Part shown: positions 1-64,000 of the stretch, in pieces
Position numbering within the stretch: position 1 is the first letter of the stretch
Layout: the number at the start of each line of letters is the position of its first letter
Assembly (NCBI RefSeq): GCF_027257935.1
Contig: NZ_JANZKW010000005.1
Location: forward strand, 62,001-126,000
Source: Chitinimonas sp. BJYL2
GTDB lineage: Bacteria; Pseudomonadota; Gammaproteobacteria; Burkholderiales; Chitinimonadaceae
Length of the DNA stretch: 64,000 nt
Direction of reading: 5' to 3'
Program-made: the position numbers and the translations under genes
Notes under the pieces: generated by a model
The model's input: only the letters and a program-made list of their open reading frames with translations
The model's database searches: none
What the model was told of the DNA's origin: nothing

Positions 1-2
1 AG

Positions 3-815
3 ACCTCGGCCGCCATCCTGCCGGCTTACGGCTTTGCCATCTGCGGCATCATGATCATGACCACCGCTACCGCGTTCGTGGCGCTCAAGCAGCCCAATAA
101 CCCCGGCCGCACCCGTCTGATCCGAGGCTTGCTGGTCTGCTTCATCATCGTGGATATCGCCCTGCTGGCGGCCAATGTGCCCAAGATCCCCACGGGCGGC
201 TGGTTCCCGCTGGCGATCGGCCTGATCATGCTGGGCATGATGTTCACCTGGAAGCGCGGCCGCCGGCAGCTGTTCCATCGCATCCATGATGGCGAACTGC
301 CGCTGGAGCTGTTCGTGCAAAGCATCGAGGCCAACCCGCCGCATCGCGTCGAGGGCACGGCGATCTTCATGACCGGCAGCGCCAACACCACGCCGCATGC
401 CTTGCTGCACAACCTCAAGCACAACAAGGTCTTGCACGAGCAGGTGGTGTTCCTCACCATCAGCGCCACCGACATCCCGCGTGTGCCCGACAAACAGAAA
501 CTCAAGGTCACGCGTCTGAGCCCCTCGTTCTGGCAGATCGAGGCCACCTACGGTTTCGTTGAGGAACCCTCGGTACCCGAGATCCTCGCCGCCGCCGAGC
601 GCGACCATGGTCTCGTTTGCGACGAGATGACCACCTCGTACTTCCTCTCGCGCGAGACCATCATCTGCGGCGCCCGCACGGCGGAGCGCGACGATATGTC
701 CTGGGCGCAGATCAAGGTGTTCACCTGGATGCAGCGCAACGCCCAGCGTCCGACCGACTTCTTCAAGATTCCCGCCAACCGGGTGGTGGAGATGGGGACG
801 CAGGTCGAGATGTAA
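3..815 (+). CDS. kup: Kup family potassium uptake protein, C-terminal part (5' end outside window)
   Basis: Proton-coupled K+ uptake permease of the KUP/HAK/KT family in the inner membrane. The frame is open from the first bases of the window, so only the last 270 residues are present. The visible part starts in a membrane segment (AYGFAICGIM), is followed by two further hydrophobic segments (about residues 45-80) and then by the long soluble C-terminal domain typical of the family, with the conserved stretch GTAIFMTGSANTTPHALLHN. The final residues (RVVEMGTQVEM) match the usual Kup C-terminus. It is followed directly by a strong bidirectional terminator. Family assignment is by recognised sequence pattern and is confident; the paralogue cannot be determined. 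Confidence 0.93.
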   Translation, partial: TSAAILPAYGFAICGIMIMTTATAFVALKQPNNPGRTRLIRGLLVCFIIVDIALLAANVPKIPTGGWFPLAIGLIMLGMMFTWKRGRRQLFHRIHDGELPLELFVQSIEANPPHRVEGTAIFMTGSANTTPHALLHNLKHNKVLHEQVVFLTISATDIPRVPDKQKLKVTRLSPSFWQIEATYGFVEEPSVPEILAAAERDHGLVCDEMTTSYFLSRETIICGARTAERDDMSWAQIKVFTWMQRNAQRPTDFFKIPANRVVEMGTQVEM

Positions 816-836
816 GCCCCGTGCATCAGCAGACGC

Positions 837-869
837 AAAAAAGCCGGATCACATGATCCGGCTTTTTGT
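837..869. terminator. Bidirectional rho-independent terminator between kup and tal
   Basis: An 11-bp perfect inverted repeat (841-851 with 854-864) is flanked by an A tract on the left and a T tract on the right. It can end transcription both of kup (+ strand) and of the convergent transaldolase gene (- strand). Confidence 0.9.
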
Positions 870-938
870 TTGGCCGCGGCGTTGTTTTCGTAGCCGCAGG
901 GTGGAATTAGTGCAGCCCATTGCACCCCGCGGTGTCGC

Positions 939-2027
939 TCAAGCCAGCAAGGCCAGCAGCTTGTCGAATGCCTCATCGAACAGCTTCAGGCCATCGACCT
1001 GCAGCTGCACCGCCACGGCATCCATATCGATACCCGCATCCGCCAATGCCTTCAGCGTAGCTTCGGCCTCCGCCACGCCCACGCTCAGGCTGGCCGACGC
1101 CTTGCCGTGGTCACGGAAGGCCGCCAGTGTGGCATCGGGCAGCGTGTTGACCGTATCGGGGCCGATCAGGTTGTCCACGTACAGGGTATCGGGGTAGGCC
1201 GGGTTCTTGGTGCCCGTACTGGCCCACAGCAGGCGCTGGATATTCGCACCGGCGGCGCGTAGATCGGCGCATTCGGCGCTGTTCCAGCGGGCCATCCAGC
1301 GTGCATACGCCACCTTCACCATAGCCAGTGCGGCCTTGCCCTTGAGTGCGACGGCCGCGCCGCCCAGCGCATCGAGCTTGCCGTCGATCAGCGTATCCAC
1401 GCGCGACAGGAACAGGCTGGCGACCGAGCGTACATGGCGCACATCACCGCCGGCCGCAAGGCGCTGGCGCAGGCCGGCCACATAGGCATCGAACACCGCA
1501 TCGCAATCGCGCTGGCCGAACATCAGGGTGACGTTGACGTTGATGCCCGCGGCGATGGCGGCGGTAAAGGCCGGCAGGCTCTCGGCGGTGGCGGGAATCT
1601 TGATCATGGCATTGGGGCGCTGGATCGCGGCCCACAGGCGCTTGGCAGCGGCTTCGGTACCGGCGCCATCGCGTGCCAGATAGGGCGAGACTTCGAGGCT
1701 GACATAGCCATCGAGCCCGTTCGACTCGCGATACACGCTGGCAAACAGATCACAGGCACCCTGTACATCGGGCACAGCCAGGGCTTCGAAGCGCTGTTCG
1801 GCGCTCAGGCTCTGGGCCTTGAGGGCGGCCAGATCGTCGGCATAGCCGGCGCCGGCGGAAATCGATTTCTGGAAGATGGCCGGGTTGGAGGTCACGCCCG
1901 AGAGGCCGTCCTCGGCGATCAGCTTTTGCAGCGGGCCGGCCAGCAGCTCACGCGAGAGGTTATCCAGCCAGAGGCGCTGGCCAAATGTCTTGGCGAGAAC
2001 GAGCGGGTTCGTGGCGGGCGTGGTCAT
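939..2027 (-). CDS. tal: Transaldolase
   Basis: Transfers a dihydroxyacetone unit between sugar phosphates in the non-oxidative pentose phosphate pathway (cytosol). The protein has 362 residues, the length of the longer bacterial transaldolase subfamily. The N-terminal WLDNLSREL, the motif GVTSNPAIF (about 44-52) and the segment MIKIPAT with the Schiff-base lysine K143 are all present. The start at 2027 was chosen because a good ribosome binding site (AGGAAA) lies just upstream; a nine-residue longer frame exists but has no such support. It converges on kup. Confident. Confidence 0.94.
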   Translation of the reverse strand: MTTPATNPLVLAKTFGQRLWLDNLSRELLAGPLQKLIAEDGLSGVTSNPAIFQKSISAGAGYADDLAALKAQSLSAEQRFEALAVPDVQGACDLFASVYRESNGLDGYVSLEVSPYLARDGAGTEAAAKRLWAAIQRPNAMIKIPATAESLPAFTAAIAAGINVNVTLMFGQRDCDAVFDAYVAGLRQRLAAGGDVRHVRSVASLFLSRVDTLIDGKLDALGGAAVALKGKAALAMVKVAYARWMARWNSAECADLRAAGANIQRLLWASTGTKNPAYPDTLYVDNLIGPDTVNTLPDATLAAFRDHGKASASLSVGVAEAEATLKALADAGIDMDAVAVQLQVDGLKLFDEAFDKLLALLA

Positions 2028-2096
2028 GGTGCGTTTCCTGATTCGAGCGGGCAAAGAAACGCATGGTAGGCGAGCCCGACAGGCCGGGCAACGCTC

Positions 2097-2118
2097 GTAG
2101 TCGGACGATGCCGACTAC
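2097..2118. other. Short hairpin between phoR and tal
   Basis: Perfect 8-bp inverted repeat GTAGTCGG / CCGACTAC with a six-base loop, in the gap between the end of phoR and the start of tal. There is no T tract, so it is not a clear terminator. It may be a dispersed intergenic repeat or an mRNA 3'-end stabiliser for phoR. Confidence 0.4.
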
Positions 2119-2125
2119 ACCCGGA

Positions 2126-3442
2126 CTACACACCCAAACCTGCGTCTTCGGTGCTCAGCAGACGGTTTGCCGGGAAGCGGATTGCAAAGCAGCTGCCCTT
2201 GCCCATCTCGCTGCTGATCTCCAGTCTGGCCTGATGGCGCTGGGCAATATGCTTGACGATGGCAAGGCCGAGGCCCGTGCCGCCGGTCGCCCGCGAGCGG
2301 CCACGATCCACGCGGTAGAAACGCTCGGTCAGACGGGGAATATGCTGCGCTTCGATACCGATGCCGGTGTCCTTGACCGCAAAGCTGGCCACGCCGTCTT
2401 CCACCTTCCAGAGGATGCGAATCTCGCCTTGATCCGGCGTGTAGCGCACGGCATTGCTGACCAGATTGCCGAAAGCACTGTGCAGTTCGTCGTAGTTGCC
2501 GCGCAGCGCGGCATCGGAACCCAGCTCCAGCCGGAACGTGTGGCGCCCCTTGGACAAACCCTCGGCCTCGGTCACCAGCAGACGGGCCAGTGCCGGCACA
2601 TCCACGCGCGCATCGCGGCCTTCGGCCCCATTCTCCAGTCGCGACAGGGTCAGCAGGTCTTCGACGAGCCGCTGCATGCGGCTGGTCTGCTCGAACATCA
2701 TCGTCAATTGCGACTGGCGCGTCTGCGCGTCCATATCGGGCATGTCGAGCAAGGTTTCGAGAAAGCCCCCCACCACCGTGAGCGGCGTGCGCAACTCGTG
2801 CGAGACATTGGCGACAAAATCGCGGTGCACGGTCTGCACCCGTTCAAGCTGGGTGATATCGCGCGTCAGCAGTAGCTTGCGCGTGCTGTCGAAAGGGACC
2901 AGCTGCACGCTGAGCACCACATCGCCACCGTGAATATCCCGCAGCACCACAGGCTGGCTGTAATCCTGGGCGGTCAGGTAACGCTGGAAGGCGGGCACCC
3001 GCACCAGGTAAGCAATGTGCTGGCCGATATCCTTGGCGCGATCCAGTCCCAGATGCGCCATCGAGCGCGGGTTGCACCATTCGATGCGGTCATTGGTATC
3101 GAGCACCACCACGCCCTCGGGCATGGCTTCGCCGGCTGCGACAAAGCGATCCAGCGCGGCCGTGAGCATGCGCTGGCTCTTGCCCTGTGCACGGACCATC
3201 TTGTAAAGGCGGCGGTAGGCGGCCTCCCAGGCCCCGCTGCTCTCGGGCACGGTATCCGGGGACGGGTCGTTGAGCCACTTGCCCAAACGGTTCAGATTGC
3301 TCAGATGGAAGACAAGCAGGCCACCCATGGCCAGCACCATCAACCACAGGCTGCCCACCGTCCCCAGCAGGGGTTGCAGGATCAGCGCCAGCAGCGCAAA
3401 GGCAAACAGCAGCAGGGCAGTACGCCACCAGAACATGAACAC
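2126..3442 (-). CDS. phoR: Phosphate regulon sensor histidine kinase PhoR
   Basis: Membrane histidine kinase that phosphorylates PhoB under phosphate limitation. The 438 residues comprise two N-terminal membrane segments (about 8-48) with no sizeable periplasmic domain, a PAS-like region (about 105-190), the H box with phosphoacceptor H215 in NVSHELRTP, the N box NLVSNAVRYTP (about 327-337), the G1 box DTGIG (358-362) and the G2 box GGTGLGL (387-393). The absence of a large sensor domain is typical for PhoR, which senses through the Pst system. It lies 43 bases downstream of phoB in the same direction, so the two are probably co-transcribed. Confidence 0.95.
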   Translation of the reverse strand: MFMFWWRTALLLFAFALLALILQPLLGTVGSLWLMVLAMGGLLVFHLSNLNRLGKWLNDPSPDTVPESSGAWEAAYRRLYKMVRAQGKSQRMLTAALDRFVAAGEAMPEGVVVLDTNDRIEWCNPRSMAHLGLDRAKDIGQHIAYLVRVPAFQRYLTAQDYSQPVVLRDIHGGDVVLSVQLVPFDSTRKLLLTRDITQLERVQTVHRDFVANVSHELRTPLTVVGGFLETLLDMPDMDAQTRQSQLTMMFEQTSRMQRLVEDLLTLSRLENGAEGRDARVDVPALARLLVTEAEGLSKGRHTFRLELGSDAALRGNYDELHSAFGNLVSNAVRYTPDQGEIRILWKVEDGVASFAVKDTGIGIEAQHIPRLTERFYRVDRGRSRATGGTGLGLAIVKHIAQRHQARLEISSEMGKGSCFAIRFPANRLLSTEDAGLGV

Positions 3443-3485
3443 TCTCGTCTCGATCGAATCAATCAGCAGCCAGATCCATGGCTGC

Positions 3486-4172
3486 TTACAGTGCAGACAG
3501 GCGATAGCCCGTACCGCGTACGGTCTGGATCAGCGCGTCGTGGCCCGTGGCTTCGAGCGCCGAGCGCAAGCGGCGGATGTGCACATCCACCGTGCGCTCT
3601 TCCACGAAGACATGATCGCCCCACACATGATCCAGCAGCTGCGCCCGCGAGTGTACGCGCTCGGGGTGGGTCATGAAAAAGTGCAGCAGGCGGAATTCCG
3701 TCGGCCCCAGGTCGATGCCAGCACCGTTACCCGATACGCGGTGCGTACCCGGATCCAGCGCGAGGCCTTTGACCTCGACCACATCGTCCGTCATCTGCGG
3801 TGCGCGGCGGCGCAGCACAGCCTTGATGCGGGCCTGCAGTTCGCGCGGGCTGAACGGTTTGGTGATGTAGTCATCCGCGCCGGTTTCCAGGCCCTGGATC
3901 TTGTCGGTTTCTTCCGAACGCGCCGTCAGCATGATCACCGGAATCTGCCGGGTACGTTCATCGGCGCGGATCTTCTTGGCAAACTCGATGCCGCTCATGC
4001 CCGGCAGCATCCAGTCGAGCAAGATCAGATCGGGCAGGGCATTGCGCACGATGGACAAACCGACTTCGGCCGAGTCAGCACGCAGCACATGATGGCCGGC
4101 TTGCTGGAGATTGAAGGCGATCAGTTCCTGGATCGCGGGCTCGTCTTCAACGAGAAGGATATTGGCAGGCAT
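3486..4172 (-). CDS. phoB: Phosphate regulon response regulator PhoB
   Basis: OmpR-family DNA-binding response regulator activating phosphate-starvation genes. The receiver domain has the acidic pocket E9-D10-E11 and phosphoacceptor D53 in LLDWMLPG; the conserved Thr and Lys follow in MLTARSEE and TKPFSPREL. The C-terminal winged helix (about 130-228) contains [15 protein letters not shown] and the end VRGTGYRLS. 228 residues is the normal length. A candidate Pho box upstream of the start suggests autoregulation. Confidence 0.96.
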
Positions 4173-4230
4173 AAGTCGCTCGGTCCCTTGGGGTTTTCCG
4201 TCAAATTTGTTGCGAGCTTAAGTACTGTAC

Positions 4231-4248
4231 GTGACTGAAATATTACAA
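4231..4248 (-). promoter_or_regulatory. Candidate Pho box upstream of phoB
   Basis: Read on the minus strand, the 18 bases TTGTAATATTTCAGTCAC match the enterobacterial Pho-box consensus (two CTGTCAT-type repeats around an AT-rich spacer) at 14 of 18 positions. The site lies about 60 bases before the phoB start, as expected for autoregulation of phoBR. The match was made by eye against a consensus from other proteobacteria. Confidence 0.65.
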
Positions 4249-4325
4249 GTCCGCAAATCATCCGTGCCGACCATCCGTGCGCCCGCCAAGGTATCATTGC
4301 GTCTTTGACTGACAGCCCCGCACAC

Positions 4326-4700
4326 ATGGCCGGCCTGCGCCCCGATAGCCCCCTGCCCACCGAGCTGATCCTGCACGCTCAAAGCCGCGTGCTGGAAGTG
4401 CATTTCGATGATGGCGCGCAATTCCGGCTGCCTTGCGAATACCTGCGCGTGTTCAGCCCGTCTGCCGAAGTCCGCGGCCATGGCGGCGGGCCGCTGCAAC
4501 TGGTGCCGGGCAAGCTGGCCGTCAATATCCGGGCCATCGAACCCGTCGGCCACTATGCGGTCAAGCTGGTATTCGACGACGGTCACGACAGCGGCCTGTA
4601 CGGCTGGGATACCTTGTACGAGCTGGGCCGCGATCAGGCCGTCAACTGGCAGGACTACCTTAACCGCCTGGCCGCCGCCGGCCTGACGAGAGAAGCATGA
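4326..4700 (+). CDS. DUF971 domain protein
   Basis: A 124-residue protein of the DUF971 family (related to the N-terminal domain of gamma-butyrobetaine hydroxylase). Recognised from the segment [18 protein letters not shown], the central [19 protein letters not shown] and the C-terminal [15 protein letters not shown]. The biochemical role is not established; in Proteobacteria the gene often sits directly before ubiE, as here, where its stop overlaps the ubiE start by four bases. The ATG at 4326 is preferred over an in-frame TTG at 4305. It diverges from phoB. Confidence 0.85.
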
Positions 4701-5455
4701 GCGAACAATCCTCCCGCGCAAGCGATGCACAGACCCATTTCGGCTACCAGACCGTTGCCGAATCGCAAAAAGCCCAGAAAGTGGCCGAGGTGTTCCACTC
4801 GGTCGCACGCAAATACGATGTGATGAACGATGTCATGTCAGGCGGTCTGCACCGGCTGTGGAAAATCTTCACCATTGCCCAGAGCGGCGTGCGCGAAGGT
4901 AGCCGTGTGCTCGATATTGCCGGCGGCACAGGCGACCTCTCGCTGGCTTTCCTCAAGCGTGTGGGCAAGACCGGCCAGGTCTGGCTCACCGATATCAACA
5001 GCTCCATGCTCACCGTGGGCCGCGACCGTCTGGTCGATGCCGGCTTCCTGAACCCGGTCGCGCAGTGCGATGCCGAGAAACTGCCCTTCCCGAGCAACTA
5101 CTTCGATTGCATCACCGTCGCCTTCGGCCTGCGCAACATGACGCACAAGGATGCCGCACTGGCCGAGATGCTGCGGGTACTCAAGCCGGGTGGCCGCCTG
5201 CTGGTGCTCGAATTCTCCAAGGTCGCCAAGCCGCTGGCCCCGGTTTATGACTTTTACTCGTTCAAGCTGCTGCCCAAGATGGGCGAACTGATCGCGCAGG
5301 ATGCCGCCAGCTACCAGTATCTGGCCGAATCGATCCGCATGCATCCGGGCCAGGAAGAGCTGGCGCAGATGATGCGTGACGTGGGCTTTGCCAAGGTGGA
5401 TTTCCACAATCTCACCGCTGGCGTGGTCGCCCTGCACAAGGGCTTCAAAGTCTGA
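4697..5455 (+). CDS. ubiE: Ubiquinone/menaquinone C-methyltransferase UbiE
   Basis: S-adenosylmethionine-dependent C-methyltransferase acting on the benzoquinol (or naphthoquinol) ring in quinone biosynthesis. The 252 residues contain the family signature [17 protein letters not shown] (about 40-56), the SAM-binding loop LDIAGGTGD (72-80), and the second signature [18 protein letters not shown]. The start overlaps the preceding DUF971 gene and the stop overlaps the next gene (TGATG), so the three are translationally coupled. Confidence 0.96.
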
Positions 5456-6135
5456 TGGCAGCAGCTTGCCCGCAATGCCATGGCGAGATGCAGGTCGCCC
5501 ATTACGCCAGCAAGTACGGCGGCCAGATCGAACTCGACTTCTGCTTTGCATGCCGGCATATCTGGTTCGATCAGCATGAGAGCGTCACGCTGGCACCAGC
5601 GGCGATTGTCGATCTGTTTGAAGTCTTGCATGAGCACGCCAACGACACCCTGACACCGCACGCTACCGCCGCGCCGGGCTGCGTGCGCTGCAAGAAGCCG
5701 ATGCGGCACGTACATGATCAGGTCAAGGCCACGCGCTTTGTCTACCATCGCTGCGAGGACCACGGCCGGCTGATCGGTTTTTGGCAGTTCCTGCGCGAGA
5801 AACAGTTTGTCCGCGATCTGACCGCCGCACAACGCGGCACATTGGCTGCAACCATCAAACAGTTCCGCTGCCAAAGCTGTGGCGGCGGCGTGGATGTGGC
5901 GCGAGACAGCGCCTGCAGCTACTGCGGCACACCGCTGGCGGTGCTCGACCCCGACGCCGTCAAGGCGGCTTTGGCGCATTATCGTCGCCCAGCTGCCGCC
6001 ACCAGTACGCCAGTGCCCCCGCCGCGTCACCACGGCAAACCGGCCGCGCAGGAAACCTCTTCGCTGCACGGCGCCGTTGATCTGACCGAGCTGGTTGTCG
6101 ATGGGCTCGGATTGATACTGCGTTTGCTCGATTGA
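5455..6135 (+). CDS. Multi-zinc-ribbon protein of unknown function
   Basis: A 226-residue soluble protein with three Cys pairs arranged as zinc knuckles: CPQC near the start paired with CFAC, CVRC in the middle followed by a lone Cys (HRCEDHG), and CQSC paired with CSYC near residue 160. The last 40 residues are Pro/Ala-rich and end in a hydrophobic helix. Its start overlaps the ubiE stop, which suggests co-expression with quinone synthesis, but no catalytic motif was recognised and no function is assigned. Confidence 0.75.
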   Translation: MAAACPQCHGEMQVAHYASKYGGQIELDFCFACRHIWFDQHESVTLAPAAIVDLFEVLHEHANDTLTPHATAAPGCVRCKKPMRHVHDQVKATRFVYHRCEDHGRLIGFWQFLREKQFVRDLTAAQRGTLAATIKQFRCQSCGGGVDVARDSACSYCGTPLAVLDPDAVKAALAHYRRPAAATSTPVPPPRHHGKPAAQETSSLHGAVDLTELVVDGLGLILRLLD

Positions 6136-6241
6136 ATCTATCGCGCAGGACACGCTCTGATTTTGCGGTACACGACCCGGAGGCAGGAACAGGGTCGACA
6201 ATAATAAGATAATTTAAATGATTGATATTTAAGGAATAACC

Positions 6242-6859
6242 ATGAGCATCGGATTGTTCATCGATGGCGCATACGCTTACAAGGCGTTCGGCCGCGAAAA
6301 GATCAACTACCTCGAACTACGCAAACTGATCGAGGAAGACCTTGCTGACACGGTGGATGAGGGCTACTTCTTCAACGCCGATGACAATCAGGCCATGTCA
6401 TCCAAACTGCATAACGCGCTCTCCTTTCCCTACCCCAAGGGGCCAGGCCTGCGGGTAAAGAATTACTGGGTGCAGAAAAAGCAGCTTTACTGGCCCAATC
6501 ATCTTGGTGGCGGCCCGGTAACGCACCCCGAACAACCGCATATCAACTACGAGATCACCACGCAAAAAGCCGTGGATGTGGGCCTCGTCTATCACATGAC
6601 CCGCTCCTTCCATAAGCGCAAATGGAGCAAACTGGTGCTGTTTGCCGGTGATGGCGATTTCCACGAGCCCGTGCAGAATCTGGTCGAATACGAAAACGTC
6701 GACCTATACCTGATAGGCTCACTCAACAGCATTGCCGATGTGCTGCGCCCGTATGCCCGACGCATCATCGAAGTGGACGCCGAACCGGTCAAAAGCCGTC
6801 TGCGCCTGGTGGATCGGTGGCGTGAAGGCGAGCGCTATAACGAAGAGCAGCCGGTCTGA
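6242..6859 (+). CDS. NYN domain (PIN-like) protein, LabA/DUF88 family
   Basis: A 205-residue putative ribonuclease of the NYN domain family. The fold is recognised from the N-terminal strand GLFIDGAYAYKAF with the first catalytic Asp (D8), the Asp in QKAVDVGLVYHM, and the strand KLVLFAGDGDFHEPVQN with two acidic residues; these acidic positions usually bind the metal in PIN-like nucleases. A clear AAGGA ribosome binding site precedes ATG 6242, in an AT-rich leader (about 6197-6241) that probably holds its own promoter. Biological substrate unknown. Confidence 0.85.
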   Translation: MSIGLFIDGAYAYKAFGREKINYLELRKLIEEDLADTVDEGYFFNADDNQAMSSKLHNALSFPYPKGPGLRVKNYWVQKKQLYWPNHLGGGPVTHPEQPHINYEITTQKAVDVGLVYHMTRSFHKRKWSKLVLFAGDGDFHEPVQNLVEYENVDLYLIGSLNSIADVLRPYARRIIEVDAEPVKSRLRLVDRWREGERYNEEQPV

Positions 6860-6949
6860 GATACTGTTTCAAACACAAGCGAGCGCGCGCCGATCAGTAC
6901 GGCGCAGGCATCAGCCGGCACGTGCACAGCGACACCCGCCTGATGGACT

Positions 6950-6967
6950 CCCCCGCCGCCGCGGGGG
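6950..6967. other. GC hairpin between the NYN gene and ubiJ
   Basis: Perfect 7-bp inverted repeat CCCCCGC / GCGGGGG with a four-base loop in the 202-base gap after the NYN gene. No T tract follows, so at best a weak terminator or an RNA-stabilising structure. Nothing else was seen in this gap. Confidence 0.4.
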
Positions 6968-7061
6968 CGCTTGCGGGGCAGTGGTGCTGGCGACCGCTTA
7001 CCCCGAGAAAGGCAGCGCCAACTCGCTGCCATCGATTTCCATCTGCCTTGGTCAACATGAC

Positions 7062-7625
7062 ATGATCCGCCTCGCCATCTTCAATCATCTGCTGGCCCAG
7101 CGTGCCGACCTACGCGGCGAATTGGCCGGACAGGCGGGCAAGGTTGTGTTGCTGCGCATCGCGCCGCTACAGCTGGGCTTCATGATCGAAGCCGATGGCA
7201 GCGTGATCAGCAGCCATTTGCCCCCCGATGCCAGCATCGACATCCCGCCCTCGCTGCTGCCCCGGCTGGCGCTGCACGATCCGGCGGCCGAGCGCGGCAT
7301 GCAGATCAGCGGCGACATGCTGCTGGCGGCCAGCGTCGGCCGGGTGCTGCAGGCACTCGACTGGGATGCCGAGGCCGATCTGGCGCGATTGATCGGCGAT
7401 ATCCCGGCACACCGGCTGGCCAGCATGGCACGCGATCTGATCGGTGACCCGCGCCAGATCGCCCGCAACCTCGCTGAAACCAGTGCCGAATACCTGCAGG
7501 AAGAAGCCCGCTTGCTGGCCACCGGCCCAGCCGTGGCAAAGTTCATTGCCGATGTCGACCGACTGCGTGACGATACCGCGCGGCTCGACAAACGGTTGCA
7601 ACAGCTCGAAGCGCGCCAGCGTTAA
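7062..7625 (+). CDS. ubiJ: UbiJ-like SCP2-domain ubiquinone accessory protein
   Basis: A 187-residue protein matching UbiJ: an N-terminal SCP2-like lipid-binding domain (about 1-100, with ISGDMLLAASVGRVLQALDWD) followed by a helical tail with the usual charged coiled coil (FIADVDRLRDDTARLDKRLQQLEAR). UbiJ helps form the soluble ubiquinone-synthesis metabolon by binding isoprenoid intermediates. In most Proteobacteria it lies between ubiE and ubiB; here ubiE is 1.6 kb upstream and ubiB is not present. The start at ATG 7062 fits the family N-terminus; no strong ribosome binding site is visible. Confidence 0.85.
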   Translation: MIRLAIFNHLLAQRADLRGELAGQAGKVVLLRIAPLQLGFMIEADGSVISSHLPPDASIDIPPSLLPRLALHDPAAERGMQISGDMLLAASVGRVLQALDWDAEADLARLIGDIPAHRLASMARDLIGDPRQIARNLAETSAEYLQEEARLLATGPAVAKFIADVDRLRDDTARLDKRLQQLEARQR

Positions 7626-7748
7626 GGCCATGGGTCAGCGCCAGGGTACCCGTCGTCTGAAAGCGACCGTCATCGCTTGAGTTCGGCTGGGCATCGTCGC
7701 AGAATGCCAATGTACTAATTCCAATGACATGAAAACGGGTAGAGGATC

Positions 7749-8177
7749 ATGAGCGCGGACACTTGTCCCTTGTGCAACAGTCATGGCGGCGAGCTGGTCT
7801 GGCAATCGGCCCTTTACCGCGTGGTCCTCGTTGACGATGCCGCCTATCCAGGCTTTTGCCGCGTGATTCTCAACCGCCACGCTGCCGAGATGACAGATCT
7901 GCCCGCCGCAGAGCGCGACACGCTGATGCAAGCGGTGTGGACCGTGGAATCCGTGCTGCGCGATGCCGTACACCCCGACAAGATCAATCTCGCCAGCCTG
8001 GGTAATGTCGTGCCGCACCTGCACTGGCATGTGATACCGCGCTGGCATGACGACGCTCACTTCCCCTCACCCATCTGGGCGACCACCCAGCGCGACAGCC
8101 CCCCCCGCAACGTGGATCTCACGGCACTCAAGGCCAGCCTGGCCTCGCGCCTGCTGTTGCTGGAATCGATGAAATAG
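7749..8177 (+). CDS. HIT family hydrolase
   Basis: Histidine-triad protein of 142 residues. The triad is H90-L-H92-W-H94 in VPHLHWHVIPRW, and the N-terminal CPLC pair may bind zinc as in HinT/Fhit relatives. Family members hydrolyse nucleotide phosphoramidates or dinucleotides. The Trp inside the triad motif and the downstream segment (FPSPIW) are typical of the betaproteobacterial diadenosine-tetraphosphate-hydrolase-like branch. A GAGGA ribosome binding site precedes the ATG. A second, distinct HIT gene occurs at 25181. Confidence 0.9.
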   Translation: MSADTCPLCNSHGGELVWQSALYRVVLVDDAAYPGFCRVILNRHAAEMTDLPAAERDTLMQAVWTVESVLRDAVHPDKINLASLGNVVPHLHWHVIPRWHDDAHFPSPIWATTQRDSPPRNVDLTALKASLASRLLLLESMK

Positions 8178-8186
8178 GGATACCCC

Positions 8187-9821
8187 ATGCACGCGCTTGA
8201 TTTACCCACCATTGATGCAAGCCTGCCCTTGGCCTTTGCTGATGCCCGCGGCTTCAAGGACTGGCTCAAGCTGGTGCCGATGATCAACGTCCGTCAGGCA
8301 CACGCCGAAATCCTCGATGTGCTCAACCGCCTGAACCAGAACCCGGTCCTGCCCATCGAGCGCCTGAAAATGCTGGAGCTGCTGCGCGAACCGGTGATGT
8401 TGCTGCAGGAGGAGAATGCCAAGCGCTATACCGGCAAGGCTTTGCCCCTTAGCGATGCAGAAAACGTCATCTGGAAGGCGAATGTCCAGCTGTGGCGCGA
8501 GATGAGCATGGGCTATCGCCATTGCTGGCGCGCTGCCATGCAGGATGATGTCTCCGTGGCTGACCATAAGGCCCTGACCGGCCAACGTGCCCTGCGTTAC
8601 GCCGCGCTGGCGATTCGCGAACATCACCAGGCTTATCGCACGGTGCCGACAGCACGCTGGAATGATCTGTTCGGTCTTTACAAGCTCGCGGTCGATGCCG
8701 GCCACGCGAACAAGGTGGTCAAGGACAGCCTCAACCGCCACTCCGAACTCTCCACCGGACAAAGCTGCTTTGTGCAGGCGCTGCTCCTGGCTGCGGCCAA
8801 CCCGAGTGCCATGACGGTGCGCCAGCTCGCTTGGGCTGATCGCTTGCTTGACCGCTGGGCCAACCGCGCCAACGTGACGGAGACGCCACCCGAGCGGCTG
8901 GAGGGCGGGCTGCTGGCGGTGGATCTGGCCAACCCCGGCCCGCTGCGTCGATACGACGCCGCGCAGGAGGGCGAAGGCTGGCGCTATCTGGAGATCGACT
9001 CGGTCGCCAAAAGCCTGAAAAAGCGCATCAAATACCTGCGTGCCGGTGAATCCCCTGCCAAATTGGGGCTGGGTGAGGAATATGCCGCGGCCACGGCGGA
9101 GCAATATCTGGCCAGTCTCTATCAGGAGTGGTGCGAACCCCAGGTGGAACGCGGCATGCCCCGTCACATGATGCGCGACGAAACGCACCATGCCGAAGTC
9201 GGCCTTGGCCTGGCAGGTGCGCATCTGGGCGTGGCCGGCGAGCATTTTGCCGAGCCCGCCGAGCACGCAGAAGTGCGCGGCCGCGCCATTGCCGACTTCC
9301 AGTTGTTTGGCGGCCAAGCCCAGCACCTGCTGAACCCCAACCAGCCAAAGGCTGCGGAGGGTGGCGCCAAGCTGGAGCAATGGCGGGTACTGAATGAAAG
9401 TGCGCTGGGCTTCCGGCTCGAACGGGGGGAATCAGGTGGGCGGCTGACGCATAGCCAGCTGGTGGCCGTACAGCCCCGTGCCGGCCAACCCTTCATGGTA
9501 GGCACGGTACGCTGGCTGCATGAGCTCGATACCGGGGGCATCGATATGGGCATACGCGCCCTGCCCGGCATTCCCCGCGCCATCGCCGTCCGGGCAACCG
9601 GGCTGAACACCTTCTCGAACCGTTTCACCCAGGCGCTGGCACTGCCTGCCATGCCCGCACTCAAGGCCAATGCCAGCTTGCTGTTGCCGCCAACCTGGTT
9701 CAAGCCGGGGCGTATCGTTGAAGTCTATGTTGATGGCCAGATCAAGCGGGCGCGACTGGATGAGCTGCTGGAACGCGGCGCCGATTTCGAACGGGTGGCG
9801 TATCAGGGCGATCTGTTCTGA
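8187..9821 (+). CDS. Large conserved protein with a degenerate PilZ-like C-terminal domain
   Basis: A 544-residue soluble protein. The first about 330 residues are mostly alpha-helical and resemble no family I can name. The last about 140 residues (from LNESALGFRLERGESGGRL onwards) have the beta-rich pattern of a PilZ domain, but the usual RxxxR and D/NxSxxG c-di-GMP motifs are replaced (for example LDTGGIDMGIRAL). Similar long proteins occur in other Betaproteobacteria. It starts nine bases after the HIT gene and is probably co-transcribed. A role in c-di-GMP signalling is only a possibility. Confidence 0.65.
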   Translation: MHALDLPTIDASLPLAFADARGFKDWLKLVPMINVRQAHAEILDVLNRLNQNPVLPIERLKMLELLREPVMLLQEENAKRYTGKALPLSDAENVIWKANVQLWREMSMGYRHCWRAAMQDDVSVADHKALTGQRALRYAALAIREHHQAYRTVPTARWNDLFGLYKLAVDAGHANKVVKDSLNRHSELSTGQSCFVQALLLAAANPSAMTVRQLAWADRLLDRWANRANVTETPPERLEGGLLAVDLANPGPLRRYDAAQEGEGWRYLEIDSVAKSLKKRIKYLRAGESPAKLGLGEEYAAATAEQYLASLYQEWCEPQVERGMPRHMMRDETHHAEVGLGLAGAHLGVAGEHFAEPAEHAEVRGRAIADFQLFGGQAQHLLNPNQPKAAEGGAKLEQWRVLNESALGFRLERGESGGRLTHSQLVAVQPRAGQPFMVGTVRWLHELDTGGIDMGIRALPGIPRAIAVRATGLNTFSNRFTQALALPAMPALKANASLLLPPTWFKPGRIVEVYVDGQIKRARLDELLERGADFERVAYQGDLF

Positions 9822-9833
9822 ACAGCGGTCGGC

Positions 9834-10517
9834 TTAGTTACCAGCCTCTGCGTCGCGGAGGAAATCCCGCACCAGTGGCAAAGTCAGCGGCCGCTGCGCC
9901 GCCAGCGCCGCTCGGTCGAGTGCATCAAGCAGGCTGACCAAGCCGCCGATATCGCGGCGCTGGTGACTGACCAGCCAGCGGCAGACCGATTCGTCCACCT
10001 CACACCCGCGGGCGCGGGCGCGGTGTCGTAACAGGGCGGCCTTGTCTTCATCTGCCGGTTCGGCAATTTCGAATACCAGCCCCCAACCCAGGCGCGTGCG
10101 CAGGTCATCGCGCAATGGCATATGCGCCGGTGCCTGCTGCCCGGCCGTAACGATTGCAAAACCGCACTCACGCTGGGCGTTGATCAGACCGAACAGGGCA
10201 ATCTGACCTGCCGGATCGAGCGCATCGACATGATCCACGGCCAGGAGCGCGTGACCATGGGCCGATTCCCCCGGCGCCACCGTACGCGCATCCAGATACA
10301 GGGCGTCGAGGCCCGCATCGCCGGCGCGAGCCACGGTAGCGCGCAGCAGATGCGATTTGCCCGCACCGGCCTGCCCCCACAAGTAAACGCATGATTCGGG
10401 CGACTCGCCATCTGCCAGCGCCTTGAGCGCCAGAAACGCCTCCAGATTGGGGCCGATCAGGAAATCATCGAAGCCCGTCGGGTCGGGTAATTGCAGGTCG
10501 AGCGGCAGCTGCTTCAT
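9834..10517 (-). CDS. hda: DnaA regulatory inactivator Hda
   Basis: AAA+ protein that, bound to the replicative sliding clamp, stimulates hydrolysis of DnaA-bound ATP and so prevents re-initiation. The 227 residues start with MKQLPLDLQ, where QLPLDL (3-8) is a clamp-binding motif; a P-loop follows (GQAGAGKSHLL, about 50-60), then LLAVDHVDAL as Walker B and an arginine-containing sensor region. The start at 10517 was chosen for this motif; a longer frame runs into the upstream gene. The start overlaps the stop of the permease gene by four bases. Confidence 0.92.
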   Translation of the reverse strand: MKQLPLDLQLPDPTGFDDFLIGPNLEAFLALKALADGESPESCVYLWGQAGAGKSHLLRATVARAGDAGLDALYLDARTVAPGESAHGHALLAVDHVDALDPAGQIALFGLINAQRECGFAIVTAGQQAPAHMPLRDDLRTRLGWGLVFEIAEPADEDKAALLRHRARARGCEVDESVCRWLVSHQRRDIGGLVSLLDALDRAALAAQRPLTLPLVRDFLRDAEAGN

Positions 10518-11584
10518 TTGCGGTACAGCGTGCTCGCCATGTAATAGCTGCGGACATGGCGCAAACCCACCAGCAATACCGCCGCCAGCGGCAAGGCCAG
10601 CAGGATGCCGACGAAACCGAACAGCTGGCCGAACGCCATCAGGGCAAAAATCACCGCCACCGGATGCAGGCCGATGCGCTCGCCCACCAGCTTGGGGGTA
10701 ACCACAAACCCCTCGATCAACTGGCCGAGCAGGAACACACCCCAAACCGGCACCAAACCCAGCAGCGACTGGAACTGCAAGGCAGCCGCCAGGGTAGCCA
10801 GCAACGCCCCGACGATCAGGCCCAGATAGGGAACAAACACCAGCAGACCGGCAATCACACCGATCGGCAGGGCCGACTGCAAGCCGGCCAGCCACAATGC
10901 GGCGCTGTAGAACATCGACATGATCAGCATGACTGCCACCTGCCCGCGCAGGAATTCGCCCAGCACGGCATCCACCTCGCCGGCCAGTTCGTGGAACTTG
11001 GCATGCCAGCGGCGTGGCAGCAGGTCGTCCGCATCGCGCAGCAGTTGCGGCCAGTCGCGCAGGAAATAAAACAGCACAACAGGAATCAGCACCAGATTGG
11101 CAAACAGCCCGACCAGCGCGAGGCTGCCCGTGGTGATCGACGGCAGCATGGCCCGCAGCAACTGTCCGGCCTCACTGGTGTGGGCGGCCAGCCAGGCCTT
11201 GATGCTGTCGAGATCCAGCGCGGCATCCACCCCAAGGCGCTGTTGCAGCCAAGGGGCCAGCGTCTCGCGCGCCCAGACCAGTGCCTGGGGCAGGTAGCCG
11301 TACAGTTCGCTGAGCTGGCGAACGAACAGCGGCACGATCACCAGCACCAGCGCTACCAACAGCAGCAGGCCGACCACCATGACCATACTGACCGCGAGCG
11401 CACGGGAAATCCCGCGCCCGGACAGCCTGTCCACCAGCGGGGCCAGGATGTAAGCGAGCACGCCTGCCGTCAGGAAGGGTGCCAATACCGGGGCGAGCAG
11501 ATAGAGGACGACAGCGACCACCGCAGCGATAGCCACAGGGGCGTAACGGGCGAGCAGGGAACGGGAGCGGCGGGCGGGTCTCAT
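10514..11584 (-). CDS. AI-2E family transporter (PerM-like)
   Basis: Polytopic inner-membrane protein of 356 residues in the AI-2 exporter / UPF0118 family. Hydrophobic segments lie in the first 80 residues and in four or more segments in the second half; the family C-terminus ([46 protein letters not shown], given here only by its core [14 protein letters not shown]) is clear. Substrate is not known from sequence. The ATG at 11584 is preferred to an in-frame TTG at 11605. It is coupled to hda and diverges from purM, a linkage common in Betaproteobacteria. Confidence 0.88.
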
Positions 11585-11736
11585 TTGAAGTAAAATGCGC
11601 GTCAATTCCGGTGCTTAGCAGAAGGCGGAGCCACGCAGGCCTACGCCAGACCATATTGCGCCGCATTGTAACCGCACTACCGGCGCCACCGTGCCGGTTT
11701 CGCTTGAATCCGCCCCACCGTTTCCCGAGACTCGCC

Positions 11737-12780
11737 ATGAGCCAAGACAAGCCCAGCCTTTCCTACCGCGATGCCGGTGTCGATATCGACGCAGGCGATC
11801 AGTTGGTCGAGAACATCAAACCCTTTGCCAAGCGCACGATGCGCCCCGAGGTCCTCAGCGGCATTGGCGGCTTTGGCGGCCTGGTCGAGATCAGCAAGAA
11901 ATACAAGGAGCCGGTACTGGTATCGGGCACCGATGGTGTGGGCACCAAACTCAAGCTCGCGTTCGAGTTGAACCGTCACGACACAGTGGGCGTCGATCTG
12001 GTCGCCATGAGCGTCAACGACATCCTCGTACAAGGCGCCGAGCCGCTGTTCTTCCTCGATTACTTCGCCTGCGGCAAGCTCGATGTCACCAGCGCCACCG
12101 AAGTCATCAAGGGCATTGCCAGCGGCTGCGAGCAAAGCGGCTGCGCGCTGATCGGCGGCGAAACCGCCGAAATGCCGGGCATGTACCCGGCTGGCGAGTA
12201 CGATCTGGCCGGCTTTGCGGTGGGCGTGGTCGAGAAGAGCAAGATCATCACCGGTGAAACCATCCGGCCCGGTGATGTGGTGCTCGGTCTGGCGTCCAAC
12301 GGCGCGCACTCGAACGGCTACTCGCTGGTCCGCAAGATCCTGCATCTGACCGAAGCCGACTACAACGCGCCCTTCGACAACGGCCGCACCCTGGCTGATG
12401 TGGTGATGGCCCCGACACGCCTTTACGTCAAGCCCATCCTCAAGCTGATGGAAAAGCTGACCGTGAAAGGCATGGCCCACATCACTGGCGGCGGCATCAC
12501 CGAAAACGTACCGCGCGTGCTGCCGGCCAATGTAGTGGCGCAAATTGACGCCAAGAGCTGGCAAATGCCCAAGCTGTTCCAGTGGCTGCAAGTCCAGGGC
12601 AATGTCGCGCAGCAGGAGATGTATCGCACCTTCAATTGCGGTATCGGCATGGTGGTGATTGTCGCTGCCGAGCACGCTGACGATGCCGAGATGCTGCTGG
12701 CTGGCGAAGGTGAAACCGTTTACCGCATCGGCACCGTGCGTGCCCGTAACGGCGACGAGCATCAGACGCAAGTCGCTTGA
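11737..12780 (+). CDS. purM: Phosphoribosylformylglycinamidine cyclo-ligase (AIR synthetase)
   Basis: Fifth step of purine synthesis: ATP-dependent cyclisation of FGAM to AIR. The 347 residues begin [21 protein letters not shown] and contain the conserved [13 protein letters not shown] (about 61-73), [11 protein letters not shown] and the end-domain [13 protein letters not shown], all typical of PurM. Full length. Start at ATG 11737. Another purine gene, purN, follows 0.6 kb downstream. Confidence 0.96.
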
Positions 12781-12822
12781 TCGCCTCGCAAGCCTATTGA
12801 ATGGCAGATGGCGGACGAGGTC

Positions 12823-12852
12823 GCAAGACGCCCGGGAAACCCGGGCGCTTGC
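12823..12852. other. Strong hairpin downstream of purM
   Basis: Thirteen paired bases (GCAAG and CGCCCGGG against CCCGGGCG and CTTGC) with one bulged A and a three-base loop, in the 191-base gap after purM. No T tract follows, so it looks more like an mRNA stabiliser or attenuating structure than a classical terminator. Nothing else was seen in the gap. Confidence 0.5.
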
Positions 12853-12971
12853 AGGCAGTGGCAAATCAACCAGCTGCTCGTCCTGTTTGATCCCACTCTC
12901 GCCGCCACCACCGCAAGGGAGCCTCGCATACGCTCGAACCGTTGCGAAGCGATGCCTAACCCACAGAGCCG

Positions 12972-13319
12972 ATGCGCACCATGACCCTCAGCGAACGCTG
13001 CCTGCACTACCTGGACCGCTACGCCCATAAGGATCTGGCCGCGCTCGATAGCCTGTTTGCCGACGACATCACCTTGCGCGACTGGAAGATCGCCGTGCAG
13101 GGCAAGGCGGCGGCGCTGGACGAGAGCCGCAAGAACTTTGCCGCTGCCGAGCAGATCACCATCACACCGCTGGCTATGCATGAGGCAGGCGACACCGTCG
13201 CTGCAGAGCTGCACATCGTGGTGAATGGCACGGAGCAGCTGTACGTGGTCGATATCCTCCGCTTCAATGCCGCAGGCCAAATTACCGCCATTCGCGCCTA
13301 CCTTGGCCGAGGCGATTGA
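12972..13319 (+). CDS. NTF2-like / SnoaL-like small protein
   Basis: A 115-residue protein with the cone-shaped NTF2-like fold pattern: an N-terminal helix (LSERCLHYLDRYAHKDLAALDSLFADD) followed by beta strands ending in VVDILRFNAAGQITAIRAYLG. Members are steroid isomerase-like enzymes or ligand-binding proteins; no catalytic residues can be assigned. A second Met at 12981 is an alternative start. It lies between purM and purN and may be co-transcribed with purN. Confidence 0.75.
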   Translation: MRTMTLSERCLHYLDRYAHKDLAALDSLFADDITLRDWKIAVQGKAAALDESRKNFAAAEQITITPLAMHEAGDTVAAELHIVVNGTEQLYVVDILRFNAAGQITAIRAYLGRGD

Positions 13320-13347
13320 GCCGGCAACCCAGACAGACTTAGCCGAC

Positions 13348-13944
13348 ATGAAAAACATCGTCATCCTGATTTCCGGCCGTGGCTCGAATATGCAAGCCAT
13401 TGTCGATGCCGGCATCCCCGGTGCGCGCATCGCTGCTGTCATCAGCAACCGTCCTGCTGCGGCCGGGCTGGCCTGGGCCGCCGAGCGTGGCATTGCCACG
13501 GTCGCACTCGATCACAAGCAGTACCCGAGCCGCGAGGCGTTTGACGAGGCACTGGCGCACGCCATCGATGCCCACGCGGCCGATCTGGTCGTGCTGGCCG
13601 GCTTCATGCGCATCCTCACGCCAGCCTTCACCCAGCGCTACGAGGGCCGGATGCTCAATATCCATCCCTCCCTGCTGCCGGCGTTTCCCGGTCTGTACAC
13701 GCACCAACGCGCCATCGAGTCCGGTTGCAAGCTGGCGGGTTGCACCGTGCACTTTGTGACCGCCGAACTCGACCATGGCCCCATCGTGTCGCAAGCCGCG
13801 GTACCCATTCTCGATGACGATACCGAGGACACCGTCTCGGCCCGCGTGCTGCTCGAGGAACACAAGCTTTATCCAGCCGCGGTACGCGCCTTTGTTGAAG
13901 GCCGCCTGCAGATCGACGGCCTGCGGGTTCGCGAGCAGCGCTGA
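13348..13944 (+). CDS. purN: Phosphoribosylglycinamide formyltransferase
   Basis: Transfers a formyl group from 10-formyltetrahydrofolate to GAR in purine synthesis. The 198 residues start with the typical KNIVILISGRGSNMQAI, contain the folate/catalytic segment LNIHPSLLPAFPG (Asn and His of the active site) and the catalytic Asp in VTAELDHGPIVSQ. Normal length. The start at 13348 fits the family N-terminus. Confidence 0.96.
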   Translation: MKNIVILISGRGSNMQAIVDAGIPGARIAAVISNRPAAAGLAWAAERGIATVALDHKQYPSREAFDEALAHAIDAHAADLVVLAGFMRILTPAFTQRYEGRMLNIHPSLLPAFPGLYTHQRAIESGCKLAGCTVHFVTAELDHGPIVSQAAVPILDDDTEDTVSARVLLEEHKLYPAAVRAFVEGRLQIDGLRVREQR

Positions 13945-13947
13945 ATC

Positions 13948-15096
13948 ATGCGGGCCTGGCTGGCGCCACGCTGCTTGATTGCGCTGCTGGTTTCGCTGCT
14001 CGTGCACTTGATCGGCATGTTCGGCGAGACCGCCTGGCACTACCTGATGCACGCGGCCGATAGCAGCGAACCCATAGTGCGCAAGACCGGGCGCACTCTG
14101 CAGCGCCAGCAACTGGCCAACGAGCGCAGCGCCCTGCCCAGCCATCCCGTGGACGAATTCATCGTGCAGCTGGGTCGCGCCGACCTTATCCCGGCAGCGC
14201 CACCTGCCGCCATGCCCCCTCCTGCCGTGCCGGCAGCCCCGCCGCCCAGAGACCAGCCGGCACCGTCACCCAAGCCGACAGCGCAAGCCCGCACAGAGCC
14301 GGCGCCGGCGCTACCTGCCGTGCCCGTCGCCTTGGCCACGCCCGAGCTACCCGCCCTGCCCACAAGCGTCGTCGCCGATACCCAGGCCCCGCCACCCACA
14401 GGCAGTGCGCGAGCCGTACCGCCGCCACCTGCACCGCCAGCGCCGGTCATCGGCCCGTTTCCCCGCAAGATCGAAATCGCTTACATGGTGAAGGGTCTGG
14501 TCGTGGCAGAGCATCGCTGGCAGGCCGAACAGGGTCGCTATCAGATCGACACGCGCGGTAGCCTGCTTGGCAACTCCTTCGCCATGCACAGCGAGGGCGA
14601 AATCGGGGCCGCGGGCCTCAAGCCCCTGCGCTTCGTCGGCTACCGCGACGACAAGCCCGAACCGCGCTATGCCGTGGAATTCGACTGGGCTGCGGGCCTG
14701 GTCACGGTAGGTGAGCCCGCCAAGCGCAAGACCCTGCCCTTGCTTGCCGGTGCGCAAGATGTTTTTTCCGCTGCCTACCAATTTGCCCTGCTGGGTGAGC
14801 AGCAACCACGTCTGGACCTGCAGGTGATTACCGGTCGCAACGCCTATCAGGTCACCTTCTCGCTGCGGGGCGAGGCGGAGCTGGTGCTATCGGGACGCAA
14901 GATCACCACGCTCGTCATGGCCGGCGCGTATGAGCAGCGCCAGTTTGCGTTCTTTCTGGCGCCGGAATGGCACAACCTGCCGGTACGTATCCGCTATCAG
15001 GACGGCGAGACGGTGCATGAATTGATGGCGGTGGATATCCGCATTGATGGCAAGACCGTACTTGAACGCAGCAAGCCAGCGAAACGCGAGCGATAA
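13948..15096 (+). CDS. DUF3108 protein with N-terminal membrane anchor and proline-rich spacer
   Basis: A 382-residue protein. Residues about 8-28 form a membrane anchor, about 80-165 are extremely Pro/Ala-rich, and the C-terminal part (from KIEIAYMVKGLVVAEHRW) is a DUF3108 domain, an all-beta domain of exported proteins. The architecture (anchor, proline-rich periplasm-spanning spacer, beta domain) resembles TonB in outline but there is no TonB C-terminal domain. It begins three bases after purN and is followed by a paralogue. Function unknown; envelope location is inferred. Confidence 0.75.
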   Translation: MRAWLAPRCLIALLVSLLVHLIGMFGETAWHYLMHAADSSEPIVRKTGRTLQRQQLANERSALPSHPVDEFIVQLGRADLIPAAPPAAMPPPAVPAAPPPRDQPAPSPKPTAQARTEPAPALPAVPVALATPELPALPTSVVADTQAPPPTGSARAVPPPPAPPAPVIGPFPRKIEIAYMVKGLVVAEHRWQAEQGRYQIDTRGSLLGNSFAMHSEGEIGAAGLKPLRFVGYRDDKPEPRYAVEFDWAAGLVTVGEPAKRKTLPLLAGAQDVFSAAYQFALLGEQQPRLDLQVITGRNAYQVTFSLRGEAELVLSGRKITTLVMAGAYEQRQFAFFLAPEWHNLPVRIRYQDGETVHELMAVDIRIDGKTVLERSKPAKRER

Positions 15097-15158
15097 TTCA
15101 GCCTTGGGTCAGGCAGCACAGGCGATCCTGTCGCGTGCCCTTTTTTGAAAGACCTTTC

Positions 15159-15836
15159 ATGCCCCTACTTCGCTTGATTGCCTTGCTCTGCGTGTTGCTG
15201 GTTGCGCCCGTCCGCGCGGATACCCTGCCAGCGCAGGCGCGCATCGTCTATTCCGCCAAGCTGTCCGGACTGACCGTGGGCGAAGCGGTACAATCGTGGC
15301 GCGTCAGCGAGGGGCGTTACCGCCTTACCACCGAGCTCAACCCCATCATCGGCCCGCGTATCCGCTACGAGAGCCAGGGGCTGCTTACCGATGCCGGGCT
15401 CAAGCCGCAGGACTACGCCGAGTACCGGAATCGTGACGAAACCCCTCGCCATCTGGCGCGATTCGAGTGGGCACGCAAGCTGGTGGTGCAGGGCGCGCCC
15501 GACCGATTGCAACAACACAAGCTCGATACCGGCGCGCAGGAGCTCAATGCCCTGCCATTTCATCTGGCTTTTCTCGGTGCGGCACGCACGGCCCATGTGC
15601 AGGTCGCCACAGGCCGCAAGTTGCGCAACGATCGCTTCACCCAGGCCGGCATGCAGACAGTCAGCCTGAAAGGTCAGCAAGTCGATGCGCGCGTATGGCG
15701 CAGCGAATCCGGTGACGACCGTACCGAATTCTGGCTGGCCCCCGGCCATGCCAACCTGCCGGTCCGCATTCTTCGCCAGGATGACAAGGGCGAACTGCAA
15801 CTGATCGCGCAGACCATCGAGTTTCAACAGGAGTAA
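15159..15836 (+). CDS. Secreted DUF3108 domain protein
   Basis: A 225-residue periplasmic protein with a signal peptide (MPLLRLIALLCVLLVAPVRA, cleavage after VRA) and a DUF3108 domain. It aligns by eye with the C-terminal domain of its upstream neighbour: both have a YxxKxxGLxVxE start, an FxWA-type strand, QELNALPF/QDVFSAAYQF, and an end with EFWLAPGHANLPVRI/AFFLAPEWHNLPVRI. The pair therefore arose by tandem duplication. Its stop is two bases from the methyltransferase start. Confidence 0.8.
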   Translation: MPLLRLIALLCVLLVAPVRADTLPAQARIVYSAKLSGLTVGEAVQSWRVSEGRYRLTTELNPIIGPRIRYESQGLLTDAGLKPQDYAEYRNRDETPRHLARFEWARKLVVQGAPDRLQQHKLDTGAQELNALPFHLAFLGAARTAHVQVATGRKLRNDRFTQAGMQTVSLKGQQVDARVWRSESGDDRTEFWLAPGHANLPVRILRQDDKGELQLIAQTIEFQQE

Positions 15837-15838
15837 GC

Positions 15839-17104
15839 ATGTCATCCATCAAGCCCGAACTGTTCGCGGCGTCCCTGACCGCCCTGCGTGCGGCCATTTC
15901 TTTCAGCGCCCCGGCGGATGCCGTGTTGTCGCGCTTCTTCCGCGAAAATCCGAACCTGGGCAGCCACGATCGCCAATTCGTGGCCGAGGCGGTGTTCGGG
16001 GTGCTGCGCAAGAAACGCCTGCTTGATCGCGTCTGTGCCCCCGATAGCAATCCACGCCGCCTCCTGCTGGCCTGGCTGGCCCGTTCGGGGCGCAATCTGC
16101 GTGAGTTCGAGGCGGTGGTCACACGCGACGACGAGCGCGCGTTTGTCGGCTCGGTCAAAGGCTTTTCGCTCGATCAGCTCAGCCTCGCGGAGCGCGCCGA
16201 GCTGCCGGACTGGGTGGCTGACGAGCTGCAGGCCGCCGGCATGCCAGACGCCGACATCGTGACCCTGGGGCAGTCGCTCTCGCAAGCTGCGCCGCTGGAC
16301 CTGCGTGTGAACGTGGGCAAGATGAAACGGGAATCCGTGCAGGTGGAGCTGGCAGCTCATGGCATCCATGCCGAGCCCACGCCGTACTCTCCTTTCGGGT
16401 TACGCGCGCAAGGCAAGCCGGCGGTGAATCGTCTGGGGCTGTTTACGGCCGGCGCTATTGAGGTCCAGGACGAAGGCAGCCAGCTGCTGGGTTTGCTGGT
16501 TGGCCCCAAGCGCGGCGAGATGGTGGCCGATTTCTGTGCCGGCGCGGGCGGCAAGACACTGTTGCTGGGGATGTTGATGGCCTCCACCGGCAGGCTCTAT
16601 GCATTTGACGTTGCCGAAAAGCGTCTTGCCAACCTCAAACCCAGACTGGCCCGCTCGGGGCTGTCGAACGTGCAGCCACAGCGGATCGAAAGCGAGAACG
16701 ACAGCCGGATCAAGCGGCTGGCTGGCAAGCTCGACCGCGTACTTGTTGACGCGCCTTGCTCGGGCATGGGCACGCTGCGCCGCAACCCGGATCTCAAATT
16801 CCGCCAGAGTGCGCAGTCCGTGGATGAGCTTAATGCCAAGCAGGCATCAATCCTCGCCTCGGCGGCACGCATGGTGAAAGTGGGTGGCAGGCTGGTCTAC
16901 GCCACCTGTTCGATCCTGCCGCGCGAGAATCAGGGCATTGTGGACGCCTTCTTGCAGGCCCATCCCGGCTTTGCGCTGGTGCCCGCCAACGAGGTGCTCG
17001 CCGAGCAGAAAATCGGGCTGGATACGGGTCCGTATTTGCAGCTGAACCCGGCCGCACACGGCTGCGATGGCTTCTTCGCCGCAGTGCTGACCCGTGTCGC
17101 CTGA
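15839..17104 (+). CDS. RsmB/NOP-family RNA cytosine C5-methyltransferase
   Basis: SAM-dependent m5C RNA methyltransferase of 421 residues with an N-terminal helical NusB-like region (about 1-140) and a Rossmann methyltransferase domain. The SAM loop is VADFCAGAGGKTLLL, and the two catalytic cysteines are in VDAPCSGMGTLRRNPD and YATCSILPRENQ, as in RsmB and NOP2/NSUN enzymes. The rRNA target cannot be settled between RsmB and related enzymes without comparison. A bidirectional terminator follows. Confidence 0.9.
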   Translation: MSSIKPELFAASLTALRAAISFSAPADAVLSRFFRENPNLGSHDRQFVAEAVFGVLRKKRLLDRVCAPDSNPRRLLLAWLARSGRNLREFEAVVTRDDERAFVGSVKGFSLDQLSLAERAELPDWVADELQAAGMPDADIVTLGQSLSQAAPLDLRVNVGKMKRESVQVELAAHGIHAEPTPYSPFGLRAQGKPAVNRLGLFTAGAIEVQDEGSQLLGLLVGPKRGEMVADFCAGAGGKTLLLGMLMASTGRLYAFDVAEKRLANLKPRLARSGLSNVQPQRIESENDSRIKRLAGKLDRVLVDAPCSGMGTLRRNPDLKFRQSAQSVDELNAKQASILASAARMVKVGGRLVYATCSILPRENQGIVDAFLQAHPGFALVPANEVLAEQKIGLDTGPYLQLNPAAHGCDGFFAAVLTRVA

Positions 17105-17167
17105 GTCAGCGATGACCAAGCCGGCGCCTCAGCGTCGGCCGCCTGCACCCTGAGTGCAAGGGCCAAC

Positions 17168-17200
17168 AAAAAAGGCACGGTAGTGACCGTGCCCTTTTTT
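17168..17200. terminator. Bidirectional terminator between the methyltransferase gene and sspB
   Basis: Perfect 8-bp stem GGCACGGT / ACCGTGCC with a four-base loop (17174-17193), flanked by six A on the left and six T on the right. It serves the convergent genes on both sides. Confidence 0.92.
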
Positions 17201-17219
17201 GTCGGCTTCACGCTGCCGC

Positions 17220-17708
17220 CTACTTCACTACACGCAAATGACCACGCCCCGCCGGTGGTGCGGGCGGTGGCGTATCGTCGGGCTCGGTGTCATCACCGCT
17301 AGCCACATCAGGCTCACTAGCCGACAGGGCCTCAGGGGCCGCACTCACCGGGCGCAGCGAAGAGACACGCTCGCTTTCTTCCGTACCCTCTTCCGCGAAC
17401 TCGGGCTCCCAAGCCATGCCCTCGCCGGTTTCGCGTGCAAACAGCGACACCACAGCACCAATCGGCACCACGATGTCCCGAGAGACGCCATTGAAGCGAG
17501 CCGAAAAGTGCACGAAGTCATCGCCAAGCTGCAGATTGCGCGTCGCGTTGTAACTCACGTTGAGCGTGATCTCGCCATTCTTCACGAACTCCATCGGCAC
17601 CTGCAGCTTGCCACGCACGGCCACCACCAAGTAGGGCGTATAGCCGTGATCCGAGCACCACTCGTGTATGGCGCGCATCAGGTAGGGCTTGATCGGTGTG
17701 GGTTTCAT
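17220..17708 (-). CDS. sspB: ClpXP protease specificity-enhancing factor SspB
   Basis: Adaptor that binds ssrA-tagged proteins and delivers them to ClpXP. The 162 residues begin KPTPIKPYLMRAIHEWCSDHGYTPYLVV and include the peptide-binding fold (NLQLGDDFVHFSARFNGVSRDIVVP). A long acidic/proline linker follows, and the basic C-terminal tail GRGHLRVVK matches the ClpX-binding motif of SspB. The start was set at 17708 on the family N-terminus. It lies downstream of sspA, as usual. Confidence 0.94.
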   Translation of the reverse strand: MKPTPIKPYLMRAIHEWCSDHGYTPYLVVAVRGKLQVPMEFVKNGEITLNVSYNATRNLQLGDDFVHFSARFNGVSRDIVVPIGAVVSLFARETGEGMAWEPEFAEEGTEESERVSSLRPVSAAPEALSASEPDVASGDDTEPDDTPPPAPPAGRGHLRVVK

Positions 17709-17808
17709 GCAGTTCGCGGTCGGAGGAATGATTGGGAATGGCGGCAGCAGGCTGGCGGCGAAGGGCAAGGCAGAGTGCCTTGCCCTTCACTACGCATTAC
17801 GCATCATC

Positions 17809-18414
17809 TTACTTGCGCATGGCCTTTTCGTTCGGCGTCATCGAATCGATGAACGCCTGACGACCAAAGAGACGCTCTGCATACTTGAGCAGAGGTGCCA
17901 TCGGCTTGGACACTTCCACACCGTAGTGCTCCAGACGCCAGAGCAAGGGGGCAATCGCCACATCCAGCATCGAGAACTCATCACCCAGCATGAACTTCTG
18001 CTTGGTGAAGATCACGGCAATCTGGCCGAGATTGTCACGGATGGTGGCGCGCGCCTTCTCCAGATCTTTCTTGCTGGAGGTACCGCTTTCCAGCGTCTTC
18101 ACATGCACGAACAGTTCGCGCTCGAAGTTGAACAGCATCAGGCGGGCGCGGCCACGCATGATCGGATCGGCGGGCATCAGTTGTGGATGCGGGAAACGCT
18201 CGTCGATGTATTCATTGATGATGTTCGACTCGTACAGGCAGAGGTCGCGTTCGACCAGCACAGGCACTTCGTTATACGGATTCATCACCGCGAGATCTTC
18301 GGGCTTGTTGTGGATATCCACGTCCACAATCTGGAAATCCATGCCCTTTTCAAACAGGACAATACGGCAGCGGTGGCTGAAAGGGCACGAGGTGCCGGAG
18401 TAGAGCGTCATCAT
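17809..18414 (-). CDS. sspA: Stringent starvation protein A
   Basis: Glutathione S-transferase-fold protein that binds RNA polymerase and modulates stationary-phase transcription. 201 residues; thioredoxin-like N-terminal domain (MTLYSGTSCPFSHRCRIVLFEKGM) with the family motif NKPEDLAVMNPYNEVPVLVERDLCLYES, then an all-helical C-terminal domain. Part of the conserved betaproteobacterial string petABC-sspA-sspB. Confidence 0.95.
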   Translation of the reverse strand: MMTLYSGTSCPFSHRCRIVLFEKGMDFQIVDVDIHNKPEDLAVMNPYNEVPVLVERDLCLYESNIINEYIDERFPHPQLMPADPIMRGRARLMLFNFERELFVHVKTLESGTSSKKDLEKARATIRDNLGQIAVIFTKQKFMLGDEFSMLDVAIAPLLWRLEHYGVEVSKPMAPLLKYAERLFGRQAFIDSMTPNEKAMRK

Positions 18415-18510
18415 AAGCAGGGTATCTCCATCGACTGCGGGATTCGTAACGGGAGGATTTTACCAGTTTGCCTATGGCAAAATCCAAACTAATTGCATAA
18501 CTCAATGATT

Positions 18511-18547
18511 TAAAAAAGAAAAACGGGAGGACTCGCCTCCCGTTTTC
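18511..18547 (-). terminator. Terminator downstream of petC
   Basis: Perfect 8-bp stem ACGGGAGG / CCTCCCGT (18523-18543, five-base loop). Read on the minus strand it is followed by a long T tract (the A-rich stretch 18512-18522), so it ends the bc1 operon before sspA. Confidence 0.88.
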
Positions 18548-18567
18548 TGAGTACTTTAGCGACAATA

Positions 18568-19389
18568 TCAGTGGATATCGCGCCAGTACTCTTTCTTGAG
18601 CAGGTAGCTGATCGGGATCAGCACGAACAGCAGGAACAGCAGCACGCCGTAACCCACGCGCTCACGCGTCACCTGTGCCGGCTCACCCATCCACACCAGG
18701 TAGTTGGTCAGGTCAGTCATCTGGTTGTCGTAGTCCAGCGTGTTGGCATTGCCATCGCTGAGCAACTGGGTGGCCTTGCCACTGCTGGTCAGCACCAGTT
18801 GATGCGTGGTGACCTTGTCCTTGCCATCCACATGCTCGACCACTTCCCAGGAACGTGTGACCGCACCATTGGCAGGGGCCTTGCCGTCAACCACGCGCAA
18901 CTGTTGTTCGCCTTGCAGCTCCCACAGTACGTGCGGCATGCCGACCTTGTCGAACACCACATTGTTCCAGCCCGTGGGGCGGCTCTCGTCGCGGTAGAAG
19001 CCGCGCAGATAGGTGTACAGCCAGTCTGCGCCGCGCGAACGGGCAATCACGGTCAGGTCAGGAGGCGTCGCGCCGAACCACACCTTGCCGTCCTTGGCGG
19101 TCATGGAGACACGCATGGTGTCGCCCACTTTTTCACCGGCGAGCATCAGGTTGTCCTTGATCTGCTGTTCGGACAGGCCCAGATCCATCAGGCGGTTGTA
19201 ACGCATGGAGGCCGCGCCGTGACACGACAGGCAGTAGTTCACGAAGAGCTTGGCGCCCCGTTGCAGCGATTCGGCGTTCTGCACGTCGATCGGTGCATGG
19301 TCGAGCGCCACGCCGCCGCCCGCTGCCTGAGCAGTCATCGGGAACAGCAGTGCGCACGCGGCAAGCAGCTGAGCAATCTTGTTTTTCAT
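18568..19389 (-). CDS. petC: Ubiquinol-cytochrome c reductase, cytochrome c1 subunit
   Basis: Membrane-anchored c-type cytochrome of complex III. It has a signal peptide (cleavage after AQA, residue 22), one haem site C53-LS-C56-H57, the sixth-ligand region around MPHVLWELQG, and a C-terminal membrane anchor (about 243-263). 273 residues is normal for betaproteobacterial cytochrome c1. Third gene of petABC. Confidence 0.96.
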   Translation of the reverse strand: MKNKIAQLLAACALLFPMTAQAAGGGVALDHAPIDVQNAESLQRGAKLFVNYCLSCHGAASMRYNRLMDLGLSEQQIKDNLMLAGEKVGDTMRVSMTAKDGKVWFGATPPDLTVIARSRGADWLYTYLRGFYRDESRPTGWNNVVFDKVGMPHVLWELQGEQQLRVVDGKAPANGAVTRSWEVVEHVDGKDKVTTHQLVLTSSGKATQLLSDGNANTLDYDNQMTDLTNYLVWMGEPAQVTRERVGYGVLLFLLFVLIPISYLLKKEYWRDIH

Positions 19390-19407
19390 CTTATCCGTCT
19401 CCCTTGA

Positions 19408-20763
19408 TCAGACCAGCTTGGCGAACACGAAGGCGCCAATCAGCGTCAGTGCGACGTAGCCGGCAAACGCAACCTGGCGTTCGGTATTGGTGTCGGTCGT
19501 ACGTGACGGTACCGGCGTGGTGCCGACATCGTTACGGGTGTAGAACGGCATCGCAATAAAGAAGGCGAAGTAGATGAAGGTGAAGATCTGCGACAGGATG
19601 GTGCGCAGGCCCGTCGGTGCCTTGGCGCCGAGGATGCCGAGACCGATGAACGAGATGATGAACAGCACCAGCGCGATCTTGAAGTTACGGCCACGGTAGC
19701 GGATCGACTTCACCGGGCTGCGATCCAGCCAAGGCAGGAAGGCGATGATCACCACGGCGGCGCCCATGCCGATCACACCCCAGACCTGCGTACCCAGGAA
19801 GGACGGAATCGCGCGCAGGATGGCGTAGAACGGGGTGAAGTACCAGACCGGGGCAATGTGCGCCGGGGTCTTCAGCGGATCAGCCGGGTCGAAGTTCGGG
19901 TGTTCAAGGAAGAAGCCGCCCATTTCCGGCGCAAAGAACACCACATAGCTGAATACGACCAGGAAAACCGACACGCCCAGGATGTCCTTGACGGTGTAGT
20001 AAGGATGGAACGGGATGCCATCCACCGGGTGACCGGTCTTGGGGTCCTTGTTCTTCTTGATCTCGACGCCATCCGGGTTGTTCGAACCGACTTCGTGCAG
20101 GGCAACGATGTGCGCCACAACCAGGGCCAGCAGCACCAGCGGCACGGCAATCACGTGCAGGGCGAAGAAGCGGTTCAGCGTAGCATCGGACACCACGAAG
20201 TCACCGCGGATCCACACCGACAGGTCCGGGCCGATCACGGGGATCGAGGCAAACAGGTTCACGATCACCTGCGCACCCCAGAACGACATCTGGCCCCATG
20301 GCAGCAGATAGCCCAAGAAGGCTTCGGCCATCAGGCACAGGAAGATCAGCATGCCGAAGATCCAGATCAGTTCGCGCGGCTGCTTGTAGGAGCCGTACAC
20401 GAGACCGCGGAACATGTGCAGATAAACGACCACGAAGAACATCGAGGCGCCCGTCGAATGCATGTAGCGGATGATCCAGCCACCAGCCACATCACGCATG
20501 ATGTATTCGACCGAGGAGAAGGCGACGGAGACATTCGTACCGGGGATCAGCGAACCGTCCGGCTTGTAGTTCATCGTCAGGAAAATACCGGTGACGATCT
20601 GGATCACCAGCACCAGCAGGGCCAGCGAACCGAAGAAGTACCAGAAGTTGAAGTTCTTGGGCGCGTAGTACTCGGAGAGGTGCTCCTTGTACATCTTCGT
20701 CGCCGGGAAGCGATCATCGACCCAACCCATTACTGAGTTTGTCAGGGCTTGCAGTTTGCTCAT
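19408..20763 (-). CDS. petB: Ubiquinol-cytochrome c reductase, cytochrome b subunit
   Basis: Integral cytochrome b of complex III (451 residues, eight or nine membrane segments). Recognised from GGWIIRYMHSTGASMFFVVVYLHMFRG (haem-ligand histidines, core RYMHSTGASMF), GYLLPWGQMSFWGA and the Qo-site sequence; the PEWY motif of mitochondrial enzymes corresponds here to APVWYFTPFYAILR. The C-terminal extension of about 50 residues with an extra membrane segment is usual in Betaproteobacteria. Confidence 0.96.
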   Translation of the reverse strand: MSKLQALTNSVMGWVDDRFPATKMYKEHLSEYYAPKNFNFWYFFGSLALLVLVIQIVTGIFLTMNYKPDGSLIPGTNVSVAFSSVEYIMRDVAGGWIIRYMHSTGASMFFVVVYLHMFRGLVYGSYKQPRELIWIFGMLIFLCLMAEAFLGYLLPWGQMSFWGAQVIVNLFASIPVIGPDLSVWIRGDFVVSDATLNRFFALHVIAVPLVLLALVVAHIVALHEVGSNNPDGVEIKKNKDPKTGHPVDGIPFHPYYTVKDILGVSVFLVVFSYVVFFAPEMGGFFLEHPNFDPADPLKTPAHIAPVWYFTPFYAILRAIPSFLGTQVWGVIGMGAAVVIIAFLPWLDRSPVKSIRYRGRNFKIALVLFIISFIGLGILGAKAPTGLRTILSQIFTFIYFAFFIAMPFYTRNDVGTTPVPSRTTDTNTERQVAFAGYVALTLIGAFVFAKLV

Positions 20764-20778
20764 GGATGCTTCCCTCTT

Positions 20779-21366
20779 TTACTTGTCGTCGCCGATCAGC
20801 ACGAGGTTCGCGCTGATGAACTTGAACGGGGGAACCGGCAGGTTCGACGGTGCCGGTACGCCGGAGTAGACGCGGCCGGCCAGATCGAACTTGGAGCCGT
20901 GGCACGGGCAGTAGAAACCGCCCAGCCAGTCAGCGCCCAGATCGGCAGGTGCCAGGTCCGGCCGGAAGGTCGGCGAGCAGCCCAGATGGGTACAAACGCC
21001 TTCGGTGACCAGAATGCTGGCGTGGTCTTCGCGCGAGCGGGTCTTGTTCTTGGCGTAGTCGGGCTGGATGCTCTTGTCCGAGGACACATCGACCAGCTGG
21101 CCTTCCAGCTTCGCCAGATTGTCCATCTGCTCCTTGGTGCGGTTAACAATCCACACCGGCTTGCCGCGCCACTCGACGTCGATCTTCTGACCCGGTTCGA
21201 GCTTGCTGATATCTGCTTCCACCGGCGCGCCGGCCGCCTTGGCCCGCTCCGAAGGGAAGAAGCTGGCAATGAAGGGCACTGCGCCCCCGACCACCGCGAC
21301 ACCACCCACGGCGCCGGTTGCAAGCGTCAGGAAGCGCCGCTTGCTGTTGTCCACTTGATTCGTCAT
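20779..21366 (-). CDS. petA: Ubiquinol-cytochrome c reductase, Rieske iron-sulfur subunit
   Basis: Rieske protein of complex III (195 residues). The twin-arginine-type N-terminus (SKRRFLTLATGAVGG, RR at 10-11) followed by a membrane anchor indicates export by the Tat system, which is encoded about 2.3 kb away. Cluster ligands are C125 and H127 in CTHLGC and C153 and H156 in CPCHG; C130 and C155 form the stabilising disulfide. First gene of petABC. Confidence 0.96.
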   Translation of the reverse strand: MTNQVDNSKRRFLTLATGAVGGVAVVGGAVPFIASFFPSERAKAAGAPVEADISKLEPGQKIDVEWRGKPVWIVNRTKEQMDNLAKLEGQLVDVSSDKSIQPDYAKNKTRSREDHASILVTEGVCTHLGCSPTFRPDLAPADLGADWLGGFYCPCHGSKFDLAGRVYSGVPAPSNLPVPPFKFISANLVLIGDDK

Positions 21367-21464
21367 ACCCAGTCCCTGACTTTCTGACTTTTTGAGGATG
21401 AGGTGAAACCCCGTGGCGCCACCGACCCGTGCAAAGCAGCGGCCACTAGCACCAAAACTAGCCG

Positions 21465-21493
21465 ATTTTAACCGATTCCCCCAGCTTGGATAA
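21465..21493 (-). promoter_or_regulatory. Possible promoter of petABC
   Basis: On the minus strand a TAAAAT -10 element (21465-21470) lies 17 bases from TTATCC (21488-21493), a poor -35 match. It is about 95 bases before petA, in the 203-base gap after the Nif3 gene. By-eye prediction only; nothing else was seen in that gap. Confidence 0.35.
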
Positions 21494-21569
21494 GCTGTTG
21501 AAGCGCAGTCGCGACGATTCCACCCCTGTCACACGCACTTTTTTTCGACTTATTGCCCGCCGACACCCC

Positions 21570-22316
21570 CTAAACCGGGTTGTCCAGCTCTTGGTAATGC
21601 CAGACAAGATCAAACTGCCCGGCCAGATGCGCCGCCAGTGCCTGCACGCCATAACGCTCGGTGGCATGGTGACCGGCAGCCACAAAACCGACGCCTTGCT
21701 CCAGTGCGGCGTGGTAGTTGTGCTCGGATACTTCTCCGGTCAGATAAACATCGCAACCGGCTGCCACTGCCGCATCAAAATAGCCCTGCGCTCCCCCGGT
21801 GCACCATGCCACCTTGTGAACCGGCTGATCGGGCCGTCCCAGCAACATCGGATCCCGCCCCAGCTGCGCACCGACACGCACGCCAAACTCAGCCAGCGTC
21901 ATGGGCGCAGGCAGGCTACCGGTCCAACCCATATCCTGCTCGCCAAAACGGCCCTCAGCCTGCAAGCCCAGGCGCAAACCCAGCTGGGCGTTATTACCTA
22001 GGTCCGGATGAGCATCCAGCGGCAGATGGTAGGCAAGCAGGCTGATATCGTGCGCCAGCAGCTTGGCAAGGCGACGCTTCTTGCGTCCCACCACGCGGGC
22101 ATCTTCATTGCGCCAGAAATAGCCGTGATGCACGAGAATCGCGTCGGCCTGCCAGGCGATGGCCGCATCGATCAATGCCTCGCTCGCGGTCACCCCGCAC
22201 AACAGCCTGCGCACCTCGGCCCGGCCTTCAACCTGCACGCCATTGGGGGCATAGTCTTTGTACCGGTCAACCTGCAGGAGTTGTCCGGTATACTTTTCCA
22301 GTTCTTGCAATGACAT
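21570..22316 (-). CDS. Nif3-like dinuclear metal centre protein
   Basis: NIF3/YbgI/DUF34 family protein of 248 residues that assembles into hexamers with a two-metal site. Metal ligands are seen in ILVHHGYFWR near residue 63, an Asp in LPLDAHPDLGNN and the C-terminal AAGHHATERYG. YbgI relatives have been linked to cyclohydrolase-like activity, but the physiological role is unsettled. In Betaproteobacteria the gene is commonly found next to petA and a DegS-like protease, as here. Confidence 0.9.
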   Translation of the reverse strand: MSLQELEKYTGQLLQVDRYKDYAPNGVQVEGRAEVRRLLCGVTASEALIDAAIAWQADAILVHHGYFWRNEDARVVGRKKRRLAKLLAHDISLLAYHLPLDAHPDLGNNAQLGLRLGLQAEGRFGEQDMGWTGSLPAPMTLAEFGVRVGAQLGRDPMLLGRPDQPVHKVAWCTGGAQGYFDAAVAAGCDVYLTGEVSEHNYHAALEQGVGFVAAGHHATERYGVQALAAHLAGQFDLVWHYQELDNPV

Positions 22317-22436
22317 GGCAGCGGCTTCTCAAGGGTTGTCCACCCTCTGCTGCACCGCTACGCAGGCCGGAAATGTCGCGAATGCGGCAGCGAAGACGTC
22401 GTGAACAGGCACCAAGACAGGATCAAGGTAGGGCGG

Positions 22437-23606
22437 ATGAAAAAACTCTGGCTGATTTTCGCACAAACCACCACGGCAGGCCTGGCCCTGTGGTTCCTGC
22501 TGACCCTGCTCAAACCTGCCTGGCTACCCAAGCAGGTGCAGGAGGTCGTCACCTTCAATCAAGCCGTCCCTGTCGTCACCCAACCCGTGGCGGGCAATGC
22601 GGGCAGCTACCGCGATGCCGTGCGCCACGCCATGCCCAGCGTGGTGAACATCTACACCAGCAAGCAGATCCGCCGCAAACGCCACCCCTTGCTGGATGAC
22701 CCCCTGTTCCGGCGCTTCTTCGGTGACCGGCTCGATAGTGGTGCCGATGGCCAGCGTGCTGCCAGCCTGGGTTCGGGCGTGATCGTTTCGGCGCAGGGTT
22801 ACATCATCACCAACAACCATGTCGTGGCCTCGGCCGACGAGATCGAAGTGGCGCTGGCGGATGGGCGCAGCGCCGAAGCCACCGTGGTCGGCACTGATCC
22901 GGAAACCGATCTGGCGGTCATCAAGATCGAACTCGACAAACTGCCTGCCGTTACCTTTGGCCAGGTTGAAAAGCTCAATGTCGGGGACGTAGTGCTTGCG
23001 ATCGGCAACCCCTTCGGCGTGGGCCAGACCGTCACCATGGGTATTGTCTCGGCGCTGGGCCGCAGTGGCCTGGGGCTGAATGCTTTCGAGAATTTCATCC
23101 AGACGGATGCTGCCATCAACCCCGGTAACTCGGGTGGCGCCCTGGTAGATGCCCTGGGTAACCTCGTGGGGATCAACAGCGCGATCTACTCGCAATCAGG
23201 CGGCAGCATGGGAATCGGTTTTGCCATTCCCGCCAGCACCGTCAAAAGCGTGATGGAGCAGATCATTCGCGATGGCGCCGTCACCCGCGGCTGGATCGGC
23301 GTCGACACCCAGGAGCTGACACCCGAGCTGGCAGAAAGCTTCGGCCTCAAGAGCACGGCCGGCGTCCTGATCGGGGGCGTGGTACGTGGTGGCCCAGCCG
23401 ACAAGGGGGGCATACAGCCTGGCGATGTGCTGGTTGCTATCAACCAGCAAGCGGTCGCCGATTTCGCAACGATGCTGAACCTGATTGCCGCGCAAAAACC
23501 AGGGCAGGAAGCCGTGGTCCAGGTCATGCGTAGCGGCAAAGCCGTGGATGTGAAGGTCAGGATCGGCAAGCGGCCTTACTTTGAGGCCGCCGAGCAGGAA
23601 GAATAG
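22437..23606 (+). CDS. DegS/DegP-like periplasmic serine protease (S1C), one PDZ domain
   Basis: Trypsin-like envelope protease of 389 residues. An N-terminal membrane anchor (about 4-25) replaces a cleavable signal. The catalytic triad is H128 (ITNNHVV), D158 (ETDLAVIKI) and S232 (NPGNSGGAL). A single PDZ domain covers about 280-375 (GWIGVDTQELTPELAESFGL). Anchor plus one PDZ resembles DegS, the stress sensor protease that starts RseA cleavage, more than the two-PDZ DegP, but function is not proved. Start at ATG 22437, divergent from the Nif3 gene. Confidence 0.9.
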   Translation: MKKLWLIFAQTTTAGLALWFLLTLLKPAWLPKQVQEVVTFNQAVPVVTQPVAGNAGSYRDAVRHAMPSVVNIYTSKQIRRKRHPLLDDPLFRRFFGDRLDSGADGQRAASLGSGVIVSAQGYIITNNHVVASADEIEVALADGRSAEATVVGTDPETDLAVIKIELDKLPAVTFGQVEKLNVGDVVLAIGNPFGVGQTVTMGIVSALGRSGLGLNAFENFIQTDAAINPGNSGGALVDALGNLVGINSAIYSQSGGSMGIGFAIPASTVKSVMEQIIRDGAVTRGWIGVDTQELTPELAESFGLKSTAGVLIGGVVRGGPADKGGIQPGDVLVAINQQAVADFATMLNLIAAQKPGQEAVVQVMRSGKAVDVKVRIGKRPYFEAAEQEE

Positions 23607-23644
23607 GACGCTCAGAAAGGTCGCCTTGATTTGCAAGGACAAGG

Positions 23645-23695
23645 GACGCCCCAATGAAAACGCCGCGATCTCCGCGGCGTTTTCATTGGGGCGTC
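23645..23695. terminator. Very long bidirectional terminator between the protease gene and tatC
   Basis: A 23-bp perfect inverted repeat (23645-23667 with 23673-23695) with a five-base loop. The inner stem (CGCCGCG / CGCGGCG) is flanked by AAAA and TTTT, the usual bidirectional terminator core, and pairing continues another twelve base pairs outward. It ends two bases from the tatC stop. Confidence 0.9.
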
Positions 23696-23697
23696 AT

Positions 23698-24438
23698 CTA
23701 TTCTTGCGCGGCTTGTGCCGGCTTGGGCACGATCAGCCAGGCCGCCATTACCACGCCCAGCTCGTAAAGCAGCCACAGGGGCACCGCCAGCATGATCTGC
23801 GAGAGCACATCGGGCGGGGTCACAATAGCGGCGATTACGAACGCCCCCACAATCACATAGGGGCGGATCTCGCGCAGCTTGGCGACGGTAACCAGACCCA
23901 TGCGCACCAGCACCATCACGATGACCGGGGTCTCGAAGGTCAGACCGAACGCGAGGAACATGCCGAGTACGAAGCTCAGGTATTTGTCGATATCGGTCAT
24001 CATCGCCACGCCCTCTGGTGTGGCGGCCGACATGAAACCGAATACCACAGGAAAGACGAGCAGGTAGGCAAAGGCCATACCCACGAGGAACAGCACGAAA
24101 CTGGATGCTACCAGCGGCAGGACGAGACGCTTCTCGTGCTGGTAAAGGCCCGGCGCCACAAAGGCCCACGCCTGATACAGCGTATGCGGCAGGGTAATCA
24201 GGAAGGCCGTCATGGCCGTGACTTTGAGCGGCACGAAAAACGTCGAGGTCACATCGGTGGCGATCATCTGGCTGCCTGCCTTCATGGCATTGAGCATGGG
24301 CAGGGCCAGCAGGTGGTACAGATCACCAGACCAGTGAAACAGGACCAGAAAAGCCAGCAGCAGCAACACGGCCGCACGCACCAGGCGCGTGCGCAGCTCG
24401 ATCAGGTGTTCAATCAGGGGTTGCAGCTCTTCTTGCAT
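23698..24438 (-). CDS. tatC: Sec-independent protein translocase TatC
   Basis: Polytopic receptor subunit of the twin-arginine translocase (246 residues, six membrane segments). Recognised from the start LIEHLIELRTRLVRA, the motif PHTLYQAWAFVAPGLYQHEKR and the internal conserved FGLTFETPVIVMVLVRMG. It is the last gene of tatABC and is followed by the long terminator. Confidence 0.96.
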   Translation of the reverse strand: MQEELQPLIEHLIELRTRLVRAAVLLLLAFLVLFHWSGDLYHLLALPMLNAMKAGSQMIATDVTSTFFVPLKVTAMTAFLITLPHTLYQAWAFVAPGLYQHEKRLVLPLVASSFVLFLVGMAFAYLLVFPVVFGFMSAATPEGVAMMTDIDKYLSFVLGMFLAFGLTFETPVIVMVLVRMGLVTVAKLREIRPYVIVGAFVIAAIVTPPDVLSQIMLAVPLWLLYELGVVMAAWLIVPKPAQAAQE

Positions 24439-24444
24439 GGCGGC

Positions 24445-24870
24445 CTATCGGCGATCGCGGGCGGGGCGGGGTTTGTGCGGCGAGGCCGGGCCGGCAAACA
24501 GGTCGAACTGCGGCTGATCCGCCACTGGCGGTGCCTCCGTTGCTGGGCTGGCTGTTTCCGGCGCAGGGGCAGATAGCGCCTCATCCGCATCCTGCAGGCT
24601 GTTGCGCAGATCCTGCTCCACCGGATCCAGTTGCTGGCTCAGCTCGCTGTGCAACTGCCTTCCCGTGGCTTTCATTTCCGCCTCGAACTGGCGCAGATTG
24701 TCGATATCGATCTCGCGCTGGATATCGGCCTGCACACCGGCCACATAGCGCTTGAGCCGGGCAACCATCGCCCCCAGCGTCCGCGCCACCTTGGGCAGGC
24801 GCTCGGGCCCGATGACGACCAAGGCAACGGCGCCAACGACCAGCAGCTCACCAAAACTGAAATCGAACAC
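24445..24870 (-). CDS. tatB: Sec-independent protein translocase TatB
   Basis: TatB (141 residues): N-terminal membrane helix MFDFSFGELLVVGAVALVVIGPERLP with the hinge E-R-L-P, then an amphipathic helix and a long, variable charged/proline tail. It pairs with TatC to form the signal-peptide receptor. Six bases separate it from tatC. Confidence 0.94.
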   Translation of the reverse strand: MFDFSFGELLVVGAVALVVIGPERLPKVARTLGAMVARLKRYVAGVQADIQREIDIDNLRQFEAEMKATGRQLHSELSQQLDPVEQDLRNSLQDADEALSAPAPETASPATEAPPVADQPQFDLFAGPASPHKPRPARDRR

Positions 24871-24891
24871 GAATCAGGTCCGCTTGCGCAA

Positions 24892-25107
24892 TTACTGCTT
24901 GTCGGCCTTCTCGTTATCGAACACACGTGCGCCATCAACCGGCTTCTCGGTGACCTTGGGCGTTTCGTCCTCGCCCTTCATGCCATCTTTGAAGCCCTTG
25001 ACGGCCGAGCCCAGGTCCTTGCCCACATTGCCGAGCTTCTTGGTGCCGAATACCAGCACCACAATCACCAGAACCACCAGCCAATGCCAGATGCTGAACG
25101 AACCCAT
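24892..25107 (-). CDS. tatA: Sec-independent protein translocase TatA
   Basis: Pore-forming TatA (71 residues): [25 protein letters not shown] membrane helix with [21 protein letters not shown] amphipathic helix and an acidic tail. First gene of tatABC. The Rieske protein PetA encoded nearby is a likely client. Confidence 0.95.
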
Positions 25108-25180
25108 TTACTTACCCTCTCGATAATCCGTTGTGTTGTTGCCGACGACACAGTGTGCGCCGCACTTGTTAGTCAGCCCG

Positions 25181-25540
25181 TTACTGTATGAGTTGCGCCA
25201 TCATGGTCTCGGCCTTGCCGCCGCCACCGAATACATGCAGGTGCAGGTGGAAAACCGACTGGCCACCCTGCTCGCCCGTATTGATCATGGTACGGAATCC
25301 TTCCGTCAAACCCTGCTCACGCGCCAGCTTGGGCGCCAGTGCCAGCAACTTGCCCAGCATGGCTGCATCGTCGGCCGTGGTTTCCAGCAAGGAGCGGACA
25401 TGGTGCTTGGGCACGATCAGGAAGTGCACCTTGGCAACCGGGTTGATGTCGTGGAAGGCGATCACCGCGTCGTCTTCATAAACCTTGTTCGACGGGATCT
25501 GTCCCGCCGCGATCTTGCAGAACAGGCAGTTGTCGCTCAT
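25181..25540 (-). CDS. hinT: HIT family protein, HinT-like purine nucleoside phosphoramidase
   Basis: 119 residues with the classical HinT features: zinc-type [13 protein letters not shown] at the start, [27 protein letters not shown] (core [17 protein letters not shown]) in the middle and the triad [10 protein letters not shown] near the end. Its start overlaps the hisE stop by four bases; hisE-HIT-tat linkage is common in Betaproteobacteria. Confidence 0.94.
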
Positions 25541-25866
25541 GGCGTCTCCGTGCGCGCGTTTTTCTCATCGATCCCGGAGATCCCTTCGCGGCGGGCCAGT
25601 TCGGCCAGCACATCATCGGGCCCCAGGCCTTGGTGGGACAGCAGCACCAGCGTGTGGAACCACAGGTCGGCCACCTCGTAGACCAGATGAAGCTTGTCAC
25701 CATCCTTGGCAGCCATCACGGTCTCGACAGCCTCTTCGCCCACCTTCTTGAGGATGCTGTCCAACCCCTTGTGCATTAGCTTGGCGGTGTACGAACTGGC
25801 CGGATCGCTCCCCTTGCGGGCTTCGAGCGTATCGGCGATACGGTACAGGATGTCGGCATTGACCAT
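25537..25866 (-). CDS. hisE: Phosphoribosyl-ATP pyrophosphatase
   Basis: Second step of histidine synthesis: hydrolysis of PR-ATP to PR-AMP. 109 residues with the all-helical MazG-like signature [18 protein letters not shown] and [18 protein letters not shown]. Encoded separately from hisI, as in most Betaproteobacteria. Confidence 0.95.
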
Positions 25867-25960
25867 GAAGATAGACCCCCGGAAGACGGGCGATTATAGG
25901 CGGGGAGTAAGACAGTTGGGTGACAAGTCGCGCAGCGGTGTTGCCCCAAGCGCAGGCTGA

Positions 25961-26356
25961 TCAGTGCCCGGTGCCATTAGCGTAGATGCTGGCCGGGTCT
26001 TTGAGCACTGGGTCGGTCACCACCCACTCGCCCTGTTCGAGACGCCGGTACAGGCAGCTCTCACGCCCCGTATGGCAGGCCATGCCGCCCGCTTGGTCAA
26101 TCTGCAGCACGATCACATCGCCATCACAATCAAGCCGCAGCTCGTGCACGGTTTGCGTATGGCCCGACTCCTCACCTTTTTTCCACAGCTTCTGGCGCGA
26201 ACGCGACCAGTAGTGGGCAATGCCGGTATCGGCCGTAAGCTGCAGTGATTCGCGGTTCATCCAGGCCACCATTAGCACGCGCTGGGTCTGGGCATCCTGC
26301 GCAATGGCGGTGACCAGGCCTTTGTCGTCCCAGCGGACCTCGTCGAGCCAACTCAC
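25961..26356 (-). CDS. hisI: Phosphoribosyl-AMP cyclohydrolase
   Basis: Third step of histidine synthesis. 131 residues with [35 protein letters not shown] (core [16 protein letters not shown]) and the zinc/magnesium site [14 protein letters not shown]...[12 protein letters not shown]. Four-base overlap with hisF. Single-domain form without a HisE fusion. Confidence 0.95.
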
Positions 26357-27123
26357 AGCCGCACCTCGATACCCTGCTCGCGCATCAGCTGTTTGGCCTC
26401 ACCTACGGTGTGATCGCCAAAATGGAAGATGCTGGCAGCCAACACGGCATCGGCATGACCCAGTTTGATGCCATCAGCCAGATCCTGGAGCTTGCCCACA
26501 CCACCTGAAGCAATCACCGGGATGCTCACCGCATCGCTGACGGCCCGTGTCAGCGCCAGATCAAAACCCGAGCGCGTGCCGTCCTTGTCCATGCTGGTCA
26601 GCAGGATTTCGCCGGCACCGCGGCGCTGCATGGTCAGCGCCCACGCCACCGCATCTAGCCCGGTCGCATTGCGCCCGCCATGGGTGAACACTTCCCAGCG
26701 AGGCGTCTCATCCGGTGCGGACACGCGCTTGGCATCGATCGCCACCACGATGGCCTGCGAGCCGAAATAACCGGCAGCGTCCTCAACCACCTGCGGGTTG
26801 GTCACGGCGGTGGTGTTGATCCCGACCTTGTCGGCACCGGCGTTAAGCAAGCGGCGCACATCCTCGACCTTGCGTACCCCGCCACCGACGGTGAGTGGAA
26901 TGAACACCTGCTCGGCCACGGCCTCGATGATGTGAAGGATCAAATCGCGGTTATCCGAACTGGCCGTGATATCCAGAAAGGTCAGCTCGTCCGCACCTTG
27001 CAGGTCGTAACGGCGTGCAATCTCGACCGGATCGCCCGCATCACGCAGGCCGACAAAATTGACGCCTTTGACCACACGGCCGTCAGTCACGTCGAGACAA
27101 GGGATGATGCGTTTGGCGAGCAT
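26353..27123 (-). CDS. hisF: Imidazole glycerol phosphate synthase, cyclase subunit
   Basis: TIM-barrel cyclase that, with HisH, makes imidazole glycerol phosphate and AICAR. 256 residues starting [22 protein letters not shown] (catalytic D11) with second catalytic Asp in VVAIDAKRV, and phosphate-binding loops [11 protein letters not shown] and [10 protein letters not shown]. Full length. Confidence 0.96.
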
Positions 27124-27155
27124 GAGTGGCTAACGGCAGTAAAGAATGCAGTGAG

Positions 27156-27188
27156 TAGGGTGCAATAAGCGCAGCGCATTGCACCCTA
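27156..27188. repeat. Intergenic inverted repeat between hisA and hisF
   Basis: Perfect 11-bp arms TAGGGTGCAAT / ATTGCACCCTA around an 11-base GC-rich loop (AAGCGCAGCGC). A partial relative (TGCAGCCCATTGCACC) is seen at 911-926 after kup, which suggests a dispersed repeat family. It fills most of the 75-base gap between hisA and hisF and could act as a weak attenuator or mRNA processing site. Confidence 0.6.
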
Positions 27189-27198
27189 AGATTGGCGC

Positions 27199-27936
27199 TC
27201 AAGCGCCGAGTTCGTCTGCCAGCGTCTGGGCCGCCGCAAAATCCAGCGTGCCCTCGTAAATCGAGCGTCCGGCAATCACACCCGCCACGCCTTCGCTTTC
27301 GACCGCGCACAAGTGCTTCACGTCATCGAGATTGGTCAGGCCGCCCGAGGCAATCACCGGCACTGTCAGTGCCTGCGCCAGCCGCACGGTGGCGTCGATA
27401 TTGATACCGCTGAGCATGCCGTCGCGGCCGATATCGGTGTAGATCACCGATTCCACGCCGTAGTCCTCGAAGCGCTTGGCCAGATCGACGACATCGTGGC
27501 CGGTGATCTTGCTCCAGCCATCAATGGCCACCTTGCCGTCCTTGGCATCGAGACCAACGATGACCGAACCGGGGAAGGCATCGCAGGCCTCGTGCAGAAA
27601 GCCGGGGTTCTTGACCGCCGCGGTCCCCAGGATCACATAGCGCAAACCGGCTTCCAGGTATTTGTCGATGGTATCCAGATCACGGATACCCCCACCAAGC
27701 TGGACCGGAATATCGGTGCCCACCACGTCCAGAATCGCTTTTACGGCCGCCAGATTCTTGGGCTTGCCGGCAAATGCGCCGTTGAGGTCAACCAGATGCA
27801 GGCGGCGCGCGCCGGCGTCCAGCCAGCGCTGTGCCATCTCGGCAGGGTCGCCGAAGATGTCGGCGGAATCCATTTCACCTTGCTTGAGACGGACGCATTG
27901 TCCGTCCTTGAGGTCGATGGCGGGGATGATCAGCAT
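27199..27936 (-). CDS. hisA: Phosphoribosylformimino-5-aminoimidazole carboxamide ribotide isomerase
   Basis: Amadori isomerase of histidine synthesis, TIM barrel of 245 residues. Start [16 protein letters not shown] with catalytic D8; second catalytic Asp in [14 protein letters not shown]; phosphate loops [10 protein letters not shown] and [12 protein letters not shown]. Full length. Confidence 0.96.
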
Positions 27937-27975
27937 GATGGGGTATCGTAAGTACGTTTATGGGCAGACAACAGC

Positions 27976-28638
27976 TTAGCGTTGGCCATTCCAGCCGGCA
28001 AAATTGCGCAGCAGCTGCAATCCGGCTTCGTGACTTTTCTCGGGGTGGAACTGGGTAGCGAAAATAGTATCCCGTGCCACGGCAACGGTGAAGGGAAACG
28101 GATAGGCACTTTCACCGACGATCAGCGCCTCATCCCCCGCTTGCATGTAGTAGCTGTGCACAAAGTAGAAGCGCGCACCATCGGCGATACCGTGCCAAAG
28201 CGGGTGGTCGCGACGCTGGCGTACCTCGTTCCAGCCCATGTGCGGCACCTTGAGCCGCGCGCCCTCCTCGCCCACCATGCGCTCAGCAGGGAAACGCCGC
28301 ACCTGGCCGGGGAAGATGCCGATGGCAGGGGTCAGGCCACCATCAGTGGCGCCCTCTTCGCTGCCTTCAAACAACAGTTGTGCACCCACGCAGATACCCA
28401 GGAACGCCTTGCTGGCCGCAGCCTCCTGCACGGCGATGCGCAAACCGCGTTCGTCCACCTCGCGCATGCAGTCGCGCATCGCGCCCTGACCGGGAAACAC
28501 CACTTTATCGGCGGCGGCTATCTCGGCCGCATTGCTGGTCAGCAGCACGCGCTGGTCCGGTGCCACATGTTCCAGCGCCTTGGTGACCGAGCGTAGATTG
28601 CCCATGCCGTAATCAATGACGGCGATTGTCTGATTCAT
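27976..28638 (-). CDS. hisH: Imidazole glycerol phosphate synthase, glutaminase subunit
   Basis: Class I glutamine amidotransferase supplying ammonia to HisF. 220 residues; YGMGNLRSVTKALEH at the start, nucleophile Cys in FLGICVGAQLLFEGSEEG, and the His/Glu pair in ATQFHPEKSHEAG. The nucleophile elbow reads GICVG rather than the common GICLG, a conservative change. Confidence 0.95.
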   Translation of the reverse strand: MNQTIAVIDYGMGNLRSVTKALEHVAPDQRVLLTSNAAEIAAADKVVFPGQGAMRDCMREVDERGLRIAVQEAAASKAFLGICVGAQLLFEGSEEGATDGGLTPAIGIFPGQVRRFPAERMVGEEGARLKVPHMGWNEVRQRRDHPLWHGIADGARFYFVHSYYMQAGDEALIVGESAYPFPFTVAVARDTIFATQFHPEKSHEAGLQLLRNFAGWNGQR

Positions 28639-28654
28639 GATGAAGTCCGGCGCC

Positions 28655-29248
28655 TTACGCGGTCAGCGTGCCCTTGGTGGAGGGCATGGCCCCGGCGGCG
28701 CGCTCGTCAACCTCCACCGCCATGCGCAGCGCACGACCAAAGGCCTTGAAGATGGTCTCGGCCTGATGGTGGGCATTCTTGCCCTTGAGGTTATCGATAT
28801 GCAGCGTGACCATGCCGTGGTTCACAAAGCCATGGAAAAACTCGCTGAACAGGTCCACATCGAACTGGCCGATGCTGGCGCGCGTGTACTCGACGCCATA
28901 CTCCAGCCCCGGCCGGCCACTGAGATCGATGACCACGCGGCTCAGCGCTTCGTCCAGCGGCACGTAGGCGTGGCCGTAGCGGCGGATGCCCTTCTTGTCG
29001 CCCAGCGCCTTGGCCAGCGCCTGACCCAGGGTGATGCCGATATCCTCGACGGTGTGGTGCGCATCGATATGCAGGTCACCCTTGGCAACGATATCGAGGT
29101 CGATCAGCCCGTGACGGGCGATCTGATCCATCATGTGCTCCAGAAACGGCACCCCGGTATCAAAGCGGCTCTTGCCGCTGCCGTCCAGGTTGAGCGTAAC
29201 GGTGATCTGGGTTTCCAGCGTGTTGCGGGTAACGGTAACGGTGCGCAT
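28655..29248 (-). CDS. hisB: Imidazoleglycerol-phosphate dehydratase
   Basis: Dehydrates IGP to imidazole acetol phosphate. 197 residues with the two metal-binding motifs, [13 protein letters not shown] and [11 protein letters not shown] in the first repeat and [15 protein letters not shown] in the second. Monofunctional (no phosphatase domain). ATG 29248 gives the usual [14 protein letters not shown] start; a GTG at 29260 overlapping the hisC stop is an alternative. Confidence 0.95.
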
Positions 29249-29256
29249 GGTCGGGT

Positions 29257-30318
29257 TCACAGGCAGTTGGGCAGGGCAGCCAGGACGCGGCTGTTTTCAT
29301 CGGGCGTGCCGACGGTGAAACGCAAACAGTTTGCCAGCAGCGCATGGCCGCCGTGCAGGTTCTTGATCAGGATGCCAGCCGCCTTGAGCGCCGCAAAGGT
29401 GCGCGGTGCGTCAGGCACGCGGGCCAGCACGAAATTGGCTTCGGACGGAAAGACCGTCACCCCCGGCAAAGCCGCCATGGCGGCGCTCAGGCGTGCGCGC
29501 TCGGCGCGCAATACAGCGGCCTGTTCGGTAAACACGCTCAGGTGTGCCAGCGCAAACTGGGCCGCAGTCTGGGTGAGCACGTTGACGTTGTATGGGGGCC
29601 GCACCTTGTCGAGCTCGCCTATCCAGTCAGCCGGGCCAGCCATATAGCCGAGACGGATGCCCGCCAGCCCCAGCTTGGACAGCGTACGCATGACCAGCAA
29701 CTTGGGATGGGTGCCAGCCATGTTCATGAAGCTGTCGTCCGCAAAGGCCGTATAGGCCTCGTCCACCACCACCATGCCTGGTGCCGCAGCCAGAATCGAC
29801 TCGATATCGGCGCGTGCATAGCGCGGGCCGGTGGGGTTGTTCGGGTAGGCCAGAAACACCACAGCAGGCTGTTCGGCTTCGACGGCGGCCAGCATGGCCG
29901 GCAGATCAAGCGCAAAGTCTGCCGTCAGCGGTACGCCCACATAGCGCAGACCGCTGAACACGGCATTCATGCGATACATCACAAAACTGGGCTCAGCAGC
30001 CAGCAAGGTTGCGCCGGGCTTGGCCAGCGCCTGGCAGATCAGCGTAATCAGCTCGTCCGAACCATTGCCCAGGATCAGCGATGCGCCATCCGGAATCGCG
30101 AACGCCTCGCGCAACTGCTGCGGCAGCGCGCCGCCATGCGGATCGGGATAGCGGTTCAGTGCCGCACCCGCCAGTCTTTGCGCCAGTTCGGCCTGCAAAT
30201 CGGCCGGCAGGGGGAATGGGTTCTCCATCGCATCGAGCTTGATCAGACCGCTGGCATCGGCCACATGGTAGGCCGACAAGGCAGCAATTTCCGGGCGTAC
30301 CCAGTCACGCGCGTTCAT
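29257..30318 (-). CDS. hisC: Histidinol-phosphate aminotransferase
   Basis: PLP-dependent class I/II aminotransferase (353 residues). Visible motifs are [21 protein letters not shown], the Asn/Asp/Tyr cofactor contacts ([18 protein letters not shown]) and the PLP lysine in [17 protein letters not shown]. Four-base overlap with hisD. Full length. Confidence 0.95.
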
Positions 30319-31613
30319 GTCGATGCCTTCAGGCGATACTCGGCAGACTTCGCGTGTGCCGGCAGACCCTCGCCATGGGCCAAGGTGCTGGCAATGCGGC
30401 CCAAAGTCTGTGCGCCTGCTTCGGAGACAAAGATCAGGCTGGAACGCTTCTGGAAATCGTACACACCCAGCGGGCTGGCATAGCGCGCCGTGCGTGAAGT
30501 GGGTAGCACATGGTTGGGGCCGGCGCAGTAGTCGCCCAGCGACTCGGAGGCGTAGCGACCCAGAAAGATCGCGCCGGCGTGGCGAATCTGCTGCTGCAAG
30601 GCCCAGGGGTCGGCCACGGAGAGCTCCAAGTGTTCGGGCGCAATCCGGTTGGCGATAGTCGCGGCCTCGGCCAGATCACGCACTTCGATCAGCGCACCAC
30701 GGTTGCCCAAGCTCGCGGCAATGATGTCGCGGCGCGGCATGGTGGACAGCAGCTTTTCGATGCTGGCCGCCACCTTGTCGAGGTAAGCCGCATCAGGGCA
30801 CAGCAGGATGCTCTGGGCGATTTCGTCGTGCTCGGCCTGACTGAACAAGTCCATGGCAATCCAGTCCGGATCGGTTTCGCCATCGCAGATCACCAGGATT
30901 TCGCTCGGGCCCGCCACCATATCAATACCGACCACCCCGAATACCGCGCGCTTGGCTGCGGCTACGTACTGGTTGCCGGGGCCGGTCACCTTGTCCACCT
31001 GCGGAATCGTCTGCGTGCCATAGGCCAGCGCACCGACGGCCTGTGCGCCGCCGATCGTAAAGGCGCGATCCACGCCGGCAATGTAGGCCGCGGCCAGCAC
31101 CAGATCATTACGCTCGCCGCGCGGTGTGGGCACCACCATGATGATTTCGCCCACTCCCGCCACCTTGGCGGGAATCGCATTCATCAGTACCGAGGACGGA
31201 TAACTGGCCTTGCCACCGGGTACATAGATGCCCACGCGATCCAGCGCGGTGACAGCCTGACCGAGCACGGTGCCGTCTTCATCCTCATACTGCCAGCTCG
31301 GTTGGACCTGCTTTTCGTGATAGCGGCGCACGCGGGCGGCGGCGGCCTCGAGCGCATCCCGCTGTGCGGACGGCAAACGCTGGTAGGCGGCTTCAAGTTC
31401 GTCGCGGCGCAGTTCCAGATCGCTCATGCTGGCAACGCTGAGGCCGTCGAAGCGATTGGTGTACTCGACGACAGCGGCGTCGCCGCGCGTTTTGATATCG
31501 GCCAGAATGCGCGCTACGGCGGCATCGACTTCCGGGTTCTGCGCAGTCTCGAAAGCCAGCAGCGCGCCCAGCTGGGTGTCGAAATCGGCTTGTCGGGTAG
31601 AGAGGCGTTTCAT
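30315..31613 (-). CDS. hisD: Histidinol dehydrogenase
   Basis: NAD-dependent four-electron oxidation of histidinol to histidine (432 residues). Contains [30 protein letters not shown], the zinc region [11 protein letters not shown] and the active-site stretch [16 protein letters not shown]. Full length. Confidence 0.96.
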
Positions 31614-31689
31614 CGTTTTACTCGCTGGTCGGGCTGTGCCCGACTGTGGTTGTACAGGGTCGGGCAGACAGCTGAATCAGCGGTCCGCG

Positions 31690-32337
31690 TCAGACGTGAT
31701 GGTGTGCGCTCGCACGGGAGAAGGCGTCAATGATCGGTTGAATACGGTTGCGCTTGAGCTTGAGGGCGGCCTGGTTGACCACCAGCCGCGAGCTCACATC
31801 CTGCACATGCTCCACGGCCACCAGCTTGTTGGCCTTGAGCGTGCCGCCAGTGCTGACCAGATCGACTATCGCATCAGCCAACCCCACCAGCGGGGCCAGT
31901 TCCATGGAGCCATACAGCTTGATGAGATCCACATGCACACCCTTACCGGCAAAGTGCTGGCGTGCCGATTCCACATATTTGGTCGCCACACGCAGCCGCG
32001 CACCCTGGCGCACCGCGCCAAAGTAATCGAAGCCCTCAGCAACAGCCACCATCAGCTTGCAGCGTGCAATGTCCAGATCGAGGGGCTGATACAAGCCCGC
32101 ACCACCATGCTCCAGCAGCACGTCGTACCCGGCAATGCCGATATCGGCGGCACCGTATTGCACATAGGTAGGTACATCCGTCGCACGCACGATGACCAGC
32201 CGCACATCGTCGCGGTTGGTAGCGAGGATAAGCTTGCGTGAGCTGTCGGGGTCTTCCAGCGGCTGAATGCCGGCGGCTGCAAGCAGCGGCACGGTCTCTT
32301 CAAAAATGCGGCCTTTGGACAGGGCGATGGTAATCAT
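31690..32337 (-). CDS. hisG: ATP phosphoribosyltransferase, short form
   Basis: First and committed step of histidine synthesis. 215 residues, that is the short HisG lacking the C-terminal regulatory domain; such enzymes work as hetero-octamers with HisZ. Recognised from [18 protein letters not shown], the PRPP-binding segment and [16 protein letters not shown]. The start at 32337 follows the family N-terminus. It is the first gene of the his operon; hisZ is not in the window. Confidence 0.95.
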
Positions 32338-32401
32338 GCGGACACAAAATGGCGTGGAGGCCGGATTATGCCGGGCTGGCACACTTGCTGGCGAGCACTA
32401 C

Positions 32402-32474
32402 TTGTCTATCGCCTACATAAGACAAAGTTATTTGGGGATCAGTTACTTAGACAAGTCACCCGCAAAGTTGTCTA
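32402..32474. promoter_or_regulatory. Four TTGTCTA-type elements upstream of hisG
   Basis: In the 178-base, relatively AT-rich gap before hisG there are four copies of TTGTCT(A/T)A: forward at 32402-32408, reverse at 32418-32425 and 32447-32454, forward at 32468-32474. They form two facing pairs, as a regulator binding array or RNA hairpins would. No regulator can be named. Confidence 0.45.
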
Positions 32475-32515
32475 GGCAAATCATGGGTCGGGCGCATTCA
32501 GCACAGCGCGGCGGG

Positions 32516-32992
32516 TCAGCGATACTCGGGGTGTTTTTCGGTAAACCGCCCGAGCCGCTGTGCCGCCATCTTGCGCACCTTGTTGCGCAGCAAGGGCGAC
32601 CAGCCCAGCAAATAGCCGGGCGCACCCAATGCCATACGGCTCCAAGCCCAGAAGTCGAACTGATCTTCATGACGCAGGATCAGGCCATCGCGGAAGCTGA
32701 AGCGCGCCTGGATACGGTTGTGCACGGTACGGCCGGTCTGCGAGAAGGGATAGATGGCTTCCCAGCTGGCTGAGCCCTCCCCTCGGTCGCCCTGCACATG
32801 GTTGAAGCGGATTTCCAGCGCTGTTGCGCCCTCGATCAGCATGCGCCACATGGCCGCAGGCTGCTTGCCACGCAGATCGAAAGCCGGATCGCTGAAATGC
32901 GCCTCAGGGTGATAGCAGGCTGCCATGGTTGCCCAATCGCCTTGCTGAAAGGCGGTGTAGAACCGCGTGATCAGTGCTGCCTCTGCCGTCAT
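32516..32992 (-). CDS. NTF2-like (SnoaL-type) protein
   Basis: A 158-residue protein with an NTF2-like domain: N-terminal helix ALITRFYTAFQQGDWATMAACYHPEAHFSDPAF, then strands with EIRFNHVQGD and RIQARFSFRDGLILRHEDQFDFWAWSRMALG. The C-terminal basic extension (LRNKVRKMAAQRLGRFTEKHPEY) is unusual. It may be a polyketide-cyclase-like or ketosteroid-isomerase-like enzyme; substrate unknown. ATG 32992 is preceded by GGGAG and chosen over an in-frame GTG at 33013. Confidence 0.8.
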   Translation of the reverse strand: MTAEAALITRFYTAFQQGDWATMAACYHPEAHFSDPAFDLRGKQPAAMWRMLIEGATALEIRFNHVQGDRGEGSASWEAIYPFSQTGRTVHNRIQARFSFRDGLILRHEDQFDFWAWSRMALGAPGYLLGWSPLLRNKVRKMAAQRLGRFTEKHPEYR

Positions 32993-33031
32993 GTCCCGCT
33001 CCCGTGCCGCCACCTGTGCGGTGGCGGGGAT

Positions 33032-34309
<1,278 letters not shown>

Positions 34310-34432
34310 TCAGCGGGTGACCCACCAGAGCACGATGAGCACGAAAATCCAGGGCAGATTCACAAGAAAAAGCCCCAGCCGGCTAGGCTTGGGCTTTTCA
34401 TCCCGTGGCGGCCCTACGGGCGGTTTTTCCAT
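34310..34432 (-). CDS. 40-residue membrane microprotein between ibaG and murA
   Basis: An ATG at 34430-34432, inside the last codons of ibaG (19-base overlap in another frame), opens a 40-codon frame ending in TGA 25 bases before murA. The product begins with a Pro/Lys-rich cytoplasmic stretch (MEKPPVGPPRDEKPKPSRLG) and ends in one clear membrane segment (LFLVNLPWIFVLIVLWWV) and TR. The positively charged side before the helix suggests N-in. Position, overlap and amino acid composition support a real gene; homology was not tested. Confidence 0.6.
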   Translation of the reverse strand: MEKPPVGPPRDEKPKPSRLGLFLVNLPWIFVLIVLWWVTR

Positions 34433-34653
34433 TCGTGCGGGCTGTAGGTTTTCATCGACAGCGCGTGGATTTCCTCGCGCATGCGCTCACCGAGCGCCTG
34501 ATACACAAGCTGGTGCTGGCGTACACGCGGCAGGCCATTGAAGGCATTGGCCACGATGGTGGCTTCGAAGTGATGACCATCGCCAGCGACTTCGAGCACT
34601 TCGCAAGCCAGACCGGCAGCGATGTATTGTTTGACTTGTTCAGGGGTAACCAT
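34414..34653 (-). CDS. ibaG: BolA/IbaG family protein
   Basis: BolA-family protein (79 residues) that works with monothiol glutaredoxin in iron-sulfur trafficking and acid stress. It shows VAGDGHHFEATIVANAFNGLPRVRQHQLVYQALGERM with the conserved His-rich loop (GDGHHFE) and ends HALSMKTYSPHEW, typical of the IbaG branch normally found next to murA. Confidence 0.92.
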   Translation of the reverse strand: MVTPEQVKQYIAAGLACEVLEVAGDGHHFEATIVANAFNGLPRVRQHQLVYQALGERMREEIHALSMKTYSPHEWKNRP

Positions 34654-34681
34654 GATTTCACTGCGGCCCGAGGGCCGCCTT

Positions 34682-35437
34682 TCAGTGTTTGAGCTTGTAG
34701 CCGGTACGCAAAAGATGCAGCGAGAATGCCATGAGGCCGATGAAGGTGCCAGACACCACCACCAGGCTCAGCCAGGGCGAAACATCGCTGACGCCAAAGA
34801 AGCCGTAACGGAAACCATCAATGGCATAGAAAACCGGGTTCAGATGCGATACGCCCAGCCAGAAGGCCGGCAAGGAATGTATCGAGTAGAAAACGCCCGA
34901 CAAAAACGTCAGCGGCACGATGATGAAGTTCTGGAAGGCGGCAAGCTGATCGAATTTCTCAGCCCAGATGCCGGCAATCAGCCCCAGTACCGCCATCACC
35001 CCCGCCCCCAGCAAAGCAAAAACCAGAATCCATAGCGGGTAGACGAAGGCGGGCATGGCAAACATCAAGGTGGCCACCAGCACGCCGGCCCCAACAACCA
35101 ACCCCCTCGCCACGGCAGCCAGCACGTAGGCGAGGAAGAATTCCAGATGTGACAGGGGTGGCAGCAGGATGAAGACAATATTGCCCGTGATCTTGGACTG
35201 GATCAGGCTGCTGGATGTATTGGCGAAGGCGTTCTGCAATACCGACATCATCGCCAGACCGGGGATCAGGAAGGCGGTGTAACGCACGCCGGGATAGGCT
35301 TCAATATGGGATTCCAGCACATGCGAAAAGATCAGCAGGTACAGCACGGCCGTGAGCACGGGTGCGGCCACCGTCTGGAAGCTGACCTTCCAGAAGCGCA
35401 GGATTTCCTTGTAGAACAGGGTCGCAAAACCTTGCAT
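34682..35437 (-). CDS. ABC-2 type transporter permease (YadH-like)
   Basis: Membrane subunit of an ABC-2 exporter (251 residues, six membrane segments). It starts with the typical YKEILRFWKVSFQTVAAPVLTAVLYLLIF (core YKEILRFWKV) and contains the family signature IIVPLTFLSGVFYSIHSLP. Substrate unknown. It lies five bases after its ATPase gene. Confidence 0.9.
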   Translation of the reverse strand: MQGFATLFYKEILRFWKVSFQTVAAPVLTAVLYLLIFSHVLESHIEAYPGVRYTAFLIPGLAMMSVLQNAFANTSSSLIQSKITGNIVFILLPPLSHLEFFLAYVLAAVARGLVVGAGVLVATLMFAMPAFVYPLWILVFALLGAGVMAVLGLIAGIWAEKFDQLAAFQNFIIVPLTFLSGVFYSIHSLPAFWLGVSHLNPVFYAIDGFRYGFFGVSDVSPWLSLVVVSGTFIGLMAFSLHLLRTGYKLKH

Positions 35438-35442
35438 GGCGC

Positions 35443-36360
35443 TTACTCCGCCCGCACGGGCGTCTTGCGGCCCATGACGTCAAGAAAGACCGACTCCAGA
35501 TCGGGCTTGAGGATTTCGATATCGCGCACGGCCACGCCCGCATCACGCAGCGTGGCCAACATGGCTTCCAGCGTGCTGCAGTCGTCGAGCTTGAGCTTGT
35601 AGACGCCATCACCCTGCCCCACCAGCAAAGGCTGCAAGGCAGCGGGCAAGACATCGGGAAACAGCTTGAGCGCCAGTGTGCGGGCAGAATGGCTCTGCAT
35701 CAGCGTGGCCTTGTCATCCAGCGCCACCAGCTCTCCCTGCTTGAGCATGGCGATGCGGTTACACAGGGTTTCAGCCTCTTCCAGATAGTGGGTAGTGAGC
35801 ACGATGGTATGGCCGGCCTGATTGAGGCCCTGGATGAACGCCCATAATGTCTGTCGCAGCTCCACATCCACGCCCGCCGTCGGCTCATCCAGCACGATCA
35901 CGGGCGGCTTGTGCACCAAGGCCTGCGCCACCATCACCCGGCGCTTCATGCCACCGGACAGGGAGCGCATATTGGCATCGGCTTTGTTGGCCAGGCCCAG
36001 ATTGTGGAGCAGCTCGTCAATCCAGTCGTCATTGCGGCGCAGGCCGAAGTAGCCCGACTGGAACCGCAAGGTCTCACGGACGCTGAAGAAGGGATCGAAC
36101 GTGAGCTCCTGAGGCACGATACCGACCTTGCGGCGGGCAGCGCGATAGTCGCGCTGTACATCGCTGCCCAGCACCTCGGCCGAGCCGCCATCCGGACGGG
36201 TCAGACCCGCCAGCACCGAGATCAGCGTGGTCTTGCCGGCGCCATTGGGGCCGAGCAGGGCGAAGAATTCACCTTCATGGATATCGAGATCAACGCCCTT
36301 AAGCGCCTCGACTTCCCCGAAGCGCTTCCTGACGGCTGAAAAGCGGATGGCAATGGACAT
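35443..36360 (-). CDS. ABC transporter ATP-binding protein (YadG-like)
   Basis: ATPase partner of the ABC-2 permease (305 residues). Walker A GPNGAGKTTLIS, Q loop VPQELTFDPFFSVRE, signature LSGGMKRRVMVAQAL, Walker B VIVLDEPTAGVD and the H-loop TTHYLEEAE are all intact. The C-terminal about 80 residues form the usual extension of this subfamily. Located between ibaG and mla genes, as in many Betaproteobacteria. Confidence 0.93.
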   Translation of the reverse strand: MSIAIRFSAVRKRFGEVEALKGVDLDIHEGEFFALLGPNGAGKTTLISVLAGLTRPDGGSAEVLGSDVQRDYRAARRKVGIVPQELTFDPFFSVRETLRFQSGYFGLRRNDDWIDELLHNLGLANKADANMRSLSGGMKRRVMVAQALVHKPPVIVLDEPTAGVDVELRQTLWAFIQGLNQAGHTIVLTTHYLEEAETLCNRIAMLKQGELVALDDKATLMQSHSARTLALKLFPDVLPAALQPLLVGQGDGVYKLKLDDCSTLEAMLATLRDAGVAVRDIEILKPDLESVFLDVMGRKTPVRAE

Positions 36361-36405
36361 GAGCGACGGCTATGCAGCAAAAGCCGCATTCTACCCGAGA
36401 AGCCC

Positions 36406-36431
36406 GTAGCACCGAGTGCGCACGGTGCTAC
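36406..36431. other. Hairpin at the 3' end of mlaA
   Basis: Perfect 9-bp inverted repeat GTAGCACCG / CGGTGCTAC with an eight-base loop overlapping the mlaA stop codon. No T tract, so probably an mRNA 3'-end structure and not a strong terminator. Confidence 0.45.
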
Positions 36432-37213
36432 TGGGCGGGCACGGATGATGCGTCAGCAGCGGCCGGCTCGGCGGCGGAAGGCGCAGCTGCCGAATCGGCC
36501 GGGTCATACTCCTCGTCCTCACCCAAAGGCAGTGGCTTGGGCGGACTCCCATCCCAGACCAGGTTGTAGCGACGCTGCAGGTAGGCGTCGCGTACGAAGG
36601 CGTATTCATCACCAAAACCCGCCGACGCAACCAGTGACTCGGCCGCAAACAGCTTGGTGCGCTGATCCACGACGCGCAGCAGAGACAAGCCCGTCACTGC
36701 ATCGTCATCGTTGATGGCCTGCACGGGGTCCATCGCCATCGAACCGACGGTATCCGCCGTATCACGCAGGGTTTTTGGGCCCATCAGCGGTAACACCAGA
36801 TAGGGACCAGACTCCACACCCCATGCGCCCAGCACCTGGCCGAAATCTTCGTCATGCTTGGGCAGGCCGGCGGGTGTGGCAATGTCGATCAGGCCTCCGA
36901 TACCCAGCGTGGTGTTGAACACAACCCGGCCAACGTCGCTCGCGGCCTCGCGCCACTTGCCTTGCAGCAGGTTCGAGGCGCCGATGTAGACGTCCTCCAG
37001 ATTGCTGAAGAAGTTGGACACTCCGGTGCGCACAGGCGCCGGGGTTACCGCCTGGTAGCCCTTGGCGACGGGCTTTAGCACAGCCTTATCGACCGCACTG
37101 TTGAAGGCATAGACCTTGCGGTTGATCGGTTCGATCGGATCGTAGTGGTTCGCCGGGGTGGCACAAGCGCTCAGCAGGGTGAGCGAGGACAGGGAAATCA
37201 GGGCTTTTTTCAT
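36428..37213 (-). CDS. mlaA: MlaA outer-membrane lipoprotein (VacJ family)
   Basis: Outer-membrane component that extracts mislocated phospholipids and passes them to MlaC. 261 residues; lipobox LLSAC with lipidated C17, then YDPIEPINRKVYAFN and the core LEDVYIGASNLLQGKWREAASDV. The last about 45 residues are acidic and Pro/Ala-rich. In the same direction as mlaBCDEF, so the whole Mla system is here in one cluster. Confidence 0.94.
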   Translation of the reverse strand: MKKALISLSSLTLLSACATPANHYDPIEPINRKVYAFNSAVDKAVLKPVAKGYQAVTPAPVRTGVSNFFSNLEDVYIGASNLLQGKWREAASDVGRVVFNTTLGIGGLIDIATPAGLPKHDEDFGQVLGAWGVESGPYLVLPLMGPKTLRDTADTVGSMAMDPVQAINDDDAVTGLSLLRVVDQRTKLFAAESLVASAGFGDEYAFVRDAYLQRRYNLVWDGSPPKPLPLGEDEEYDPADSAAAPSAAEPAAADASSVPAQ

Positions 37214-37258
37214 ACCGGGGTTCCGGAGCGGGTTCGCTGCAGCATAGACCAGATCCCG

Positions 37259-37531
37259 TCAGCAAACCGGTGGCAGCAGCGGCTCCACACCGTAAAGCGA
37301 GGACAGGGTGCGCAGATTCTCGGGCGGCGCCTGCAGGCTCAGCTTGCGGCCCGCGGCCGCCGCGTCGCGCTGCCAGTGCAGCAGAAGGCTGATGGCGGTG
37401 GAATCGATCTCGCTGACCTCGGCCAGATCGATGACCAGCTCCGGTTGATCCAGCGCCGTCGCCATCTCGGCCCTGACCCGGCACACCGAGTCCAGCGTCA
37501 GGGCACCGCGCAGCTTTACGACTTCCGCCAT
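37259..37531 (-). CDS. mlaB: MlaB-like STAS domain protein
   Basis: STAS-domain partner of the MlaF ATPase (90 residues). Conserved segment VIDLAEVSEIDSTAISLLLHW carries the DST motif with the Thr needed for MlaF binding in E. coli MlaB. Small size and position between mlaC and mlaA agree. Confidence 0.88.
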   Translation of the reverse strand: MAEVVKLRGALTLDSVCRVRAEMATALDQPELVIDLAEVSEIDSTAISLLLHWQRDAAAAGRKLSLQAPPENLRTLSSLYGVEPLLPPVC

Positions 37532-37534
37532 GGC

Positions 37535-38146
37535 TTACTTGCCTGTCTTGGCAGGTTGAGCCGCATTGCGGTCAGCCAGTGCCTTGATCAAACCGTTGAT
37601 GCCATCTTTCTGCACGGTCTGGTTGAAGCTGGTGCGGTAGTTGGTCACGAGGCTCACACCCTCGACCGCCACATCGAACACTTTCCAGTCATTACCAGCC
37701 TTGGCCAGACGGTAATCGATGGGGAAAGGCTGTCCGCCGGTGATCTTGACCTCGGTACGTACCGTGACTTCCGTATCGGTGGGGCTCATGCGTACCGGCT
37801 TGACGTCGATATCCTGCAGCTTGTTGGTGCCCACTGCCGTCGAGTAAGTGCGCAGCAGCAAGGTGCGGAACTCGCGTACCAGTGCAGCCTGCTGCTCTGG
37901 CGTAGCCTGACGCCAAGACTTGCCCACGGCGGATGCGGTCAGGCGGTTGAAGTCGAAACTCGGCATGACCTTGGCCTCGACCAGATCGCGGAAGCGCTTA
38001 TCGGTGGGCTGCAGATTGTCTTTCTTGATCGCTTCGAGCACATCCTTGCTGGTTGTGCGAACCAGTTGCTCGGGCGCGGGCGCATCGGCAGCGGCCATGG
38101 CGCCCAGACCGATCAGCAGCATGAAGAAGGCGAATAGCTTGCGCAT
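37535..38146 (-). CDS. mlaC: MlaC periplasmic phospholipid carrier
   Basis: Tol-Tol-Ttg2-type protein shuttling phospholipid across the periplasm (203 residues). Signal peptide of about 20 residues (FAFFMLLIGLGAMAAADA), then LVRTTSKDVLEAIKKD, SFDFNRLTASAVGKSWRQATPEQ and WKVFDVAVEGVSLVTNYRTSF, all typical. Confidence 0.94.
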   Translation of the reverse strand: MRKLFAFFMLLIGLGAMAAADAPAPEQLVRTTSKDVLEAIKKDNLQPTDKRFRDLVEAKVMPSFDFNRLTASAVGKSWRQATPEQQAALVREFRTLLLRTYSTAVGTNKLQDIDVKPVRMSPTDTEVTVRTEVKITGGQPFPIDYRLAKAGNDWKVFDVAVEGVSLVTNYRTSFNQTVQKDGINGLIKALADRNAAQPAKTGK

Positions 38147-38171
38147 GGGGGTTCCTTGTTATGGGTCCGGC

Positions 38172-38657
38172 TTATTGAGCGGGGGTATCTGAAGGCGGAT
38201 TCTCCGCCGCCTTGCTGAACATGAACTGACTGATCAGTTTTTCCAGCACCACGGCCGACGAGGTCAGCGCGATCTTGTCGCCGGACTTGAGCATGGCCTC
38301 CTCGGCACCGGCTTCGATACCGATGTATTGGTCGCCCAGAATGCCCGAAGTCAGGATCTCGGCCGAAGAGTCGCGGCTGAACTGGAACTCCTGTTCGATA
38401 TCCATGGCCACCACGGCACGGTAGGTTGTCGGATCGAGCTGGATGCTGGCCACTCGGCCTACCAGCACACCGGCGCTCTTGATCGGCGCACGCGCCTTCA
38501 GGCCACCGATATTGTCGAAAGCAGCCGTTACACGGTAGGTGGGTTTACCGCCACTTGACGAGACATTGCTGACCCGCAACGCCAGGAACACCAAGGCCGC
38601 GAGACCCAGCATCACAAACACGCCTACCCAGAAGTCATACACCCGGCGATTCATCAA
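38172..38657 (-). CDS. mlaD: MlaD MCE-domain protein
   Basis: Periplasmic hexameric MCE ring subunit anchored in the inner membrane (161 residues). N-terminal anchor (FWVGVFVMLGLAALVFLAL) and one MCE domain (YRVTAAFDNIGGLKARAPIKSAGVLVGRV; core FDNIGGLKARAPIKSAGV). The start overlaps the mlaE stop. Confidence 0.95.
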   Translation of the reverse strand: MMNRRVYDFWVGVFVMLGLAALVFLALRVSNVSSSGGKPTYRVTAAFDNIGGLKARAPIKSAGVLVGRVASIQLDPTTYRAVVAMDIEQEFQFSRDSSAEILTSGILGDQYIGIEAGAEEAMLKSGDKIALTSSAVVLEKLISQFMFSKAAENPPSDTPAQ

Positions 38658-39448
38658 ACACCCCTAAACATGAACGCGGTCAGGACAAAGTCCAGACCCA
38701 GAATAACCAGCGAGGACGTCACCACGGTACGCGTGGTGGCACCCGACACCCCTTCGGCGGTCGGCGGTGCATCAAAACCCTCGAATACGGCAATCACCGA
38801 GACGGCGATACCGAATGCCACACTCTTGATGAGGCCATTGCCGATGTCGTAGTACAGATCGACCTGTGACTGCATCTGCGCCCAGAACGATCCGGCATCC
38901 ACGCCGATCAGCATCACGCCAACCACATAACCACCCAGAATGCCCATGGTGGAAAACAGCGCGGCCAGAATGGGCATTGCAATCACGCCGCCCCAGAAGC
39001 GCGGCGCAACCACGCGGGCGATCGGATTGACCGCCATCATTTCCATGGCCGCCAACTGCTCGGTGGCGCGCATCAGGCCGATTTCCGCCGTGATGGCCGA
39101 GCCGGCACGGCTGGCAAACAGCAGACCGGCAACGACCGGGCCCAGTTCACGCAGCAGACTCAGCGAAACCAGCACACCCAAGGCCTCGGATGCGCCAAAG
39201 CGCACCAGCGTGTCGTACCCCTGGAGACCCAGCACCATGCCCACGAACAGGCCCGACACCAGAATGATCACCAGCGAGAGCACGCCAGAGAAATACACCT
39301 CGCGCACGACCAGCGCAGGCCGGCGCCAAGCCGTGGCCGAATGCCACAGCAAGGCCATGAAGAAGCGAAAGCCGAAACCCAGCTTGATCAGCGCATCGAC
39401 AATCGGTGCGCCAAGGTTACGTAAGCGTTTATCGAGCCACTCAGACAC
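38654..39448 (-). CDS. mlaE: MlaE permease
   Basis: Membrane permease of the Mla ABC complex (264 residues, five to six membrane segments). Contains the characteristic GLFVGMVLGLQGYDTLVRFG, LGPVVAGLLFASRAGSAITAEIGLMRATEQ and FGVVVGVM-like repeats. Overlaps mlaF by eight bases. Confidence 0.95.
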   Translation of the reverse strand: MSEWLDKRLRNLGAPIVDALIKLGFGFRFFMALLWHSATAWRRPALVVREVYFSGVLSLVIILVSGLFVGMVLGLQGYDTLVRFGASEALGVLVSLSLLRELGPVVAGLLFASRAGSAITAEIGLMRATEQLAAMEMMAVNPIARVVAPRFWGGVIAMPILAALFSTMGILGGYVVGVMLIGVDAGSFWAQMQSQVDLYYDIGNGLIKSVAFGIAVSVIAVFEGFDAPPTAEGVSGATTRTVVTSSLVILGLDFVLTAFMFRGV

Positions 39449-40271
39449 GGCCCACCCCCATCAGTTCGGCCGAATAGTCTTTCGCCGGGTACTGGAAAGG
39501 CACCGGACCATCGGGCAGGCCGCCCACGAACTGCCGCACAAAGGGCTCCTCGGAGGCACGAATCTCCTCCGGCGTACCCTGTGCGACGATGCGACCATCA
39601 GAGACAAAGTAAATGTAATCAACGATCTGCAAGGACTCGATGACGTCGTGCGTGACCAGTATCGAGGTGGCGCCGAGCGCATCATTGAGTTCGCGGATCA
39701 GCTTGCCGACGATCCCCAGCGAGATCGGGTCCAGGCCGGCAAAGGGTTCGTCGTACATCACCAGCATCGGGTCCAGCGCAATCGCACGGGCCAGCGCAAC
39801 ACGGCGTGCCATGCCGCCGGAGAGTTCCGACGGCATCAGCTTGGCGGCACCGCGCAAGCCCACCGCATGCAGCTTCATCAGCACCAGATCGCGAATCATC
39901 GATTCGGGCAGATCGGTGTGCTCGCGCATCTGGAATGCGACGTTGTCAAAAACAGACATATCGGTGAACAAGGCACCGAACTGGAACAGCATGCCCATCT
40001 TGCGGCGCAGGTGATACAGGCCGTCGGAGTCCAGATCGTGCACCACCTTGCCACCCACCCGGACTTCGCCCTTGGATGGCTTGACCTGACCACCGATCAG
40101 CCGTAACAGTGTGGTCTTACCGCAGCCGGAACCGCCCATGATGGCCACGACCTTGCCCTTGGGGATATCCAGACTGATACCCTTGAGAATGGTGCGGCGG
40201 TCGTAAGAAAAGGTGACATTGTCGACGACGACAAGCGGTTCGGCAGACACAGGAGATGCGCTCGGCGGCAT
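39441..40271 (-). CDS. mlaF: MlaF ABC ATPase
   Basis: ATPase of the Mla complex (276 residues). Walker A GGSGCGKTTLLRLIGG, signature LSGGMARRVALARAIALDP, Walker B LVMYDEPFAGLDPIS, H-loop VTHDVIES; the C-terminal extension contacting the neighbouring subunit is present. Start at ATG 40271; the upstream extension of the frame has no support. First gene of mlaFEDCBA. Confidence 0.94.
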   Translation of the reverse strand: MPPSASPVSAEPLVVVDNVTFSYDRRTILKGISLDIPKGKVVAIMGGSGCGKTTLLRLIGGQVKPSKGEVRVGGKVVHDLDSDGLYHLRRKMGMLFQFGALFTDMSVFDNVAFQMREHTDLPESMIRDLVLMKLHAVGLRGAAKLMPSELSGGMARRVALARAIALDPMLVMYDEPFAGLDPISLGIVGKLIRELNDALGATSILVTHDVIESLQIVDYIYFVSDGRIVAQGTPEEIRASEEPFVRQFVGGLPDGPVPFQYPAKDYSAELMGVGRV

Positions 40272-40492
40272 GTGGACTCGAAATTTTAGTTCAGGGACCC
40301 TCCGACAACAATTCGGACGGCCAGTTCTCGTTGCAGTGCAACAACAAGCAAGCAGACCTGCGCCACCCGGCGGCACAGTGCTAGGATATGTCGAGTTCTC
40401 GACGGTAGATTGGCAACACCGTCCTAAATGGGGCCTCCCCGCGGGTCCACAAGACCCGGGTGACAATTTTTATCCGGATACCTGCCAGACCC
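40272..40492. other. Divergent intergenic region mlaF / sigma-54 activator gene
   Basis: 221 bases that should carry the promoters of the mla operon and of the msh-linked regulator. A hairpin with GGGTC / GACCC arms around 40443-40459 sits just before the regulator start. No convincing sigma-70 or sigma-54 promoter was found by eye. Confidence 0.4.
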
Positions 40493-41911
40493 ATGAATCC
40501 TGCCCAAGCCGGCCTGCTGCTGGTTGACGACGACCCGCTGATCCGCGACACCCTGAGCTTCGTGCTAGGTGACCAGTTCACCGTGCGCTGCGCTGCCAAT
40601 CGCACCGAAGCCATCGCGCTGGCTACATCTGTCGATTTCGTCCCCGCACTGGCACTTGTGGATCTGGGCCTGCCACCGCGCAGCCATCAGCCCGATGAGG
40701 GCTTCCGGCTGATCGTTGAGCTTGCCGCCCTGCTGCCAACCTTGAAAATCCTTGCACTGACCGGCCAGACCGATGAGCACAATGCCCGCCATGCCCGCAC
40801 ACTGGGGGCCGTGGACTTCATTGCCAAGCCGGCCGGACCCGATGTGATCCGCGCGGCACTGGCGCGGGCGTTGAACTGGCAGGTAGCCGAGCACACCCTG
40901 CAGCCCCGGCTTGAAATCGCCGGCCTGATCGGTGCCAGCGCGCCAATGGAACGCCTGCGCAAACAGGTGCATCAATTCGCCGCAGCGCCTTTTCCGGTAC
41001 TGATCACGGGCGAATCCGGCTCGGGCAAGGAAGCCGTGGCCAAAGCGCTGCACGTTGCCTCGCCACGCGCCGACGGCCCATGCCTCGCCCTCAATTGCGC
41101 AGCCCTGACGGAAAGCCTGATCGAAGCAACGCTGTTCGGCCACGCCAAAGGCGCCTTTACCGGCGCCACCGTGGCCCGGGCAGGTTACTTCGAGGAAGCC
41201 GCTGGCGGCACTCTGTTTCTGGATGAGATCGGCGAGCTGCCCCTGCCTTTGCAAGCCAAGCTGCTGCGTGTACTGGAGAATGGTGAGTACCAGCGCCTGG
41301 GCGAAACACAGACCCGGACCAGTGCCGCCCGCGTGGTCACCGCCACCAATCGCGATCTGCGCGCACTGGCCCGCAGTGGTGCCTTTCGTACCGACCTTTA
41401 TCACCGCCTATCGGTGCTGAGTATCGAGACGCCACCGCTGCGCGAGCTGGGCGATGATCGCCTGCTGCTATTGACCCACTTCCTGGGCCACTATGCGCAA
41501 CAGCTGGGGCAGGCGCCGTTCACCCTGGACTCTTCGGCCATACAGGCCTGGCTGCGCTATGGCTTCCCCGGCAATGTGCGCGAGCTGCGCAATATCGCCA
41601 TCCGTCTTTTGGCCAAGTACCCGGGCCAGACGATTGACGCCGCAATGCTGACCGACGAGTTCGACAGCGAGGCGCTTCCGCCTGCCGCCCATACAGGCCG
41701 CGTGGATGAGGATGCGGCCATCCGCCTGCTGCGCGACCATGCCGACTTCAACCTGGACAACTGGCTGGCCAGCTGGGAGCAGCAATGCATCGCCGCCGCA
41801 CTCAAGCTTGCCGATGGCAATATGAGTCAAGCCGCACGGCTGCTCGGCATCAACCGGACAACGCTGTATAGCCGGCTTGAGGCTAAATCAGGCAAGGACC
41901 ACCAACTCTGA
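40493..41911 (+). CDS. Sigma-54-dependent response regulator (PrsR-like)
   Basis: NtrC-type activator of 472 residues: receiver domain (phosphoacceptor D57 in LALVDLGLPP; acidic pocket VDDDP), AAA+ domain with Walker A GESGSGKEAVAKAL (about 173-186), GAFTGA (about 221-226) for sigma-54 contact, and a C-terminal Fis-type helix-turn-helix (SQAARLLGINRTTLYSRL). The receiver resembles regulators of the PrsR type, where the partner kinase is PrsK; no kinase is encoded nearby. It stands directly before the pilus genes and a sigma-54-like site lies before mshL, so it probably controls them. Start at ATG 40493. Confidence 0.88.
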   Translation: MNPAQAGLLLVDDDPLIRDTLSFVLGDQFTVRCAANRTEAIALATSVDFVPALALVDLGLPPRSHQPDEGFRLIVELAALLPTLKILALTGQTDEHNARHARTLGAVDFIAKPAGPDVIRAALARALNWQVAEHTLQPRLEIAGLIGASAPMERLRKQVHQFAAAPFPVLITGESGSGKEAVAKALHVASPRADGPCLALNCAALTESLIEATLFGHAKGAFTGATVARAGYFEEAAGGTLFLDEIGELPLPLQAKLLRVLENGEYQRLGETQTRTSAARVVTATNRDLRALARSGAFRTDLYHRLSVLSIETPPLRELGDDRLLLLTHFLGHYAQQLGQAPFTLDSSAIQAWLRYGFPGNVRELRNIAIRLLAKYPGQTIDAAMLTDEFDSEALPPAAHTGRVDEDAAIRLLRDHADFNLDNWLASWEQQCIAAALKLADGNMSQAARLLGINRTTLYSRLEAKSGKDHQL

Positions 41912-41956
41912 TGTCTAGAGACACACGAACCGCCGCATACACGGGCACCGACCGCC

Positions 41957-43306
41957 ATGTACCTTGAGCATTACGGACTGAGCGAACCGCCGTTCCGCAT
42001 CACCCCGCACACCGAGTTCTTTTACCAGGGCGCCAACCGCGGCGCCACGCTGGAGGCGCTGCAATACGCCATCCTCCATGGCGAGGGGCTGGTCAAGGTG
42101 ACCGGTGAGGTCGGCGCAGGCAAGACCATGCTGTGCCGCGTGCTGATGGAGCGTCTGCCCGAAGGTATCGATACCGTTTATCTGGCCAATCCCAGCCTCA
42201 GCAAGGAAGAAATCCTGCGTGCGATCGCAGATGACCTGAGACTGGATATCGATCACCAGCGCGCCACTGTACTCATCCGCGCCCTTCAGGAAGCGCTGAT
42301 CGCCCGTTACGCGGCCGGCCGGCAGGTAGTGGTGCTGATCGATGAGGCCCACGCCATGCCGGAAGAGAGCCTGGAAGAAATCCGCCTGCTGTCCAATCTG
42401 GAGCACGGCCACCACAAGCTGATGCAGATCGTCCTGTTCGGCCAGCCCGAACTGGATGCCAAGCTGGCCCCTACCCATATGCGCCAGTTGCGCGAACGCA
42501 TCACCCACAGCTTCGAGCTGGTGCCCTTGCGCCAAACCGACGTGGGCGATTACCTGATGTTCCGGCTACGCGCAGCAGGCTACAAAGGACCGGACCTGTT
42601 CAGCCCGCAAGCCATCAAACTGATCGCCGCCGAATCCGAAGGCCTGACCCGGCGCATCAATATTCTGGCCGACAAAGCGCTGATTGCTTCCTTTGCTGCG
42701 GGTCGGCACCAGGTGGATACCGCAGAAACCAAGGCTGCGATACGTGACAGCGGATTCCGCAAGCAGAGCAAACGGCTGCCCACCCGGATGCTGGTCGGCG
42801 GCAGCCTGCTGGTGGCGGGATTGCTGCTCGGGGCGGGCGCCAGCCGCTGGCTGCCCGACCAGCCCATGACACCTGCGCCAGCCATCGCCTCACAGCCAAG
42901 CCCCCCCCTGCCGGCACCCAAGGCGGCGCCGCCGAGCACACCACCCGCGCCCCCCGAAACCGGCAAGGAAACGTCGCTCTATGCAGCGCGACTGCAACGC
43001 AGCATGGCGACATTCGCACGCAGCAGCGACAACACCTTCACCATCCAGCTCGCCTCACGCCCCGCCAGCGAAGAGCGGCAACTGATGCAGATGCTGGTGC
43101 AGGCCGGCCGTAGCCTGCCCGTGGACAACCTGTACTTCCATCCTATCCAGCGGCAAGGCCAGGCATATACCGCCCTCTTCTACGGCTTATTCACAAGCCA
43201 GCAAGAGGCCGCCGCCGTGCTCGCCGCTTTACCCAGCGATCTCCAGCGCCGCGATCCGCTACTCCGGACGGTGGCGGGCGTTCGCGCTGATATGCCATCG
43301 GAATGA
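41957..43306 (+). CDS. mshM: MshM/ExeA-like ATPase with C-terminal SPOR-like domain
   Basis: 449 residues. N-terminal AAA ATPase of the ExeA/MshM family: MYLEHYGLSEPPFRITP, Walker A GEVGAGKT (about 51-58) and Walker B VVLIDEAH (about 127). One membrane segment follows (about 278-295), then a proline-rich linker and a C-terminal domain with the SPOR-like pattern NTFTIQLASRPASEE ... ALFYGLFTSQQEAAAVLAALP. ExeA-type proteins use ATPase plus peptidoglycan binding to place the secretin; here SPOR replaces the usual peptidoglycan-binding domain. Confidence 0.87.
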   Translation: MYLEHYGLSEPPFRITPHTEFFYQGANRGATLEALQYAILHGEGLVKVTGEVGAGKTMLCRVLMERLPEGIDTVYLANPSLSKEEILRAIADDLRLDIDHQRATVLIRALQEALIARYAAGRQVVVLIDEAHAMPEESLEEIRLLSNLEHGHHKLMQIVLFGQPELDAKLAPTHMRQLRERITHSFELVPLRQTDVGDYLMFRLRAAGYKGPDLFSPQAIKLIAAESEGLTRRINILADKALIASFAAGRHQVDTAETKAAIRDSGFRKQSKRLPTRMLVGGSLLVAGLLLGAGASRWLPDQPMTPAPAIASQPSPPLPAPKAAPPSTPPAPPETGKETSLYAARLQRSMATFARSSDNTFTIQLASRPASEERQLMQMLVQAGRSLPVDNLYFHPIQRQGQAYTALFYGLFTSQQEAAAVLAALPSDLQRRDPLLRTVAGVRADMPSE

Positions 43307-43348
43307 GCAACCCACCACAACGAAAGACTTATGAATCAATGATTTCGG

Positions 43349-43364
43349 CGGCATTATTCATGCA
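43349..43364 (+). promoter_or_regulatory. Candidate sigma-54 promoter of mshL
   Basis: The sequence CGGCATTATTCATGCA has GG and GC separated by exactly ten bases (43350-43351 and 43362-43363) and matches the -24/-12 consensus TGGCAC-N5-TTGCA at most conserved positions. Transcription would start near 43375, about 30 bases before mshL. The activator gene lies 1.4 kb upstream of it. Confidence 0.6.
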
Positions 43365-43404
43365 AAGGTGTAAACTCGAAGCAAACTCGACTCTGCGACT
43401 GCAC

Positions 43405-45297
43405 ATGCGACGCCCGCTGATTCTCTCCGCCCTGATGTTTGCCGCCGGTTGCGCGACCCAGCCCGTGCAGGTTGACCCGCAGCGCCACGTGACCCCGCCA
43501 GCCGAACGTCCGGCCGACCTGCCCCAGCCCGTCGAGCGCCATGCCTTCCTGCCCAAGCCCGGCGCCCAGACCAAGACCGATACCTATAGCGTGGTTGTCA
43601 ACAACGTCCCGGTGCGCGATCTGATGTTTGCACTGGCGCGCGACGCCAAGCTCAACGTTGATGTGCACCCGCTGGTCAAGGGCACGGTGACGCTCAATGC
43701 CCTGAACCAGACCCTGCCGCAGATCCTGGATCGCATCGCCCGCCAGATCGACATGCGTTACACGCTGGAAAACGGCGTCCTGGCCGTGGTGCCCGATCGC
43801 CCATTCCTCAAGACCTACACGCTCGACTACGTCAACATCACTCGCAGCACCAAGAGCACGGTCACCATTTCCACCAGCGTCTCCAGTGCAGGGGGTTCGG
43901 TCAGCGGCACCGGTGGCAGCACGGGCAATGCCGGTTCCAACAGCTCGGTCACCGAGGTCAGCAACACCTCCGATAACAAGTTCTGGGAGCGGCTCGAGAC
44001 CAATATTCGCAGCCTGCTCCAGTCTACCCGCGCCGTTACCCAGCAGGAGAAGCAGGAGCGCGAGGCGATGGAAGCCAAGGATGAGCAATCGCGCAACGCA
44101 GAAGTCGCCGAGCAGAAGGCCGAAGCCGAGCGGCGCAAACAGGAGGAGCGCATGCGTGCCGCCCAGATGGTGGCGCAGGCGGGCACCGGGGCGCCTCAGT
44201 TGCTGTCCATGGTGCTGGGCCCCAACGCCCAGCAGGCCAATCCGCAGGCCGCGGACGCCAAGAGCGATGATGTGTTCATCCACCCGGAAACCGGCGTCCT
44301 GAGCGTCAACGCAACCAGCCGCGAACATGCCAAAGTCCAGGAGTTTCTTGATCGCATCACCGCCAGCGCACGCCGGCAGGTGCTGATCGAGGCCACCATC
44401 GTTGAGGTATCCCTGAACGACCAATACCAGACCGGCATCAACTGGGCCTCGTTCAAGGCCAATACCGATGGCTCCTTGCAGGATAACCGCGCCAACATCA
44501 CCCAGAACGCCTTGGGCGACAGTCTCAGTCAGCTGCCCTACACCCTGCTGACCTACACCAAAAAGGCCAGCAGCCTGCTCAACGGCGCGGATTTCACAGC
44601 CACCGTGAAGGCGCTCGAACAGTTCGGCAAGGCCAAAGTCCTGTCCAGCCCCAAGATCATGGCGCTAAATAACCAGACCGCCCTGCTCAAGGTGGTGGAC
44701 GAGAAGGTCTACTTCAACATCACGCTGGACATCGAGGCCGCCACGCAGAACTCACCCGAGCGCCGCACCTGGACCAGCGAGATCCACACCGTACCGGTGG
44801 GCATGGTCATGAGCGTGACGCCTCAGGTCAGCGATGGCGACACGGTCTCGCTCAATGTACGTCCCACCATCAGCCGGATTACCGGCTACCAGGCTGATCC
44901 TGCATTGGCGCTGGCGCAATCGCAGTTCGGCGCCAATGACCAGAAGGTGCAGAACCTGATTCCGGAAATCCAGGTGCGCGAAGTGGAGTCCACCTTGCGG
45001 CTGGCCAGCGGCCAGGTCGCCATTCTGGGCGGCTTGATCCAGGATCAGGTCGACAACAAGCGCAGCGGCATTCCCGGCCTGTCACGCCTGCCCTTTGGCG
45101 CGGGCGACCTGTTCAGCTACCGCGACGACGTGGCCACCAAAACCGAGCTGGTCATCTTCCTGCGCCCGGTGGTGATCCGCGATGCCAGCCTGAACGGGGA
45201 TCTGTCCGAATATCGCCAGTACCTGCCTGCCGAAGATTTTTTCAACCGCAAACAGGACGAAATTTCCGTCTTCAAGAGCGGACTGCCCGCGCGCTGA
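43405..45297 (+). CDS. mshL: MSHA-type pilus secretin MshL
   Basis: Outer-membrane secretin, 630 residues. Lipoprotein signal with Cys at residue 16 (LMFAAGC), a secretin N-domain (VPVRDLMFALARDAKLNVDVH), a Ser/Gly-rich insert, a coiled-coil-like Glu/Lys stretch, and the C-terminal secretin domain (RQVLIEATIVEVSLNDQYQTGINW, VGMVMSVTPQVSDGD, VREVESTLRLASGQVAILGGL). An in-frame ATG at 43303 overlaps the mshM stop but would put 34 residues before the lipoprotein signal and lies upstream of the sigma-54-like promoter, so 43405 is preferred. Confidence 0.9.
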   Translation: MRRPLILSALMFAAGCATQPVQVDPQRHVTPPAERPADLPQPVERHAFLPKPGAQTKTDTYSVVVNNVPVRDLMFALARDAKLNVDVHPLVKGTVTLNALNQTLPQILDRIARQIDMRYTLENGVLAVVPDRPFLKTYTLDYVNITRSTKSTVTISTSVSSAGGSVSGTGGSTGNAGSNSSVTEVSNTSDNKFWERLETNIRSLLQSTRAVTQQEKQEREAMEAKDEQSRNAEVAEQKAEAERRKQEERMRAAQMVAQAGTGAPQLLSMVLGPNAQQANPQAADAKSDDVFIHPETGVLSVNATSREHAKVQEFLDRITASARRQVLIEATIVEVSLNDQYQTGINWASFKANTDGSLQDNRANITQNALGDSLSQLPYTLLTYTKKASSLLNGADFTATVKALEQFGKAKVLSSPKIMALNNQTALLKVVDEKVYFNITLDIEAATQNSPERRTWTSEIHTVPVGMVMSVTPQVSDGDTVSLNVRPTISRITGYQADPALALAQSQFGANDQKVQNLIPEIQVREVESTLRLASGQVAILGGLIQDQVDNKRSGIPGLSRLPFGAGDLFSYRDDVATKTELVIFLRPVVIRDASLNGDLSEYRQYLPAEDFFNRKQDEISVFKSGLPAR

Positions 45298-45306
45298 GGA
45301 CTACCC

Positions 45307-46941
45307 ATGAGCCTGCTGCTCGACGCCCTGAAAAAAGCCGAAGAAGCCAAACGACGCCGTGAGGCCGGACTCACGACGGCACCCGCTGCCAGTGCCGCCG
45401 TGCCGGGGCAGCCCGATGCCGGCCAGGCTGCATTGCCCGAACTGTCATTGCAAGACGCCATCGAGCCGGCGGCGCCGGTCGCGCCGACCGCTTCACCCGC
45501 CGCCGATGGGCTGACCTTCACGCTGGAACCCGTTGCGCCACATACCGAAGACCTGGCGCTCACCAGCGGGGCGCCCGAAGAGGCAGCCTTGCCCGCGCTG
45601 GAGATGGCTGGGCCGGATGAAATGGAAGCCACGCCGACGCCGACTGCAAAGGAAATTCCCGCGCTGATGGACGTCGAACCCGCGGCGGAGATGACCGTTG
45701 CAGCCCAGCCCGAGCCAAAAGCTCAACCCGCAACGGAACCCGTTGCGGAGATCGCAAAAGCCGCTCCGCCGGCAGCAGTATCGACGGCTCGCGAGCCCGA
45801 TCCCGTCGCCGCACCTCCGTCAGCATCCAGCACCACGCCGACCAGCCCCCCGGCATCGCCGGCGGCAACGATTGCGCTGGAGACCCGTCGCGATAGCCCG
45901 ATGCAGCTATCTCCCGAAGCCACCCGTCAGCTGTTCGACAGCAAGCGCACGCAGAGCCAAGGGCTCTCGCGAGGTCGAAGGGTAGCCTTGCTGATAGGAC
46001 TGTGTTTCGCGCTGGTCTTCGCAGGCGGCGGCTGGCTCTGGTGGCTGTGGCAAGGCACGCAGCAAGGCTCGCTTGCCCTCGTGCCGACCCGCCAAACCAG
46101 TGCCTCCGATGCCGCCCCCCTCACAGAGGCGGCCGTGGCCGAGGCAGTCAGCAATGCTCTTCCGGCGCCCACAGACAGCGCCGGCAGCGTCGCCCCGGCA
46201 CCAAGCACGCCAGTAACGGCGAGCACGCCCGCGCCGGCGGCCGACACAACGCAAGCGCCGCCGCAGCCCGCTCCTCCGGTAAAACCCCGCGACGGCGATC
46301 GCGCCCGAGTCATTGAAGTGCCGCATGACGTGGCTGCGCCGGATGTGCGTTTTGTGCGCGATGCCCAGGACAACGCCATACCCCGCAATCTGCAACTGGC
46401 TTACGACGCCTTCCAGCAAGGCGACTACCCGCGCGCGGCCGAGCTGTACCGCCAGCATCTGCGTCAGGACAGCAAGAGCCGTGATGCTCTGCTGGGGCTG
46501 GCCGCCGTTGCGGTGCAGCGGCAACAGCTGGACGAAGCACGCAATCTGTACCGTCGTGTGCTGGCCGACAACCCGCGTGACGAGCTGGCCAATGCGGCAC
46601 TGATCAGCCTATCGACCAATAACGATCCGGACGCCGCCGAAGGCAAGCTGCGTACGCAGATGCAGCAGTCGCCACGGCCGGAAACCGCCACTGCGCTCGC
46701 CAATTTACTGGCGCGCCAGGGGCGCTGGAGTGAAGCCCAGGAGTTCTACTTCCAGGCACACGGAGCGGCGCCTGATGATCCCGACTACGCCTACAACCTG
46801 GCAATTGCGCTGGATGCGCTGGGTGAACGCAAGCTGGCGGCCGACTACTACCGCAAGGCGCTGAACATGGCTGCCCGCAAACCCGCTTCCTTTGATGCTG
46901 ATGCCGCGCAACGCCGGCTGGCCAAGCTGGGGGGCGAGTAG
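45307..46941 (+). CDS. mshN: MshN-like TPR protein
   Basis: 544 residues: a short N-terminal motif MSLLLDALKKAEEAKRRR typical of pilus/secretion assembly proteins of this kind, a long Ala/Pro/Glu-rich cytoplasmic region, one membrane segment (about 228-248), a second low-complexity linker and a C-terminal TPR domain (about 360-544, repeats such as AYDAFQQGDYPRAAELYRQHL and YNLAIALDALGERKLAADYYRKAL). Probably a periplasmic scaffold for pilus assembly. The stop overlaps the mshE start by one base. Confidence 0.83.
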   Translation: MSLLLDALKKAEEAKRRREAGLTTAPAASAAVPGQPDAGQAALPELSLQDAIEPAAPVAPTASPAADGLTFTLEPVAPHTEDLALTSGAPEEAALPALEMAGPDEMEATPTPTAKEIPALMDVEPAAEMTVAAQPEPKAQPATEPVAEIAKAAPPAAVSTAREPDPVAAPPSASSTTPTSPPASPAATIALETRRDSPMQLSPEATRQLFDSKRTQSQGLSRGRRVALLIGLCFALVFAGGGWLWWLWQGTQQGSLALVPTRQTSASDAAPLTEAAVAEAVSNALPAPTDSAGSVAPAPSTPVTASTPAPAADTTQAPPQPAPPVKPRDGDRARVIEVPHDVAAPDVRFVRDAQDNAIPRNLQLAYDAFQQGDYPRAAELYRQHLRQDSKSRDALLGLAAVAVQRQQLDEARNLYRRVLADNPRDELANAALISLSTNNDPDAAEGKLRTQMQQSPRPETATALANLLARQGRWSEAQEFYFQAHGAAPDDPDYAYNLAIALDALGERKLAADYYRKALNMAARKPASFDADAAQRRLAKLGGE

Positions 46942-48632
46942 TGGCGGCGGCAGGCAAGAAGCTTCCGCTCGGTGAACTGCTGGTCCACAAGGGCGTCATC
47001 AGCCCCGACCAGCTGCGCATCGCGCTGACCGAGCAGCGCAAGACTGGTACGCCGCTGGGCAAGGAACTGGTCCGGCTCGGTTTCGTTTCCGATGCCACGC
47101 TGCGCGAGGCGCTGTCGGAGAACCTGGGGCAGGAATCCGTCGATCTGGCCAAGATCCTGCCCAACAATGCCGCCATCGCCCTGCTGCCCAAGGACATTGC
47201 CAAGCGCAATCTGATGCTGCCCTTGTCGGTTGATGACGAAGCACGCAAGTTCACGGTGGCCATGGCCAACCCGAACAATCTGGTCGCACAGGATCAGGTC
47301 CGGGCGCTACTGCGCAATGCCTACGAGATCGAAGCCCGGCTGGCCGCCGAAGCCGACATCATCCGCGCGATTGATCAGTACTATGGTTTCGAGCTGTCGA
47401 TTGACGGCATTCTGCACGAGATCGAAACCGGTCAGATCGACTACGCCAGCCTCTCCAGCGGCGACGCCGAGTACAGCCAACCGGTCGTCCGGTTGATCGA
47501 TGCCCTGCTGGCCGATGCCGTGCACCACGGCGCGTCCGACGTCCACTTCGAGCCCGAACCCCAGTTCGTGCGTATCCGCTACCGGATCGATGGCGTGCTG
47601 CGGCAGATCCGCAGCCTGCACAAGACCTACTGGCCGGCCATGGTCGTGCGCCTCAAGGTCATGTCATCAATGAACATCGCCGAGACCCGCGCCCCGCAGG
47701 ATGGGCGTATCTCGCTCTCGATCTCTGGCCGCCAGCTCGATTTCCGGGTCGCAGCACAGCCCACGGTTTACGGTGAAAACGTGGTACTGCGTATCCTGGA
47801 CCGCCACAAAGGCCTGGTGCCACTGGACCAGCTCGGCCTGCCCGACGATAACCTCAACCTGCTCAAGCTGATGCTGGCGCGGCCCGAGGGCATCATCCTG
47901 GTCACCGGGCCCACCGGCTCGGGCAAAACGACGACGCTGTATTCGATCCTTAGTCACATCAATTCCGAAGGGGTCAACATCATGACCCTGGAAGACCCGG
48001 TCGAATACCCGCTGCCGATGATTCGCCAGACCAATGTCAGCGACAAGATCGACTTCGGCTCGGGTATCCGCTCGATGATGCGACAAGACCCGGACATCAT
48101 CCTGGTCGGTGAAATCCGCGACAAGGACACGGCCGAGATGGCCTTCCGCGCCGCCATGACCGGCCACCAGGTGTATTCAACCCTGCATACCAACTCGGCC
48201 GTGGGTGCCGTGCCGCGTCTGCTGGATATTGGCGTGCTGCCCGACATCATGGCGGGCAACATCATCGGCATCATTGCGCAGCGGCTCGTGCGCAAGCTGT
48301 GCGGCGCCTGCAAGGAGCCATACCAGCCTGATGATTTCGAGCGCCATATCCTCGGCCTGCCACCCGGTGAACTGACCCTTTACCGCGCAAGGGGCTGTGA
48401 GCGCTGCAACGGCCAGGGTTACAAGGGCCGGATCTCGGTGCTGGAGATCCTCAAGCTCGACGGCGAGATCGACGAGCTGATCGCGCGCCGTGGCACCGCA
48501 CGGGAAATCCGCAAACTGGCTATCGAGAAAGGTTTCCGCCCGCTGGCCGATGACGCCGTACGCCGTGTCGCAGAGGGGCTGACCTCGATCGATGAAATCT
48601 CCCGTGTGGTCGATCTGACTGATCGCATCTAA
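46941..48632 (+). CDS. mshE: MSHA pilus assembly ATPase MshE with tandem c-di-GMP motifs
   Basis: GspE/PilB-family extension ATPase (563 residues, GTG start overlapping the mshN stop as TAGTG). The N-terminal MshEN domain has two copies of the c-di-GMP-binding pattern LGxxLVxxGxI...LxxALxxQ, at about 9-32 and 38-61. The ATPase core has Walker A GPTGSGKTTTLYS (about 323-330), an Asp/His box and Walker B region (DPDIILVGEIRDKDTAE), and a four-Cys zinc site (CGAC and CERC, about 454 and 487). Expected to drive pilus extension only with bound c-di-GMP. Confidence 0.93.
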   Translation: MAAAGKKLPLGELLVHKGVISPDQLRIALTEQRKTGTPLGKELVRLGFVSDATLREALSENLGQESVDLAKILPNNAAIALLPKDIAKRNLMLPLSVDDEARKFTVAMANPNNLVAQDQVRALLRNAYEIEARLAAEADIIRAIDQYYGFELSIDGILHEIETGQIDYASLSSGDAEYSQPVVRLIDALLADAVHHGASDVHFEPEPQFVRIRYRIDGVLRQIRSLHKTYWPAMVVRLKVMSSMNIAETRAPQDGRISLSISGRQLDFRVAAQPTVYGENVVLRILDRHKGLVPLDQLGLPDDNLNLLKLMLARPEGIILVTGPTGSGKTTTLYSILSHINSEGVNIMTLEDPVEYPLPMIRQTNVSDKIDFGSGIRSMMRQDPDIILVGEIRDKDTAEMAFRAAMTGHQVYSTLHTNSAVGAVPRLLDIGVLPDIMAGNIIGIIAQRLVRKLCGACKEPYQPDDFERHILGLPPGELTLYRARGCERCNGQGYKGRISVLEILKLDGEIDELIARRGTAREIRKLAIEKGFRPLADDAVRRVAEGLTSIDEISRVVDLTDRI

Positions 48633-48655
48633 GCGCCTGCTCAGGATCCGACACC

Positions 48656-49858
48656 ATGCAGTTCAAGTACCGCGCCATCGACAACCAGGGCCGTACCGTC
48701 CGCGGTCAGCTCGAAGCCAGCAATACGGCGGATCTGGAGACACGCCTTGCGCGGCTGGAACTGACCCTCATCAGCGAAAAGGCAGTGGCCTCGGGTAAGG
48801 GCCTGTTTGCCCAGAAGGCCATCACCCGCAAGGACCTGATCACCTTCTGCTTCCATATGGAGCAGATGACCCGTGCCGGCGTCCCCCTGCTGGACGGACT
48901 GGCCGATCTGCGCGACACCATCGAGCATCCGGCATTCCGCGAGATCCTTGCCGTGATCATTGAGGATATCGAGGGCGGCTTGCAGCTATCGCAGGCGCTG
49001 GGCAATCACCCCAATGTCTTTGCGCCAGTCTTCGTGAACCTGATCCAGGCCGGCGAAGAAACCGGCAAGCTGGCAGATGTGCTGCTGAGTCTGGTCGATA
49101 CGCTCAAGTGGCAGGACGAGTTGGCCGCGCAGACCAAAAAAGTGTTGATGTATCCGGCCTTTGTCGGGTCCGTCGTGCTCGGAGTCGTCGTGTTCCTGCT
49201 GGCATGGCTGGTGCCGCAGCTGGTCAAGTTCATTCAGAGCATGCAGCAGGAACTGCCCTGGAATACGCGGCTGCTGATCGCGCTGTCTGACTTCATCGTC
49301 AACGACTGGTGGGTCATCCTTACCCTGATTGGTGTCGGCATCGGCGGCTGGCTGCTGTGGCGCAAAAGTGACCCCGAATACCAGTACAAGGTCGATGGGC
49401 TCAAGTTGCGTGTCCCCTTTATCGGACCGGTGCTCCAGAAAATCATGCTGGCGCGGTTTGCCGCCTACTTCGCGCTGACCTACTCCTCGGGCATCGCCAT
49501 TCTGGAAAGCATCCGCATCCTCGAAGGTGTGGTCGGCAATGTGGTGATTGCCCGCGGTCTGGTCGAGGTCCGCGGCTTGATTACCGAGGGCCAGGGCGTT
49601 GCCGCCAGCTTTGAAAAAGTGCGTCTGTTCCCACCGCTGGTGATCCGCATGCTACGCGTCGGTGAAAACACGGGCGGTCTGGATAGTGCCCTGCGCAATG
49701 TCAGCTACTTTTACAATCGCGAAGTCAAGGAATCGATCGAGCGCGTACAGTCGCTGATCGAACCGGTCATGACCGTAGTGCTAGGCTTCATTCTCGGCTC
49801 GGTGATGCTGTCGGTGCTGGGGCCGATTTACGACTTGCTGACCAAGATCAAGATCTGA
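48656..49858 (+). CDS. mshG: MSHA pilus inner-membrane platform protein MshG
   Basis: PilC/GspF-family platform protein of 400 residues with two T2SF domains. Recognised from MQFKYRAIDNQGRTVRGQLEAS, ITFCFHMEQMTRAGVPLLDGL, NLIQAGEETGKLADVL, the second-domain RFAAYFALTYSSGIAILESI and MLRVGENTGGLDSAL, with three membrane segments. TGATG overlap with the next gene. Confidence 0.93.
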   Translation: MQFKYRAIDNQGRTVRGQLEASNTADLETRLARLELTLISEKAVASGKGLFAQKAITRKDLITFCFHMEQMTRAGVPLLDGLADLRDTIEHPAFREILAVIIEDIEGGLQLSQALGNHPNVFAPVFVNLIQAGEETGKLADVLLSLVDTLKWQDELAAQTKKVLMYPAFVGSVVLGVVVFLLAWLVPQLVKFIQSMQQELPWNTRLLIALSDFIVNDWWVILTLIGVGIGGWLLWRKSDPEYQYKVDGLKLRVPFIGPVLQKIMLARFAAYFALTYSSGIAILESIRILEGVVGNVVIARGLVEVRGLITEGQGVAASFEKVRLFPPLVIRMLRVGENTGGLDSALRNVSYFYNREVKESIERVQSLIEPVMTVVLGFILGSVMLSVLGPIYDLLTKIKI

Positions 49859-51477
49859 TGGCGATTACCCGCTTCTACCTGTTCGTCAACGACCTCGGCA
49901 CCACCGTCTGGCGCGCTGCCGGCAAGTCCTTGGCCGAGTACGCGCGCTGCCCGGCGGACCTGGACGGCATGGCCGCCTTCGAAACGCTGGTAGCGCAGTA
50001 TCCCGACGCTCACTGGCACTTGCTGTTCGATCTGCTCGAAGAGGATTACCGGATCGAGACGATCCCGCATGCCAACCCGCGTGATCGCCGCCTGATGGTC
50101 GAACGCCGTCTGCAGCAGCTGTACCGGGAGTCCGGCTATCGCAGCTATGCCTTTCAGGGCAGAGAGGCCGAAGGGCGCCGCGACCATCGCGTCCTGTTTA
50201 CTGCGCTGACCAACCCGACCCCGCTGGATCGCTGGGTCATGCCGCTAATGCAGGCCGGCGCGCGGATTGCCGCGATTCACTCGGTCGCGCTGTTGACCAG
50301 CCGCTACGCCATCGGCGCCAAGGCCATCCCGCACAAGGCCTTGATTGTCAGCCGGCAAACCGGCAGCGGACTGCGGCAGACCTATATCGCGGACGGCGCG
50401 CTACGATTCTCGCGGCTCACCACCATTGATGACGACAGCCTCGAAGCACTCAGCGACAGTCTGATCAGCGAAGCCGCCAGGGCACGCCAGTTCCTCGCCA
50501 GCCTGCGTGCGCTGGAGCGTAACGAGGCCATGCAGGTGGTGATGCTGTGCAGCACCGAGGCCTGCGCCCAGTTACGGGCACGCTGCCCGGACTCCGAGCT
50601 GATCCACTATCACTTTCTGGATCTGGTCCAGGTGGCCCATGCGCTGGGCAGCGTCAGCGATCCCGGCGTGGCCATGGCAGAGCCGATGTGGCTGCGCCTG
50701 ATCGCCAAGCGCGCCCCGCCCAACCAATATGCCACGCCGGCACAGCGCAAACCGTACCTTGCCTGGCAGATCGGTCGCGGCCTGTTTGTCGGCGGCACCC
50801 TCCTGCTGCTGGGCGGCCTGCTGGCGGGCGCCTACCTCTGGCAAGACAGCCAGGCACTGGATCGCAGCATCAGCGCGCTCGACCAGCGCACGGCCACCGC
50901 CGAAGCCACTTATGCCGCCAATCAGGCCGATATCAAGGAAGGAGAGCTCAGCCCCACGGGCATGAAGCATGTGGTGCAGAGTTACCGTCAGCTTGTCGAG
51001 GAATGGCCCGCGCTGGCCGATGGCCTGAGCCCGATCACCGAGATCGTCAACCGCTACCCCATGCTGGACCTCGATGCCCTGGTCTGGATGATCAGCAGTC
51101 AGCCAAGCGCCATGCCCGCCGGACTGCTGGGCGCCACGAGCAGCGCCCCGCTTCCGGCAGCCGCCCCAATGCCCGTCGAGGGTGCTGCCGCACCGCCAAC
51201 CGGGCGTTACCTGATCATCGGCATCCGGGGCCAGCTAATCGGTTATCAGTTGCGTTACCGGGAGGCGCTGGCCATTGTGGATGAAATAGCACAAGCGCTG
51301 CAGGTGCGTCCCGATGCCACAGTCGAGAAGCTGCAGCTCCCCATCGACACGCGCCCGGAAGGCACGGTAGATCTGGGCAGCACCACCGGCACCGCCAGCG
51401 CGGGCGCGCCCTTCACCCTCAAGCTCACGTTGCCGCTGAATCCCTCTCCCGCGCCGCAAGAGGAGACCGCGCTATGA
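49858..51477 (+). CDS. mshI: MshI-like pilus assembly protein (PilM/PilN-like)
   Basis: 539 residues. The first about 300 form an actin-like (PilM/GspL cytoplasmic) fold by pattern (FYLFVNDLGTTVWR, RQTYIADGALRFSRL), followed by a membrane segment (about 305-325, GTLLLLGGLLAGAYLW) and a periplasmic PilN/GspL-like part with a short Ala/Pro linker. Fits the position of mshI. Sequence conservation of this family is low, so the name rests largely on gene order. Confidence 0.75.
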   Translation: MAITRFYLFVNDLGTTVWRAAGKSLAEYARCPADLDGMAAFETLVAQYPDAHWHLLFDLLEEDYRIETIPHANPRDRRLMVERRLQQLYRESGYRSYAFQGREAEGRRDHRVLFTALTNPTPLDRWVMPLMQAGARIAAIHSVALLTSRYAIGAKAIPHKALIVSRQTGSGLRQTYIADGALRFSRLTTIDDDSLEALSDSLISEAARARQFLASLRALERNEAMQVVMLCSTEACAQLRARCPDSELIHYHFLDLVQVAHALGSVSDPGVAMAEPMWLRLIAKRAPPNQYATPAQRKPYLAWQIGRGLFVGGTLLLLGGLLAGAYLWQDSQALDRSISALDQRTATAEATYAANQADIKEGELSPTGMKHVVQSYRQLVEEWPALADGLSPITEIVNRYPMLDLDALVWMISSQPSAMPAGLLGATSSAPLPAAAPMPVEGAAAPPTGRYLIIGIRGQLIGYQLRYREALAIVDEIAQALQVRPDATVEKLQLPIDTRPEGTVDLGSTTGTASAGAPFTLKLTLPLNPSPAPQEETAL

Positions 51478-52091
51478 GTTGGTCTCTTGCCGATCTCCGA
51501 CTGCTGCGCAAACCCTTGATGGCAGCCGGCGTCTGCCTGCTGGTCGGCGCCGCGACCGCCTGGGCGGGGTGGACCTTGCGCCAGCAAGCCCAGGCGCGCT
51601 TTGACCGCGCATCGATGAAAGTCAGCGAGGCCGAGGCGCGAGCCGCGGCCGCGGTGGCAGATCGAGCCAATATCGACGCGTATCAGGCCGTTATCCTGCA
51701 AATGCGCGCACGCGGCGTGATCGGCCCGGAGCAGCGCCTTCCCTGGATCGAATACTTCACCGCCCTGAACGCGGCAGGGAATCCGGCTGAACTCACGCTC
51801 AAGATCGAACCACGGCGCACCCTCGAAGACGCACCGGTCACGCCGGAGCCGCTGGAGAACCTGCAGTTCTATGCCAGCAAGCTCACACTGACCGCCAAGC
51901 TGCTGCACGAGGTGGATCTGCTGCGCATGCTGGCCCGGCTCAAAACAGTGAAAGGCGCCGCCATCATCCGCCAGTGCTCGTTGCTACGCGCCGATGGCAG
52001 CAATGCCGTGCGGCCCTATCTGCTCGAAAGCGCCTGCGAAGGCGAGATCATCACCCTCGACAAGCCCCCCGTGGCACCACCACCGCCATGA
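51474..52091 (+). CDS. mshJ: MshJ-like pilus assembly protein (PilO-like)
   Basis: 205 residues: N-terminal cytoplasmic tail, one membrane segment (about 15-35), a coiled coil (about 38-65) and a small periplasmic domain, the layout of PilO/GspM. Four-base overlaps at both ends show tight coupling. Named by architecture and position. Confidence 0.75.
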   Translation: MSWSLADLRLLRKPLMAAGVCLLVGAATAWAGWTLRQQAQARFDRASMKVSEAEARAAAAVADRANIDAYQAVILQMRARGVIGPEQRLPWIEYFTALNAAGNPAELTLKIEPRRTLEDAPVTPEPLENLQFYASKLTLTAKLLHEVDLLRMLARLKTVKGAAIIRQCSLLRADGSNAVRPYLLESACEGEIITLDKPPVAPPPP

Positions 52092-52621
52092 GCCAGCCCA
52101 TGCAGCGTTCCCTGCGCTACCTCTTGCCGCTCTGGCTGTTCAGCCTGAGCGCGCACGCCGACACCCCGCCTCCCGATGCCTTGGGGAAACTGTTCTTCTC
52201 GCCCTCGGAACGCGCGGAGCTGGACCGTATCCGCGCCGGCATCATGGACAGCGATGATCCTGCACGCGCGGCGCGTACCCTGCGGCTAGACGGCATGGTC
52301 CAGAAGAACGATCAGCAGCCCATCATCTGGGTCAACGGTTTGCGCCACAAAGGCCACGACATCGCCGGCGCCAGCATCACCCCGACCAAGCTCTCGGCCA
52401 GCACACTGGAGGTCAGCCTGCCTCCGCCCGATGCCCGCGCCATGTACCTCAAGGTCGGCCAGACGCTTGACCCGGCCGGTGGCAACCTGCGCGAGGTTTA
52501 CCAGCGCCCCCCCCAGGAGCTGAACCAGTTGCTGCAATTGCTCTCCCGCCGAGGAGCTGCAGCCAAAGCCAGCGCCACCAAAGCAGTCTCGACGCCACCG
52601 CAAAAACCACCCGCACGCTGA
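52088..52621 (+). CDS. mshK: MshK-like periplasmic pilus assembly protein
   Basis: 177 residues: signal peptide (LRYLLPLWLFSLSAHA) and a short domain with LRLDGMVQKNDQQPIIWVNG, a PilP/GspC-like small beta domain pattern. Fits the last position of the msh assembly genes. The pilin genes themselves are not in the window. The gene stops about 60 bases before the tRNA promoter. Confidence 0.7.
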   Translation: MSQPMQRSLRYLLPLWLFSLSAHADTPPPDALGKLFFSPSERAELDRIRAGIMDSDDPARAARTLRLDGMVQKNDQQPIIWVNGLRHKGHDIAGASITPTKLSASTLEVSLPPPDARAMYLKVGQTLDPAGGNLREVYQRPPQELNQLLQLLSRRGAAAKASATKAVSTPPQKPPAR

Positions 52622-52683
52622 GAAATTGCCATCCTCCACCCTACTGACCGGCGTCTGGCTCTATAGGCTGGCGGCAAAGCCGC

Positions 52684-52712
52684 TTGACGCTCCGCAGGCT
52701 TTCCTGTTTAAT
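52684..52712 (+). promoter_or_regulatory. Promoter of tRNA-Phe
   Basis: TTGACG (52684-52689) and TTTAAT (52707-52712) with a 17-base spacer form a near-consensus sigma-70 promoter; transcription would start about 8 bases before the mature tRNA, followed by a GC-rich discriminator. Confidence 0.8.
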
Positions 52713-52727
52713 GCGGCCTCTCTCGAC

Positions 52728-52803
52728 GGCCAGTTAGCTCAGTTGGTAGAGCAGCGGATTGAAAATCCGCGTGTCCGTGGTTCGATTCCGCGACTGGCCA
52801 CCA
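52728..52803 (+). tRNA. tRNA-Phe (anticodon GAA)
   Basis: 76 bases folding into a complete cloverleaf: acceptor GGCCAGT / ACTGGCC, D loop AGCTCAGTTGGTAGAGC, anticodon loop TTGAAAA with anticodon GAA, T loop GTTCGATTC, and encoded CCA. Its 3' part is the attachment site of the downstream island. Confidence 0.98.
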
Positions 52804-52809
52804 GATACA
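52758..52809. repeat. attL copy of the island attachment site
   Basis: Anticodon arm to 3' end of tRNA-Phe plus ATACA-type flank. Identical to 58568-58619 except at position 52765 (A, against T at 58575); the last 44 bases (52766-52809) are perfect. The intact tRNA is at this end. Confidence 0.92.
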
Positions 52810-52810
52810 G

Positions 52811-52838
52811 AAGGGCTCACAGCAATGTGAGCCCTTTT
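52811..52838 (+). terminator. Terminator after tRNA-Phe
   Basis: Perfect 9-bp stem GGGCTCACA / TGTGAGCCC (52813-52834) followed by TTTTCGTTTT. It lies just inside the island, beyond the att core, so the present tRNA terminator was brought by the element. Confidence 0.88.
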
Positions 52839-52875
52839 CGTTTTGCTCCGCAATTCTGCGCGTGCTCCGCAATTC

Positions 52876-53214
52876 CTACTTTGTCGGGTCGGACAAAGCA
52901 CCCCTTCTATCTCGCACGTAACGCTCGGTCGTCGTCACGGTTGTATGGCCGAGCTGCTTCTGTGCCTTGCGAATGTCGCCGGACGATTCGGTCGTATCGG
53001 TACCCGCTTTGGCGCGCAGATCCCGGAACTGAAAGTGCTGGATCTCGCTGGCCAGCCCGATGTTCTGCTTGGCGGCTTCGATGCGCGCACGGTCAAAGCG
53101 GCTTCGCAGGGCATGGTAGGTCAGCGGCCTTCCCTCCTCATTCACCAGGAGCTTGAGCGCGTGCACGGTGAGCGACTGCTTGCGAGCACGGATACGCGGT
53201 GGAGGAGGAGACGT
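52876..53214 (-). pseudogene. Truncated tyrosine integrase (C-terminal part)
   Basis: Open frame for about 113 residues encoding only the end of a phage-type tyrosine recombinase: RARKQSLT, LVNEEGRPLTYHALRSRFDRAR, the HxxR-like box FQFRDLRAKAGTDT, LGHTTVTTTERYVR with box-III His and the nucleophile Tyr. The N-terminal core-binding domain and the first catalytic Arg are absent; upstream the frame hits a stop at 53215-53217 and the DNA belongs to an XRE gene. Possible internal start GTG 53166. Almost certainly inactive. Confidence 0.85.
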
Positions 53215-53434
53215 TCATGGGGGCGTTTGCGGCCGGCTGCGTGTAGCGATCGGGATACAGAATTTCCAGCTCGGAAATTTCCAGGACCTTGGCGATGCGC
53301 TCAGCCAGCGCCGGGGAACAGCGAACCTTGTCGGTTTCGATGTTCGATAGATGGGGCACTGATGCATCAACCTTTTCAGACAGGTCGTACAGGCTCATGC
53401 ACAGGGCTTCACGTCGAGTTCGCAGCGGGCTCAT
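53138..53434 (-). CDS. XRE-family transcriptional regulator (minus-strand member of divergent pair)
   Basis: 98 residues with one helix-turn-helix of the XRE/lambda-repressor family (MSPLRTRREALCMSLYDLSEKVDASVPHLSNIETDKVRCSPALAERIAKVL, core LSEKVDASVPHLSNIE; about 4-55). The last about 25 residues are read out of frame through integrase DNA, so the normal C-terminus seems lost and the gene fused to the remnant. Likely a Cro/CI-like regulator of the island. Confidence 0.75.
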   Translation of the reverse strand: MSPLRTRREALCMSLYDLSEKVDASVPHLSNIETDKVRCSPALAERIAKVLEISELEILYPDRYTQPAANAPMNVSSSTAYPCSQAVAHRARAQAPGE

Positions 53435-53443
53435 ATCAAGCTC

Positions 53444-53519
53444 ACTTAGTTAGCTGATAACTAAGTTTTCTGATGGCTCAGTGTTAGTCAATAACAAACT
53501 TTGTTTGCCGGTAGCTAAC
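53444..53519. promoter_or_regulatory. Operator array between the divergent XRE genes
   Basis: Two symmetric sites of the form GTTA-N5-TAAC at 53449-53461 (within 9-bp arms ACTTAGTTA / TAACTAAGT, 53444-53466) and 53483-53495, centres 34 bases apart, and a half site TAAC at 53516-53519. A further palindrome AACAAA-C-TTTGTT lies at 53493-53505. This is the layout of a phage-type immunity switch. Confidence 0.65.
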
Positions 53520-53534
53520 GCTAGAATTCGCCCA

Positions 53535-53891
53535 ATGAAAGCAAACCCAGTCGCTACGCGGATCACGCACGCGCGTGAGTTCGCAGGCTTCAGCAAAGCC
53601 GAGTTCGCAAGGCGCATGGCAGTTTCGGCGCCCACAGTGACCAACTGGGAAGCGGACAAGATCAGACCGGATACCGACAACCTGTCGCAGATTGCAGTGC
53701 TCTGTGGCGTGTCGTTCGAATGGCTGGCCACAGGCAGAGGAGGGATGAGGTTCGATACGCCGTCAGTGCGTGAACCAACAAAAGAATATGAAGCGTTACC
53801 AGCGGATGAATCATGCCTTTTGACTATCTATCGCAAGCTCCCAGCCGCGAGGCGGAGGGCATTGCTCACCTTTTTGGAGAGCTGGACCTAA
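53535..53891 (+). CDS. XRE-family transcriptional regulator (plus-strand member of divergent pair)
   Basis: 118 residues: helix-turn-helix AGFSKAEFARRMAVSAPTVTNWEADKIRP (about 15-45), continuing NLSQIAVLCGVSFEWLATGRG, the usual CI-type repressor ending of the DNA-binding domain, then a short C-terminal tail without a peptidase domain. ATG 53535 is the sensible start; it lies downstream of the operator array. Confidence 0.8.
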   Translation: MKANPVATRITHAREFAGFSKAEFARRMAVSAPTVTNWEADKIRPDTDNLSQIAVLCGVSFEWLATGRGGMRFDTPSVREPTKEYEALPADESCLLTIYRKLPAARRRALLTFLESWT

Positions 53892-53915
53892 CGCATTTTC
53901 TGAGGAGGAAACGCG

Positions 53916-54353
53916 ATGCCAGGATTGTTACCCTGCCCCTACTGCGGGTACGGCCTCAAAGCCATGCCCAGCAGGCAGTCAAAGTGTCGCCCCTGCAAAG
54001 AAACCATCTACATCAAGCGATTTTCCAACGAGACAGAGAACCGAATGATGACGGCCGCGATGGCCGAGGATGCCGAGAGGGCGCGGGGCGAGCGGTCTCC
54101 GAAGCTAGACTATTCGGAATTGCAGCGGCAAAGCACAGAAGCGTGGAACCGCGACATCGCTGAGTATCGCCGTCGCCGGTTCATCCAAGCCATTCAGATT
54201 CACCCTACTGTCCTCCTAGACTATTGCGATCACGCCAAGCACTTCGCTGGCTCCTACTCTGTGACCGCATTACCTATCTACCCGCCATCGAAGTGCGAAG
54301 CCGTCATCGCCGGTGAGAACTGCATTTGCTGGTGGACACCGGTACTCAACTGA
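53916..54353 (+). CDS. Island cargo protein with N-terminal zinc ribbon
   Basis: 145 residues. The start MPGLLPCPYCGYGLKAMPSRQSKCRPCKETIYIKRF contains two Cys pairs (CPYC at 7-10, CRPC at 24-27; core PCPYCGYGLKAMPSRQSKCR), a classical zinc ribbon. The middle is basic and helical; the end has three further Cys and a hydrophobic stretch (CICWW). A very good ribosome binding site (GAGGAGGAAA) precedes ATG 53916. No family named; a nucleic-acid-binding role is a guess. Confidence 0.7.
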   Translation: MPGLLPCPYCGYGLKAMPSRQSKCRPCKETIYIKRFSNETENRMMTAAMAEDAERARGERSPKLDYSELQRQSTEAWNRDIAEYRRRRFIQAIQIHPTVLLDYCDHAKHFAGSYSVTALPIYPPSKCEAVIAGENCICWWTPVLN

Positions 54354-54377
54354 CGGCTTGAAGAGGATTAGCATCAA

Positions 54378-55517
54378 ATGGCAGAACTGATTGACATTAA
54401 TGATATTGCCAAAATAATCGATAACGCGATTGCTCATTTCGACAACTTCATTATTAGCTGCTCTCAAAAAGACGAGCGACTACCAATATCGAGGAAGTTG
54501 CGCGCATGGCTTAACCGAGTCAACCGAATCATAAAATCCGGGGACTTAACCAGCATTTCACAATTCAACTCGAAAAATGCAGCAAAAATAGCAACCTCAC
54601 TAATAAAGCTACTGACAAGCATCGACACCCAAAGGATCACCAAAGATAGTATTGAAATACTAATGTCAGAAGCAAATGAGGTTCTATCAACATCCAGCGC
54701 GACTTATAAAAACCACGCACCGAATAGACGATTAAGCATAGGCGACACCATCCGCCACATGCGGGAAAGTTCGCTTTTTTCCAGCGGAAACGATGAGCAG
54801 GAATACACGGCCGAGGCAATTCGACGAGCAAGTAAAGCGATCGAGGAGTTTATTAGACGAAAAGAATCCGAAGTTGACTCCAACGTCCACAAGGCGACAG
54901 AGAAGCTACAGCTAGCGGTGGAAACCGCAGAAGCAAATGAACAGCTGATAAAGGGACTTGCATCCAATATTACAGGACTAACTCAAATGCGCGTCAATGA
55001 GTTAGTAGCTGATGAGAACATCAAGATTTCAGACGATGAATTCAAACTTTCGTCGAAATGGATGATTATCTCTGTTTGTTTTTTCATCCTCACATTTCTT
55101 GTTTCCATAATTCTTTATGCATATGATCGATGTATAGTTGCATCACCTCAATTCGAGTGGTTCCACTGGATCAAACTTTCAAGAGCACACAATTGCGAAG
55201 TTCTGGACGTAAATTTCGCCACAGTTGGTTCACGATCAATTGTCAGTATTGGACTTTTGATTATGGGCATCTACTCGGCGGTAATCTCAGACAGACACAG
55301 ACGGGTCGCGATTTACCATAGAAAATTTTACGTGGAAACCAACTCTTTAGGCCCATATCTAGCCGACCTAACCAAAGAGCAGAGAGATCAAGTTCGAATT
55401 GACTTGGTGGCCAAGTACTTTGGTCAGATGAACTACATGGAAAAAACAGCCGGGACCGGCTCATTGGAAGACAGCATCTTGAAAATGATCGGTTCACAAG
55501 GTGGGAAATCCAGCTAA
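54378..55517 (+). CDS. Unknown two-TM island protein, low GC
   Basis: 379 residues, not recognised. Residues 1-220 are soluble and largely helical with a coiled-coil-prone stretch (about 143-210). Two membrane segments follow, about 228-249 (WMIISVCFFILTFLVSIILY) and 284-304, separated by a short loop with CIVASPQFEWFHW, then about 75 cytoplasmic residues (HRRVAIYHRKFYVETNSLGP). GC is about 40-45% by eye against over 60% around it, showing separate origin. The plan (large cytoplasmic sensor-like part plus a two-helix membrane part) resembles membrane effectors of phage-defence modules in outline only. Confidence 0.7.
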   Translation: MAELIDINDIAKIIDNAIAHFDNFIISCSQKDERLPISRKLRAWLNRVNRIIKSGDLTSISQFNSKNAAKIATSLIKLLTSIDTQRITKDSIEILMSEANEVLSTSSATYKNHAPNRRLSIGDTIRHMRESSLFSSGNDEQEYTAEAIRRASKAIEEFIRRKESEVDSNVHKATEKLQLAVETAEANEQLIKGLASNITGLTQMRVNELVADENIKISDDEFKLSSKWMIISVCFFILTFLVSIILYAYDRCIVASPQFEWFHWIKLSRAHNCEVLDVNFATVGSRSIVSIGLLIMGIYSAVISDRHRRVAIYHRKFYVETNSLGPYLADLTKEQRDQVRIDLVAKYFGQMNYMEKTAGTGSLEDSILKMIGSQGGKSS

Positions 55518-55541
55518 TTTTATGTAGCAGGAAGGAATGAA

Positions 55542-55958
55542 ATGCAGCTCAAGAAATACTTAATTTCAGTGGCAGTGGTGGGCGGTCTCATTGCAGCCAG
55601 CGTTGCTGCTTATGCGTACTACACAAAAACGCCGCGCTATCTTCAAAAGCAGCTGATAGTGAATTCACTCAACGATCCTGATTCCGCGGAGTTTCGCGGA
55701 GTATTTCAGTCGTCGGCAAATAAGAACACTTGGTGCGGTGAGGTGAATGCACGCAATCGCATGGGGGGCATGACTGGCTTCACCCGTTACATCGTTCGAC
55801 TGCCGGATGGGTTCGAAGAATCGACGATGGCCAACCGTGACCTGTTGGAACTGCTGCAGCTCACTGGCGATGTCCGCATAGAGCCCATGGACAGAAGTAG
55901 TAACCCATCATCAGACAGCATGGTTTTCAGCAGCTCTTGGCGTATCTACTGCGGATAA
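55542..55958 (+). CDS. Membrane-anchored island protein of unknown function
   Basis: 138 residues: short basic start, a membrane anchor or uncleaved signal (about 6-27, YLISVAVVGGLIAASVAAYAYY), then a periplasmic domain with NDPDSAEFRGVFQSSANKNTWCGEVNARNRMGGMTGFTRYIV (core DPDSAEFRGVF) and two Cys (WCGE and the final YCG) that could form a disulfide. Similar domains occur in phage- and island-associated proteins; function unknown. Confidence 0.65.
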   Translation: MQLKKYLISVAVVGGLIAASVAAYAYYTKTPRYLQKQLIVNSLNDPDSAEFRGVFQSSANKNTWCGEVNARNRMGGMTGFTRYIVRLPDGFEESTMANRDLLELLQLTGDVRIEPMDRSSNPSSDSMVFSSSWRIYCG

Positions 55959-56067
55959 GTCTGGAGGCTATTCAAAGCATGAGTGGGTAGCTCGCCGGTA
56001 CCTGCGAGACAATGGAAGAAATGTACCGGGCAACTCACGGCCGGAACCCTTGAGAGAGGATTGATGA

Positions 56068-56457
56068 ATGGATAACACTGGTTCTGTTTTCAAGCTGGCT
56101 TATGCTGGTTACATCATTGGGGCACTGGTGGTATTGATCGCCTTGTGGGAATTCATCGCTGGCATTTATCCACGTCCTGTCACTTTTTACTGCGGGAGTT
56201 CCGGGCTCAGTGTGATCTGGGATGGTAAGAAGCCCAAAATCGAGGCGGAATACCAAGGGAAACGATATTTCGGCTCGATTCCCGAAAAGGGCCACATCTC
56301 TTGGAATGCCTACAATACCGGCCCAACGCCAAATATTCTCCCTCTCAAGGTGACCACCATTGCGGGCGGGATTGTGGAAATCCTGAGTGTTGGCCCGATG
56401 GATACACCAACCAGCTTGTGCACCATTGACCCGGAAAAGCTCAAGCCTGCCAAATAG
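56068..56457 (+). CDS. Small membrane protein of unknown function
   Basis: 129 residues with an N-terminal membrane segment (about 10-32, LAYAGYIIGALVVLIALWEFIAG; core IIGALVVLIALWEF) and a beta-rich outer part containing a Cys pair (FYCGSS, LCTID). A GAGAGGA ribosome binding site precedes ATG 56068. It ends three bases before the YedK-like gene, with which it may be co-transcribed. The preceding 109-base gap holds an imperfect inverted repeat only. Confidence 0.6.
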   Translation: MDNTGSVFKLAYAGYIIGALVVLIALWEFIAGIYPRPVTFYCGSSGLSVIWDGKKPKIEAEYQGKRYFGSIPEKGHISWNAYNTGPTPNILPLKVTTIAGGIVEILSVGPMDTPTSLCTIDPEKLKPAK

Positions 56458-56460
56458 GCC

Positions 56461-57126
56461 ATGTGCACCAACTACCGCCCCACCCGCTCTGATCACCTGC
56501 AGGCCATCGCTGATGGCCTGATCGCGCCCGACAGCTACCCGGATGAAACCTACCCCGGCTACATCGCACCCATCGTGCGCGTGCCACACGGGGAGAGCAA
56601 GGGGCGGGATGTGTTGCTGGGGAGGTTCGGGTTGATTCCGCCATTGGCCAAGGACGACAGCTTCGGCAAGAAGACCTACAAAGCCCGCACCGAGACGGTG
56701 GCCGAGAAGCCTAGTTACCTCAGCGCCTGGAAGCGCCGGCAGTTCTGTCTAGTGCCTATGCAAGGGTTCTACGAGCCCAACTGGGAAACTGGCAAGGCCG
56801 TGCGCTGGCAGATTCGCCGGCAGGACGAGGCCGACTTCTGCGTAGCCGGGATCTGGGAGCAATGGACCCACCCGGAACGCGGGTCCGAGTTCTCGTTCAG
56901 CCTGCTCACCATCAACGCCGATGGCCACCCGATCATGGGTCACTTCCACCGCCCCGGTGACGAGAAGCGTTCCCTGATGATTGTGCCGCCCAGCGAATAC
57001 GACGCCTGGCTACAGGCCGATACCGAGATGGCACGCACGTTCCTGAGCCTTGCTCCGCTGGCCGAGTTCACCAGCTTTGCCGACCAGAAGCCCAAGAAGG
57101 GCGAGACCGAATCGCTATTCGCATAG
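56461..57126 (+). CDS. HMCES/YedK-like SOS response-associated protein with altered active site
   Basis: SRAP-domain protein (221 residues) of the family that forms thiazolidine crosslinks with abasic sites in single-stranded DNA. C2 (after Met removal the N-terminal nucleophile), E105 in QGFYEPNW and H163 in MGHFHRPGDEKRS are present. The usual Asn of the NAR(S/A)ET motif is replaced by Lys (K74, KARTETVAEKPSY), a single-base change from the normal codon. Whether crosslinking survives is unclear. Typical passenger of phages and islands. Confidence 0.85.
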   Translation: MCTNYRPTRSDHLQAIADGLIAPDSYPDETYPGYIAPIVRVPHGESKGRDVLLGRFGLIPPLAKDDSFGKKTYKARTETVAEKPSYLSAWKRRQFCLVPMQGFYEPNWETGKAVRWQIRRQDEADFCVAGIWEQWTHPERGSEFSFSLLTINADGHPIMGHFHRPGDEKRSLMIVPPSEYDAWLQADTEMARTFLSLAPLAEFTSFADQKPKKGETESLFA

Positions 57127-57162
57127 AGAACTATCGATCTCCTTTTTGCTATGCTTGGCGGC

Positions 57163-57474
57163 ATGCACGTCCGCCTCAACATCCTGCGAAAAAACGGAAA
57201 GCGCCTGCCCGCCAAGCCGAGCTTCCGCATTGAGATCGAGGGGCACATCACCACCTTCGGCGCCAAAATCGAGGATGGCTGGTCAGTCAACACGCTGGAA
57301 TTTCACGTCCGCAATGCCAGCGGGTCGCTGCAAGGGGGAGTGCCGTTACCTCTACGAGGCGCGGCTGGTGTCGATCGGCGACGCGCATATCCGGTTCATC
57401 GGGTTCGAGCATGAGGGCGACGGTGACCAGGCCACGGGTACGTGCAGGAATGGCTCTGTGCGATCCTGCACTAG
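57163..57474 (+). pseudogene. Small conserved island gene with two compensating frameshifts
   Basis: Frame 1 reads MHVRLNILRKNGKRLPAKPS ... FHVRNASGSLQG; then coding sense continues in frame 2 (ECRYLYEARLVSIGDAHIRF ... GFEHEGDGDQATG), and returns to frame 1 for YVQEWLCAILH and a stop at 57472-57474. One extra G in the run at 57335-57339 and one missing G near 57436-57438 explain both shifts. The repaired product would be about 103 residues. Either a decayed gene or two base-calling errors at G runs. Confidence 0.65.
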
Positions 57475-57480
57475 CAGCCC

Positions 57481-57513
57481 TCATATGGGCCATATGATCC
57501 ATATCATATGGAT
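57481..57513. repeat. Nested CATATG palindromes
   Basis: Two 17-base palindromes share one base: 57481-57497 (TCATATGG-G-CCATATGA) and 57497-57513 (ATCCATAT-C-ATATGGAT). A third, CATATGAT-CCAT-ATCATATG (57491-57510), overlaps both. It lies just after the frameshifted gene; a protein binding site, cruciform or terminator without T tract are possible. Confidence 0.6.
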
Positions 57514-57553
57514 GAAACATACGATATGACCGACAGGCCTTAGGGGATGAGTT

Positions 57554-57576
57554 CTATCCACAGATACAGTGGATAA
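57554..57576. promoter_or_regulatory. Facing pair of DnaA-box-like sequences
   Basis: CTATCCACA (57554-57562, + strand) and TTATCCACT (57568-57576, - strand) each match the DnaA box TTATCCACA at eight of nine positions and face each other across five bases. The surrounding 57530-57835 contains no supported gene, only some GC hairpins; it might be a remnant replication or control region of the element. Confidence 0.4.
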
Positions 57577-57915
57577 CTGGGCCAGAAATTTCTCTGTTGC
57601 ATAGTCGACGCAGCGATACATCGATCTGCTGAAAACTTGAGCAGAAACTGGTGATTCGCTTAGGCCGAACTGGAAGTAGGATTCGCCCCGGTTCAGCTCT
57701 GCAACTCCTACTGCCGGAGTTGAGCCTGGGCCCGGTCGCGTTCCCTCGCATCGGGCCCTTCTACTTGGCCCGCAGCGATTTCGCCCCCAAACCAGGTGTC
57801 GCCTGCAAGCACCATCTGCAGACCAAGCCCGCGTGTATAATTGTCAGCAGATGTGGGGACTGCCCCGCGTCGCGGGGGGGTTGACGCCTCATCAAGTAGA
57901 CACAAGGAGATCCTC

Positions 57916-58047
57916 TTGTCTGCGAACGATGAAGATAAACCGCCAAACAAAAAGCCCAGTCGAAAGACTGAGCTTCTTGTAGTGATCCTCACGGTAGGGC
58001 CGGCATGGATCACAGCACTTTTGAAACTTACCGAACAAGTCAGCTGA
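57916..58047 (+). CDS. Possible 43-residue single-TM protein with TTG start
   Basis: AGGAG at 57905-57909 stands six bases before TTG 57916. The frame encodes a charged N-terminus (SANDEDKPPNKKPSRKTE) and one hydrophobic segment (LLVVILTVGPAWITALLKL), ending at 58047, 19 bases before a strong terminator. A TATAAT-like box lies at 57836-57841. Good translation signals and a terminator support it; no homology known. Confidence 0.5.
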   Translation: MSANDEDKPPNKKPSRKTELLVVILTVGPAWITALLKLTEQVS

Positions 58048-58062
58048 GGAACTGACCGCGTT

Positions 58063-58102
58063 ACCAAACCCCGCCAAGCGCCAACTTGGTGGGGTTCTTT
58101 TT
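58063..58102 (+). terminator. Terminator after the small TM gene
   Basis: A 12-bp stem with one G-U pair (58067-58078 with 58085-58096), six-base loop, then CTTTTT. Strong rho-independent terminator ending plus-strand transcription of the island. Confidence 0.88.
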
Positions 58103-58134
58103 GCACTACGCGGTGCACCTCATGCACCAGCGAA

Positions 58135-58151
58135 GTGTAAACCGTTTACAC
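58135..58151. promoter_or_regulatory. Perfect 17-base palindrome
   Basis: GTGTAAAC-C-GTTTACAC, 8-bp perfect arms. The pattern resembles LacI-family operators, but no gene starts close by: the interval 58103-58290 has no supported coding sequence apart from this site. Possibly a regulator site of the ancestral element. Confidence 0.5.
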
Positions 58152-58290
58152 CCATTTTTAAACTTTTCGTTGAGGTGCTCTCAGGAACAATTCCAACGAA
58201 ATGCCTCGCGGCTGAGTTAAGAAGCACGATTTGAGCTGCGTTCTCAGGCAAAAAAATATGCGAATCGTGAACAAAAGTCTGGCCGAAAAA

Positions 58291-58470
58291 CTAAGAAAGC
58301 GTTCCTAGCGCCATTACCGCATCAGCCATCGCCCTCGTCTTCTCGTCGCTACCGCGGCTGCTTCCAAAGAAGAATCCCGCCACCTGCTGAGCCGCATAAG
58401 CCGCATAGCCGATGAAGCCGAACACCACGGCCACTAGGTTGGGATCGGGTTTCACTTTGTCGATCAGCAA
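58291..58470 (-). pseudogene. Holin-like phage remnant
   Basis: About 59 residues: VKPDPNLVAVVFGFIGYAAY, a hydrophobic segment running into AAQQVAGFFFGSSRGSDEKTRAMADAVMALG. The F-x-GSSRGSxxK ending after a membrane helix is typical of phage holins. The frame has no ATG (TTG 58470 possible, no ribosome binding site) and a stop just upstream (58498-58500), so the N-terminus seems lost. Confidence 0.55.
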
Positions 58471-58567
58471 CCAATAGGCGTTACAAGGGGATTTCAGGAC
58501 GCCTCAGTATGCCTTTGCGGAGCAGGAATCCGCCTCAAAGCCGCATGGATCCTAGAAAACGCAGATC

Positions 58568-58619
58568 ATTGAAATTCCGCGTGTCCGTGGTTCGATTCCG
58601 CGACTGGCCACCAGATACA
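58568..58619. repeat. attR copy of the island attachment site
   Basis: Second copy of the tRNA-Phe 3' part (51 of 52 bases identical to 52758-52809). It lacks the 5' half, so it is not a tRNA gene. The following 58620-58874 is ordinary chromosomal sequence without a supported gene; it should contain the promoter of the acyltransferase, which I could not pinpoint. Confidence 0.92.
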
Positions 58620-58874
58620 AAAAGCCCCGCTCTTGCGGCGTTTCGGGTCACGCTCTGCGCAGCAAGACCGTCGCAACGGCATAGTGCTTGCGCGGACATG
58701 CATAACCGGCAGCTATGTACCTGTACCACTATGCCGGCCAGAACCCTTGTACGACAAGGATGCGCGGGCTCCAGGCCGGCGATGACGCCCCCCTATCCTC
58801 ACACCAAAGCGAGGGCGCACGAAGGTGGCGAGCTACGCCACAATCATGCCTCCCACCCTACGCCTGCGCACCCC

Positions 58875-60017
58875 ATGGACGACCGCCAACGCCTGCTGTC
58901 ACTCGATGTCTTTCGCGGCTTCACGATCGCTGCGATGCTGCTCGTCAACAACCCCGGCAGCTGGAGCAGCGTCTACTCCCCGCTGTTGCATGCTGAATGG
59001 CATGGCTGGACCTTCACCGACCTGATTTTCCCCTTCTTTCTGTTTATCGGCGGCGTGGCCATGAGCCTGTCGCTGGGTAAGCGACAGGCCGATAGCCGAT
59101 TCGGCGTGCTCCTGCAGTGCTGGCGACGCGCGGCGCTCATCATCGCCATCGGCCTATTTCTCAACCTGTTCCCCATGTTCAACTTTGCTGAAGTAAGGAT
59201 TCCCGGTGTGCTGCAACGCATTGGCCTTGTGGTGGCGCTAGCGGCGCCGGTGGTCATCTACCTGCGCCTGCGCGGACAGCTGTTGGTGGCAATGGCCGCC
59301 CTGCTGGTTTACAGCGTACTGATGCGATACGGACAGGTCTGCGACCTGCCGGGCGGCTGCTTTAACAGCGAGCCGCTACCGGGTCGCGATTTCGGCGCCT
59401 GGGTCGACCGGGCGCTGATGGAAGGGCATCTATGGGCCAAGGTGAAAACCTGGGACCCGGAGGGTTTGCTGTCTACCTTACCGGCGCTGGTCACCCAGCT
59501 GATTGGCGTCTGGGCCGGCCGTCTCATCGCGTTACAAACCTCTGTTGCGGAACGCTGCACCTGGCTGTTCGTGGCAGGGGTCACGCTGCTGCTCGCGGGT
59601 ACAGCGCTAGATCTGGCGCACCTGCCCATCAACAAATCACTCTGGACGCCGGCCTACGCGGTATTCATGGGCGGCTGGGGCTGCCTGGGGCTGGCGTGCT
59701 GCTACTGGCTGCTCGACGGCCAACCATCTGCCCGCGCCCGCCAATGGCTCGCGCGCGCCTGTTTCCCGCTGACCATGCTGGGCATGAACGCCTTGTTCAT
59801 CTTCGCGCTGTCTGGCATGGTTGGGCGCCTGCTGGGCACCATCAAGATCGGACCGGATAGCGCTCCTGTCAGCCTAAAGGCTTGGCTTTACGCCCCGGTC
59901 GAGCACTCGGGCCTGGCGCCCGAGAACGCTTCCCTGATGTTTGCCCTGTTGTTCACGCTGGTCATGCTTGGGGTGGCCTGGGCCATGTGGCGCAAGCGCT
60001 GGTTCATAAAACTTTAG
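58875..60017 (+). CDS. NagX-like membrane acyltransferase (DUF5009/HGSNAT family)
   Basis: 380 residues, about ten membrane segments. Start MDDRQRLLSLDVFRGFTIAAMLLVNNPG (core LSLDVFRGFTIAAMLLVNNP) and FTDLIFPFFLFIGGVAMSLSL are the signature of the family related to heparan-alpha-glucosaminide N-acetyltransferase, called NagX in bacterial N-acetylglucosamine loci. The family modifies or transports amino sugars across the membrane. ATG 58875 is the family start; the frame runs further upstream through attR but that part has no meaning. Confidence 0.85.
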   Translation: MDDRQRLLSLDVFRGFTIAAMLLVNNPGSWSSVYSPLLHAEWHGWTFTDLIFPFFLFIGGVAMSLSLGKRQADSRFGVLLQCWRRAALIIAIGLFLNLFPMFNFAEVRIPGVLQRIGLVVALAAPVVIYLRLRGQLLVAMAALLVYSVLMRYGQVCDLPGGCFNSEPLPGRDFGAWVDRALMEGHLWAKVKTWDPEGLLSTLPALVTQLIGVWAGRLIALQTSVAERCTWLFVAGVTLLLAGTALDLAHLPINKSLWTPAYAVFMGGWGCLGLACCYWLLDGQPSARARQWLARACFPLTMLGMNALFIFALSGMVGRLLGTIKIGPDSAPVSLKAWLYAPVEHSGLAPENASLMFALLFTLVMLGVAWAMWRKRWFIKL

Positions 60018-60065
60018 GTGTGGCTGCCCGGCCCGATCCGATACACGCTTCCGTCAGAGACCCGT

Positions 60066-60950
60066 ATGCGCCGCCTGTCCCTTGCCCTGCTCACCCTCAT
60101 GCTCGCCGCCTGTGCCACCGTGCCACGCATCGATGCCCATTACGAGGCCAAGGGGCAATCGAGCCGGGTTCGTTATCTGATCATGCACTACACCGTGCTC
60201 AACTTCCCCGACTCGCTCCGAACCCTCACCGAGCAGAGCGTGAGCAGCCACTATCTGGTCGGCGATGCACCGCCGGTAATCTACCGTCTGGTCGACGAAG
60301 ACCGGCGGGCGCACCACGCGGGGGTCAGCTACTGGCAGGGGCAGACCAATATCAATGACAACTCGATCGGCATCGAGATCGTCAACGCGGGCTTTCACGA
60401 CACCCCGGAAGGCCGGGTGTGGGTACCTTATGCGCCAGAACAGATCGACAAGGTCATCGCGCTCTCGCGCTCGATCATCGAGCGGCATCAGATCAAGCCC
60501 GAAAACGTATTGGGTCATAGCGATATCGCGCCGCAGCGCAAAACCGACCCCGGCCCCCTGTTCCCCTGGCGCAAGCTGGCCGAGGCCGGCGTGGGCCGCT
60601 GGCCGGATGAGGCCAAGGTAGTTGCGGCCCTGCCTGCGCATGCCGCACAGTTGCCGGATGTGGCCTGGTTCCAGCAGTTGTTGGCACGCGTGGGCTACGC
60701 CGTGCCGAGCAGCGGCCTGCTCGACAAGGAAACCCGGAATGTCCTGACCGCGTTCCAGATGCGCTATCGGCCCGCCCGCTTTGATGGCGAACCGGATGCA
60801 GAAACGGCTGCCCTGTTGACGGTACTGGCGCCTACACCAGCACCAGCACCAGCACCAGCACCAGCACCAGCACCAGCACCAGCACCAGCCTCGCCGCAAG
60901 CGCCGGCGCCGTCCACCCCCGCACCCGCTGCAGCCAGCACCGCGCCCTGA
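60066..60950 (+). CDS. AmpD/AmiD-type N-acetylmuramoyl-L-alanine amidase, lipoprotein
   Basis: 294 residues. Lipobox LAAC with C16, then an Amidase_2 domain: zinc His in YLIMHYTVLNFP, second His and the acidic residue in VLGHSDIAPQRKTDPGPLFPW. A peptidoglycan-binding-like domain follows (about 195-258), and a Pro/Ala tail made from nine ACCAGC repeats plus similar codons ends the protein. Resembles outer-membrane AmiD, which cleaves anhydromuropeptides. Located with amino-sugar genes, so recycling of wall fragments fits. Confidence 0.88.
   Translation: MRRLSLALLTLMLAACATVPRIDAHYEAKGQSSRVRYLIMHYTVLNFPDSLRTLTEQSVSSHYLVGDAPPVIYRLVDEDRRAHHAGVSYWQGQTNINDNSIGIEIVNAGFHDTPEGRVWVPYAPEQIDKVIALSRSIIERHQIKPENVLGHSDIAPQRKTDPGPLFPWRKLAEAGVGRWPDEAKVVAALPAHAAQLPDVAWFQQLLARVGYAVPSSGLLDKETRNVLTAFQMRYRPARFDGEPDAETAALLTVLAPTPAPAPAPAPAPAPAPAPASPQAPAPSTPAPAAASTAP
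60836..60889 (+). repeat. Nine ACCAGC tandem repeats inside the amidase gene
   Basis: 54 bases, nine perfect copies of a six-base unit encoding alternating Pro-Ala. Copy-number changes would keep the frame and only alter tail length. Confidence 0.97.
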
Positions 60951-61006
60951 GTCTCCTGGCGCTGGCGTATCACAGCAGGCGGCAAGACTGCCGCCTGCGT
61001 CGTACA

Positions 61007-61030
61007 ATTGCTGCAACCGGTTTCAGCAAT
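61007..61030. promoter_or_regulatory. LacI-type operator before the lacI gene
   Basis: A 24-base palindrome with one mismatched pair; the core TGCAACCGGTTTCA (61012-61025) is a LacI-family operator form. It lies 33 bases before the regulator start, suggesting autoregulation. Confidence 0.75.
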
Positions 61031-61062
61031 CCGCCCGACACCACTTCCAGATCGTCAGACGC

Positions 61063-62112
61063 ATGGCCAAATCCCCTTCTTCTGCTACTCCTACGCATGA
61101 TGGCGTTGTGACCTTGGGCATGGTGGCCCAAGCAAGCGGCGTCTCACCCAGCACGGTGTCCCGCATCCTCAATGGTACCGCCGTGGTCAGCCCCGAGAAG
61201 CGGGCCGCCGTCGATAAGGCCATTGCCGAGCTGGGCTATGTGCCCAACCCAATCGCACGCGGACTGGCAGGCGGCCGGACCATGAGCATCGGGGTAGTGA
61301 CCCAGTTCATCGACAGCCCCTTCTATGGTGTCGCCCTGCGCGGGATTGAAGAAACACTGGGTGCGGCAGGTTATAGCGCGCTGTTTGTCAGCGGACATTG
61401 GAAGGTCGCCGTAGAGCAGCGCTGTATCGATACCCTGCTGAGCCGGCGTGTCGATGGCATGATCATTCTGAGTGGCCGCATGGGCGATAACGCACTGCGG
61501 ACACTGGCCAAGAAACTGCCGACCGTGGTGACCGGGCGCTCCCTCAAGGGGCCGGGCCTTTATGCCATGGACTTTGATCACCGCGAGGGGGCACGACTGG
61601 CAACGCAGCACCTGATCGCTCGCGGCCACCGTGATATCGCCCATATCAGTGGCGATCCGGGCCACCCCGATGCCCGCGAGCGACTGGCGGGTTATCAGGA
61701 TGCGCTCGCCGCGGCGGGTATTGCCTTCCGCCCGGAACTGGTCGAGGCGGGCGACTATCAGGAAGACAGCGGCCGTCTTGCTGCTGAGCGACTACTGGCC
61801 AGCCGGCGTAATTTCACCGCCCTGTTTGCCGCCAATGACCAGATGGCCTTTGGTGCTGCCGTGTCCCTGCACAAAGCCGGCCTGCGGATTCCTCAAGATG
61901 TGTCGCTGATGGGCGTGGATGACCTGCTGCTCGCGGCCCACATGACGCCCCCGCTGACGACGGTACATCAGGCCAGCCTTGAGTTGGGCTGCATGGCCGC
62001 ACAAGCCATGCTGACGCTGCTGGCTGGCAACAAGCCCGATCTGCAACTACCGGCGCCCAGACTGGTGGAGCGCGATTCCGTGGCCAGCATCGCCCGGCAG
62101 CCTGCACGCTGA
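61063..62112 (+). CDS. LacI-family transcriptional regulator
   Basis: 349 residues. N-terminal helix-turn-helix (VTLGMVAQASGVSPSTVSRILNG) with hinge helix (YVPNPIARGLAGGRT), then a periplasmic-binding-protein-like effector domain (SIGVVTQFIDSPFYGVALRGIEE to VSLMGVDDLLLAAHMTPPLTT). It probably senses an amino sugar or related sugar. Related operator palindromes precede this gene and the TonB-dependent receptor gene. Confidence 0.93.
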   Translation: MAKSPSSATPTHDGVVTLGMVAQASGVSPSTVSRILNGTAVVSPEKRAAVDKAIAELGYVPNPIARGLAGGRTMSIGVVTQFIDSPFYGVALRGIEETLGAAGYSALFVSGHWKVAVEQRCIDTLLSRRVDGMIILSGRMGDNALRTLAKKLPTVVTGRSLKGPGLYAMDFDHREGARLATQHLIARGHRDIAHISGDPGHPDARERLAGYQDALAAAGIAFRPELVEAGDYQEDSGRLAAERLLASRRNFTALFAANDQMAFGAAVSLHKAGLRIPQDVSLMGVDDLLLAAHMTPPLTTVHQASLELGCMAAQAMLTLLAGNKPDLQLPAPRLVERDSVASIARQPAR

Positions 62113-62121
62113 CCACCGATA

Positions 62122-62135
62122 AGAAATCGGTTTCA
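62122..62135. promoter_or_regulatory. Second LacI-type operator
   Basis: AGAAATCGGTTTCA, 12 of 14 matches to TGAAACCGGTTTCA, ten bases after the lacI stop and about 180 bases before the receptor gene. Could be an auxiliary operator for looping. Confidence 0.5.
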
Positions 62136-62208
62136 GGAAAAAGCACTTACACAGCAATAGCTTACGCACCACAATGTTGCATACATGCATCATGACGGTG
62201 CGGCTCGA

Positions 62209-62251
62209 TTCACATTTCGAGCATTTGCGCTAATATATGAAAGCGCTTTCA
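62209..62251 (+). promoter_or_regulatory. Promoter and perfect operator of the TonB-dependent receptor gene
   Basis: A -35-like TTCACA (62209-62214) and -10-like TAATAT (62231-62236), 16 bases apart, are followed at once by the perfect palindrome TGAAAGCGCTTTCA (62238-62251). A repressor bound there would cover the transcription start. Confidence 0.65.
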
Positions 62252-62317
62252 GTGCAGGGCTGGATATCGGAGGCCATGCCGAAGCCCGACCACCAAGATC
62301 AACAGGAGACACACAGC

Positions 62318-64000
62318 ATGAAGCCCGCCGTACCCCTGCGCCCTCGCGTCCCGCTTACCCGAATCGCTGCCGCCTGCGCGGCACTGCTCACCCCCGCCGC
62401 CCTGCACGCCCAGGAAGCCGAGGCGGCCCCCAAGGAGGCCTCCCAGCAATCGGAGGTCGTGGTCGTCACGGGTGTTCGTGCCAGCCTGAACTCGTCCCTG
62501 AACATGAAGCGCAACGCCCAGGGCGTGGTGGATGGCATCGTGGCCGAAGATATCGGCAAGTTCCCCGATACCAACCTGGCCGAAGCCATGCAGCGTATCA
62601 GCGGCGTCGCCATTGATCGCTCGATCGGCGAAGGCTCCAAAGTCACCGTGCGCGGTGTGGGTCCTGACTTCAACCTTGTCCTGCTCAATGGCCGTCAGAT
62701 GCCGGCATCCAGCCTAGGGGAGACCGGTCCGTCGAACAGCCGTGCGTTTGACTTCGCCAACCTGGCCTCCGAGTCGATTGCTGCCATGGAGGTCTACAAG
62801 ACCAGCCGCGCAGAGAATCCGGCCGGTGGCATTGGCGCTGTCATCAACATCAAGACGGCTCGCCCGCTGGAAACCAAGCGCGAAATCGCCAGCTTCGGCC
62901 TCAAGGTGGTGAACGATCGCTCGAATGACCGCCTCCCGGAACTGTTGCAAGGCGATGACTACACACCGGAAGTGTCCGGCATCTATAGCAATGTGTTTGC
63001 CGATGGCACCTTCGGCATCGCCCTCAGCGGCAGCTACCAAAAGCGCGATCTGGGCTACAACCAGGCCTCGGTACCGAATGGCTGGCGCGCTTTCAAGGGT
63101 GACGAAAACAACTGGGGCACCATTCCCCAACCGGGCCAGCCAGGCTCGGAACGCATTACCAATCGCCCCAAGGCTGGGGATATCTACTCGGTGCCGCAGA
63201 ACCTGAACTACAGCGTGAACGGCATCCAGCGTGAGCGCACCAATGGTCAGCTCACCCTGCAGTACGCGCCGATGAAGGATCTGACGGCCACGGTGGATTA
63301 CACCTACTCGGAAAACAAGATCCAGACTCGCCGTAACGATCTCTCGGCCTGGTTCAACTTCGGCCCCACCACCACGACCTGGACCAACGGCCCGGTCGCC
63401 GCGCCCCTGCTGTACACGGAAATCATTGCCCCGGCGACCAGCGATGTGGCCATGGGCAGCGCCAACTTCGGCACGCGCAACAAGAACGAGTCAGCCGGCT
63501 TCAACTTGTCCTGGAAGGCGAATGCCAAGCTCAAGCTGGACTTCGACATGCACCGTTCCAGTGCCATTTCGGGTGCGGACAGCCCCTTCGGCAGCAATGC
63601 CGTGCTGGGCGGCGCCATGTTCAATCGCGGCACCACCACGGTGGACTTTTCCCAGCCTTTCCCGGTGCTGAGCATCGCCAGCGCCACGCTGGACCCCTCG
63701 AAAATGCTGGTGACCGGCTCGTCCTTCCGCAACAGCTACATGAAGGCCGAAGTCGAACAGGCACAGTTCAAGGGCAAGTACGCGCTCGAGAACGATTCCA
63801 AACTGGACTTCGGCATCAGCACCACCAAGGTGAAGAACCGCTCGGCCTACGCCAATGTGCAGCAAGACAGCTGGGGCGGTCGCACCAGCCCGGCGGACTA
63901 CCCCGATAATCTGTACGTCGCACAACCGCTGGCACCATACTTCAGCCAGCTGATGGGTTCGAACGGCGCCAACCTGTTCAACGGCTTCTTCGTCTATGAC
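62318..64000 (+). CDS. TonB-dependent receptor (3' end outside window)
   Basis: Outer-membrane receptor for active uptake; 561 codons are visible and the frame is still open. Signal peptide (cleavage after ALHA, residue 31), TonB-box region EVVVVTG (46-52), then the plug domain SLNMKRNAQGVVDGIVAEDIGKFPDTNLAEAMQRISGVAIDR (core AEDIGKFPDTNLAEAMQRI) and NLVLLNGRQMP, and part of the barrel. The plug motif identifies the large Xanthomonas/Caulobacter-type TIGR01782 class, often for oligosaccharides. AGGAG lies nine bases before ATG 62318. With LacI and NagX neighbours, chitooligosaccharide or GlcNAc-derived ligands are the likely cargo. Confidence 0.92.
   Translation, partial: MKPAVPLRPRVPLTRIAAACAALLTPAALHAQEAEAAPKEASQQSEVVVVTGVRASLNSSLNMKRNAQGVVDGIVAEDIGKFPDTNLAEAMQRISGVAIDRSIGEGSKVTVRGVGPDFNLVLLNGRQMPASSLGETGPSNSRAFDFANLASESIAAMEVYKTSRAENPAGGIGAVINIKTARPLETKREIASFGLKVVNDRSNDRLPELLQGDDYTPEVSGIYSNVFADGTFGIALSGSYQKRDLGYNQASVPNGWRAFKGDENNWGTIPQPGQPGSERITNRPKAGDIYSVPQNLNYSVNGIQRERTNGQLTLQYAPMKDLTATVDYTYSENKIQTRRNDLSAWFNFGPTTTTWTNGPVAAPLLYTEIIAPATSDVAMGSANFGTRNKNESAGFNLSWKANAKLKLDFDMHRSSAISGADSPFGSNAVLGGAMFNRGTTTVDFSQPFPVLSIASATLDPSKMLVTGSSFRNSYMKAEVEQAQFKGKYALENDSKLDFGISTTKVKNRSAYANVQQDSWGGRTSPADYPDNLYVAQPLAPYFSQLMGSNGANLFNGFFVYD

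Follow-up and report, generated by a model that had tools for sequence, protein, structure and literature searches.

The 64,000-nucleotide stretch of DNA analysed here (the window) carries on its minus strand, in this order, the mla genes, ABC-2 transporter genes, ibaG, a 40-codon frame and murA. The 40-codon frame (34432–34310) lies in the -1 frame relative to ibaG and translates as MEKPPVGPPRDEKPKPSRLGLFLVNLPWIFVLIVLWWVTR. It shares its first 19 bases with the end of ibaG, and its stop codon is placed 24 bases ahead of the murA start at 34285. The features are as follows.

34310–34432, minus strand: small gene for a predicted single-span membrane protein of 40 residues (open frame, homologues in the same place, coding tests)
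34432–34430 and 34312–34310, minus strand: ATG (likely start) and TGA stop codon of the small gene (open frame)
34319–34375, minus strand: predicted membrane helix, residues 20–38, with an NLPW motif at residues 25–28 (Kyte-Doolittle, AlphaFold2)
34368–34398, minus strand: terminator-like hairpin within the small gene, AAAAGCCC-N15-GGGCTTTT, with one stem mismatch (folding, genome pattern count)
34414–34653, minus strand: ibaG, BolA family, upstream of the small gene (Pfam BolA, E 1.8e-17; the name ibaG is from context)
33032–34285, minus strand: murA, downstream of the small gene (Pfam EPSP_synthase, E 1.4e-118)
34682–35437, minus strand: ABC-2 transporter permease, upstream of ibaG (Pfam ABC2_membrane)
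36428–39448, minus strand: mla genes for MlaA, MlaC, MlaD and MlaE (Pfam for all four Mla proteins)

The frame at 37259–37531 amid the mla genes is presumably STAS-like. On the plus strand, a 549-codon open frame (32798–34447) runs antisense to murA and crosses the small gene; it is probably a by-product of murA codon use.

Coding evidence and the predicted protein

Sequence comparison identifies the 40-codon frame as a genuine protein-coding gene. Six Chitinimonas sequences were compared over an ungapped block of 17 codons surrounding the helix. Their in-frame protein similarity is 973, whereas shuffling the alignment columns gives a mean of 430 (sd 94), and none of 5000 permutations scores as high. 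L006 is left out of this test, its protein being identical to that of L005. When the test is repeated with 18 of the 22 extracted sequences (L006, L123, L124 and L131 left out), none of 500 shuffles is as high. The pooled pN/pS is 0.138 over 27 within-genus pairs, which share sequences and so are not independent. In the helix block the pooled pN/pS within the genus is 0.38, so selection there looks weaker than across the pooled pairs. The dN/dS of the window copy in this block is 0.14, 0.16, 0.17 and 0.48 against four genus members, and the comparison with the fifth is saturated. Judged by these ratios, the small protein is under purifying selection in the relatives. A chance open frame is ruled out by the permutation test together with pN/pS.

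The sequence-only reading had placed a gene for a small single-helix membrane protein between ibaG and murA, and the homologues in place and the purifying selection bear this out. It had also named stops or indels in close relatives as what would speak against the gene; the frame is intact in the six other genomes of the genus.

The protein consists of a charged, Pro/Lys-rich N-terminal half and a C-terminal helix with a Leu-Pro-(Trp) motif. The membrane helix of the sequence-only reading therefore stands, and so does the Pro/Lys-rich part, but the latter forms the N-terminal half and not a tail. The top Kyte-Doolittle window is 2.22 at residues 20–38. AlphaFold2 predicts a single helix at residues 18–39, with a mean pLDDT of 83 for residues 21–30 and 94 for residues 31–40, and leaves the N-terminal half uncertain (mean pLDDT 63–65). 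All 23 aligned homologues have one C-terminal hydrophobic stretch in common, with hydropathy above 1.6 in 22 of them. Pro27 is invariant, Leu23 and Leu26 are nearly so, and the Trp after the Pro is variable. L279 has NVPW, which is outside the scripted motif, and its locus was read separately. The net charge ahead of the helix is positive in 19 of the 23, suggesting that the N-terminus would stay inside. With 40 residues, within the limit of about 50, and one helix predicted by both hydropathy and AlphaFold2, the protein belongs to the descriptive class of small single-span membrane proteins. Homologues in the neighbouring family f5 are longer, with an additional N-terminal segment around an RF-L-I pattern, and homologues reach 76 residues by their longest start.

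The window protein matches no Pfam family at E up to 1, no NCBIfam family at E up to 10 and none in PHROGs. The 23 homologues give scattered weak matches to Pfam and NCBIfam (best E 0.0072), none of which reaches a curated cut-off, and a comparison with solved structures gives four weak unrelated matches (best E 0.041). The homologues make up a family of small single-span membrane proteins that is lineage-restricted and has no entry in the libraries searched. A literature search on Chitinibacteraceae and small proteins found no paper, and among the matches listed for Chitinimonas and murA none is on the small gene by its title.

Distribution among relatives

A search with the 40 residues recovers homologues in all six other Chitinimonas genomes (E 1.1e-10 to 5.1e-5). 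Of the 10 genomes sampled in the window's family, 8 have the homologue in the ibaG–murA gap, among them all 7 from Chitinimonas. G008, from another genus of the family, has it in the same place (E 0.04 with the 40 residues, 4.5e-16 with a profile); in G007 and G009 an ibaG-like gene is present, but the small-gene arrangement is missing. The neighbouring family f5, which we take to be Chitinibacteraceae, gives profile matches in 43 of 43 genomes and 11 of 11 genera. Its members include, by identical proteins, Silvimonas amylolytica, Andreprevotia chitinilytica and Chitinilyticum aquatile. Placement between ibaG and murA was established in 30 of these 43 genomes, the other 13 being counted by profile match. 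A third family, f14, matches in 3 of 3 genomes. Loci were examined for 33 of the 46 genomes of f5 and f14, and the small gene sits in the ibaG–murA gap in every one. Formivibrio citricus (L034, 1811–1990) is an exception in arrangement: its small gene ends 10 bases ahead of murA, and no ibaG is found in the 1.8 kb upstream of the small gene. Here the small gene stays with murA and not with ibaG.

Across 300 genomes of the order, 288 of which have strong matches to murA, all 19 small-gene matches below E 1e-4 sit in the ibaG–murA gap. The next three were also inspected, and single inspection ended with them; G022 (E 0.0012) is in the gap, and G060 and G273 are not. The stretch ahead of murA was examined in 70 loci of other families, and in 56 of them ibaG is directly upstream. 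Gaps of 70 bases or less, too short for the small gene, are found in 46 of these, and the 10 with longer gaps contain no such frame by eye, three of them containing a glutaredoxin-like gene; in the other 14 of the 70, ibaG was not found just upstream of murA. At the ibaG–murA locus the small gene is missing from families f32 and f51 and from two named Neisseriaceae loci. The 71 named loci L040–L110 were compared by ibaG-to-murA distance only, not by short frames. A search of 274 genomes of the class yields no credible match beyond the window genome. Five genomes have a match at E up to 0.02, one of them the window's own. The other four (0.0019 to 0.010) were considered as a wider family and rejected, three of them lying inside frames of 574–815 residues and one crossing a stop.

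The wide betaproteobacterial conservation envisaged at first is not what we find; the gene occurs in the window's family, f5, f14 and Formivibrio, and the other sampled families are without it. On a MurA tree of 34 rows (G007 and G009 not included), the distribution of carriers requires three changes, perhaps a single gain plus two losses (one in f32, the other in f51 plus Neisseriaceae). One family has the gene in all its sampled genomes and close neighbours lack it, which offers clean natural comparisons of function.

A monothiol-glutaredoxin-like gene (KGTPQFPQCGFS), presumably grxD, lies between ibaG and murA in L208, L236 and L237, from other families. Such a gene at this position fits the known BolA–glutaredoxin partnership.

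The hairpin and the start codon

A hairpin resembling a terminator had been noticed within the coding part, and the folding agrees. The segment 34364–34400 has a folding energy of -19.4 kcal/mol and a z of -3.46, and one of 200 shuffles does equally well; the folding of the longer stretch 34286–34432 is unremarkable (z -0.94). The pattern AAAAGCCC-N5-20-GGGCTTTT occurs at 32 sites of the genome (G000, bidirectional form) against 0 for a control pattern, so the hairpin has the usual terminator form of this genome. Its GC-rich stem and U-tract make it a predicted intrinsic terminator. At the other 31 sites, the covering frame reaches a codon score of roughly zero or higher in five cases (L244, L245, L252, L258 and L267), and the rest score lower. 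No calibration on known genes underlies this score, and it is equally high for the antisense frame across the window site, so it cannot settle whether the 31 sites are intergenic. At the hairpin itself, a search for RNA families gives only a chance-level match to Thr_leader (E 2.6).

Between ibaG and murA, a sense terminator-like hairpin is present in six of 41 scanned loci: the window, L009, where it is also inside the gene, and L122, L286, L288 and L289, where it is near the murA start. L009 is the sole other in-gene case, and its hairpin is weaker (-11.4 kcal/mol); a terminator-form hairpin within the small gene is seen only in the window species. The U-tract comes from Leu-Phe-Leu coded as CTT TTT CTT, as against CTG TTC CTG for the identical residues in L002 and L007. 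CTT accounts for 4% of the Leu codons in 15 window genes and TTT for 34% of the Phe codons, and the joint chance of CTT TTT CTT is 0.0006, for a triplet picked after the fact.

It is possible, though we think it rather unlikely, that in the window species one stretch holds two codes, a conserved membrane protein and a full intrinsic terminator made through synonymous codons, with translation gating murA. Ribosomes that pass from ibaG on into and across the small gene would in that case cover the hairpin, and RNA polymerase would reach murA; poor translation of ibaG or of the small gene would give less murA. MurA is the first committed enzyme of peptidoglycan synthesis. If true, the dual use would link wall synthesis to how well a BolA protein connected with iron-sulfur handling is translated, and a working embedded terminator would be a compact case of translation governing a wall-synthesis gene. 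The available text of PMC7815308 describes RNA 3' ends within coding sequence in E. coli, to which the window hairpin bears a likeness, and ascribes the aceK int 3' end to intrinsic termination. Compared with the E. coli ends as described there, the window has a predicted terminator of the usual genome form, in a very short gene and in one species.

The same hairpin might belong to a leader or attenuator frame, in which the act of translation sets murA through the embedded terminator and the peptide does little. The terminator form within the frame and the U-tract built from synonymous codons would fit such a leader, but only L009 among the 41 loci also has an in-gene hairpin, a weaker one, and the low pN/pS indicates that the peptide is under selection. 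We regard this explanation as improbable.

The position of the start codon bears on how the small gene would be translated. Counted from the ibaG stop, the start falls at -3 (ATGA or GTGA), 0 or +3 in 29 of the 30 f5 loci and at 0 or +3 in two of the three f14 loci. A start codon that overlaps or touches an upstream stop is the usual sign of coupled translation, so the f5 starts imply that translation is coupled to ibaG; Formivibrio is without an upstream ibaG. All 8 loci of the window's family offer a single candidate, the ATG at -18, which is likely the start, with no ribosome-binding site or Shine-Dalgarno sequence visible at it. The upstream ATG, present in many loci, stems from the Glu-Trp codons of IbaG (GAATGG). 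Because this ATG lies within IbaG codons and no Shine-Dalgarno sequence is visible, the exact start in the window's family is uncertain, and the conservation seen over its first six codons is confounded. The sequence-only reading had held that the hairpin would make annotation pipelines miss the gene. This is not supported, since to our knowledge gene finders give terminators no weight; the small size, the overlap with ibaG and the lack of a visible ribosome-binding site would be likelier reasons.

A frame at -1 to ibaG that overlaps its end, in a family with no clear Shine-Dalgarno sequence, could also be reached by a -1 frameshift near the end of ibaG, which would fuse it to IbaG and give a membrane-anchored IbaG. 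We consider this very unlikely, as the 29 of 30 f5 loci that start at -3, 0 or +3 are consistent with ordinary re-initiation, no slippery run is kept among eight sequences by eye, and Formivibrio has the small gene with no ibaG upstream. Nor is there much room for a non-coding origin, an intergenic ibaG–murA terminator crossed by a chance open frame. Several codons of the small gene are rare, its codon score is only about zero, and the hairpin, in the usual terminator form of the genome, has a z of -3.46. However, the protein is kept in relatives without the window's hairpin, the coding tests are strongly positive and all 43 genomes of the neighbouring family carry the small gene, which makes this origin scarcely credible.

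Envelope context and a candidate role

The small gene is placed just before murA and, in nearly all checked carriers, just after ibaG. An ABC-2 permease motif is found in 41 of 46 related loci (counted by presence, with some species twice). All 13 genomes examined for MlaC encode it, and in 12 of them its gene is no more than 4 kb away from the small gene. The genome G008 has two MlaC genes (C1:474403 and C7:362501), only one of them near ibaG–murA. Position, coupling, the ABC-2 motif and the nearby MlaC point to a role in the cell envelope. The reading that we consider probable from these sequence data is that the small gene encodes a real 40-residue one-helix membrane protein, kept before murA, that serves as an inner-membrane accessory or anchor for the envelope function of its operon. 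It would be translated mostly by ribosomes fresh from finishing ibaG, enter the inner membrane with its N-terminus inside, and act as an accessory or anchor for the envelope function of its mla/ABC-2/ibaG/murA operon. The weakest step is the partner, which could be IbaG, MurA, or the ABC-2 or Mla transporters. Formivibrio keeps the gene at murA without ibaG, so a tie of the small protein to IbaG becomes less likely, and we rate IbaG as a doubtful partner. A divergent PspG-type envelope stress protein is extremely unlikely. Weak matches to the PspG models are seen for two of the 23 homologues in NCBIfam (best E 0.0072) and for one in Pfam (E 0.022), but the window protein itself has no match, 21 of the 23 have none at E 0.1, and the gene context is mla-ibaG-murA.

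In summary descriptions, AcrZ, CydX, MgtS and YohP resemble the predicted protein in having about 50 residues or fewer, one hydrophobic helix and no enzyme domain, and several of them are described as adjusting larger membrane proteins. The likeness is by description and not by sequence. As far as those descriptions go, the protein of the window differs in its C-terminal helix behind a charged N-terminal part, which is longer in relatives, and in its gene context.

According to the available text of PMC6747721, ibaG in E. coli and Vibrio cholerae lies downstream of mla genes and upstream of murA, as it does here. The window differs from the order given there by ABC-2 transporter genes between mla and ibaG and by the small gene between ibaG and murA. 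The same text reports that Vibrio cholerae without IbaG has an altered shape and altered envelope integrity, and that the growth defect worsens when mlaBCD is also lost. With the small protein as a putative envelope accessory, a conserved small membrane protein family joins an operon of mla lipid transport, an iron-sulfur-linked BolA protein and murA.

The IbaG proteins themselves vary between families. Those of f5 are divergent, with 40–49% identity to the window's IbaG (L032, L033, L035–L037 and L122–L127), and MurA in the loci with divergent IbaG is near 80%; the IbaG proteins of f14 and f32 have 64–81% identity to the window's IbaG.
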